Under the pieces are notes generated by a model that was not told the origin of the DNA, searched no databases, and saw nothing but the letters and a program-made list of their open reading frames with translations. A program made the translations under genes and the position numbers. DNA of 36,326 nucleotides, taken from the IMG/VR virus record IMGVR_UViG_3300021960_000231, positions 1 through 36,326 of that record; one strand, written 5' to 3'. Each line of letters begins with the position of its first letter. The first letter of the stretch is position 1. The stretch comes from a virus. Shown here piece after piece: positions 1-36,326 of this stretch.

Positions 1-2353
1 GTGGGGTTGTGTTGCCAGCGAAACTTGAATCTTGCCCACAATTTAAAACACCAACATAGTTACCTACAGGCATAGTATACGGGGTAAATTCATATCCTGC
101 GTTTAATTGAAATAAATAGTTTGATGAAGATAAAGCGTTAGACCCGTCAAATTGTCCATTATTCTTTAGCCATGAATTGTTAACAGACATCCATACCTTG
201 CCTGTGGAGGAATCAGAAGCAAAGGCAATTATGTCGCCAGCCGCAATCGCATTGGGTATAGTCACCGATGAACCTACAGCCGAACCATTCTGTGCTGCGG
301 AAACAGTGCCGCCAGAAGCATTGGCATAAGTATACACTACTGCACCACCGCCCAACCCAGTTTCTGTGGAAGTGGCGTTATTTATGTTTACGTCCATTGA
401 TGCTAACCCCATATGATGCACGTTTGTGTTGGATACGACAGTGGGGTTGTATACTTCAAAATATATTTTACCATCCGCTTGAGAAGCTATCGTGCCTCTC
501 GTTGATGTTCCTGAGTTATTTTTAAACTTCAAATTACCTTGGGATAAAGTAGCCCCAGAACCTCTCTTGTCTATAGGATTAAACGTACAAAAGTTATTAG
601 TCGGGCTATCAACCATCACATCAGATTCAGTCAAGCCACCTTCGCTAGTCCAATCGTTGTTGTTGCCAGATTGATCGTACCAGTATGCGTATTCGCGCGT
701 GTCTGCAAAGGCCATGTAGATGTAAGTTTGACCAGAATTATTTACAAAGTTTGCAGTATCAAATTCAAAACCAGTTGAGGTAAAGTTTACATTTCTACCA
801 GAATCGTATTCAGCATTGCTATTATTGGCGTATAATTCTAAATCGTTAGGGTTGTTTGGTTTTCTTGTATTATCGTACATAAACCAGTCATTTGCTGCTG
901 TGGTAGCTTTAATCATCACAAAAGCTGGAGCGAAACCTGTGGTGATTGCATTGCCGCTGCTACCTGTCCCACTGTATGAACCAAACTTGCTGTAATTTGC
1001 CACATCGGAAAAACAATATGCAATGTAGTTACTATTAGAGTTATTACAAATATCAAAAGTTCCTAGTGAAAAAACACTAGATGTTGGTTCTGTATTGTTC
1101 CAAGCGCCCGAAGCAGTTGCAACCTCATTGTTTGTAAATGTTAAATATTTAGATGCAGTTATAGATGTATGATAAACACCCCAATGACCTGATATATCTC
1201 TTGCTTTAGTAATTATCATTGTGGGCGTAGATGCCAGACCATGCCCGACTGTAGCCCCTGCTGAACCATTGCCAGAGTAGGTGACTATAGATTGCCCATA
1301 GGTGGTGTTAGCCCTCACCGAACTTGTGATTGAGCCATTAGTATTAGAGGCGGTAGTGCCTCCCATGTCCCATGACCAAGCTACAATGTCACTGCCATTA
1401 TTGTTAGTAGAACCAGCCCTTTCTGGTGGCCCGACAGTAAAACCATCTGTGTCAAATGATATTAAATCATCGTTCACTGTTGCAGATGTTTGCTCTGCAC
1501 CTGTTCCGTCAGAAAATAAAATCTTTGAGCGTCCACGCACAACATCTACTAATGCGTGTGATTGCGATGCTGATCTATTTTTCATCCAAACCAGTGACGG
1601 GGAGAAGCCTGTCCCACCTACATACTGCGCGGCCCCCGTTCCCTCATAGGTCACTGCAGAAAACCCTTCTACTGTATAGTCCTGCTCAAAGGGTAAATAG
1701 AAACCATTAGTGCCGTATGTGCCAGCGTAGGCTATTGGCTTCCATTCTCCGTATGTGCCTGTCTCACCGAAGTTATCGGGTGTTAGTGCTTGCCCGTCTA
1801 TGAAGTTGACTTCGCCTATGTAGCCGCCTAAGTAATGACCGCCATCAGTTACTACGCCAATATGGTGTGGTTCTGCTGAGTTTATCCAAGTTGTAACATT
1901 AAGATCAAGTGCGCCATACTGGTTCCCGTTTGCTTGACGTACCCCATTTACATAAACAATAAGTCTATCTTGTTGAGTGCTGCTTGTAGTATTTAAAACA
2001 ACAACAATGTGATACCAAGCCGATGGGTCACGGAAAGCCGCTAGTGTTTCATAAGAGTAATCTACCCCAGACATAGAGGTGTAAAATTGAAGTACATCAT
2101 CAGTACGAAAATTTAACTGAGTGAACTGTCCACTCGATGTTTGACGAGCATCAAACAACCCTTGAGCCAGACTTAACCCACACTTTTTAACCCACCCACT
2201 CCAAGTCCACGTTTTTTGGTTGCTGGCTGTGCTAGGGGTATGTGACAAGTAATCATTGTCGGGTTTATTAAACCTAAGTGACTGCTCAATCTCATAATCA
2301 CCTGTGCCAGCACCGCTAGCTCCTAATAATTGATTCTCGTTTAAGACACTCAT
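1..2353 (-). CDS. Giant tail fibre / receptor-binding protein, N-terminal part (runs off window start)
   Basis: The frame is open from an ATG at 2353 to the left edge (784 codons, no stop). About residues 20-210 look like a concanavalin/LamG-type fold, with motifs such as TWTWSGWVKK, WYHIVVVLN and GGYIGEVNFIDG. Repeated modules follow (EGTGAAQYVGGTGFSPSLVW; NGSITSSVRANTT; GATVGHGLASTPTMIITKAR; FAPAFVMIKAT). Last comes a SPRY-like segment (GDIIAFASDSSTGKVWMSVN) ending near LNCGQDSSFAG. This architecture is common in marine phage fibres that bind host surface glycans. The start ATG overlaps the stop of the upstream gene (TAATG), which implies translational coupling. The last 126 bases repeat exactly at the right end of the window, and the frame continues there into the C-terminal part (35085-36326). 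If joined, the protein is about 1147 aa. Confidence 0.85.
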   Translation of the reverse strand, partial: MSVLNENQLLGASGAGTGDYEIEQSLRFNKPDNDYLSHTPSTASNQKTWTWSGWVKKCGLSLAQGLFDARQTSSGQFTQLNFRTDDVLQFYTSMSGVDYSYETLAAFRDPSAWYHIVVVLNTTSSTQQDRLIVYVNGVRQANGNQYGALDLNVTTWINSAEPHHIGVVTDGGHYLGGYIGEVNFIDGQALTPDNFGETGTYGEWKPIAYAGTYGTNGFYLPFEQDYTVEGFSAVTYEGTGAAQYVGGTGFSPSLVWMKNRSASQSHALVDVVRGRSKILFSDGTGAEQTSATVNDDLISFDTDGFTVGPPERAGSTNNNGSDIVAWSWDMGGTTASNTNGSITSSVRANTTYGQSIVTYSGNGSAGATVGHGLASTPTMIITKARDISGHWGVYHTSITASKYLTFTNNEVATASGAWNNTEPTSSVFSLGTFDICNNSNSNYIAYCFSDVANYSKFGSYSGTGSSGNAITTGFAPAFVMIKATTAANDWFMYDNTRKPNNPNDLELYANNSNAEYDSGRNVNFTSTGFEFDTANFVNNSGQTYIYMAFADTREYAYWYDQSGNNNDWTSEGGLTESDVMVDSPTNNFCTFNPIDKRGSGATLSQGNLKFKNNSGTSTRGTIASQADGKIYFEVYNPTVVSNTNVHHMGLASMDVNINNATSTETGLGGGAVVYTYANASGGTVSAAQNGSAVGSSVTIPNAIAAGDIIAFASDSSTGKVWMSVNNSWLKNNGQFDGSNALSSSNYLFQLNAGYEFTPYTMPVGNYVGVLNCGQDSSFAGNTTP
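26..151. repeat. Terminal direct repeat, left copy (126 bp)
   Basis: Bases 26-151 are identical to 36201-36326. Bases 1-25 align without gaps to 36176-36200 but differ at 8 of 25 positions. The repeat lies inside one fibre reading frame, which continues across the join, so I read it as the overlap of a circular or circularly permuted genome. The divergent 25 bases would be a strain variant. A true internal duplication is the alternative. Confidence 0.85.
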
Positions 2354-2757
2354 TATTTTACGTCCAATGAAGCCACTGCATGAATTTTAGTTGCACTAGC
2401 TACCACATAATCAATTCTATCCACGGACGCTGCTGCTGTGGATAAAGTGGGAGCAGTGCCACCAACAAACTTGAAATGTGAGCCGTAAGCCAACGTGCGT
2501 GAACCTGTTCCATCTTGAGTTATAAATAGACTGCCAGACTGACCAGCCGTAATGTTAGTGGGATTAGCAAGTGTCCTGTTACCAGCTAATGTAACTGAGA
2601 AATTATTACTCGCATTAAGGTCTGGTGTTATTGTAGCAGCATCCGTAAGTGCTGTGATAGCTCCAGCAATTCCTTGATCTATAGAGTCTGTTGCACTTAA
2701 CTCACCTAAAGATGTTACATCTGAGCCTGTGTATATTGATTTAACTAGTTTAACCAT
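2353..2757 (-). CDS. Small tail/fibre-associated protein
   Basis: A 134-aa protein starting MVKLVKSIYTG, rich in Thr, Ala and Ser, with beta-type segments (FSVTLAGNRTLANPTNIT, GSLFITQDGTGSRTLAYGS). The middle resembles the beta-sandwich segments found in phage fibre proteins of aquatic viruses. It has no signal peptide or membrane segment. It sits 2 bp after the repetitive fibre gene and overlaps the giant fibre start by TAATG, so it is probably a tail or fibre structural component or accessory. The exact function is unknown. Confidence 0.7.
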   Translation of the reverse strand: MVKLVKSIYTGSDVTSLGELSATDSIDQGIAGAITALTDAATITPDLNASNNFSVTLAGNRTLANPTNITAGQSGSLFITQDGTGSRTLAYGSHFKFVGGTAPTLSTAAASVDRIDYVVASATKIHAVASLDVK

Positions 2758-2759
2758 GA

Positions 2760-4100
2760 TTAAGATACTCCGATGTTATCTTGAGATCCATCTGATTTAA
2801 AGAAAGGAAACTCTGCGTTAGTTATAGCGATGGTATCTGAGGATCCATCTGATTTAAAGAAAGGAAATAAGGTTGGATTACCACCACCAATTTCACCCCA
2901 CCCTGATGATGTGTATCCTTCAAAACCAGCAGTGGTAGAGTTGTAACGTAATCGACCTACTGTTGTTCCTGCTGGACGCTGTGCTGTTGTACCTTGTGCT
3001 ACTTGGAACGATCCAGTTGATGTGTTGGTTACATCCCCCGTTAATTGTCCACCTGATTTAGGTAGGGCAGCTACTGCTGTAGCGGTTGTAGATGTTAGTA
3101 CAGCATCACGGGCAGCAATGTCTACTCCTTGTACATTGCCAGTTAGCCATATATTTCCGTATACTTGAATACCATCATGTAGGGTTTTAAATTTATAAAC
3201 ATTGTTGTGGTATATATATACTGAGCTATTAGCGAGGCCGTACATATAAGCCTCACCATTGGCAGCAGTTAAAACTAAATTATCACCCCTGATGTAAAGA
3301 TTCCCAGTTCCGTAGTCACCAATATAACTATGATTTCCACTGTGATGTATCTGTAGATCATTACTATCCCCCCAATGAGAATATACATTGTCCCCATGGA
3401 GAGTATTGCCTGTCATTTCACCACCAGCTAAGGGTAGCTTGTTCGCTGCTGCTGCGGCACTGTTGGCTGCGTTAGTGGCTGATGTAGCTGCCTCACTTGC
3501 TTTAGTGGTTGCAGTGGATGCACTACCAGAAGCACCTGACGCACTTGATGCTGATGCTGTGGCTGAGTTAGCACTAGCAGTGGCAGAGTTGGCTGAGTTG
3601 GTAGCTGATGTACTTGCCTCACTCGCCTTAGTTGTAGCTGTCCCTGCACTGGTACTTGCTTCTGATGCCTTAGTTGTAGCTGTAGATGCACTAGACGCTG
3701 CTGCCGTAGCTGAGTTAGCTGCTGCTGTAGCTGAGTTAGCTGCTGCTGTCTGTGCATTTCTTGCTGTCGTAGCTGAGTTAGCACTAGCTGTTGCACTGTT
3801 AGCACTAGCTGTAGCTGATGTGGCTGCTTCCCCTGCCTTAGTGGTTGAGATAGCTGCCTGAGCAGCAGATGTATCTTTGCTAGTGGAGGATGCCGTAGCT
3901 GAGTTAGCTGATGCAGTAGCTGAGTTAGCTGCGTTGGTTGCTGATGTACTAGCACTTGATGCGGAAGAGGAAGCTGCCGTGGCACTGTTGGCACTAGCTG
4001 TTGCAGAAGCACCTGCCTCAGCAGCTTTCTGTGTTACTTCTGTAATTGTAGCGTCAGTGTTAGAATCACCTGTACCACCTGTGCCGCGATAGATTCCCAT
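2760..4100 (-). CDS. Repetitive tail fibre protein (Ala/Ser/Thr shaft)
   Basis: 446 aa. Residues about 20-225 are an almost uninterrupted run of short repeats of the types SATASAN, SATAA and TKASEA. Such low-complexity alanine/serine/threonine repeats form trimeric coiled-coil shafts in phage side fibres. A mixed domain follows with HWGDSNDLQIHHSGN, GNLYIRGDN and AYMYGLANSSVYIYHN, as in chaperone-domain or fibre head regions. Then comes a QGTTAQRPAGTTVGRLRYN segment typical of fibre C-termini. The end carries two copies of FPFFKSDGS. It lies in the leftward virion operon, 10 bp after the lysine-rich gene. Role: tail fibre or spike shaft, host recognition. Confidence 0.8.
   Translation of the reverse strand: MGIYRGTGGTGDSNTDATITEVTQKAAEAGASATASANSATAASSSASSASTSATNAANSATASANSATASSTSKDTSAAQAAISTTKAGEAATSATASANSATASANSATTARNAQTAAANSATAAANSATAAASSASTATTKASEASTSAGTATTKASEASTSATNSANSATASANSATASASSASGASGSASTATTKASEAATSATNAANSAAAAANKLPLAGGEMTGNTLHGDNVYSHWGDSNDLQIHHSGNHSYIGDYGTGNLYIRGDNLVLTAANGEAYMYGLANSSVYIYHNNVYKFKTLHDGIQVYGNIWLTGNVQGVDIAARDAVLTSTTATAVAALPKSGGQLTGDVTNTSTGSFQVAQGTTAQRPAGTTVGRLRYNSTTAGFEGYTSSGWGEIGGGNPTLFPFFKSDGSSDTIAITNAEFPFFKSDGSQDNIGVS
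3450..4050 (-). repeat. Low-complexity coding repeat of fibre shaft
   Basis: Degenerate direct DNA repeats built from gctgagttagc, gatgctgtagct and similar units encode the Ala/Ser/Thr heptad-like shaft. Repeat number could vary by slippage or recombination. Long open frames on the opposite strand here are by-products of the biased composition. Confidence 0.75.
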
Positions 4101-4110
4101 AGTTTATCCC

Positions 4111-4842
4111 CTAGTAAGGTGAAGTCTTATTGTTTCTGTAATCTTTTTGCCTTTGCTTAACTTTTTCGTCAGTGCTAAGTTTACGAGTAGCATTCCAATT
4201 CTTTTCATTTTGCTTCTGACCCGCTAACCTAGCTGCTGTTTTCTTCCTTGCTCTCATTGCTTTATCTGACTTACTAGCCATTGCATCAATAGCATCGTTC
4301 TGTCGTTTAGCTTCCTTCTTAGCTGCTTTTTGTTTAGCAAGTTTAGCTTGATGTGCAGCAATCTTTTTATTATTCTCAGCTTGAATCTTTTTCTGATCCG
4401 CTTGCTTCTTTGCTGCTGCTGAAAGGTTAGCAACTACAACTTTGTTAGTAGGCTTAAAAGTTTTACTGCCGCTATTAGGAGTAATTTTCTTAGTAGTAAC
4501 TTTACTACCTGAGTTAGCAGCAATTTTCTTCTTAATAGGACTACCTTTAATTTTAGCAGGAGCAGGGGCAGCAGATACAACAGTTTTAAAAGGATTGTTT
4601 GGCTGCTTTGCTGATGGAGTCTTACGCTTAGTAACAGTACGCTTCTTCTTAGTAGCATCTGTTTGACGAACCACACCTGTCTTACTCTTAAGTACCCCTG
4701 TTTTAGTTTTAACAGCAGTACCTTTAGAACCTTTATTTAGCTGATTAATTTTGTATTGAATACGACCTGCTGCTTGTGACTTAGCACCATGTTTTTTCTG
4801 TGCTGCTGCAAGTTGTGAATTTAATTCTTTAAGTGTGGCCAT
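4111..4842 (-). CDS. Lysine/alanine-rich basic protein, histone-H1-like composition
   Basis: 243 aa, extremely rich in Lys, Ala, Thr and Gln. The N-terminus (LNSQLAAAQKKHGAKSQAAG) looks helical. A basic low-complexity middle contains KKKRTVTKRK and duplicated NSGSK units (KKIAANSGSKVTTKK, KKITPNSGSK). A long charged helix follows, with AKLAKQKAAKKEAKRQ. It has no membrane segment or enzyme motif. It lies directly downstream of the major capsid gene, behind a predicted terminator, with its own AGGGAAG ribosome site. Composition suggests binding to nucleic acid or an acidic partner, perhaps packaged DNA, as a minor virion protein. I recognise no defined family. Confidence 0.75.
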   Translation of the reverse strand: MATLKELNSQLAAAQKKHGAKSQAAGRIQYKINQLNKGSKGTAVKTKTGVLKSKTGVVRQTDATKKKRTVTKRKTPSAKQPNNPFKTVVSAAPAPAKIKGSPIKKKIAANSGSKVTTKKITPNSGSKTFKPTNKVVVANLSAAAKKQADQKKIQAENNKKIAAHQAKLAKQKAAKKEAKRQNDAIDAMASKSDKAMRARKKTAARLAGQKQNEKNWNATRKLSTDEKVKQRQKDYRNNKTSPY

Positions 4843-4854
4843 GATCTTCCCTTT

Positions 4855-4897
4855 AATAAAAGAAAGGGGAACTCCCTAGAAGTCTAAGCAGTTCCCC
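4855..4897 (-). terminator. Rho-independent terminator/attenuator after capsid gene
   Basis: On the - strand GGGGAACT (4897-4890) pairs with AGTTCCCC (4873-4866) across a 16-nt loop, followed by TTTCTTTTATT. It lies 3' of the capsid stop and 5' of the lysine-rich gene, so it probably lowers downstream expression relative to capsid. Confidence 0.75.
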
Positions 4898-4902
4898 CAT
4901 GA

Positions 4903-4920
4903 AGGCTAAATTAATAGCCT
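4903..4920 (-). other. Second hairpin 3' of capsid gene
   Basis: A perfect 6-bp inverted repeat, AGGCTA / TAGCCT, with a 6-nt AT loop, starts 6 bp past the capsid stop and just before the terminator. It may stabilise the 3' end of capsid mRNA. Confidence 0.5.
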
Positions 4921-4926
4921 ATGTAT

Positions 4927-5835
4927 TTACCCAAGAAGGGCAATAGCGACAGCAGAAGCATCACGTAGTACGCCAGTACCATAGATGGTATCACTGGTGA
5001 ATAGATCAGCCAACCATTCTTGCTTGTACTGAGTCTGTGAACGAACAGCCATTTGCTCAACTAGGACAAAAGCATCCTTGTGCATAAGCATACCGATCTT
5101 GTTCGCACCATCAACTGGGCAGTTGTTACTGATGTAAACATCTACACCATATAAGTTACCAATCTTGCCATTGACAACAGTGTTGCCAGTTACAAAGTCA
5201 GAAGAGGTATAACGCTCAATACCCATAACTGTGTTACGAGCAGAAGGTGGAAGGATCAATGAACGTCCGTCCATAGGGACATCAGCATCATCTAGCATTT
5301 GAATTAGGTTACGGAAACCAGCATCGTTAAATGCCTGAGCCGCACCAGTATAGTCTGTCAAAGCACCATCGGCAGCGATTTCTTTTGCCTTAGCCCAGTT
5401 AGCTCCGTTACCACCTTGAGTAGATTGACCTAACAAGAAGATGTCGTCTTCAACTTTCTTAGCTAAAGCATAACCAGCATCACCAGTATAGAACTTACGC
5501 ATAGAAGCCTGTGCTTGAATGTCAGTAATATCTTCGATGAGGCGTGAATATTCAAAGTGCTTATCTACAGATAGAGTCAACTGAGTAGCAGTCTCGTTCT
5601 GGATAGTAACTGCTGTGTTAGCAGCCTTGGCAGTAGCTGATCCACGGGTAGGCTTAGGGATATGAATACTATCACCTTTCTTACCTGTCATTGGCATCTT
5701 GTTTACTAGGTTTGCAATAACCAATTCCTTCTTATAAGCAGCGATGATCTCATCACTCCAAATCTCAGGGATAAAGTTAGCAGCAGTTGTGTTGTTTGTG
5801 TTACCGCCCATTGCGGGATAGACTGAAGTAGCCAT
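4927..5835 (-). CDS. Major capsid protein
   Basis: 302 aa. Features match HK97-fold coat proteins of podoviruses: an N-terminal arm with NFIPEIWSDEIIAAYKKELV, a GKKGDSIHIPKPTRG segment, then VDKHFEYSRLIEDITDIQA. The C-terminal half has LILPPSARNTVMGIERYTS, NLYGVDVYISNNCPV and a closing YGTGVLRDASAVAIALLG. It assembles the icosahedral head. Its position just downstream of the scaffold gene (25 bp) and the following terminator fit a highly expressed coat gene. No cleavage or protease gene is visible. Confidence 0.93.
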   Translation of the reverse strand: MATSVYPAMGGNTNNTTAANFIPEIWSDEIIAAYKKELVIANLVNKMPMTGKKGDSIHIPKPTRGSATAKAANTAVTIQNETATQLTLSVDKHFEYSRLIEDITDIQAQASMRKFYTGDAGYALAKKVEDDIFLLGQSTQGGNGANWAKAKEIAADGALTDYTGAAQAFNDAGFRNLIQMLDDADVPMDGRSLILPPSARNTVMGIERYTSSDFVTGNTVVNGKIGNLYGVDVYISNNCPVDGANKIGMLMHKDAFVLVEQMAVRSQTQYKQEWLADLFTSDTIYGTGVLRDASAVAIALLG

Positions 5836-5860
5836 TATATATTCTTCCTAAAGTATAAAG

Positions 5861-6646
5861 TTATCGAACTCTACCCTCTTCATATGCTTTCATGATAATA
5901 TCATTGTTAGCGAGGTAGCGTTCTGGTTCGTACTGCATCATATGTAGTAATTCAGATCGCTTAAGGAACTTCTTAGTAGTCTCACCAGAACCTCTTGCTG
6001 AACCATTACTACCACTCTTAAGAGAACGCTTACGATCTCCTTCGGCAGCAGCAGCAGACTGTGCAATTAATTCCTGTTGCTCTTTCCATGTAGTAAACAG
6101 ATCGTCAGCAGCGTCAAAGTCAAACTCTGCATCTGCCCTCTGTAACTTCTTAGTACGAGCCTGAGACTTACCCACCCACTCTTGGAAGCCAGTATCATTT
6201 ACTATATCCATCGCATCTGGATGGGTTGCAAAGATCCTGTCACGGGACTCCATTCGTTCTAGCTTCTTGGTAGCTTCATTAGCTGCTTTCAAAGCTGGAT
6301 GGTTTGCTAATTTCTTATCAAAGGTAGCATTAGGATTCTCTAAGAAATCCATATCACTAACTTCTTCCTCAACGATTTCTTTAGTGGCTGTTTGATTAAC
6401 AATGTAATCATCTACCAGCTTTCTCAACTCACCTACTTCGTTACCCTGACGACCTGCCATCTTCTCGGCTTCTTGGTGCATTCGGACTAACTCAGCAGCA
6501 GACTTCCCTTTGTACTTATCAGGTATATCTTCTTCATCAGTTTGTTCTACAGGTGTAGCTTCTGACTCGATTGATTCAGTAAGGGTTTGGTATTCTTCAC
6601 CATCTGCTAGTTGAGGTTCTTGGTTGCCCTCTAAAAACTCTGCCAT
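5861..6646 (-). CDS. Scaffolding protein
   Basis: 261 aa, acidic N-terminus and strongly helical. It contains IPDKYKGKSAAELVRMHQE and AGRQGNEVGELRKLVDDYI, a signature of podovirus scaffolding proteins, then charged coiled-coil stretches. The basic C-terminus (KKFLKRSELLHMMQ... AYEEGRVR) would bind the coat protein. It is made just before the capsid protein and would guide procapsid assembly, then leave. Size and order (portal, small proteins, scaffold, coat) match T7-like and related phages. Confidence 0.9.
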   Translation of the reverse strand: MAEFLEGNQEPQLADGEEYQTLTESIESEATPVEQTDEEDIPDKYKGKSAAELVRMHQEAEKMAGRQGNEVGELRKLVDDYIVNQTATKEIVEEEVSDMDFLENPNATFDKKLANHPALKAANEATKKLERMESRDRIFATHPDAMDIVNDTGFQEWVGKSQARTKKLQRADAEFDFDAADDLFTTWKEQQELIAQSAAAAEGDRKRSLKSGSNGSARGSGETTKKFLKRSELLHMMQYEPERYLANNDIIMKAYEEGRVR

Positions 6647-6710
6647 TTGTTGCTCCGTACTTTATAGTATTATGGAATTAATATTAATGAGGTTACTTCA
6701 ATAAGAAGGC

Positions 6711-6941
6711 TCATGAGGTACTGCGTTCTCTCTCAATCTGTTTTTGGCGTTGCTTTGCCCATTTGATTGTAGCCCCTGCAAAGTCTCCTGAGTGGGGATC
6801 TAACTTACTAATAGGTGCAGCTAGTTGTCGATGAGACAGACTGTTACATTCAGAGCATACACTTTCCCGACTATCGGAGTGTACAAACTTCTCTTCAGTG
6901 TAACTACATTCACTACATGTGAAATCATAAACGCGAATCAT
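6711..6941 (-). CDS. FmdB-like zinc-ribbon protein
   Basis: 76 aa. Two CxxC pairs (C9/C12 and C29/C32) frame a short beta ribbon, as in the FmdB/CxxC_CxxC_SSSS family of small zinc ribbons. The basic C-terminus (KWAKQRQKQIERERS) follows a PHSGDFAGA linker. Such proteins are frequent between portal and scaffold genes in aquatic podoviruses; their role is not known and could be regulatory or structural. The start overlaps the upstream gene by 17 bp, which implies coupled translation. Confidence 0.75.
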   Translation of the reverse strand: MIRVYDFTCSECSYTEEKFVHSDSRESVCSECNSLSHRQLAAPISKLDPHSGDFAGATIKWAKQRQKQIERERSTS

Positions 6942-7179
6942 TTACGAAATCCTCATAAGAGTTCTTGATGCCATCTTCAAACCTTAATAGTTTTCCAATG
7001 ATGTCTAGTTGCCCTTGTCGGTAGTGTAATTCTTTTTCAGTTTTACAAGTGACTATATCACGCAGAGATTCCTCTGATTGTGTAAAGTCTTCTAGTAAAA
7101 ACTTCCATCCTTCTAGTTGAAATATATCAATCAATGATTCATAATATCTTTCTAGTTCTGGATCTATATCTGTTGACAT
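6925..7179 (-). CDS. Conserved small virion-operon protein
   Basis: 84 aa, acidic and helical, with LEGWKFLLEDF and KELHYRQGQLDIIGKLLRFE. I recognise this type as a small protein commonly found after the portal gene in podoviruses, but no function is known. It is the first gene downstream of a promoter at 7218-7246, giving a leader of about 30 nt, so this promoter would feed the zinc-ribbon, scaffold and capsid genes. It may act in head assembly. Confidence 0.7.
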   Translation of the reverse strand: MSTDIDPELERYYESLIDIFQLEGWKFLLEDFTQSEESLRDIVTCKTEKELHYRQGQLDIIGKLLRFEDGIKNSYEDFVNDSRL

Positions 7180-7217
7180 TGCGTTTTCCTTGTGTTAGGG
7201 CGCGTACTATTTACTGG

Positions 7218-7246
7218 ACTATAACACACAAAGTATTATAAGTCAA
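7218..7246 (-). promoter_or_regulatory. Sigma-70-type promoter for head genes
   Basis: Read on the - strand: TTGACT (7246-7241), 17-bp spacer, TATAGT (7223-7218). The upstream AT-rich stretch AAAATAACTC is shared with the promoter at 11941-11969. The expected start is near 7211, about 32 nt before the ATG at 7179. Confidence 0.85.
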
Positions 7247-7254
7247 GAGTTATT

Positions 7255-9198
7255 TTAATTATCTTGCATCTGCTTATTAACGATTGCTTCTTTACTTTCA
7301 ATCTCTCGTTCTTTCAATACTAACTCAGCAACCTTAGCGCGTTGAAGGAACTCTTTCTCGTCAGCGTCACCTTCATTAATGTTAGTAGTAAGAACTTTTA
7401 AACGATCAGTCTCAGCTTCCATTGGTAGTAGTTCAGTCTCAGTATTAACCTTAGATGTCCTAGCTGCTGACTCCATAGCTTGTCCTTGTAACACTGAAAT
7501 GTATGCTTCCTTCTGTTTAATCTCCATCTCTACACCAGCTTGAGCCATTGGATCTGGCTGACTAGCTTCTGATAGTTTAGCAATTAGAGTCTCACGATTA
7601 GCAAGATTCATATTATCAACCACTGACTTAACCAACTCAGGATACATTGGAGTATCAGGAGACATAGTTTGTAGTAGTTGTACTAGCTGAGAAACCTCGT
7701 ACTCACGGGCAATAACACCTAGAGAACTAGAAGGAACAAACTTAAAGTCACCTGTTGGGAACTTGTCAGGATGATACTGCATGTAACGCCACGCACTCTG
7801 CTGTACAAACGGAATGAGGAAGCACTCTTGAAAGTTAATCAAGGTACGCTTGTGACGCTTGATGATAGCACCTAGGCCCATAGAGACTGCACCAGCAGCA
7901 GCTTGACCATTAACTACACCAGCCATACCAACACTATCTACAGCACCTGTAGCGTTCTGTACCATACGCTGAAGGTGATCTGCTTGGCTAAAGGTAATGT
8001 TATCTACGTTACCAAAGTTCATTGGTTGTATGATCTCGTTAGGATTACCATTTGTAAGAATAGTCTTACCAGCCCTAACTTCCATCTTAGCCCCACGCGG
8101 CATACGAGAAGCATCCATAGCCATCATTGGGTGGACAGTCAAGGCTAAAGCATCAATACGAGCGCGTAGTTCTGTGTCTAATGCTTTCTGACTGTTGTAT
8201 CCTTTCTCACAAACACCTCGTCCCCAGAAACGACTAGGAACTACATCCCAAGGGAATGCAACTACAGGGCGATCTTGCATCATGTAAGGGTTTTCTTCTA
8301 GCTTAAGGATGCTTGACCCATTAGCTATGACTGCGACAACCTCAACATAGTTCGATCCATTCTCTGTCATGGTTTCAGATAGAGAAATTTCCTCTTCATC
8401 CTCATCATACAGGTAGGATTCTAAAATTGAGCGAGGTAGTAGACCATAGTATTTAGTTAGACGTACTCTATCTTCATCGTAATCGTCAATATCATCTTGA
8501 GCCTCTAAGAATGAATGAGTGCTGCTATCATTAATATCAACATCTTCATACACACCCTCTTCAATCAACTGCTGTACTTGGTGTATAGGAACATATTCAT
8601 CAATCGCTACACCTAACGCCTCTTCAATAGAGGAAGCTGTGGGATCTATTAAGAAGTTCTGTGGTAGTACAGGGCGTACAGTACAAGAGACTTCTTTAGT
8701 CTCAATAACACCAAAGGTAGCTACCTGACCATCCATAGCTGGCTGTGTAGAAGGAACTCTACGTGTCTTTTCCTGTACAACAACCTCACCAATACCTGTA
8801 CCAAACACAGCAGCGTTGACGATACACTCAGATATAGCTTGTCGTGTCTTGTTAAGTGAATACTCTTCTGTTAACTGCTTACGTAGGTACTCAACGTCAC
8901 CACGATCTTGATCATCTACATCATCACGTATGTCAAAGAACTGACCACGCCCAAATGTAGCTTCTTCTACCTCAGCAACACTGCTTTCAACAGCTTGCTG
9001 TAGGGCAGGACTGATTAAACGGGAGCGTTCACTCTTCCGTAAGGAATCTTCCCCTGCCCAGATACCACGCCATAGGCGATTGTATTCATCAAACCTCTGC
9101 TCGTAGTTAGATTCAAAGTGATCACGCCAACCATCACATTTTTCCATGATCCAGTTTTCAGCAGTCTCTTCAAGTAGTGCTTCTTCTTCATATGACAT
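7255..9198 (-). CDS. Portal protein (head-tail connector)
   Basis: 647 aa, typical of podovirus portals. The N-terminus (CDGWRDHFESNYEQRFDEYN) leads into a body with ERSRLISPALQQAVESSVAEV, AFPWDVVPSRFWGRGV and a C-terminal segment of helices (LIAKLSEASQPDPMAQAGVE). It forms the dodecameric ring at one capsid vertex through which DNA is pumped and ejected. The gene starts 2 bp after the terminase stop, and head genes follow. A long acidic stretch near residues 210-290 (DDIDDYDEDRV, YDEDEEEIS) is notable but common. Confidence 0.92.
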   Translation of the reverse strand: MSYEEEALLEETAENWIMEKCDGWRDHFESNYEQRFDEYNRLWRGIWAGEDSLRKSERSRLISPALQQAVESSVAEVEEATFGRGQFFDIRDDVDDQDRGDVEYLRKQLTEEYSLNKTRQAISECIVNAAVFGTGIGEVVVQEKTRRVPSTQPAMDGQVATFGVIETKEVSCTVRPVLPQNFLIDPTASSIEEALGVAIDEYVPIHQVQQLIEEGVYEDVDINDSSTHSFLEAQDDIDDYDEDRVRLTKYYGLLPRSILESYLYDEDEEEISLSETMTENGSNYVEVVAVIANGSSILKLEENPYMMQDRPVVAFPWDVVPSRFWGRGVCEKGYNSQKALDTELRARIDALALTVHPMMAMDASRMPRGAKMEVRAGKTILTNGNPNEIIQPMNFGNVDNITFSQADHLQRMVQNATGAVDSVGMAGVVNGQAAAGAVSMGLGAIIKRHKRTLINFQECFLIPFVQQSAWRYMQYHPDKFPTGDFKFVPSSSLGVIAREYEVSQLVQLLQTMSPDTPMYPELVKSVVDNMNLANRETLIAKLSEASQPDPMAQAGVEMEIKQKEAYISVLQGQAMESAARTSKVNTETELLPMEAETDRLKVLTTNINEGDADEKEFLQRAKVAELVLKEREIESKEAIVNKQMQDN

Positions 9199-9200
9199 AA

Positions 9201-10454
9201 TTAATATCCTGCAACAGCATCCATAAATTCATATTCATCGTCTTCGTAGTCATATGCGTAGCTGATCTTAGCTAACTGATCAATGTATGCCAACGAATCT
9301 ATTAAATCATCGTGTACTAAGTGGTTAGGGAACTGGAATAACTGGTCTAAGAACTCTGTATTCCACTCACCTTCGTTTAAAGTTATCTGACCATGCTCAA
9401 ATCTGCCCTGTAAGGCCCATATGATGCGGTCAGTCTTCCGTTTATTACCATGAGTTAACTCTTCTACCCGAAAGAAGAACTGTTCTTGCTTCATTCTGTC
9501 TAGTAAGTAGGGATGTACAGCGTTCTTCAACGCTCCTTTCTCTACACCTACAGCAATAGGCTGGTAATCTCGTACAGCTTGGAAGATTTTGTCGGCAGTC
9601 TTCTTAACATCCCATCGACCATAGATAACATTATCAACCCACCACCCGTCTGGCCCTGCTTTGACAACAGATATGGACGTTGTATCCAATTTCTTTTGTT
9701 TAGACGTAGTGGCTTTCTCAATATCAGCAAAACCTGCGAGGTCAACAGAGATATAATACTCTCCCTCATCAGGTTCCTCCGTATCAAACTCAATCCATTC
9801 TTCACTGAAGATAGCACCCCCTGCTGCTTCAAAGGATGCCAGAAATTCCTGACGAAATGCAAAAGAAGACATGCTACCTTTCGCTGCTTCAATCTCTTCG
9901 GGGTCTAATAAATTATTATCGTAAGACGTAAAGTGCCAACTTTCAAAAGTAGGATCATCTCCTTGCCCATGGCGGTATAAATCATAGAAATGGTTACGAC
10001 CCATAGGAGTACCTATGAATATAGCACGACCTTTTTGGTCAGCCAGTGCTGGACGTAGTATCTGTTCCCATACTTCGGGCTTCATGTCAGCGTATTCATC
10101 CATAACAAGAAACTTCAAGCTAACACCACGCATAGTCTCTGGTCTGTCAGCACCCTTGAGTGCAATCGTAGTACCATTGACTAGCTTAATCTGTAAGTTG
10201 TTTATGTGGCTGCTCTTGATAACAGTGTGGCCTAACTCCATTAGAGTCTCCCACATGATGTCACGAGCCTGACCCTGAGTAGGGGCAACATAAAACACAT
10301 GTCCCTTAGTTGCCTGTAGGCCCTCTATGATCAAGGCCCACGCTGCCAACCTACTCTTGCCACAACGTCTTCCTGCTGCAACTACTTTGAATCGTACAGG
10401 ATCATTGAAGACCTCTTGCTGCCATTTAAGTAGTTCAACTTTAAGATCGGTCAT
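9201..10454 (-). CDS. terL: Terminase large subunit (packaging ATPase/nuclease)
   Basis: 417 aa. Walker A is AAGRRCGKS at residues 26-34, Walker B is FLVMDE at 115-120, and the coupling motif FIGTP is at 146-150. The C-terminal RNase H-like nuclease shows ISVDLAG (D238), VGVEKG (E305) and HDDLIDSLAY (D382/D383/D386). It drives ATP-powered DNA packaging and cuts concatemers. It follows the endolysin gene immediately. The family fits a headful or terminal-repeat packager; the sequence alone does not decide which. Confidence 0.96.
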   Translation of the reverse strand: MTDLKVELLKWQQEVFNDPVRFKVVAAGRRCGKSRLAAWALIIEGLQATKGHVFYVAPTQGQARDIMWETLMELGHTVIKSSHINNLQIKLVNGTTIALKGADRPETMRGVSLKFLVMDEYADMKPEVWEQILRPALADQKGRAIFIGTPMGRNHFYDLYRHGQGDDPTFESWHFTSYDNNLLDPEEIEAAKGSMSSFAFRQEFLASFEAAGGAIFSEEWIEFDTEEPDEGEYYISVDLAGFADIEKATTSKQKKLDTTSISVVKAGPDGWWVDNVIYGRWDVKKTADKIFQAVRDYQPIAVGVEKGALKNAVHPYLLDRMKQEQFFFRVEELTHGNKRKTDRIIWALQGRFEHGQITLNEGEWNTEFLDQLFQFPNHLVHDDLIDSLAYIDQLAKISYAYDYEDDEYEFMDAVAGY

Positions 10455-11414
10455 TTATGCCATGTTCTCATACCAACCACTTCCTACACGTAGCTTCTGA
10501 CCTGCCTGTAGAGCGCGTCCCATTGATCCACGGGTAATCTCTACTTCGGGATTTAATGCTTGTAACTCGTCAAGACTCATACCATTCTCATAGGCAATGT
10601 GACCAGCAAAACGAGTAGGACTAATTTCATCAAAGGATGCTGGTTCTTGTTCAGTCATTCCAAATAAATTACTTGCTGCATCTGATACAGTGTCATAAGC
10701 ACTATCGTATACACGACCTGCTTTATTACTAGCACGTTTAATAAATGTTTCTAATGGTTCAAAGACAGGCTCAGAATAAGGGGCTATGGCTTCTTTTAAA
10801 GCATTAGGGCGAGATGCAATACTTTCTTTAAATTGAGCTGCTCCCTGTCCTCGTCCTTCTACTTTTGATTCCCAATCTACTGGGCCAACAGCCCTTGTAT
10901 TTTCATAAGGATTAGTTAAATCTTTAGACCTATCTGACATGTAAGCAATGCCTACATCAGCAGCTATATCAGGATCTAATAGTAAATCAGGATTGTTAAC
11001 TAAATCTAAACCTAACATATCACCATAGCGTTTATAGTTATCTTTACCTGTTAGCTGTATGTAACCTCGTCCTCTATACTTATACCCTTCATCTTTTGCA
11101 TTACCTAGACGACCACCATAGACTCTATTGCCAATAGCTTCTGGGCCTAGTTTAGCTAATGCAATAGCCTCAGCTTCATCTTTAAAATACTTAGGGAACA
11201 CAGCGTACAGTCGTTTACCACTATAGTTCATGTTTTCGTTGACAGGCTTTATATTACTTTCAGCATCAAATTGAGATAGTATATTAGCTTGAGCAGTAGG
11301 ATCAACAATACCTTTGTCGATCATCTTAACAACAATGTTTTCCTGTTGTTCTGACAGTCCACTTTTATTAATAGCTTCAATAGATCCAGCTTTAATATGT
11401 TCACTCAACCTCAT
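10455..11414 (-). CDS. Endolysin: GH19 chitinase-like lysozyme with C-terminal LysM-like domain
   Basis: 319 aa from the ATG at 11414, which has a strong AAGGAGAG site. A longer open frame upstream overlaps the terminase gene and reads as its shadow. Residues about 20-165 match the glycoside hydrolase 19 fold: AQANILSQFDAES (E52), NENMNYS (E60), LYAVFPKYF, IGNRVYGGRLGN and YKYRGRGYIQLTGKDNY. The likely reaction is hydrolysis of the peptidoglycan glycan chain. The last 50 residues (NGMSLDELQALNPEV, LQAGQKLRVGSGW) look like a LysM/SPR cell-wall-binding unit. No signal peptide is seen, so export would need the holin, or the enzyme could be virion-borne. Its place between the two terminase genes is unusual. 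Confidence 0.88.
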   Translation of the reverse strand: MRLSEHIKAGSIEAINKSGLSEQQENIVVKMIDKGIVDPTAQANILSQFDAESNIKPVNENMNYSGKRLYAVFPKYFKDEAEAIALAKLGPEAIGNRVYGGRLGNAKDEGYKYRGRGYIQLTGKDNYKRYGDMLGLDLVNNPDLLLDPDIAADVGIAYMSDRSKDLTNPYENTRAVGPVDWESKVEGRGQGAAQFKESIASRPNALKEAIAPYSEPVFEPLETFIKRASNKAGRVYDSAYDTVSDAASNLFGMTEQEPASFDEISPTRFAGHIAYENGMSLDELQALNPEVEITRGSMGRALQAGQKLRVGSGWYENMA

Positions 11415-11802
11415 CGTACTCTCCTTCATAGGTATCATCATTGCCTGAGTTGCCAACGATTGTAGTGTCACCACCAACACCAGTGATAGTAATAGAGACT
11501 GCATTCCTACCTCCAGTATCATTCTTCTTATCAAAATAAGAGATAGGTAACACTCTATCCATACACATCTTTAGTGCTGCTGATTGAACAGGATGACCAT
11601 CTTCTAATGCTATTTCAATAACCTTAGATATAACCTTATCACCACTCGTAGCTAACAACCTAGCCTTGAGTTCATTGATTCTAGCAGCATCCCCTTTAGG
11701 TCTACCGATAGCATTTCTGTTCCCTTTCTTCTTGGCTGCTATGTCTGCTTTGCGAGGACGACCACGCTTCGCTTTAACAACAACCTTTGGATCAACAATC
11801 AT
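11401..11802 (-). CDS. terS: Terminase small subunit (putative)
   Basis: 133 aa, first gene of the leftward unit. The basic N-terminus has two AT-hook-like motifs (KRGRPRK at 12-18 and IGRPKG). A helical core follows (ARINELKARLLATSG, VISKVIEIALEDG, ALKMCMDRVLPISYF), a pattern I know from small terminases and related DNA-recognition proteins of podoviruses. The acidic tail (NDDTYEGEYDEVE) could contact the large subunit. It would recognise the packaging site. It overlaps the endolysin by 14 bp. The assignment rests on pattern and context. Confidence 0.72.
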   Translation of the reverse strand: MIVDPKVVVKAKRGRPRKADIAAKKKGNRNAIGRPKGDAARINELKARLLATSGDKVISKVIEIALEDGHPVQSAALKMCMDRVLPISYFDKKNDTGGRNAVSITITGVGGDTTIVGNSGNDDTYEGEYDEVE

Positions 11803-11940
11803 TTATTATCCTTAGATCATATGAACTACTACTTAGTTCTATATAGCCTTTGAACAGAGTCATTGATCTTGTCGATTATAATTATAAGGATTATAGATTA
11901 CAATTCTTTGTTTTTCTGTTCTGTCCTATATAGTCAGAGG

Positions 11941-11969
11941 ACTATAGCATACTTTCAAGCAGAAGTCAA
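11941..11969 (-). promoter_or_regulatory. Leftward sigma-70-type promoter upstream of small terminase
   Basis: On the - strand: TTGACT (11969-11964), 17-bp spacer, TATAGT (11946-11941). The flank upstream of the -35 (AAAATAACTC) is nearly identical to the promoter at 7218-7246. The leader to the ATG at 11802 is about 130 nt. Confidence 0.85.
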
Positions 11970-12183
11970 GAGTTATTTTAGTTATCTACTAAGGACTGCA
12001 TTGGCGGGACTCACATGCTTTACATGCCCTCCGCAGCCCCTCCTTTATTCACTACCCAGATCACATTACTTTATTCTTATTAATCATAGTCTTAGTGATA
12101 GTAATTAATTAGTCAGATTAGCCCTTTTTAGTATCTAAGCAGGTACCCCTACACACCAGCCTACGCAGCTACCCCCCCGTCCT

Positions 12184-12253
12184 TACATTAGACTACCCTA
12201 ATGTAGCAGTGACTAATGTAGCAATCTCTAATGTAGCAAAGTCTAATGTAGCA
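12184..12253. repeat. Phased iteron array CTAATGTAGCA
   Basis: Four exact copies of CTAATGTAGCA begin at 12198, 12213, 12228 and 12243, a strict 15-bp period. An inverted TACATTAG at 12184-12191 faces the first copy across 6 bp. A degenerate copy (CTATAGC) follows near 12261. Tight phasing in the control region suggests a binding array for an initiator, repressor or terminase. Confidence 0.85.
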
Positions 12254-12321
12254 TTGCCCACTATAGCTTGTGTGAATGTCTATGATGTACCCCATAGCAT
12301 AAAATAATGACTACCCTATAT

Positions 12322-12362
12322 GATAATGATTCTCATTAGTTAAGTGATAATAAGTCTCATTA
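12322..12362. promoter_or_regulatory. Two Fur-box-like repeats
   Basis: GATAATGATTCTCATTA (12322-12338) matches 15 of 19 positions of the classic Fur box when extended by two bases and contains AATGA-TTC-TCATT. A second copy, GATAATAAGTCTCATTA, lies at 12346-12362, offset by 24 bp. They may be operators for an unknown phage or host regulator; a Fur function is speculative. Confidence 0.4.
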
Positions 12363-12602
12363 ACCCTGTATTATAAGCATATTAGATAATACTAATATAA
12401 ATTGTAAGCTGCCTATAAAGCCATCTAAGCAATATCAAAGCAGGTCTATAGCTAGGTATTGTTTAAATTAAAACCTTGTCAGATCCACCCTATGACCTTA
12501 CAGGCTATAATTAGCATCTGCTAATATGCTCAATTATGGGCTAATATTGACCACTATTCACCAAACGAATACGCACTATATAAAACTCTTATACCAAATG
12601 AA

Positions 12603-12631
12603 TTGACTTTGCCCATTGACTTCGATAATCT
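12603..12631 (+). promoter_or_regulatory. Rightward early promoter
   Basis: TTGACT (12603-12608), 17-bp spacer, TAATCT (12626-12631). The -35 is the same hexamer used by the leftward promoters; the -10 is weaker. The expected start is near 12638, giving a leader of about 53 nt before the first early gene. Confidence 0.65.
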
Positions 12632-12639
12632 GGCACCAG

Positions 12640-12657
12640 TTCTGAGATAACTTAGAA
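12640..12657. other. Inverted repeat at early transcription start
   Basis: TTCTGAG-ATAA-CTTAGAA, seven-base arms with one mismatch, lies right at the predicted start of the rightward transcript. It could be an operator or a 5' leader hairpin. Confidence 0.4.
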
Positions 12658-12690
12658 CGCATTATAACTAAACCTATAAGGTAATAGATC

Positions 12691-13137
12691 ATGAATACAT
12701 TAACTATCCAACACGTTCGCGCTATCGGTAACTCACTAATGGCACAAGTAAAAGCACAAGACAAGACCAGTGACGCTAGGTTTGAACTAGCTAAGGCATT
12801 ACAGTCCGACGCTGTAGACCTAGAGAATAAAGAACAGGCTGGTATTATTAAAGCCATGATTGACAAGGCTTACCCTAAAGCTACCAAAGATGGTTGTCCT
12901 GAGCAATTGAAAAAAGCTAGTGCAGTTAGGCAAGTTTGTAGCACCCACAAGAAAGCCTTTAAAGATGGGGTGAGTGCGGTTGATCACGAGACCTATTCTC
13001 AATTCCGTAACGCGGTCTATGGAGACCAATCTAAGACTAAGGCTCAGACCATAATGTCATGGATTGATAGCGATAAAATTCCGTTTACCTTAGCAGAGTT
13101 GGAGGCGATTGTAGCTCAGTATAAGGCTATCAAGTAA
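12691..13137 (+). CDS. First early protein, unknown function
   Basis: 148 aa, mostly helical and basic (LKKASAVRQVCSTHKKAFKDG). No known domain is recognised. It begins MNTLTIQHVRAIGNS with an AAGGTA ribosome site and is the first gene after the rightward promoter, the slot where phages put host-takeover or regulatory proteins. The length and charge would allow DNA or RNA binding, but no motif proves this. Confidence 0.75.
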   Translation: MNTLTIQHVRAIGNSLMAQVKAQDKTSDARFELAKALQSDAVDLENKEQAGIIKAMIDKAYPKATKDGCPEQLKKASAVRQVCSTHKKAFKDGVSAVDHETYSQFRNAVYGDQSKTKAQTIMSWIDSDKIPFTLAELEAIVAQYKAIK

Positions 13138-13166
13138 CCATTAATAATAATTCCTAGGGGGCTTAT

Positions 13167-13180
13167 GTTTCCTAGGAAAC
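13167..13180 (+). promoter_or_regulatory. Palindromic element GTTTCCTAGGAAAC, copy 1
   Basis: A perfect 14-bp palindrome followed by ACTGGAGAATACT and the ATG at 13194, so the ribosome site directly abuts it. A half-like TTCCTAGG lies 16 bp upstream (13151-13158). Confidence 0.9.
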
Positions 13181-13193
13181 ACTGGAGAATACT

Positions 13194-13514
13194 ATGTCCG
13201 AATTAAAATTAAGCTACCAAAATGCGCTAGAATCTGAGCAAAAAGTTGCCCAATTAATCGCATCAATTGATGAGTCTGTTGTACAGATTCGACAACATCA
13301 AACAGAATATTCTAAGGATATTGTGGACATGGACGCGCGTATTATTGCTCGCGGTATTCCAGATATTGATAAGCGTATAAGAACTGTTAAATTCTTGCAG
13401 CAATTATTGCAGATGGAATTTGACCAATTGTGCCAGCGTGACGATTTAAAATCTAGATTGTGGCAAGCTAAATGTATGACTGCTACGGCCTTACTAAAAC
13501 TAAAAGTTTCCTAG
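13194..13514 (+). CDS. Small early protein, unknown function, coiled coil
   Basis: 106 aa, predicted nearly all helical with heptad-like spacing (YQNALESEQKVAQLIASIDE; IRTVKFLQQLLQMEFDQL). No catalytic motif is seen. Palindrome copy 1 and its GGAG ribosome site precede it. Its last residues, KVS, and the TAG stop are encoded inside palindrome copy 2, so the repeat forms the end of the gene. Function unknown. Confidence 0.75.
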   Translation: MSELKLSYQNALESEQKVAQLIASIDESVVQIRQHQTEYSKDIVDMDARIIARGIPDIDKRIRTVKFLQQLLQMEFDQLCQRDDLKSRLWQAKCMTATALLKLKVS

Positions 13515-13519
13515 GAAAC
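13506..13519 (+). promoter_or_regulatory. Palindromic element GTTTCCTAGGAAAC, copy 2
   Basis: It contains the TAG stop (13512-13514) of the preceding gene and is followed by ATTGGAGAATAACC and the ATG at 13534. Confidence 0.9.
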
Positions 13520-13533
13520 ATTGGAGAATAACC

Positions 13534-13716
13534 ATGAAAAAATTATCAACTATTCCTAGGGTACAGATCAAGCGCATCTGTACTCAAAGTGAGGATGATT
13601 TGAAGAAGGTACACAAATGGATGATTGTTTGGGGCATGATGAGTATGTTAGATTACTCTAACGAAAATCATAATGACTGGATGATTCTAAATAGGTTTCA
13701 ACGTAGGTACTTATAA
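13534..13716 (+). CDS. Small basic early protein, unknown function
   Basis: 60 aa, basic N-terminus (KKLSTIPRVQIKRIC) followed by Trp/Met-rich helices (HKWMIVWGMMSMLDYSNEN). It lies between palindrome copies 2 and 3. A second CCTAGG half-site (TATTCCTAGGG, 13551-13561) lies within its first codons. No known family is recognised. A short early protein that might bind a host factor. Confidence 0.65.
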   Translation: MKKLSTIPRVQIKRICTQSEDDLKKVHKWMIVWGMMSMLDYSNENHNDWMILNRFQRRYL

Positions 13717-13730
13717 GTTTCCTAGGAAAC
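13717..13730 (+). promoter_or_regulatory. Palindromic element GTTTCCTAGGAAAC, copy 3
   Basis: It starts at the base after a TAA stop and is followed by ATTGGAGGATGTA and the ATG at 13744. Confidence 0.9.
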
Positions 13731-13743
13731 ATTGGAGGATGTA

Positions 13744-13959
13744 ATGAAGTTCAAAGGTATTGTTGATGAGTATGAAGCGCGAGTAATGCCATTCATGGAC
13801 ATGGACGGAGTAGAAACGCCCAAGAATATGGATGAGTTACTTGCTATGGCAAGCCGTATGAGTGAGGAAGATGAGGCTCACTTCATGGCTGGTGTTATAT
13901 GTACATGGAATTTGTGCAGCACCATGATTGATCAAATGGTAGCGGAGGATTACGAATGA
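13744..13959 (+). CDS. Small acidic early protein, unknown function
   Basis: 71 aa from the ATG at 13744, chosen because GGAGG (13734-13738) stands at proper spacing; a TTG 12 bp upstream lies within that site. The protein is acidic and Met-rich (VMPFMDMDGVETPKNMDELL, MSEEDEAHFMAG). No domain is recognised. Acidic early proteins can mimic DNA, but nothing specific supports that here. The stop overlaps the next ATG (ATGA). Confidence 0.7.
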   Translation: MKFKGIVDEYEARVMPFMDMDGVETPKNMDELLAMASRMSEEDEAHFMAGVICTWNLCSTMIDQMVAEDYE

Positions 13960-14123
13960 GTACACAATATTATTTTACTAAAGAGCAGTTCTTTAACAGA
14001 CATGCACCCGACTTTAATTTTGAGTTAGATGCAGAAGAATTAATTGCAAGAGCAATTGAGAAAGGGTTCATCAAGTGTTCAACTGGTGACTGGTATTTTT
14101 ATTCGGAGGAAGAAGGATGTTAG
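13956..14123 (+). CDS. Very small early protein (55 aa), unknown function
   Basis: 55 aa, MSTQYYFTKEQFFNRHAPDF..., an acidic helical middle (ELDAEELIARAIEKGF) and a FIKCSTGDWYFY segment. The start overlaps the previous stop (ATGA) and follows GCGGAGG, a strong ribosome site. It overlaps the next gene by 7 bp. Tight packing with good signals supports a real gene. No family is recognised. Confidence 0.7.
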   Translation: MSTQYYFTKEQFFNRHAPDFNFELDAEELIARAIEKGFIKCSTGDWYFYSEEEGC

Positions 14124-14323
14124 TATTTCCATACAAAAGTAAGCGCATATTAAAAGAGAGTGTTGGCTATCCTCTAAAGTATATAGAGACTAGCATGTTC
14201 GGCAATGAGTACATCGAGAATGGTGAGTTAGTGGGTGCAAACCGACCACACATCACGGGCATTGGCAGAGAGTTCTTTGCCAAGGTGACGATGCAAGATG
14301 GTATCATTGCTAAAGTTTCCTAG
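14117..14323 (+). CDS. Small early protein, unknown function
   Basis: 68 aa, MLVFPYKSKRILKESVG..., mixed beta-type sequence with SMFGNEYIENGEL and GIGREFFAKVTMQDG. The start is nested in the end of the preceding gene after GGAGGAAGAAGG. As in the gene ending at 13514, the last residues KVS and the TAG stop lie inside a palindrome (copy 4). Function unknown. Confidence 0.7.
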   Translation: MLVFPYKSKRILKESVGYPLKYIETSMFGNEYIENGELVGANRPHITGIGREFFAKVTMQDGIIAKVS

Positions 14324-14328
14324 GAAAC
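14315..14328 (+). promoter_or_regulatory. Palindromic element GTTTCCTAGGAAAC, copy 4
   Basis: It holds the TAG stop (14321-14323) of the previous gene. The 3' flank is ATTGCATTAGG rather than ATTGGAG, like copy 7, and a 92-nt leader follows before the ATG at 14420. Confidence 0.9.
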
Positions 14329-14342
14329 ATTGCATTAGGCGG

Positions 14343-14372
14343 TAGCTTGCTACATTCCCCGTAGTTAAGCTA
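14343..14372 (+). other. Leader hairpin upstream of GP88-like gene
   Basis: TAGCTT (14343-14348) pairs with AAGCTA (14367-14372) and CTAC (14350-14353) with GTAG (14361-14364), around an ATTCCCC loop. No T-run follows, so it is more likely a leader structure than a terminator. Confidence 0.4.
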
Positions 14373-14419
14373 TCTCCTAACACAGTGAACTAGAGTAAAA
14401 GAAACCAAGAGGAATTACT

Positions 14420-15100
14420 ATGAGTAGTATAAAGTTTAGTGCAGCCAGTAAGATGCCATGCTTTTCATGGTCACTAGAAGCTATGATTACATGTGCTGGT
14501 GCTGTAGATATTGTCACTGGTGCTGTCGTTGCAGCTTGTGAGATATGCTATGCAAGAGGTGGCTTCTATCAGATGCCTAGTGTTAAGGCACTACGCCAAC
14601 ACAACAAGGAGGATTGGAAACGTCCTGAGTTTGTTGATGAGTTCATAGTCAAGCTAGATAACTCGCGTTACTTTCGATGGTTCGATAGCGGTGACTGTTA
14701 CACAACCAAGCTGGCGTGGAAGATGTATGCTATCATGAAAGCTACGCCTTGGTGTCAGCATTGGTTCCCAACTAGACAGTATAAGTTTGATAAATATAAG
14801 GTGGTGTTAGATGCAATGGCTTTACTACCCAATGTTGTTGTTAGGTTCAGCAGTGATAGTATTACAGGTGGACTTGTTGATGGGGCTACTACTTCCACTA
14901 TTGTCCCCTATGTAGAGACACCAGTAAGTTTCCTAGGAAACATTGAGGTCTGTCTAGCATACGAGAGACAAGGTAAGTGTGATACCTGTCGAGCGTGTTG
15001 GGATAAAGATGTAGAGTTGATTGTCTATCCTGCTCATGGACGTATGGCTAAGAAAGTTTATAATGAAAATCAATTAATAAAATTGAAGGAGGTAGCATGA
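14420..15100 (+). CDS. Phage GP88-like (gene product 88 family) protein
   Basis: 226 aa. The arrangement SAASKMPCFSWSLEA (C14), C25, then CEICYARGGFY (C40, C43), FRWFDSGDCYT and WFPTRQYKF matches the gene product 88 domain known from actinophages and other phages. A cysteine pair (CDTCRACW) lies near the C-terminus. The clustered cysteines suggest a metal or iron-sulphur site, but the biochemical role of the family is unknown to me. AAGAGG precedes the start. Palindrome copy 5 lies inside the gene and encodes VSFLGN. The stop overlaps the next ATG. Confidence 0.8.
   Translation: MSSIKFSAASKMPCFSWSLEAMITCAGAVDIVTGAVVAACEICYARGGFYQMPSVKALRQHNKEDWKRPEFVDEFIVKLDNSRYFRWFDSGDCYTTKLAWKMYAIMKATPWCQHWFPTRQYKFDKYKVVLDAMALLPNVVVRFSSDSITGGLVDGATTSTIVPYVETPVSFLGNIEVCLAYERQGKCDTCRACWDKDVELIVYPAHGRMAKKVYNENQLIKLKEVA
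14928..14941 (+). promoter_or_regulatory. Palindromic element GTTTCCTAGGAAAC, copy 5 (intragenic)
   Basis: Exact copy in frame within the GP88-like gene. Even the flank ATTGAGG resembles the ATTGGAG next to intergenic copies, so it looks like the same element and not a chance match. Confidence 0.85.
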
Positions 15101-15240
15101 GTAAAACATTAGGTAGGTTTATAGTAGGTGCAATCATAGGGTTCTGTGGTGCAGCATTATTCAGTGGCAATCCTATGGCAGCATTGATAGCAGCAGTGCT
15201 ATGTGGTGTAGCTGTAGATAAATTATTAAGAGAGGATTGA
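15097..15240 (+). CDS. Small two-helix membrane protein
   Basis: 47 aa. Two hydrophobic stretches, FIVGAIIGFCGAALFS and MAALIAAVLCGVAV, are joined by GNP, with a charged C-terminal tail (DKLLRED). The start overlaps the upstream stop (ATGA) and follows GGAGGTAGC. Likely an inner-membrane hairpin of unknown role; possibilities include superinfection exclusion or host-membrane modulation, neither shown by the sequence. Confidence 0.7.
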   Translation: MSKTLGRFIVGAIIGFCGAALFSGNPMAALIAAVLCGVAVDKLLRED

Positions 15241-15243
15241 GTT

Positions 15244-15441
15244 ATGTTTATAGGTATTATGTTAATGTCAGGTATGTTTGCGTTAGATAACCCTGAGTTT
15301 GTCAGTGCAGTTAAGGCTGACTTGGAAGCAGGTAAGTCATGGACGTATGTAGGTTCACAGCCACCACCAGAGAATGGTGTAGCTATTCCAGTGTCTAGCC
15401 TCACGACAGGTGAAGACATTGTATTGTTTGTTACTAAGTAG
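15244..15441 (+). CDS. Small early protein with hydrophobic N-terminus
   Basis: 65 aa. MFIGIMLMSGMFALDN is hydrophobic but short for a membrane anchor. The rest is soluble-looking (EFVSAVKADLEAGKSWTYVG, GVAIPVSSLTTGEDIVLFVT). It follows the membrane protein by 3 bp with an AGAGGATTGAG site. No known family recognised. Confidence 0.65.
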   Translation: MFIGIMLMSGMFALDNPEFVSAVKADLEAGKSWTYVGSQPPPENGVAIPVSSLTTGEDIVLFVTK

Positions 15442-15450
15442 AGGTGACGT

Positions 15451-15669
15451 ATGAAGATGTATAAAGTATTTGAGTTAGCTGATCACAGGTTCACATGGGC
15501 TGGTGGTTGTTTGATTAACATATACTATGTTAAGGGGGACTACGTTAACAATAGGGTAGACATCATTGAGTTCTATGAAACGTATGACGATGGTGAGGTA
15601 GCTTCTCTGTGCCTTGATTGGTTAGAGAAGAATGAGATCATTACAGAAGCAGTAGCATATAAATTTTAG
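15451..15669 (+). CDS. Small early protein, unknown function
   Basis: 72 aa, Tyr- and Trp-rich (YKVFELADHRFTWAGG, INIYYVKGDYVNNRVDIIEF) with an acidic C-terminal half. GAGGTGAC precedes the start. No motif is recognised. It sits in the run of unknown rightward genes before the replication module. Confidence 0.65.
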   Translation: MKMYKVFELADHRFTWAGGCLINIYYVKGDYVNNRVDIIEFYETYDDGEVASLCLDWLEKNEIITEAVAYKF

Positions 15670-15678
15670 GAGAGTATC

Positions 15679-15909
15679 ATGACTACACTATTTGAATTAC
15701 ATCATCAACTGTTTGAAGCAGAGCGTCATTACAAAGCACTGGATGAGGCTGAGGATATTGTTAATGCAATGGAGAAAGCAACTCAGTTGTACACGCCTTG
15801 GCTTATTGCCTTACAAGGTGCAGTGAAGGAAGCTGTTCATAAGGCTAGTGTTAAGGTGGATACAATCAATGATCTAATTGAAGAGTTACCAGATGGTGAT
15901 TTATGTTGA
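15679..15909 (+). CDS. Small helical early protein, unknown function
   Basis: 76 aa, helical and acidic (LFELHHQLFEAERHYKALDE; INDLIEELPDGDLC). TAGGAGAGT precedes the start. It may be a short coiled coil. No family is recognised. The stop overlaps a start of the next gene (TGATG). Confidence 0.65.
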   Translation: MTTLFELHHQLFEAERHYKALDEAEDIVNAMEKATQLYTPWLIALQGAVKEAVHKASVKVDTINDLIEELPDGDLC

Positions 15910-16052
15910 TGGCAGTGGTGCTAGTCATTGGTATAAAGATGATGGCTCCTAATGATCATGACCCTATGTATCATTGTAGCCTGACTCTTATAGAACAAGG
16001 TCACACTACAGAGTACGCTTTAGATTTCTGTAGAGAGATAATGAAAGATTAA
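15909..16052 (+). CDS. Very small early protein, possibly membrane-linked
   Basis: 47 aa from the ATG at 15909 (TGATG overlap); an in-frame ATG at 15903 would add two residues. MAVVLVIGIKMMAPNDHDPM is followed by YHCSLTLIEQGHTTEYALDF. The hydrophobic start is too short for a clear helix. The ribosome site is weak, so expression would rely on coupling. Low-certainty gene. Confidence 0.45.
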   Translation: MAVVLVIGIKMMAPNDHDPMYHCSLTLIEQGHTTEYALDFCREIMKD

Positions 16053-16138
16053 TTATTATTTCTTTTTAAACTCTTAAGAGAGATTGTAGCACATCCCTTT
16101 GCATTAGTGGAGGGGGTAGAGTTAATATAGTAGTTTAA

Positions 16139-16152
16139 GTTTCCTAGGAAAC
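16139..16152 (+). promoter_or_regulatory. Palindromic element GTTTCCTAGGAAAC, copy 6
   Basis: It lies 87 bp after the previous gene and is followed by ATTGGAGAAAGTAAC and the ATG at 16168. The 16053-16138 gap also holds a CTCTTAAGAG palindrome (16071-16080) and a TTTGCATTAG stretch like the flank of copy 4. Confidence 0.9.
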
Positions 16153-16167
16153 ATTGGAGAAAGTAAC

Positions 16168-16452
16168 ATGGCAATTTTAAAAGACAGAGTTAAGCAGGGC
16201 TTGTCACCTAGCACAGTGGTTGAGGATATGGATTGTAGGTATGTTAAGAACGTAGACGTTAAGCACACACGAACTGTTATCTTAACTGAGCAGTACCTCA
16301 AGAGGATAGAGAGAGACAGCTACATCTTTGAGATACTAGAGGCTAGTGAGGATCCTGTCGTACAGCGTATGGTTGAGGAAGCAAGAGCAGAGTATGAGGC
16401 AGACATTGAGGTGCTGGAAGGTAATGAGTATCACATTGCAGGAGATAGGTAA
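16168..16452 (+). CDS. Early protein, unknown function
   Basis: 94 aa, acidic C-terminal helices (VVQRMVEEARAEYEADIEVLE) after a mixed N-terminus (AILKDRVKQGLSPSTVVEDM). The palindrome and GGAG ribosome site immediately precede it. The stop overlaps the next start (TAATG), tying it to the helix-turn-helix gene. No family recognised. Confidence 0.7.
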   Translation: MAILKDRVKQGLSPSTVVEDMDCRYVKNVDVKHTRTVILTEQYLKRIERDSYIFEILEASEDPVVQRMVEEARAEYEADIEVLEGNEYHIAGDR

Positions 16453-16733
16453 TGAGTATCGTCTTTGTTCCTAAGATTAAGGAGAGTTACAATATCCCTG
16501 CAAAATCAGTGCTTGCCAAGCAGCCTAGGACAAACTATAATCCTATCTCTGAGCTTGACTTAAAGAGGATCGTCTGTCTACGGGCTATGAATGTGTCATA
16601 CAATAACATAGCTAAGTTGATACACAGATCATCTAACACTATAGCTTGGCACGTACATGATAAGATGTTATTCGTAGAGATTAATCAGCTACAACAGAAA
16701 CTAATCAATGATATTATGGAGGAAGATGAGTGA
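16452..16733 (+). CDS. Helix-turn-helix DNA-binding protein (putative phage regulator)
   Basis: 93 aa. Residues about 35-75 (SELDLKRIVCLRAMNVSYNN, IAKLIHRSSNTIAWHVHDK) form a homeodomain-like or sigma-region-4-like helix-turn-helix: a helix, a turn at MNVS, a second helix NNIAKLI and a recognition helix SSNTIAWHV. It probably binds DNA and controls phage or host transcription. It is the only clear small DNA-binding regulator in the rightward unit, so it is a candidate ligand of the GTTTCCTAGGAAAC sites, but nothing direct links them. The start is coupled to the gene before. Confidence 0.7.
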   Translation: MSIVFVPKIKESYNIPAKSVLAKQPRTNYNPISELDLKRIVCLRAMNVSYNNIAKLIHRSSNTIAWHVHDKMLFVEINQLQQKLINDIMEEDE

Positions 16734-16930
16734 CAGAAATGCAGATCAAGACGCTTAAGAATAAATCTCTTAAGCAAAAGTTATCAGAGTCTAAACAACG
16801 TATGGAAATACAGAAGGAGATTGATAACTATGAGACAGCTATACGACAAGGTAGTAGGTTCATGACGTACCATCTTGACAAGGTTGTTAAACTTAAAGCT
16901 AAACTACTGGAGGTAGGTAATGACAATTAA
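16730..16930 (+). CDS. Small basic coiled-coil protein
   Basis: 66 aa starting at GTG (16730), supported by GGAGG 8-9 bp upstream and overlap with the previous stop (GTGA). It is Lys-rich and helical (IKTLKNKSLKQKLSESKQRM; DKVVKLKAKLLEVG). No domain recognised; likely a short coiled coil that may pair with a neighbour. It overlaps the next gene by 11 bp. Confidence 0.6.
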   Translation: MTEMQIKTLKNKSLKQKLSESKQRMEIQKEIDNYETAIRQGSRFMTYHLDKVVKLKAKLLEVGNDN

Positions 16931-17132
16931 AATTGAGGTCAACATTGACCAAGCTAATGAGATAGCAGTAGAGGTTCTTATGAACTACTTCATTGTAGTG
17001 TATGAAGAGAGTTATGATTCGCAGAAGTGGGACACACTGATCGCTTTAGACACGGTGCTATCTCATATCATGAACCCAAGAGAATATGAGGACTTTACTA
17101 ATGGCATTTCTAAGGACGCATTTAGCGTGTGA
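16920..17132 (+). CDS. Small acidic protein before primase, unknown function
   Basis: 70 aa (IEVNIDQANEIAVEVLMNYF; WDTLIALDTVLSHIMNPREY), helical and acidic. GGAGGTAGGTA precedes the start. It overlaps the primase-helicase start by about 32 bp, so translation is probably coupled. Such small genes often sit just before the primase in marine podoviruses, but I know no function. Confidence 0.65.
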   Translation: MTIKIEVNIDQANEIAVEVLMNYFIVVYEESYDSQKWDTLIALDTVLSHIMNPREYEDFTNGISKDAFSV

Positions 17133-18702
17133 TGATTGTAGCAGCAGTGATGGCATGTCCATAGATGATAAGGGCTGGTCGTATTGCTTTGTATGTGAAA
17201 CAAGAAAGAAGGTAGGAGATAGTATGGAGATAACAAGTAGTACCGATAAGAAACCTAATGGTAACTTTGACAAGTTGAAAGAAAGTTTAATGTCTGGACA
17301 ATACAAGAGTGTTGTCAACCGAGGCATATCAAGCGACACCTGTAAGGCATACAAGTCCCAACTCCAAGGGGATGTAATGCACTTCGGGTATCATGATAAG
17401 GATGGGTACTTAGTTGGTGCTAAGACACGCTCACCTGATAAAGACTTTCGTACTCAAGGTAACTGGAAGGACACTGTTCTATTCGGACAGAACCTATTCA
17501 CCAAGGGCGGTAAGTACATCACCATAACTGAGGGTGAGTATGATGCTATGTCTGCCTACCAGATGCTTGGTAGTAAGTACCCTGTAGTATCAATAAAGAA
17601 TGGTAGTAGTGCTGCCTTGAAGGACTGTCGTGCCAGCTATGAATACCTAGACAGCTACGAGAATATTGTAGTGTGCTTTGACGCAGACGAGTCAGGTATG
17701 AAAGCTGCTAACCAAGTGGCTGAGTTGTTCGGAGGCAAAGCCAAGGTATTCAAACACACTAAGGATGAGAAGGATGCAAATGATTATGTTAAGTTCGGAC
17801 GCAACAAAGAGTTTGTTGATCGCTGGTGGTCGTCAGAAAGATTTGTTCCCGATGGAATTGTTGCAGGGAGTAGCTTATGGGATGAAGTTAATAAGCCCAT
17901 TGCCCCTGCCGAATGTCTCTACCCATATGAAGGGATCAATAAGCTCACTTATGGAATCCGATTCGGAGAACTGGTCACAGTTACGGCTGGATCTGGGCTA
18001 GGTAAGAGTCAGTTCATGCGAGAGATTATCTGGCAGATCATTAGTAAGACTAAGGATAACATAGGTATATTATTCCTTGAGGAAAGTATAAAGAAAGCAG
18101 CACTGTCTCTTATGAGTCTTGCAGCTAACAAACCTTTACACCTACCTGACACTGTAGCTACGGATGAGGAAAGACTAGACGCATTCAATGCCACACTAGG
18201 CACTGATCGTGTGTTCCTGTTTGATCACTTCGGTTCTACTGGTGTAGATAATATTGTCAGTCGTGTTAGGTACATGGCTAAGGGACTAGGCTGTAAGTAT
18301 GTTGTGCTTGATCATGTGTCTATTGTTGTGTCAGCACAAGCTAATGGTGATGAGCGCAAGGCATTAGATGAGATCATGACTAGGCTGAGGATGCTCGTAC
18401 AGGAGACAGGGATAGCCTTGTTCATCGTTTCACACCTCAAGCGTCCTGACAGTAAGGGTCATGAGGAAGGTGCTGCTACCAGCCTGTCACAGCTTCGTGG
18501 CTCTGGTTCTATAGCACAGCTTAGTGATATGGTTCTAGGTCTTGAACGTAATGGACAGGCAGAGGATCCAGAGGAACGTAACACTACCCATGTACGGGTA
18601 CTTAAGAACCGATTCTGTGGCATCACAGGTAAGGCATCCCCTTTACTCTATGATCACATTACTGGTAGAATGTTAGAAGTATTAGAAGAGGATGAGCTAT
18701 GA
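17101..18702 (+). CDS. Bifunctional primase-helicase (T7 gp4-like)
   Basis: 533 aa from the ATG at 17101, chosen for GAGGA with an 8-bp spacer; an ATG at 17086 would add five residues. The N-terminal zinc-binding domain has C10, C13, C29 and C32 (ACDDCSSSDG...YCFVCE). The TOPRIM primase core shows ITEGEYDAMSA (E144) and VCFDADESG (D194/D196). A DnaB/gp4-like helicase domain follows: Walker A GSGLGKS (297-303), GILFLEE, VVLDHVS, LFIVSHLKRP, GSGSIAQLSD and an arginine-finger-like KNRFCG. It unwinds the fork and primes lagging-strand synthesis with the polymerase encoded just downstream. Confidence 0.94.
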   Translation: MAFLRTHLACDDCSSSDGMSIDDKGWSYCFVCETRKKVGDSMEITSSTDKKPNGNFDKLKESLMSGQYKSVVNRGISSDTCKAYKSQLQGDVMHFGYHDKDGYLVGAKTRSPDKDFRTQGNWKDTVLFGQNLFTKGGKYITITEGEYDAMSAYQMLGSKYPVVSIKNGSSAALKDCRASYEYLDSYENIVVCFDADESGMKAANQVAELFGGKAKVFKHTKDEKDANDYVKFGRNKEFVDRWWSSERFVPDGIVAGSSLWDEVNKPIAPAECLYPYEGINKLTYGIRFGELVTVTAGSGLGKSQFMREIIWQIISKTKDNIGILFLEESIKKAALSLMSLAANKPLHLPDTVATDEERLDAFNATLGTDRVFLFDHFGSTGVDNIVSRVRYMAKGLGCKYVVLDHVSIVVSAQANGDERKALDEIMTRLRMLVQETGIALFIVSHLKRPDSKGHEEGAATSLSQLRGSGSIAQLSDMVLGLERNGQAEDPEERNTTHVRVLKNRFCGITGKASPLLYDHITGRMLEVLEEDEL

Positions 18703-19001
18703 CATACGATCAACTGGTAGATAAGCGTGGTGAACTAATGGAACTGTTAGGTAACAGTAATGATCCATCAGCTAGACAAGCTATCAAGGTAGCACTCAAG
18801 CGAGTGGGTGTGTTAATAGAGTTCGATGAGTTAGGTGCTGAGGTGTTAGACCAAGGGTACGGACGTAACTTAGTTATTGATAATGAGTTCACGTACATTG
18901 TAGCTACAGGTAAGTGGAGAACTAATGCAGTAGATAAGTGGTATAGCTCACGCGGCCCTGAGTATTTCTATAAGAAAGTAAAGCAAGGAGAATACGTATG
19001 A
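18699..19001 (+). CDS. Small replication-module protein, unknown function
   Basis: 100 aa. A helical N-terminal half (YDQLVDKRGELMELLG; ARQAIKVALKRVGVLIEF) precedes a beta-like C-terminal half (EFTYIVATGKWRTNAVDKWY). The start overlaps the primase-helicase stop (ATGA) and its own stop overlaps the next gene. Placement suggests a replication accessory protein. No motif is recognised. Confidence 0.65.
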   Translation: MTYDQLVDKRGELMELLGNSNDPSARQAIKVALKRVGVLIEFDELGAEVLDQGYGRNLVIDNEFTYIVATGKWRTNAVDKWYSSRGPEYFYKKVKQGEYV

Positions 19002-19285
19002 CTAAGTATACTGATGAGAATTTTAATGAGTTTGATAACGCTCATCCCGAAATATATGAGGGCTTCAAAAGGTTTGCATTGAAAGCAATGGCTGTCCGTA
19101 AGCACTACAGTTCTAGGGCTGTCTTCCATGCCTTAAGATGGGAAACTATTATTGATTCTGGTGGTGAGTTTAAAATAAATAATAATTGGAGTCCCTTCTA
19201 TGCTAGAAAGTTTATGAAGGAATCTCCTAGCCATGAAGGATTCTTTAGGAGTCGTGTTCAGACTCATGCGAGAGGTGATGAATGA
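18998..19285 (+). CDS. Conserved phage protein near polymerase, unknown function
   Basis: 95 aa. NEFDNAHPEIYEGFKRFAL, VFHALRWETIIDSGGEFKIN and NNWSPFYARKFMKESP match a widely seen small phage and prophage protein with a FDxxNPxxYxxF...INNNxxPxYAR pattern. The function is not known to me. Coupled to the previous gene by ATGA overlap; GCAAGGAG precedes it. It may assist replication or recombination. Confidence 0.7.
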   Translation: MTKYTDENFNEFDNAHPEIYEGFKRFALKAMAVRKHYSSRAVFHALRWETIIDSGGEFKINNNWSPFYARKFMKESPSHEGFFRSRVQTHARGDE

Positions 19286-19324
19286 GTAAGATAGGCAACT
19301 ATGTACTAGGGAGAATAGAAGACA

Positions 19325-21010
19325 ATGATAACATTAGATATAGAAACAACTACGGCTATGGATCACATATGGTGCTGTGGCTTGCACATAACAGGAGAGA
19401 AAAGAATAAGCGTAATGAGGAATCCAAGGCAGGTAATGGACAAGTGTTCAAGGGATCAGGTATTCGTTGGGCATAACATTGTCAACTTTGATGCACCTAA
19501 ACTTAAAGAACTATGGGATCTAGTAATCCCTGATAATAAGTTAAGGGACACACTGCTAATGTCAAGGCTATGGAATCCTAGGCTATCAGGTGGGCACTCA
19601 TTAGAAGCATGGGGAGAACGTCTTGGTTATTCTAAGATTGACTTCACTGACTACGATGGTGGTCTATCAGAGGAAATGATCACGTACTGTAAGCGTGACG
19701 TATCACTCACAGTTAAGTTAGAAGAGTATCTAACTACCGCCCTAAGTAAGGATGGTTTCTCTGATGAGAGCATACAGCTTGAGCATGAAGTAGCAGTTAT
19801 AACATCTGAGCAAGAGAGAAATGGTTTTAAGTTAGACATAGGTAGGGCTAACGAGTTATTAACTAACCTTATGGAGCGTATGAATGTCCTTGAAAGAGAA
19901 GTCCAAGAAGTCTTCCCTCCCTTGGTGGAGGAACGAGTCTCGGAAAAGACAGGAAAGAAACTCAAGGATAAAGTCACAGTCTTTAACCTCGGAAGCAGAA
20001 AGCAAATTGCCTCACGCCTCCAAGGAAAAGGAATAGTATTTAAAGACCAGACTGAGAAGGGTAACATCATTGTCAATGAGAAGACCTTAGCATCCATTGA
20101 TCTACCAGAAGCAAGGCTTATAGGTGAGTACCTAACCTTACAGAAACGAGTAGGTCAGATAGATAACTGGGTTAATGCAGTGGCTGATGATGGTCGTGTA
20201 CATGGGCGGTGCATAACTAATGGTGCTGTCTCTGGACGTATGACACATCAGAGTCCTAACATGGCACAAGTGCCAGCTAGTAAGCATGACAAGAAGACAG
20301 GTGAGTTACTATGGGGTAGAGACTCATGGTATGGTACTGACTGTCGTGCCTGTTGGATTGTTGATGAGGGTAATGTGTTGGTTGGCATAGACGCTTCTGG
20401 TTTAGAATTGAGAATGCTTGCCCACTACATGAATGATAAGGCTTACACTAAACAATTATTAGAAGGAGATATACATACATACAATCAGAAGATGGCTGGC
20501 TTAGAAACTAGAGATCAGGCAAAAACTTTTGTGTACGCTCTGATTTATGGTGGAGGTAGTGCAAAGATAGGACAGATCGCTGGAGGCTCATCCCATAAAG
20601 GTAAGCAGCTAGTCGATAAGTTCATGAGTAATCTACCTGCCTATGCTAGGCTAAAGAAGAAGGTGTTGACTGCTATGCGTACTAATGGTACACTACAGGG
20701 GCTGGACGGCAGAAGGTTGCGTGTCGAGTCAGAGCATTCAGCTTTGAATTTTTTATTGCAATCAGCAGGTGCTGTAGTAATGAAGAAAGCACTGGTCATA
20801 CTACATGAGAAACTAACTAAGCGCAGGGTATGGTTTAAGATAGTTGCTAATGTACATGATGAGTGGCAAATAGAAACCACTGAAGACTACGCTCGTACAG
20901 TAGGTGAGTTAGGTAGACTCGCTATCAAAGAAGCTGGTGAGTGGTTCGATATGAACTGTCCATTAGATGGTGACTATAAGGTTGGTCACAGTTGGGCAGA
21001 AACACACTAG
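19325..21010 (+). CDS. DNA polymerase, family A (T7-like, with 3'-5' exonuclease)
   Basis: 561 aa, shorter than T7 gp5 (704 aa). The start at 19325 gives exonuclease motif I at the very N-terminus (LDIET, D5/E7); Exo II is GHNIVNFDAP (49-58) and Exo III YCKRDVS (121-127). Polymerase motif A is DASGLELRM (D356), motif B RDQAKTFVYALIYG (R396, K400, Y404, Y408) and motif C NVHDEW (H511, D512, E513). Y404 occupies the position of E. coli Phe762, as in T7, a residue tied to less discrimination against dideoxynucleotides. The compact thumb leaves little room for a thioredoxin-binding insert. It replicates the phage genome. Palindrome copy 7 follows the stop. Confidence 0.95.
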   Translation: MITLDIETTTAMDHIWCCGLHITGEKRISVMRNPRQVMDKCSRDQVFVGHNIVNFDAPKLKELWDLVIPDNKLRDTLLMSRLWNPRLSGGHSLEAWGERLGYSKIDFTDYDGGLSEEMITYCKRDVSLTVKLEEYLTTALSKDGFSDESIQLEHEVAVITSEQERNGFKLDIGRANELLTNLMERMNVLEREVQEVFPPLVEERVSEKTGKKLKDKVTVFNLGSRKQIASRLQGKGIVFKDQTEKGNIIVNEKTLASIDLPEARLIGEYLTLQKRVGQIDNWVNAVADDGRVHGRCITNGAVSGRMTHQSPNMAQVPASKHDKKTGELLWGRDSWYGTDCRACWIVDEGNVLVGIDASGLELRMLAHYMNDKAYTKQLLEGDIHTYNQKMAGLETRDQAKTFVYALIYGGGSAKIGQIAGGSSHKGKQLVDKFMSNLPAYARLKKKVLTAMRTNGTLQGLDGRRLRVESEHSALNFLLQSAGAVVMKKALVILHEKLTKRRVWFKIVANVHDEWQIETTEDYARTVGELGRLAIKEAGEWFDMNCPLDGDYKVGHSWAETH

Positions 21011-21011
21011 A

Positions 21012-21025
21012 GTTTCCTAGGAAAC
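21012..21025 (+). promoter_or_regulatory. Palindromic element GTTTCCTAGGAAAC, copy 7
   Basis: It begins 2 bp after the polymerase stop. The 3' flank TTTGCAATTAGG resembles that of copy 4. A weak promoter-like TTGCAA-18-TAAAAT follows, with the SSB ATG at 21076. Confidence 0.88.
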
Positions 21026-21075
21026 TTTGCAATTAGGTCTAGTGTACTTTTAAAATTATTAAGGAATTAAAATCC

Positions 21076-21486
21076 ATGCAAAATCTAAATGAAGTAGTAA
21101 AGATCCAAGCCACCGCTTTCTGGTTCTCATTCCTAGAGAAGAATGAAATGTCAGACAAGTATCAAGTTGATGTGAGTCAGCTATCTGAGGAACAAGTAGA
21201 TCGCTTGGAGGGTATGGGCATCAGTGTTAAGAACAAGGGCGATGATCGTGGTTACTTTGTAACTGCCAAGTCTTCTAAGTATGCACCTCGCGTTGAGGAT
21301 GTTGACGGGTTCAAGATGGACAAGCCAGTAGGTAATGGTAGCAAGTGTACGTTTATCATTAAGCCTTACGACTATAACTTCAAGGGTAAGACAGGTGTTG
21401 GTGTTGGTTTATCCAAGGCGCGTGTCGATGATCTCGTTGTCTTCCTCAAGGACGATGCAGCCTTTGACGATGTACCAGAGATATAG
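21076..21486 (+). CDS. Single-stranded DNA-binding protein (T7 gp2.5-like, putative)
   Basis: 136 aa. The segments IQATAFWFSFLEKNEMSDKY, VDVSQLSEEQVDRLEGMGIS, DRGYFVTAKSSKYAPRV and VGNGSKCTFIIKPYDYNFK fit an OB-fold family of phage SSB proteins encoded beside family A polymerases. The C-terminal end is acidic (KDDAAFDDVPEI), as expected for partner binding by gp2.5-type proteins. It would coat single strands and coordinate primase-helicase and polymerase. AAGGAAT precedes the start. Confidence 0.78.
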   Translation: MQNLNEVVKIQATAFWFSFLEKNEMSDKYQVDVSQLSEEQVDRLEGMGISVKNKGDDRGYFVTAKSSKYAPRVEDVDGFKMDKPVGNGSKCTFIIKPYDYNFKGKTGVGVGLSKARVDDLVVFLKDDAAFDDVPEI

Positions 21487-22215
21487 ATGTTAATTCTCAT
21501 AGACGCTGATATATTCTGTTATCGTATCGGCTTCGCCTGTGAGGATGAGAGTGAGGAAGTTGCTTGTACTACTATGAGTAACTACCTCACAACCATCATT
21601 GAAGATTTAGTGATGGACTCTGACGATGAGGAACATGAAGTTGAACTGTACCTAACTGGCCCAGATAACTTCCGTCATGACTATGCTGTTACTGCTGAGT
21701 ATAAGGGTAACAGAAAGTCAAGCAATAAACCTTCGCACATTGCTGCTCTACGGGACTACCTAGTAGAGGAGCATGGTGCAGTCGTTACTCAAGGTGAGGA
21801 GACAGATGATAGGATTGCTATCAGAGCAACACAGAACCCAGAAGCAATAATCGTTTCACTAGACAAGGACTTCTATCAGCTTGTGTGTGGACATTACAAC
21901 TTCGTTAAGAAGGAACTCTTTTACATTACCAAGGAGGAAGCTGTGTATAATTTCTATATGCAATTCCTAGTAGGTGATGCTGCTGACAACATCAAAGGTG
22001 TGTATGGCGTTGGCCCTAAGAAAGCTGCAAAGCTATTGGAAGGTAAGACTGAGTTAGAAATGTACGACACTTGTGTTGAAGAACTAGGCAGTGAAGAACG
22101 TGCGATTGAAAATGGAATACTACTGCACCTACGCAGAGAGGAAGATGAGATATGGCAACCACCAAGACCCGTAACAACGGACGATGGACAGAAGCTAGGC
22201 ACAAGTCTTTCATAA
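21487..22215 (+). CDS. 5'-3' exonuclease (FEN/T7 gp6-like)
   Basis: 242 aa. The PIN-like core begins ILIDADIFCYRIGFA (D6, D8), with GEETDDRIAIRA, VSLDKDFYQL and VGDAADNIKGVYGVGPKKA, the last forming the helix-3-turn-helix that grips duplex DNA. It removes RNA primers and degrades host DNA or makes recombination ends. The start immediately follows the SSB stop. The 3' 64 bp overlap the HNH nuclease gene in another frame. Confidence 0.92.
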   Translation: MLILIDADIFCYRIGFACEDESEEVACTTMSNYLTTIIEDLVMDSDDEEHEVELYLTGPDNFRHDYAVTAEYKGNRKSSNKPSHIAALRDYLVEEHGAVVTQGEETDDRIAIRATQNPEAIIVSLDKDFYQLVCGHYNFVKKELFYITKEEAVYNFYMQFLVGDAADNIKGVYGVGPKKAAKLLEGKTELEMYDTCVEELGSEERAIENGILLHLRREEDEIWQPPRPVTTDDGQKLGTSLS

Positions 22216-22550
22216 TCTCTGCTCTACGTGGAGCGCATAGTAAATGGGGTGTCAAAGCTGATGTTAAGAAATCTGCTAGAGTTTCTACTGGGAGGTACTT
22301 ATGTGCTGGTTGTGGTACTATCGGCCCTGCTACTTTGCCACCTCTTAGGGGTCAGTCAAGACGTAGGAATAATGCTGCTGTTGATCACATTAACCCTGTT
22401 GTCGATCCTTCACAAGGATTCATAGATTGGAATACCTATATCACTCGTATGTTCTTAGAGGAAGATGGGTATCAGATTCTATGTCATGCTTGTCATGGAA
22501 CTAAAACCCGTGATGAGCGAGAAGAACGAACTAAAAGGAAGAAGAAATGA
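22152..22550 (+). CDS. HNH endonuclease
   Basis: 132 aa. NNGRWTEARHKSFIISALRG is a familiar N-terminus of phage HNH proteins. Zinc ligands are CAGC (C51/C54) and CHAC (C111/C114); the catalytic core is AVDHINPV (D78/H79). The C-terminus is very basic (EERTKRKKK). It likely cuts DNA, perhaps host DNA or branched intermediates, a role taken by endonuclease I in T7, which is not seen here. GAGGAAGATGAG precedes the start, which lies within the exonuclease gene. Confidence 0.85.
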   Translation: MATTKTRNNGRWTEARHKSFIISALRGAHSKWGVKADVKKSARVSTGRYLCAGCGTIGPATLPPLRGQSRRRNNAAVDHINPVVDPSQGFIDWNTYITRMFLEEDGYQILCHACHGTKTRDEREERTKRKKK

Positions 22551-23344
22551 GACATCTAATTATACCAGATACTCAGATCAAACCTGATGCTAACTATGAC
22601 CATATGACATGGGCTGGACACTATGCAGTTAAGATGAAACCTGATGTGATTGTACATCTAGGTGATCATTGGGACATGCCAAGTCTTAGCAGCTATGATG
22701 TAGGGACTAAGAGTTTTGAAGGTAGGCGGTACACTAAGGACATTGCAGCAGGTAATGAAGCAATGAAGATGTTCTTAGCCCCTATCAAACGAGAACAGTT
22801 ACGTCTTAAGAATGGCAAGAAGAAGCAATGGAATCCTCGCTTAGTGTTCTTACTAGGCAACCATGAGTATCGTATTGAACGTGCTGTTGAACACGACTCA
22901 AAGCTGGATGGTCTGATTAGCTTTGCTGATCTTGATCTTAAAGGATGGGAGGTGCAAGACTTCCTAGACCCTATCGTCATAGATGGTGTGGCATACTGTC
23001 ACTACTTCACCTCTGGTGTTATGGGTAGGCCAGTGTCCTCTGCCAAGCTACTGCTACAGAAGAAGTACATGAGTTGTGTCATGGGACATGTTCAAGATAG
23101 AGACATAGCCTATGCACGTAGGGCTGATGGTTTAAATATGACAGGTCTGTTTGCTGGTATCTACTATCAACATGACGAGGCATATCTTAACCCTCAGACT
23201 AACGGATCATGGTCTGGTCTATGGGTGTTCAATGATGTACAGGATGGTAGCTTTGATGAGTTGCCTGTATCAATGGCGTATCTACGGAGGACTTATGGCT
23301 CTAACTTTGGAAGAGTTGAAAGGTCGCTTGAAGCAGTTGGATGA
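22547..23344 (+). CDS. Calcineurin-like metallophosphatase
   Basis: 265 aa. Metal-binding motifs are LIIPDTQ (D8), VHLGDHWD (D40), LLGNHEYR (N105/H106) and CVMGHVQDRD. The order D...GDxxD...GNHE...GH is the calcineurin-type phosphoesterase fold; the first histidine of the usual DxH is Gln here (DTQ), as in some phage members. It may act on nucleic-acid ends or nucleotides; the substrate is unknown. Coupled to the HNH gene by ATGA overlap. Confidence 0.88.
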   Translation: MRHLIIPDTQIKPDANYDHMTWAGHYAVKMKPDVIVHLGDHWDMPSLSSYDVGTKSFEGRRYTKDIAAGNEAMKMFLAPIKREQLRLKNGKKKQWNPRLVFLLGNHEYRIERAVEHDSKLDGLISFADLDLKGWEVQDFLDPIVIDGVAYCHYFTSGVMGRPVSSAKLLLQKKYMSCVMGHVQDRDIAYARRADGLNMTGLFAGIYYQHDEAYLNPQTNGSWSGLWVFNDVQDGSFDELPVSMAYLRRTYGSNFGRVERSLEAVG

Positions 23345-23477
23345 GGTTATCCTTGTCGATGTACTGCAATTAGAATCTGAGGATATAGTCAATAGGTTTG
23401 AGGATGTTATCGAAAGAAACTTCTACAACCTAGAAATGCAACTAGAAGAACCATACAGGTATGACAGTTATGATTGA
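23295..23477 (+). CDS. Small conserved phage protein, unknown function
   Basis: 60 aa from the ATG at 23295, selected because GGAGG (23286-23290) fits; a longer open frame upstream lies within the phosphatase gene. TLEELKGRLKQLDEVILVDV and SEDIVNRFEDVIERNF are helical and match small phage proteins often placed next to DUF3310 genes. It overlaps both neighbours. No function known. Confidence 0.68.
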   Translation: MALTLEELKGRLKQLDEVILVDVLQLESEDIVNRFEDVIERNFYNLEMQLEEPYRYDSYD

Positions 23478-23730
23478 AGATAGAATAGAACCTTTGTTTG
23501 ACTTTGAGAAGTTAGCCAGTGAGACTCAGGTTGGTGGTAATCACTACACGAACCTATCTATACAGCCCATGCAGTATTCTATGGCTAACGAGTTGAATGC
23601 ACTACAGCATACAATCATTAAGTATGTCACTCGTTATCAGGATAAGGGTACACCATTACAGGATCTGGCTAAAGCCAAGCACTGTGTTGATATGCTGATA
23701 GAGTTTGAGTTGGAGGGAAAATGTGGGTAA
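23461..23730 (+). CDS. DUF3310-type phage protein
   Basis: 89 aa. The segments TQVGGNHYTNLSIQPMQYSM, HTIIKYVTRYQDKGTPLQDL and AKHCVDMLIEF match the DUF3310 (SaV-like) family, annotated at times as a nucleotide kinase but without a classic P-loop. It may act in nucleotide metabolism or host control. Overlaps the previous gene by 17 bp and the next by 10 bp. Confidence 0.85.
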   Translation: MTVMIEDRIEPLFDFEKLASETQVGGNHYTNLSIQPMQYSMANELNALQHTIIKYVTRYQDKGTPLQDLAKAKHCVDMLIEFELEGKCG

Positions 23731-23918
23731 AGTTAAACACTCATTGGTTGAATATGAATCAAGTAGTATTCGTTGATGAAGAGGCTAGAAGTATATCACT
23801 ATCTAGTGGTAGGACAGTACAGGTAACTGAGGCTGCACTGTCTACTATCATGAGAAGTGTTAAAGGTCTGCCTCCACTTAAAGAGAAACCTAAACGAAAT
23901 AACTTGAAGAAGGAATAG
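23721..23918 (+). CDS. Last rightward gene, small basic-tailed protein
   Basis: 65 aa. The N-terminal beta-type part (WVKLNTHWLNMNQVVFVDEE; RTVQVTEAALSTIM) resembles short phage proteins that hold small ligand-binding or FlbD-like folds; this likeness is weak. A basic tail follows (PLKEKPKRNNLKKE). GGAGGGAAA precedes the start. Its TAG stop shares its G with palindrome copy 8. Function unknown. Confidence 0.62.
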   Translation: MWVKLNTHWLNMNQVVFVDEEARSISLSSGRTVQVTEAALSTIMRSVKGLPPLKEKPKRNNLKKE

Positions 23919-23931
23919 TTTCCTAGGAAAC
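23918..23931 (+). promoter_or_regulatory. Palindromic element GTTTCCTAGGAAAC, copy 8
   Basis: This copy has no gene behind it; it lies between the last rightward stop and the terminator, so it cannot act as a promoter for a rightward gene here. Confidence 0.88.
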
Positions 23932-23933
23932 TT

Positions 23934-23960
23934 AATAGGGGGCTTAGTTGCCCCCTTATT
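23934..23960. terminator. Bidirectional terminator between convergent units
   Basis: GGGGGC (23938-23943) pairs with GCCCCC (23950-23955) around TTAGTT, extended by AATA/TTATT with one bulge, then T-rich sequence. The reverse strand also has a T/A-rich flank. It separates the rightward unit from the leftward ejection-protein gene ending at 23963. Confidence 0.88.
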
Positions 23961-23962
23961 TA

Positions 23963-26722
23963 TTACTCCCTTAAACTTTCCATGTAATCTCTTTGTTTCC
24001 TTTCCTCATCTTTCTCCTTACCACCTAACATCCAATCATAAATAATCCTTCCCACAACTGGGAATGTTTTGATTAAGTTAACAGGTTGCTCACTCTCCCC
24101 TATTGGTACACCATTATAATATCTGGAAGTATCTTTAATAACTGCATCAATAGGGGCAGTCACTGGAGTTACTAAATCTCCTACAACAGAACTTATGTCT
24201 CCTTTAGTAATATCACCTATAGAATAACGATTTATAAAGAACAATGATGTAAGGTTATTTAGAGTTTGTTCAGGAATATCCTCTACATCAAAGTCACCGC
24301 CACCCATAAGTTCTTTAGCCTCATCAACTGTACCACCAGCAACACCTATCATAGCAGCATACTTAGTTAAAGCTAGAGCAGCACCTTTCTTGTCACCCCC
24401 CTTACCTCTTTTAATTATATCGTTATGTAAAAGAGTTAACTGCTTAAGACCAAATGACTTAAGAGCAAAGATTATTCTACCATCAGGCATATCTAAATAT
24501 TTTTTAGGCATTTCAAGTAATGAGACGGGCTGTGTATCAGCAAGTTCATGGAACCTGTATAAGCTAGTTAACTCATCGTCAGTGCCATTCTTTAAGCTGG
24601 TAACTAAATTATCAAAGTCTTTACCATAAGCCTCACCATACTTCTTTCTAAGCACAGCAATGCCTTTAGGTGAAGAGGCTAACTTAGTACCCTTAATCTT
24701 AGAGGCTTCAAGTAATGTACGCTTACCGAACCTATCAACAGCGCGGAACATACTTAGCTTAAGAACTGAGTTAAGTAACTTAGTAGTACCTAGGCCTGTT
24801 GACATTTCTGCTGACACAGTATCTGCAAGACCTGTCTTGTCAAGTATGTTACTCCTTATAGACAAAGCCCCTTTGATAGTAGGAATTATCCCATGCAAGT
24901 AAGCTGATGTACCTAAGTCTTTTATCTGAGTAGCTGCTGATCTTAGCTGTCCTAACGAAGCCATGTAACCTACGTCTTTAATAGCAGATAAAGTAGAACT
25001 CATAGCCTGTTCACCAGTAGTAAACCTAGACCGAACTAACTCTTTAATATCATCAACCTGCTCACTACTGATTCGTCCTCTTTGCCTTTCTTCACCAATG
25101 GCTTTATATAACAGAGCAGCAGGATCATTTTTCTTTTGTGAAAGTCCTTTGCCTAATAGCTCAGTCTTACCAAAAGTTCTAGTAGATGATTCAACATATC
25201 TAAGTAGAGAAGTAGCAGGATCTTCATAGTATTTCATTAACTCTAAAGGAACTTTACTAACAGTACGTTGGCCCTTACCAGCCGCTACAACTTTAGGATA
25301 GTAAGCTGTGTTAACTGCCTTTGATACAGCATCAGTCATTCCTATTGAAGAAAGCTCCTGTATAGTCTTAACCTTTTCCTTAGCCATTGCAGCCTTAAGG
25401 TGTTTGTCTAATCCAGCTACTGCCGTTTCACTCTTTCTCCCTAACGCAATACGTAGACCCTCTACATCTTTTACCTTACGGGGGAAGTAATTATTAAGAG
25501 CCTTATAGTTATTTCCTACTATCTTCTCAAACTTTTTACCATCTTCTCTCATCATCTTAGCAAGTTTTTTTAACTCAGCATTACCACCTTTCCCTAATTT
25601 TGTCATTAACTTATCAGCAGCACTAAACTCTCTATTCATTAAGTGATTGTGTATAGGCTCTAACTCTTTCTTAGTATACCCTTGTAATGATTTTATAAAA
25701 GGATCAATGTATTCTTTTTTTCTTGTGGATAATTGGATAGCTTGCTTCTCTTCAAACTTTCTAAGAACTTGCCATATCTTTGGTGAGTGTTCTTTTATAC
25801 GAGAAGAGATACCTTCAAACCAATCACTGGTAGCTTTAACTTTAGCCCCTACTTCATCCAATTTTATTGCTTCTGCTTTACTAGGGGTATGTACTGTTCT
25901 ATTAGCTAATACTTCTGCTTTAGTTAGATCATCAATACTTAAATCAGTACGCTCAAGAGCAATTTTCTTGGCTTCTTCTTTTGTAGCACCGAGTTTTCTA
26001 TGATGAGAGATATAAGTATTTACATCATCTATTGCTTTGTTTGCATTCTTCACAGCAATCTTTTCAGTTATCTTTCCACCTATTTTACGGAACACCCACC
26101 CACCAGCAGGGGCTAGTGCAGCACCAGCCACAGTATGTAGTCCTGCTTCTAGTGGATCAACATAACCCTTTTCAATTAACTGATCTGCGGCTGAGTAAGT
26201 ACCTCCTATAGCACCACCGATAGCAGCCATGCCTTTGTAGGTAGCACCTACAGGTAGAGCACTAGTAGGGTCAGTTAGCATACCTACAAAATTACCAAAT
26301 GCACTCCCTTCAACGTCACCATACTCTGCTTGTATACGTGCTGCTCTTTCATCTGTTATCATCTTACGTCTTTCATCAAAAGAAGCATCAGCAAACTCAG
26401 GGCCATATATTTCTTCTGTTGATTTGTAACCTAGGCCATAACCATCCTCATCACGATAGGTAATCATAGGCTTTATGCCAGTAAAAGCACCAACAACATC
26501 ATCTATTTTTGTTGACAGTCCCTCTCCCTCAGCAAATCCTCTACCAAAAGATGTTTCTTTCTCTTGCTCAGGATCAACTTGTTCTGGGGCAGCAGCCTCT
26601 ATGGGAATACCCTTCATGTTATCAAGGTAGTTTGCCCATTCATTAACAGCAGCATTATCACCAGCAGCATGGGCATTCTTTATAGCACCCATTGCCTGTT
26701 CTTCTGTATATTCTTGTGCCAT
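23963..26722 (-). CDS. Large internal virion / DNA-ejection protein
   Basis: 919 aa, last gene of the leftward unit. An N-terminal helical part (TEEQAMGAIKNAHAAGDNAA) resembles the start of podovirus ejection proteins. FGRGFAEGEGLSTKIDDVV follows, then a Gly/Ala-rich hydrophobic stretch around residues 155-215 (YKGMAAIGGAIGGTYSAADQ; HTVAGAALAPAGGWVF) that could insert in the membrane. The rest is long helical segments. It likely forms the ejectosome with the next two proteins, like T7 gp16 without its lysozyme domain. I see no transglycosylase motif. Confidence 0.8.
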   Translation of the reverse strand: MAQEYTEEQAMGAIKNAHAAGDNAAVNEWANYLDNMKGIPIEAAAPEQVDPEQEKETSFGRGFAEGEGLSTKIDDVVGAFTGIKPMITYRDEDGYGLGYKSTEEIYGPEFADASFDERRKMITDERAARIQAEYGDVEGSAFGNFVGMLTDPTSALPVGATYKGMAAIGGAIGGTYSAADQLIEKGYVDPLEAGLHTVAGAALAPAGGWVFRKIGGKITEKIAVKNANKAIDDVNTYISHHRKLGATKEEAKKIALERTDLSIDDLTKAEVLANRTVHTPSKAEAIKLDEVGAKVKATSDWFEGISSRIKEHSPKIWQVLRKFEEKQAIQLSTRKKEYIDPFIKSLQGYTKKELEPIHNHLMNREFSAADKLMTKLGKGGNAELKKLAKMMREDGKKFEKIVGNNYKALNNYFPRKVKDVEGLRIALGRKSETAVAGLDKHLKAAMAKEKVKTIQELSSIGMTDAVSKAVNTAYYPKVVAAGKGQRTVSKVPLELMKYYEDPATSLLRYVESSTRTFGKTELLGKGLSQKKNDPAALLYKAIGEERQRGRISSEQVDDIKELVRSRFTTGEQAMSSTLSAIKDVGYMASLGQLRSAATQIKDLGTSAYLHGIIPTIKGALSIRSNILDKTGLADTVSAEMSTGLGTTKLLNSVLKLSMFRAVDRFGKRTLLEASKIKGTKLASSPKGIAVLRKKYGEAYGKDFDNLVTSLKNGTDDELTSLYRFHELADTQPVSLLEMPKKYLDMPDGRIIFALKSFGLKQLTLLHNDIIKRGKGGDKKGAALALTKYAAMIGVAGGTVDEAKELMGGGDFDVEDIPEQTLNNLTSLFFINRYSIGDITKGDISSVVGDLVTPVTAPIDAVIKDTSRYYNGVPIGESEQPVNLIKTFPVVGRIIYDWMLGGKEKDEERKQRDYMESLRE

Positions 26723-26733
26723 TATAAGACCTT

Positions 26734-27549
26734 CTACTTAGGTAAATATTTTAATGCGTTTTGATTCACGACTGTACCAGCAGCAGTAACATCAGCAGCA
26801 GGTTGAGCAGCAGGAGGATTCCAAGTATCATCAGCTAGTCCAAACCATCCACCATCTTTTATATAATTAGCCTGTGCCTCACGCGTTGCCTCAGCCAGTG
26901 CATCATTAGGTCTCATTTTATTATCACGTTGTAATGATTCACTCCGATTAGCAATCCACCTAGCAGCAGAGTTTTTATCTTTTCTACTTAAGTCAATACC
27001 AATCCTATCCATTTCAACAAGAGCCTCATCAATATTAGTTCCAGTTATATTAAAAGGATTAATGCCACTGGTATCTTTTATTGTAGACCCATCAGGTAAA
27101 GGAATCCATGCTCCATCCTTACGATAGGAAGGTACACCATCCACTACATAGCCCACTAATTCTTTACCATCTGGTGTCATGTAAGTCTTCTGACTTGATA
27201 CGCTTGGTGGTTTATTCTCTAAAGCCTCCATGTCCCTAGCCTGTGCATGTAATGCCATAGCCTGTGGGTAGTCACCATTCATCATTAGTTGTTGAGCAGC
27301 CGCACGTAAGCCAGCAACAGTGTTTAAGTCTTGCCCTTGTAATCCTGCCTGTACACTAGCAGCCTGTGCCATGTCAGGTGTCTGTAAACCAAAGGCTGAA
27401 TTAATACCAGATGCAGCTAAACCGCCACTAGCTGCACCAATAGCATAGTCAGCACTCATACGTGCTGCGTTATCAACACCTTGCTGTACACGATTCTGTT
27501 GGATCACATTAGGATCCATACCAAATAAACTCATTACATCACTAGCCAT
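26734..27549 (-). CDS. Internal virion protein (putative)
   Basis: 271 aa, Ala-, Gln- and Met-rich. SLFGMDPNVIQQNRVQQGVD and AQAASVQAGLQGQDLNTVAG start a helical body typical of podovirus internal core proteins; GNGDYPQ-like NGDYPQAMALHAQARDMEAL resembles a helical repeat. The C-terminus is Pro/Ala-rich. AGGAGAATATT precedes the start. Position between the two other ejection proteins supports the call; sequence alone would not. Confidence 0.65.
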   Translation of the reverse strand: MASDVMSLFGMDPNVIQQNRVQQGVDNAARMSADYAIGAASGGLAASGINSAFGLQTPDMAQAASVQAGLQGQDLNTVAGLRAAAQQLMMNGDYPQAMALHAQARDMEALENKPPSVSSQKTYMTPDGKELVGYVVDGVPSYRKDGAWIPLPDGSTIKDTSGINPFNITGTNIDEALVEMDRIGIDLSRKDKNSAARWIANRSESLQRDNKMRPNDALAEATREAQANYIKDGGWFGLADDTWNPPAAQPAADVTAAGTVVNQNALKYLPK

Positions 27550-27558
27550 AATATTCTC

Positions 27559-28626
27559 CTATCGGTAGTTAGTATACATATTATTAGGATACCTATTATT
27601 AACAGGTGACGATGCTGCTGTACTGCCTCCACTAGGCGACCATTGCCCTAACGGAGACGACATAGCGTTATAACTTCCTATTCTATTCTGACCTATAGGA
27701 GTTCGACCATACTGTCCGTATGTTGTCGCACCAATACTTGGGCCACCACTTCCATAAGTAGGATACATACCGCCACTTCCCATAGATGAATAACTTGACA
27801 TTCTATTTTGTCCTGTTGGCGTTGCCATGTATTGAGAGGTTGGTACTGTAGGTAGTTGACCACCCCCACCTATCTTCCCTAACTGAGTACCAAAGTTAGT
27901 TAAAGTACCAGCCATAGATTGTCCTCTACGTGCTTGATAGTTTGCTGCGTCACTCTGACCACTAAGATAATTCTGCATAGCATTGTTATTAGCTGCTGAT
28001 TGCTGTGATCCTAGATCACCACCTAATCCTATCATAGCCATAGCATTATCATCCATAGCCTGACCTTGACTGAACATGCCTTGACCAATAGCAATCTCAC
28101 GCTCACGTTGTCGTTGTGCTTGTTCAAAAGCATTACTACGATCAATAGCATCTTGTTGTGCAAAAGCCCTAGCAAAACCATAACCATCTGGACTCAACAT
28201 ACCAGAACCTGCTTCTCCCCCTAGAGCCTCACCACTTACACGTAAGCCACCAGTACCTGCGCCAAACATACGATTACCTAGCTGTGTTGCCTCTGCTAGT
28301 CTACCTCCAGCACCTAGGTTACGCTGACGATTGTACATATCAGATGCCATATCGTCATAGCTACCACCAGCCCTATCAAGAGCAGCAGTACCTAATCCAA
28401 ACATCTGTTCTTGCTGCGCTCGGTAACGAGGATCCATTGAGTAAGATGCCTGACCATCTTTAAAAGAAGCAGTACCAGCACCAGAGGTTACACCAAATGG
28501 TTTGTATTTTCCTTCTCTTGCTGCCCTCTCTGCTGCCGAGGACATTCTATCTTGGGCTTCTCCTAATTTTCTTTGGGCCTGATAACCACCTAGTAGTCCT
28601 AACCCTGCCGCTATTAATGGAAACAT
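27559..28626 (-). CDS. Internal virion protein (T7 gp14-like position)
   Basis: 355 aa. MFPLIAAGLGLLGGYQAQRK is a hydrophobic start followed by KLGEAQDRMSSAAERAAREG. The middle is Gln/Ala/Gly-rich and helical (AFAQQDAIDRSNAFEQAQRQ), and the C-terminus is a low-complexity Gly/Ser/Tyr region with repeated (T/P)IGQNR-type motifs (TPTGQNRMSSY, TPIGQNRIGSY). Size, order and style fit the smallest ejection proteins of podoviruses that form an outer-membrane pore. Confidence 0.72.
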   Translation of the reverse strand: MFPLIAAGLGLLGGYQAQRKLGEAQDRMSSAAERAAREGKYKPFGVTSGAGTASFKDGQASYSMDPRYRAQQEQMFGLGTAALDRAGGSYDDMASDMYNRQRNLGAGGRLAEATQLGNRMFGAGTGGLRVSGEALGGEAGSGMLSPDGYGFARAFAQQDAIDRSNAFEQAQRQREREIAIGQGMFSQGQAMDDNAMAMIGLGGDLGSQQSAANNNAMQNYLSGQSDAANYQARRGQSMAGTLTNFGTQLGKIGGGGQLPTVPTSQYMATPTGQNRMSSYSSMGSGGMYPTYGSGGPSIGATTYGQYGRTPIGQNRIGSYNAMSSPLGQWSPSGGSTAASSPVNNRYPNNMYTNYR

Positions 28627-28648
28627 AATATTTATTCCTTACTGTATA

Positions 28649-29557
28649 TTAATCTACTATTAAGATATGAGTTACTGTGTGGTTATTAGGATTATAGTAA
28701 GGCACACCAGCAGCACCACCAGATCCTGCTGGCCCTGTAGTCTGACCACCATAATATATATTATTGTTTGGGCCAGAAGCTGAAAGACCTGCATTTCCTG
28801 CAATGCCATAGCCGAAACCAGTGCTACCACCGCTACCGCCCGTTCCTAAATTAAACGTTCCTCCAACCCCACCATCGTTAGTTCCTGTACCATTAGCAGT
28901 TTTTCCATCTTGATGAGGATAGCCGTTAGCTGTATTACCATTAGACCCAGAACCACCACTGCCAGAGGGCTGTCCATTACCTCCAGCACCACCACCACCC
29001 ATTAAAAAATACCTTCCTTCACCACCTCCACCACCGCCAGATCCACCAGAAATGCCAGTTGTAGTCTCGCCTTGATTAAGACTTCCACCAAAAGGTGAAA
29101 AAACAAATGTAACAGGACACTCTATAAGAGCAAATGGGCCACCAGCCGTACCCGAAGCAGCAGGTCTAACAGGATTAGGATCACTTCCTCCCCCTCCATT
29201 ACCACCATTACCACCATGTCCTGATTGCTGTTGTACATAGTGAATAGACAATGTACTTCCTGCACTATATCCTGTTCCTGTCTTTAAAGAGTAGGCAGAG
29301 GTAGATGATGCTCTAAGTTGCGCTCCATTTTGAATATCAATTTTTACATTGTGGTATTTGTCAGTTACAATAGCATCTAAATCTGTGTCTGTGTAAATAC
29401 CAGAGGGGAAAGTATATACGGATTCATATTCATAAACACCTGTCCATACACCCCCTACTTTGGTACTGATCTTCTTAGCTTTTACCCAGTTTCCTCCAAC
29501 TTTTATAGAAGGAATAACTGTGGCCCAACTTCCACCAACTTTAGTTTTAATACTCAA
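28649..29557 (-). CDS. Glycine-rich tail tip / adhesin protein
   Basis: 302 aa from a TTG at 29557, favoured over an ATG at 29596 because GGAGATATT stands before it and three KVGG(S/N/V)W repeats then begin the protein (IKTKVGGSW, IKVGGNW, TKVGGVW). The central region has many GGxGGxG runs (SGHGGNGGNGGGGSDPNP, GGSGGGGGGEG, GGGGAGGNGQPSG), as in polyglycine-helix adhesins such as T-even gp38. It ends NNHTVTHILIVD, typical of related tail proteins. Likely at the tail tip for receptor binding. Confidence 0.75.
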   Translation of the reverse strand: MSIKTKVGGSWATVIPSIKVGGNWVKAKKISTKVGGVWTGVYEYESVYTFPSGIYTDTDLDAIVTDKYHNVKIDIQNGAQLRASSTSAYSLKTGTGYSAGSTLSIHYVQQQSGHGGNGGNGGGGSDPNPVRPAASGTAGGPFALIECPVTFVFSPFGGSLNQGETTTGISGGSGGGGGGEGRYFLMGGGGAGGNGQPSGSGGSGSNGNTANGYPHQDGKTANGTGTNDGGVGGTFNLGTGGSGGSTGFGYGIAGNAGLSASGPNNNIYYGGQTTGPAGSGGAAGVPYYNPNNHTVTHILIVD

Positions 29558-29888
29558 ACCAAATATCTCCGTTGTTACCACCAGAAGCTGCGCCATTATT
29601 AACGTATATCTTACTTCCTGTTACAGCAGTACCATCAAGTACCACACTAGCAGCCCCTGCTGCAAAGGCTGTAGTAGCTACTTGCGTACTGTTAGTTCCT
29701 GCGGCAGCAGTTGGGGCAGTAGGTACACCAGTTAAAGCTGTGTTATTAATGTTAGCTTTAGTAGCTATAGCCACAGCGATAGCATTGTACTCATCGTCTA
29801 TCTCTGTACCACGTACTCGTTTAGCTGCTGTACCTGCACTGAGGCCATCCTTAACAGCAAAGTTAGTTGACTTAGTATAATTACTCAT
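29547..29888 (-). CDS. Small tail/fibre N-terminal-like protein
   Basis: 113 aa. SNYTKSTNFAVKDGLSAGTA and AKRVRGTEIDDEYNAIAVAI form the N-terminus shared by many marine phage fibres; a tail-repeat segment LTGVPTAPTAAAGTNSTQVA follows, and the end reads NNGDIWFEY. It may be an adaptor attaching the tip protein, with which it overlaps by 11 bp. The whole looks like a fibre base without its distal part, now supplied by the next gene. Confidence 0.75.
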   Translation of the reverse strand: MSNYTKSTNFAVKDGLSAGTAAKRVRGTEIDDEYNAIAVAIATKANINNTALTGVPTAPTAAAGTNSTQVATTAFAAGAASVVLDGTAVTGSKIYVNNGAASGGNNGDIWFEY

Positions 29889-31393
29889 TAGTTAGTCCTA
29901 CCTTGTTTAACATAAACGTCAAACTTTTGAATTGATAATTGATCACCATTAATGTAAGCCTCAAAACCTAATTGAAGTACACTACCTTGACCTCCTACTG
30001 GAACCTTAATACGATCCGTTAAACCACCACCTGTAAACTCTGCAATGTTATACTCTGCAACATTATACTCAGACACAGAACTTTGTTTTATTGTTCTGTT
30101 GTAAGACCTTGGCTGATCGGTGTAATCAGTGCCTACCTTAACAGAGAAGTTCTGTCCACCACCACCTATGACAGTTACACCCACAGTCTTTACTATTTTA
30201 TTAACTGTAGGCTGATCAAAGTCAAAGTAGTTTGTTCGATAGGCTAAGTAATACTGAACACCATTATCTTGAAAGGCTGAGTATTTAGCTATCCCATTAA
30301 CTAATCCTAGATAGAGAGTACCATCAAAAGCAGACAGTCCACTTAGTATATCAATGTCCACCCATTTAGTTACTCGTAGTCCACCATTCTCTAGTCTTCC
30401 TCTAGTATCAAAACAATAGATAAGTTTAGAACTAGGGAATATCAATAAATAGAAAGCATTAGCTGCTGAGTAGATTGAAGTTACATTTTCAGTAGAGTAT
30501 GTATTAATAATCTTTACTAGATCATCACGTATATTAACAGACAGGTCTGCTAAGGGGTTAGATTTCTCTTGTATGACACGATTCAAAGACCTTAACCCTG
30601 AGTTAGCTAGGAAGTAGATGTCGTCTCCTACGGCCTGTATGGACTTCTTAGACACACATCCTACATTCTCTAGTATCTCTATTACATTTAACTGAGTAGC
30701 AGCAATAGTTAAATCTGCGTTATTATTATCCCCAAGGATTACAATACATCGTTTACAGAATACAATGATGCGTCCGTTAAATCCAGCAACACTGACAATC
30801 TCGTCACCACCATTAGTCCATACTTTTCTTAGGTCTAAGGTTAGGAATGATCCTCCATGAAATGCACCAGTAAGTAAATCAGATCCATACAATGTATACT
30901 TATCTGTAGTAGTACCACCAGCCCATAATCTACCATAGGCAGAAGTTACAAAAGAGAACTGATGATTAGAGGATGTTGTTGCATGAGTTGTCACTGCAAA
31001 GTTAGAGTCTACTCTGAGCATGGCTTTACCAGCTTGTGCTAGGTATACAAACCCTCCTAGTGAAGCAGCTTGCCAATCATTAGCACTGCCATGTCCTGTA
31101 GATATATCAGTGAGTGTGCCAAGACCTTTATATATTTTACCATTACCCCAAGTAATATACCCAAGGTGTCCAGTAGAACCTACATAGTCGTGCATACCAA
31201 CAAGAGAAGAAGATGTACCACCAGAAGTAGTCTGATACACATAACCTTTACGTGCGCCTAGTCTACCCTCAGAGTCTATGACGCAGTTATCTGCTTGTAA
31301 TGCGTAACCACTAGATAAAGTAATGCTACTTTCCTGAGTATTTAACCCATAAAATCCAGGGGCTGCAATGGAAGAACTAACTAACTGTTTCAT
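29888..31393 (-). CDS. Tail nozzle / tubular protein (putative)
   Basis: 501 aa. SSSIAAPGFYGLNTQESSIT, ADNCVIDSEGRLGARKGYVY and beta-rich blocks of about 50 residues (VGMHDYVGSTGHLGYITWG; SVAGFNGRIIVFCKRCIVIL) suggest a beta-propeller nozzle like P22 gp10 or T7 gp12. It closes the portal-tail channel below the adaptor. The start overlaps the previous gene by 4 bp. The C-terminal domain (VTVIGGGGQNFSVKVGTDYT) is also beta-rich. Confidence 0.78.
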   Translation of the reverse strand: MKQLVSSSIAAPGFYGLNTQESSITLSSGYALQADNCVIDSEGRLGARKGYVYQTTSGGTSSSLVGMHDYVGSTGHLGYITWGNGKIYKGLGTLTDISTGHGSANDWQAASLGGFVYLAQAGKAMLRVDSNFAVTTHATTSSNHQFSFVTSAYGRLWAGGTTTDKYTLYGSDLLTGAFHGGSFLTLDLRKVWTNGGDEIVSVAGFNGRIIVFCKRCIVILGDNNNADLTIAATQLNVIEILENVGCVSKKSIQAVGDDIYFLANSGLRSLNRVIQEKSNPLADLSVNIRDDLVKIINTYSTENVTSIYSAANAFYLLIFPSSKLIYCFDTRGRLENGGLRVTKWVDIDILSGLSAFDGTLYLGLVNGIAKYSAFQDNGVQYYLAYRTNYFDFDQPTVNKIVKTVGVTVIGGGGQNFSVKVGTDYTDQPRSYNRTIKQSSVSEYNVAEYNIAEFTGGGLTDRIKVPVGGQGSVLQLGFEAYINGDQLSIQKFDVYVKQGRTN

Positions 31394-32037
31394 ACACTAT
31401 ACCATATAGTCTCTTCTGGATGCTTTGATGCGTCCAATGCGATTGCGTTAGATAATGAATTGTTTGCTGCTATGTATGCACTGTTTCCTGTCTGTCCATT
31501 ATCTTCGCCCCTCTCTTCCACAGCCTTAGCGTAGGCTAACAGAACGATAGGACGATGAGGACAAAGTATTTTATCTGACTCTGATGTAAGGTCTTCTGAT
31601 CTTTGTATAACATTAAACCTAACTGTGTAAACATCATTAGGCTTAGGGTATAGATCAACAAGAGTATCTCCATCAGAACTAACACCATTGAAAGAGTAGT
31701 AACTAGGAGAACCAGTGGCTGGTGTTGGGGTGAGGTATCTATCATTAAACCAATTCGCAGTCTGATAGTTAATGTCACTTTGGGTTGTTGCATTAACAAC
31801 ACTAAGAACCTTAATACTGTTCTGAGAACCATTTAGTTCGTAGTTAAAAACACCATCAGTAGTAGTCACAGTTAGACTCTGACGTAAGGCAGACCAGTCC
31901 CATGATTGTTCTACTTCTTGAATTGAATCATTGATAAGAGTAGCTATAAGAGATGAATATTCATTCTCATTAATAGATTCTACTGTTCGCTCTCGTAGGC
32001 GTACAAGAACTGAGTTGATTGCTGCTAAGTAATTCAT
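31390..32037 (-). CDS. Head-tail adaptor (gp4/gp11-like)
   Basis: 215 aa. MNYLAAINSVLVRLRERTVE and SLIATLINDSIQEVEQSWDW open a helical core, then beta strands (FNYELNGSQNSIKVLSVVNA) and a helical C-terminus (HRPIVLLAYAKAVEERGEDN). The pattern matches P22 gp4 or T7 gp11 adaptor proteins that join portal and nozzle. The promoter at 32041-32069 ends only 3 bp before the ATG, so its transcript would be leaderless or start within the codon. Confidence 0.78.
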   Translation of the reverse strand: MNYLAAINSVLVRLRERTVESINENEYSSLIATLINDSIQEVEQSWDWSALRQSLTVTTTDGVFNYELNGSQNSIKVLSVVNATTQSDINYQTANWFNDRYLTPTPATGSPSYYSFNGVSSDGDTLVDLYPKPNDVYTVRFNVIQRSEDLTSESDKILCPHRPIVLLAYAKAVEERGEDNGQTGNSAYIAANNSLSNAIALDASKHPEETIWYSV

Positions 32038-32040
32038 AGG

Positions 32041-32069
32041 ATTATACCATATTTTTGTTTAAAAGTCAA
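32041..32069 (-). promoter_or_regulatory. Sigma-70-type promoter abutting adaptor start
   Basis: On the - strand: TTGACT (32069-32064), 17-bp spacer, TATAAT (32046-32041), with an AT-rich flank like the other two leftward promoters. Only CCT separates the -10 from the ATG at 32037. Confidence 0.8.
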
Positions 32070-32074
32070 GAGGT

Positions 32075-32509
32075 TTATTTTCTTGCCACAATTGATTGAC
32101 CAAAGTACATACCAACAACTGACATGATTGCATGAGGCAGCCACTCAGGAGTAACCATACCCTCTAGTGTTCTCCACTCTGTTACTGTTGAAGTGAAGTC
32201 AAAGAATAAAAGTTTAAATCCACTTGTTACCTCTACTGGTACTACTGTTGGGAGGTTTAAGATAGGAGCAATAAGAATAAACATTGCCATGCCCATAAAA
32301 GACACCACTAAGAATCTCCTGATCCATTGTGCATTAGGAGTATCGTAGCTACGTGCTGCTGCTACACTGTCCTCAGAGGCCGAGAATTGCTGCATGAGCA
32401 TCTTTTGCTGGTCAGCCTTATCCTTCTGTGCCTGTGCCCACATCTTCATTACAGCGCCTCCTAGGACGCTTAACAGCAATGTGACAACTTCTATTGGCAT
32501 ACCAAACAT
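32075..32509 (-). CDS. Holin candidate, multi-pass membrane protein
   Basis: 144 aa. Hydrophobic segments lie near residues 5-24 (IEVVTLLLSVLGGAVMKMW), 64-86 (FLVVSFMGMAMFILIAPIL) and 126-141 (HAIMSVVGMYFGQSIV). A charged AQAQKDKADQQKMLMQQF stretch sits between the first two, and ARK closes the protein. The pattern is that of the small holin-like protein common near the tail genes of marine podoviruses. It would permeabilise the inner membrane for the endolysin. The start overlaps the upstream stop (TAATG). Confidence 0.68.
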   Translation of the reverse strand: MFGMPIEVVTLLLSVLGGAVMKMWAQAQKDKADQQKMLMQQFSASEDSVAAARSYDTPNAQWIRRFLVVSFMGMAMFILIAPILNLPTVVPVEVTSGFKLLFFDFTSTVTEWRTLEGMVTPEWLPHAIMSVVGMYFGQSIVARK

Positions 32510-32646
32510 TACTTCTTCTTCTTATGGGTTAAAGGTTTACTAGAAGCAGTATGCTTTGCACCTGTCATAACTTTACCTGATGGATGCTTGTGTGTTTTAC
32601 CTGTGTACTTCTTACCATTTGGTAAGTAATGTGGAACACCTTTCAT
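32509..32646 (-). CDS. Small Lys/His-rich basic protein (45 aa)
   Basis: MKGVPHYLPNGKKYTGKTHK, ending HKKKK, about one third Lys plus His. Motifs YLPNGKKYTGKTHKHPSG and GAKHTASSKPL resemble a small basic protein I have seen repeated in marine phage arms. It is one of a set of four adjacent basic genes. Function unknown; binding to nucleic acid or capsid is plausible. The stop overlaps the holin start (TAATG). Confidence 0.7.
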   Translation of the reverse strand: MKGVPHYLPNGKKYTGKTHKHPSGKVMTGAKHTASSKPLTHKKKK

Positions 32647-32654
32647 AATAACCT

Positions 32655-32897
32655 CTACTTTTTTGATCTATACTTAGCTGTCTTCTTTGCTATTTTCTTA
32701 GGCTGCTTTACAAACTGCTTACCTGCCTTTGTACCTTTCTTCTTTGCTGCTGTAGTAGCTGCATACTCTTTAGCACTAAGAGCATCCCTAGCTGCTTTAG
32801 GTAAGTAACGCTCACCTGTCTTAGCACTAGGCTTACCACTCTTAGTTCCCCACTTTTCCTTAGTCCAGTTCTTGAGAGACTTCTGTGATGCTTTCAC
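32655..32897 (-). CDS. Small Lys-rich basic protein (80 aa)
   Basis: Starts at GTG (32897), supported by GGAGGTTACAA before it. KNWTKEKWGTKSGKPSAKTG, ERYLPKAARDALSAKEYAAT and KQFVKQPKKIAKKTAKYRSK make a conserved-looking positive domain that I recall from other aquatic phages and some bacterial proteins. It is not obviously an enzyme. The start overlaps the previous gene by 4 bp. Confidence 0.72.
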   Translation of the reverse strand: MKASQKSLKNWTKEKWGTKSGKPSAKTGERYLPKAARDALSAKEYAATTAAKKKGTKAGKQFVKQPKKIAKKTAKYRSKK

Positions 32898-33073
32898 TTG
32901 TAACCTCCACCAGCTTTCTTATACTGCGTAGCTAGAAGCTGTGCTTTACGTGCTGACCATTGACCAGCCCTGCCACCTTTAGTTCCTGCCTTGATCTTTT
33001 TAAAAAGAGTCTTACGCATAGTAGGCTTAGTGTAGTTACCAGCTTCGTTAACTTTTGATTTAGTTTTAGCCAT
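32894..33073 (-). CDS. Small Lys-rich basic protein (59 aa)
   Basis: MAKTKSKVNEAGNYTKPTMR, TLFKKIKAGTKGGRAGQWSA and RKAQLLATQYKKAGGGYK form a compact basic motif found in many viruses of marine bacteria and algae. The ATG at 33073 overlaps the preceding stop (TGATG); an ATG at 33079 would add two residues. Function unknown. Confidence 0.75.
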   Translation of the reverse strand: MAKTKSKVNEAGNYTKPTMRKTLFKKIKAGTKGGRAGQWSARKAQLLATQYKKAGGGYK

Positions 33074-33354
33074 CACCATTTCGCCCTATTAGCCCAGTAT
33101 GCCGCAGACATCTTACCCTTAGCAATGTTCTTACCATGCCTAGCCTTGAATGACTTACGCTTGGCTTTCATCTTATCACTCTCACCAGCCTTGGGCTTAC
33201 CTGCTGTCTTAGCACCTTGCTCACCAAAGCGTATAGTCTTAGTTACTCCACCTTCTTTAGCTACCACTACATGAGACTTCTTAGGATGATTAGGTGTACG
33301 CTTAGGTTTGTTGTAGGCTGTTAGTCCTAGCTTAGTTAGTTTAGCGTCTGGCAT
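33073..33354 (-). CDS. Small Lys-rich basic protein (93 aa)
   Basis: Contains HVVVAKEGGVTKTIRFGEQG and AKTAGKPKAGESDKMKAKRK, then SFKARHGKNIAKGKMSAAYW. The RFGEQG...KAKRKSFKARHG pattern is familiar from aquatic phage and virus proteins of unknown role. Strongly basic. Coupled to its neighbours by stop/start overlaps on both sides. Confidence 0.75.
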   Translation of the reverse strand: MPDAKLTKLGLTAYNKPKRTPNHPKKSHVVVAKEGGVTKTIRFGEQGAKTAGKPKAGESDKMKAKRKSFKARHGKNIAKGKMSAAYWANRAKW

Positions 33355-33530
33355 TAGAATTGTCCCTCTTTAAAATATAACCAACAAGCAAATGCACTTG
33401 CCCCTATAATCCACATTAACTTCTTAACAACCGACTTACCCACTGCAAGGTAGAAACGATCATATGCTTTCTGTGCAGCCAACTCAGCTATCTCTTCTTT
33501 CTCTAGTTCTGTCAATTTAGTATCACTCAT
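33354..33530 (-). CDS. Small single-pass membrane protein (58 aa)
   Basis: MSDTKLTELEKEEIAELAAQ begins an acidic helix, then KAYDRFYLAVGKSVVKKLMW and a C-terminal hydrophobic stretch IIGASAFACWLYF. It resembles a conserved phage protein near lysis or tail genes; a holin-accessory or spanin-like role is possible but unproven. The stop overlaps the next start (TAATG). Confidence 0.68.
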   Translation of the reverse strand: MSDTKLTELEKEEIAELAAQKAYDRFYLAVGKSVVKKLMWIIGASAFACWLYFKEGQF

Positions 33531-33532
33531 AT

Positions 33533-33955
33533 TTAATATTTAATATACATAACTACACCAAAGAAAGCAGCTAGAATAGTCACAAGGATTCCTAGAACCT
33601 GTCCTGCTAGTACCATAGTATCTTTAACTTCTTTAGCTTGTGCTTTCTGTTTCTTAGCTAGTGCTTTTTGTTTATTATGAAACTCATCCCTAAACTGGCA
33701 ATACTTATAATAGCCTTGAATAGACTGTTTGTTGAGCATAAACTCTAGTTCTTTTTCTTGACGTTCAATAGCTTGCTTTGCTTGATAAGCACCTAGTACA
33801 TCACCTGTACCAATAGCAGCTTTCTGCTGTATAGACTGACTTGCACTGAAGTATTTAGTTACAGCAGATCCAGCATCAGCAATCTCTTTTCCATTGGAGA
33901 TCGTCTGCTTGATAACTGCAAAGGCAGCATTTGCAATAGCTAGTTCTGCTAACAT
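33533..33955 (-). CDS. Coiled-coil protein with C-terminal membrane helix
   Basis: 140 aa from the ATG at 33955, preferred because GAGGG stands 8 bp before it; a TTG at 33961 also exists. LAELAIANAAFAVIKQTISN, then a long charged helix (FHNKQKALAKKQKAQAKEVK) and a C-terminal membrane segment LAGQVLGILVTILAAFFGVVMYI. Could be a minor virion or lysis accessory protein. No enzyme motif. Confidence 0.65.
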   Translation of the reverse strand: MLAELAIANAAFAVIKQTISNGKEIADAGSAVTKYFSASQSIQQKAAIGTGDVLGAYQAKQAIERQEKELEFMLNKQSIQGYYKYCQFRDEFHNKQKALAKKQKAQAKEVKDTMVLAGQVLGILVTILAAFFGVVMYIKY

Positions 33956-34131
33956 ACCCAAACCCTCTTTGTATATTCTTGTGGTACACCATATGGTTCC
34001 CTTGATGGTTGAACTACTAGGTACTCAGCATTAACCCTGTTGACAGAGGGTTCAATAAGTAAACCCTGATCTATAGGAGCAAGAGAAGGTGACACATGAA
34101 CTGGGTATATCTCTAAAGGACTAGAGTTCAT
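33949..34131 (-). CDS. Small unknown protein
   Basis: 60 aa, Pro- and Val-rich (MNSSPLEIYPVHVSPSLAP, IDQGLLIEPSVNRVNAEYLV), with SREPYGVPQEYTKRVWVC at the end. No domain recognised. Overlaps both neighbours (TAATG with the gene before, 7 bp with the one after). May be a small virion or host-interaction protein. Confidence 0.55.
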   Translation of the reverse strand: MNSSPLEIYPVHVSPSLAPIDQGLLIEPSVNRVNAEYLVVQPSREPYGVPQEYTKRVWVC

Positions 34132-34361
34132 TATATACTCTCAATGTTTTTTACACAGAATGCTATAGTAGTTTTATCCTCTGACTCTTTCTGAGCCGCA
34201 TAGCCTAGAAGAGGACTAGTAACTAACACATACTCTAACTCTTTAGCTACTACCAGTAACTCCACTCTACATTTCTTAAGAGTTGAATAACTAGATACCA
34301 TTACAGGCATTGCAGGTTCTGTACTTACAGATAGCATAGTAGCTACTACAAGAGCATACAT
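34131..34361 (-). CDS. Small exported or membrane-anchored protein
   Basis: 76 aa. MYALVVATMLSVSTEPAMPV looks like a short signal peptide or anchor. The rest (STLKKCRVELLVVAKELEYV; AQKESEDKTTIAFCVKNIES) carries two cysteines. It could be a spanin-like or envelope-active protein, but a lipobox is not seen. Overlaps both neighbours by stop/start fusion. Confidence 0.55.
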   Translation of the reverse strand: MYALVVATMLSVSTEPAMPVMVSSYSTLKKCRVELLVVAKELEYVLVTSPLLGYAAQKESEDKTTIAFCVKNIESI

Positions 34362-34426
34362 TATTTTTTAGTTTTCTTTTTCTTTCCCTTCTTTGGTGGG
34401 GATACTAACTTAGTTCCATATGACAT
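34361..34426 (-). CDS. 21-residue lysine-rich peptide
   Basis: MSYGTKLVSPPKKGKKKKTK plus a final K: 9 lysines of 21. GGAGAGTAAT precedes the ATG at 34426, and the stop overlaps the next ATG (TAATG), so it looks translated despite its size. It adds to the basic-protein theme of this arm. Confidence 0.6.
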   Translation of the reverse strand: MSYGTKLVSPPKKGKKKKTKK

Positions 34427-34435
34427 ATTACTCTC

Positions 34436-35062
34436 CTATGCATCAACTAAACTTACAAATGATGGGTCTGCTTCTTCAAGACTAGGCCAGCCGTGAGTGA
34501 CTTGATTTACTTCATGGTTGGTTGTGTACGTTTCTGGGCCGTAGGTTTCAGTCCCATCTTCTGCTGTGTGCTTTACTTTGTAAGTACCAACCATAGGCTT
34601 GTTCTGATACGCAATGATTGCATCTAAGTCAGACAATGCAGCTATGGCAGTTTCTTTATCATCCATCATTGTGTAGATAGCTGTAGCGTGAGTGGCTATA
34701 GCTGTGGGCACTGCTGTGCCACCCTTTGCTGCCCGTGACCAGTACCAATCTATATGTGATTGCAATGAGCCAGCAACAGACTTCACTGTACTTAGCATAT
34801 TGTTTTTAATATGATCCACATCTTTAGATAGAGATGCGTATGTACCTACTATTTCACCATCTGATTCAGTGCGAGTTAATGCACCATCACTGTAGTAGCG
34901 TGAGTCAGGGCGAACTTCGCTGTAGGGTTTAACGCCAATGGCAGCTAATTCTTCCTTGCTCCAAAGGGCAAATATATTTCTTGGGTATTGAACAGAATCA
35001 ATGGTCAAGCCTCTTGGCTTATTGACAACAAATCCTGTTTCTACGTTTCCTACAAACCACAT
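34436..35062 (-). CDS. Fibre-associated accessory protein (putative)
   Basis: 208 aa from the ATG at 35062, which follows AGGAG; the longer frame upstream enters the fibre-fibre gap. MWFVGNVETGFVVNKPRGLT starts a beta-type N-terminus, then NIFALWSKEELAAIGVKPYS, a helical middle (VDHIKNNMLSTVKSVAGSLQ) and a C-terminal WPSLEEADPSFVSLVDA. N-terminal phrases such as LWSKEELAAIGV occur in proteins encoded just after large fibres, perhaps chaperones or attachment proteins. The function is unproven. Confidence 0.62.
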   Translation of the reverse strand: MWFVGNVETGFVVNKPRGLTIDSVQYPRNIFALWSKEELAAIGVKPYSEVRPDSRYYSDGALTRTESDGEIVGTYASLSKDVDHIKNNMLSTVKSVAGSLQSHIDWYWSRAAKGGTAVPTAIATHATAIYTMMDDKETAIAALSDLDAIIAYQNKPMVGTYKVKHTAEDGTETYGPETYTTNHEVNQVTHGWPSLEEADPSFVSLVDA

Positions 35063-35084
35063 AGTTGTTACTCCTAAATTGTGA

Positions 35085-36326
35085 TTAACGTGAGTTACTG
35101 TGTTTAAATGGGGTTTCTGCAAATGCTATGAAGATGTGAGTATTAGACCCACTGTTCATATAAACGTGTGAGCTTCTTAGCTTGAAACCATTTGATAGAA
35201 AATCAATGTTCCATGAAGTATCTGACTCTTCTGCGCCTGAGTTTTCTGCGGATAATTTAGCGTTCATCACGTTATAAGGGCTACGATCAGTGTCAAACAT
35301 AAACCATGACCCTACTTCTGTTGCTCTTTTTACAAGAACAAATTTGGGCTTGAAACCACAATGTACAAACGTACCATCAGTCGAGCCATTTCCAACAAAT
35401 GAACCTACACGAGAATACCCGTCTACGGAGTGGAAGCAGTAGGATATGTAGGTAGCATTTGCAGTGGCTACATTATCCCAACCATTAACTCTAAATGTAG
35501 ATGCGCCCACCGATGATATGTTATTCGTGTCTAAAGCATTCGTAAGGTTTAAATAAAGCTGTTTATTCGTTGTAGCTAAATTTGTAAAATGTGAAACCCA
35601 ATTTCCTGTTGAATCTCTTCTTTTGACCAGCACTAATTCTGGCGTTTGACTCAGGCCATGCCCGACTGTTTCATCAGAATCAAGAGCAGTGTAAGACAAA
35701 ATCGAGAATCCAGCACTAGGGTTAGCTGACACACTAGAAGTGATTGAGCCGTTGGTGTTGGAGACTGCTGTGCCGCCAGCTTTCCAGTTCCATGCAACGT
35801 ATGTGCCACCACTTCCGTTTATTTGAGCGTCCGTTCCTAATGTATATCCATCTGACGTAAATGTTTTTTGCTTATTAGCTTGAGTTGATTCTGCTGAAGT
35901 AGTATCACTTCTCAACTGTAGAGAATTGCCTCGCAAAGTGTCAAAGAATTGAGAAGGGCCAGTTCCATTTCTGCGTTTAAATATTCCTAAATCAGGAGTA
36001 AATCCAACGCCTGATAAGACTCTATTATCTGCACCAGTGCCACTGTAAATAACAGGATTAAAATGCTCACTAGGTATCACATCAACATCAGGCAAGTTCT
36101 GCGTACATAACGCTAGATAGCCCGTAGGAGGTGCGTAATAGAAGTCACCAATGCCGTTGGAATCAGCGTTGCCTTGTGGGGTTTTTGCCCCTGCGAAAGA
36201 TGAATCTTGCCCACAATTTAAAACACCAACATAGTTACCTACAGGCATAGTATACGGGGTAAATTCATATCCTGCGTTTAATTGAAATAAATAGTTTGAT
36301 GAAGATAAAGCGTTAGACCCGTCAAA
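35085..36326 (-). CDS. Giant tail fibre, C-terminal part (joins window start)
   Basis: 413 residues from the right edge to a stop at 35085; the frame is open through the edge and has an internal ATG at 36248. DFYYAPPTGYLALCTQNLPD, TGADNRVLSGVGFTPDLGIF, SNTNGSITSSVSANPSAGFS and TVGHGLSQTPELVLVKRRDS repeat the modules seen in the N-terminal part (1-2353). With the 126-bp end repeat collapsed, the two halves give one continuous frame of about 1147 codons. The repeated VGHGL...WFMFDT modules suggest a duplicated receptor-binding section. A true end of the fibre is reached at SNSR. Confidence 0.85.
   Translation of the reverse strand, partial: FDGSNALSSSNYLFQLNAGYEFTPYTMPVGNYVGVLNCGQDSSFAGAKTPQGNADSNGIGDFYYAPPTGYLALCTQNLPDVDVIPSEHFNPVIYSGTGADNRVLSGVGFTPDLGIFKRRNGTGPSQFFDTLRGNSLQLRSDTTSAESTQANKQKTFTSDGYTLGTDAQINGSGGTYVAWNWKAGGTAVSNTNGSITSSVSANPSAGFSILSYTALDSDETVGHGLSQTPELVLVKRRDSTGNWVSHFTNLATTNKQLYLNLTNALDTNNISSVGASTFRVNGWDNVATANATYISYCFHSVDGYSRVGSFVGNGSTDGTFVHCGFKPKFVLVKRATEVGSWFMFDTDRSPYNVMNAKLSAENSGAEESDTSWNIDFLSNGFKLRSSHVYMNSGSNTHIFIAFAETPFKHSNSR
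36201..36326. repeat. Terminal direct repeat, right copy (126 bp)
   Basis: Identical to 26-151. Together they support a circular or circularly permuted map of about 36,175 bp. Just outside the repeat, the encoded residues change from NT (left copy) to AK (right copy) after DSSFAG. Confidence 0.85.

Follow-up and report, generated by a model that had tools for sequence, protein, structure and literature searches.

A phased array in the gap between late and early genes

What is the function of a strictly phased array of short repeats that separates the late from the early genes of an uncultured marine virus of bacteria? We analysed this locus in an IMG/VR record (IMGVR_UViG_3300021960_000231), whose whole stretch of 36,326 nucleotides is referred to as the window. 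Because the start and the end of the record have 121 bases in common (31-151 = 36206-36326, with the first 30 bases differing), the window closes as a circle of ~36.2 kb. The late genes run leftward and include the large terminase gene terL and an adjoining putative terS, a name that rests on position, since PHROG and Pfam gave no match. The early and replication genes, comprising primase/helicase, DNA polymerase, SSB and exonuclease, run rightward. The array sits in the 888-base gap between the two sets, the divergent control region in which a sequence-only reading had placed it.

Four exact copies of the 11-base motif CTAATGTAGCA start at 12198, 12213, 12228 and 12243, reproducing the strict 15-bp steps described in that reading (12198-12253), and these are the only mismatch-free copies in the window. 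Tandem Repeats Finder (TRF) scored the array with a 15-bp period, and when the intergenic region was simulated 5000 times with a first-order Markov model, four or more identical 11-mers at a constant step never arose. The array is real, and chance does not explain it. The inverted leading copy, TACATTAG, is found at 12184-12191 as claimed, with 6 bp separating it from copy 1. Its relation to the other copies could be refined: the 9-mer CTAATGTAG is close to a palindrome (CTA-N3-TAG), which places the inverted copy at 12183-12191, exactly 15 bp ahead of copy 1, as unit 0 of the same register. With a degenerate unit 5 at 12258 (CCACTATAG), the array comprises six units in one register, each step corresponding to ~1.43 helical turns.

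In close relatives the array is found at the corresponding position; its absence there, which would have counted against the earlier reading, was not seen. They share the unit register, with strict 15-bp spacing of the CTAATRTAG units in nine phages; two of them (L008 and L009) have a direct copy of CTAATGTAG at unit 0, and unit 5 of L085 reads CTACTATAG. A coding pentapeptide repeat was rejected, as no open reading frame of at least 60 amino acids spans the array and the 11-mers are identical yet the 4-base spacers vary. A structured RNA or tRNA was likewise rejected after Rfam and tRNA searches without a match.

Arrays of CTAATRTAG with a 15-bp period in four further contigs (L094, L203, L204 and L205) were not used as evidence. 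Those of L204 and L205 look coding, whereas those of L094 and L203 are non-coding and maybe a coincidence among many period-15 arrays. L094 (IMGVR_UViG_3300044940_000245) is an unrelated contig ending in a CTAATGTAGCATAGG array within its first 130 bases, just upstream of an apparent terminase pair. L203, a 121-kb contig, carries a CTAATATAGGGAGCA array at 10100-10183 with DnaA-box-like sites nearby.

Table 1 Features of the array locus and neighbouring genes, in window coordinates.
Feature	Position	Strand	Remarks
Large terminase (terL)	9201..10454	-	phrog_2, E 9e-46
Putative small terminase (terS)	11401..11802	-	two AT-hook-like GRP motifs; adjoins terL; conserved in family
Left core TTTTTAGTATCTAAGCAGG^TACC	12125..12147	+	predicted cut 12143^12144; best-conserved segment of the element among 95 relatives
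Predicted direct terminal repeat / concatemer junction, 144 bp	12144..12287	.	predicted from two homologous cores (^TACC), contig ends and DTRs of cultured T7-like phages
C-box CCCCCCCGTCC	12172..12182	+	C-rich in relatives, near-constant 44-51 bp from left-repeat start
Unit 0, inverted leading copy TTACATTAG	12183..12197	-	in array register
Dyad 1, ATTAGACTACCCTAAT, units 0 + 1	12187..12202	.	ATTAG-N6-CTAAT
Units 1-4, CTAATGTAGCA-N4	12198..12257	+	strict 15-bp steps
Degenerate unit 5, CCACTATAG	12258..12272	+	in register; CTACTATAG in L085
Right core GTGTGAATGTCTATGATG^TACC	12270..12291	+	predicted cut 12287^12288; conserved right repeat
Dyad 2, ATTAGATAATACTAAT	12381..12396	.	one of three in the window; conserved island in relatives
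Dyad 3, ATTAGCATCTGCTAAT	12510..12525	.	129 bp from dyad 2
e148, first early gene, candidate array/dyad-binding protein	12691..13137	+	homologs only in CTAATRTAG-unit clade

The array fills the variable slot of a conserved element

Relatives were collected by a TerL search and a DNA-pattern search, giving some 250 loci. Among these we identified 95 distinct elements upstream of terS that follow one plan of left core, C-rich box, variable insert and right core. In the consensus, TTTTTTGTATCTGAGCAGG is directly followed by TACC, ~25 bp, the C-rich box and the insert, and then by GTGTGAGTATGCTAGNGGA running directly into TACCTATAG. The array of the window is the variable insert of this conserved terminase-family element.

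The insert itself comes in several types. DnaA boxes (at least two) were present in 46 of the 95 elements, CTAATRTAG units in nine and sigma54-like sites (at least two) in three, the remainder being other or degenerate. DnaA boxes reached a density of 8.2/kb in the inserts, compared with 0.043/kb in the rest of these loci, with zero matches in reversed-letter controls and a spacing of mostly 11 or 22 bp; the window's own intergenic region contains no such box (TTATNCACA). Mapped on the TerL tree, the DnaA label requires 16 switches, of which well supported branches make at least 12 unavoidable, and the insert type differs even among phages with ~97-100% identical TerS. In L164 the flanks are present with the insert almost absent, and therefore an array is not always needed.

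Within the predicted terminal repeat, some inserts (L020, L033, L054, L190 and L031) have sigma54-like -24/-12 sites arranged in tandem, up to several per insert; 45 of the 46 sites in the set share one orientation. Homologs of a GP88-family early protein (PF17338), encoded at 14420-15100 of the window, are found downstream of elements with several insert types. The only terminase-bearing MAG contigs found were assigned to three unrelated groups, and these assignments are probably binning errors.

The element resembles the genome ends of cultured T7-like phages

Searching cultured phages by blastn with the array region of the window returned no DNA relatives, and tblastn with TerS and e148 gave no match. 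Using a DnaA-type element as the blastn query, in contrast, led to the genome ends of cultured T7-like phages. The records of Shigella phage Ship_A7 (Berlinvirus) and Klebsiella phage ZK1 (Molineuxvirinae) contain exact direct terminal repeats (DTRs) of 177 bp and 292 bp, respectively, and the DnaA-box arrays of both phages fall inside them. The ZK1 repeat begins with ^TACCCCACATCC and the Ship_A7 repeat is followed by ^TACCCAC. These termini (^TACCC) resemble the two cores of the window, AAGCAGG^TACCCCTACACACC and GATG^TACCCCATAGC; the boundary sequences of the T7, Ship_A7 and ZK1 repeats are not all alike. As in the window, a short-repeat array lies between the terminase and the genome end of both phages, but their units are TTATCCACA DnaA boxes instead of CTAATGTAGCA at 15-bp steps, and in the replication and head genes their relationship to the window is only distant.

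A location between the terminase and early genes, as seen here and in the relatives with the same synteny, is that expected of a DTR, and the 121-base circular overlap is what a collapsed DTR would allow. Contig ends may point to the same place: of the 21 that fall within the element, eight are placed 0 to +5 bases from a predicted cut (binomial P ~1e-5 to 1e-4, for a hand-made post hoc list from which L254 was left out, its edge being no contig end). Four of them belong to the right core (L190, L192, L012 and L109), with L190 and L192 ending at the very base homologous to the right-core cut, whereas L244 and L249 start at the left core and L006 and L150 end there. The two TerS-side contigs that stop at the left core are not required by a simple DTR, and breaks arising during assembly where conserved sequence meets variable sequence could produce a similar cluster. 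Taken together, a position of the array inside the predicted direct terminal repeat is fairly well supported.

Short repeats are known from comparable positions. In T7-like Yersinia phages (fPS phages), the terminal repeats have been mapped and include short repeats as well as poly-C tracts (PMC5923468). T7 carries CCTAAAG repeats close to the ends of its genome. What the fPS phages and T7 have in common with the window, given its predicted ends, is terminal short repeats in tandem together with C tracts; their unit sequences and periods are different, and the T7 repeats lie mostly beside its 160-bp terminal repeat.

Dyads upstream of the first early gene and a candidate binder

The dyad ATTAG-N6-CTAAT occurs three times in the window and, in the loci of the relatives, never outside this region. 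Dyad 1 arises from unit 0 together with copy 1, and the other two precede the first early gene. The distance between dyads 2 and 3 is kept in the window, L004, L085, L086 and L016, while the intervening block differs.

The product of this first early gene, e148, appears to be the best candidate for a protein binding these sites, and a host protein is possible. Its presence follows the unit type, an association that counts as one evolutionary event because it is confined to a single clade. The predicted model is all-helical (pLDDT 80) and had no structural match in PDB and BFVD at E≤0.001. The best VIA-align hit was a TetR-type protein with a Z of 6.2, a value that helical bundles reach by chance. 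We detected no known domain and no recognisable DNA-binding or initiator fold in e148.

Other regulatory motifs were observed in the same stretch. Between the right core and e148, L004 and L085 have three NtrC-like sites (GCAC-N7-GTGC, e.g. GCACTATTATGGTGC) and, ahead of e148, two sigma54-like promoters (TTGGCACGATTCTTGC, TTGGCATGGCTATTGC). The density of NtrC-like sites is 0.127/kb in the element regions versus 0.0013/kb elsewhere, and these sites may connect the early genes with nitrogen regulation by the host. Two Fur-box-like sequences 24 bp apart (GATAATGATTCTCATTAGT, GATAATAAGTCTCATTAAC), of a kind whose background match rate is not low, are located at 12322-12364 of the window and recur in L004 and L085.

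Discussion

With moderate confidence, we interpret the array as clustered protein-binding sites that lie in the direct terminal repeat of a linear, T7-like phage and serve a lineage-specific protein in place of DnaA. According to this model, the terminase would cut near G^TACC in both cores, leaving the insert at both genome ends. The lineage-specific protein would bind the 15-bp CTAATRTAG units in DnaA's place, and the same protein would also bind the ATTAG-N6-CTAAT dyads that precede the first early gene. In the weakest part of the model, the complex at the concatemer junction might help to start replication or to duplicate the terminal repeat, and might couple this process to early-gene expression.

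The sequence-only reading had offered a replication origin, a repressor array and a terminase recognition site, and it is partly supported. An iteron-type origin without a terminal repeat was our own first idea. In such an origin, an initiator would bind direct repeats as well as inverted repeats before its own gene, like RepE of plasmid F, and AT-rich DNA nearby would melt. DnaA boxes fill the same slot in the relatives, an AT-rich stretch lies left of the left core, the C-box is GC-rich, and direct repeats plus dyads sharing their half-site stand before the first early gene, as for RepE (PMC13028717). The origins of plasmid F and of lambda, bound by RepE and O, likewise combine direct and inverted repeats with a common half-site in front of an early gene (PMC13028717, PMC5043065). 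However, the cultured phages hold the equivalent array in their terminal repeat, and inspection of these DTRs led us to demote the idea. In addition, the 15-bp step is out of helical phase, whereas most plasmid iterons are in phase (PMC5043065), a difference already pointed out in the earlier reading, and the locus has no recognisable Rep protein, e148 showing no recognisable initiator fold. The GC-skew check suggested for an origin is uninformative here, because the skew tracks the orientation of the genes and turns near 12.5 and 23.7 kb, where that orientation is reversed. We regard an origin in the first place, rather than a DTR, as unlikely; the two readings are not exclusive.

A role in transcription alone, with a phage or host regulator switching divergent early and late promoters from an operator array and no part in replication or packaging, agrees with the divergent intergenic position, with the half-site-sharing dyads upstream of the first early gene and with the sigma54-like, NtrC-like and Fur-like sites in or near the inserts of relatives. 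Against it stands the placement of the array between two terminal cores with units reaching the right core, in a slot that DnaA boxes occupy in about half of the relatives, and we consider it distinctly improbable. For the terminase recognition site, a pac or cos array bound sequence-specifically by the small terminase, the location looks right, as the array adjoins terS and apparently lies inside a DTR or concatemer junction; the pac sites of SPP1 and SF6 also have direct repeats beside the small terminase gene, and SPP1 pac carries sets of them (PMC4737164). Those belong to a headful system; in the present family the units are exchanged although TerS barely changes, so that array and TerS do not covary. 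This argument is tempered by the finding that the SPP1 and SF6 small terminases are interchangeable although SF6 lacks the SPP1 boxA repeats, and hence repeats can turn over at a pac site. Judged from these sequence comparisons, the array is unlikely to be the site that the small terminase itself recognises, and we give a pac or cos function very little credence.

Returning to the protein-binding array within the terminal repeat, an exchange of DnaA boxes for other units next to nearly constant cores and TerS points to an initiator-type protein at the genome ends. The slot appears to be an interchangeable protein-docking platform at these ends. To our knowledge, the role of short repeats at T7-like genome ends and the mechanism of terminal-repeat duplication during packaging are unsettled. 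This duplication has been described as crucial in T3 and T7 (PMC5923468). In the open-licence literature, we found no description of DnaA-box arrays in T7-like terminal repeats. The idea of an initiator at the ends is open to direct testing, for which cultured phages of Berlinvirus and Molineuxvirinae with DnaA-box arrays are the first choice.

For a widespread family of uncultured T7-like marine phages, we tentatively put forward a broader proposal, possible though well short of probable: their direct terminal repeats may be modular platforms, in which arrays for DnaA, of sigma54 type or for a phage protein are swapped between fixed terminase cores. Replication start or terminal-repeat duplication would then be tied to an initiator-type protein, which in the phage studied here would also control the early promoter via the dyads.
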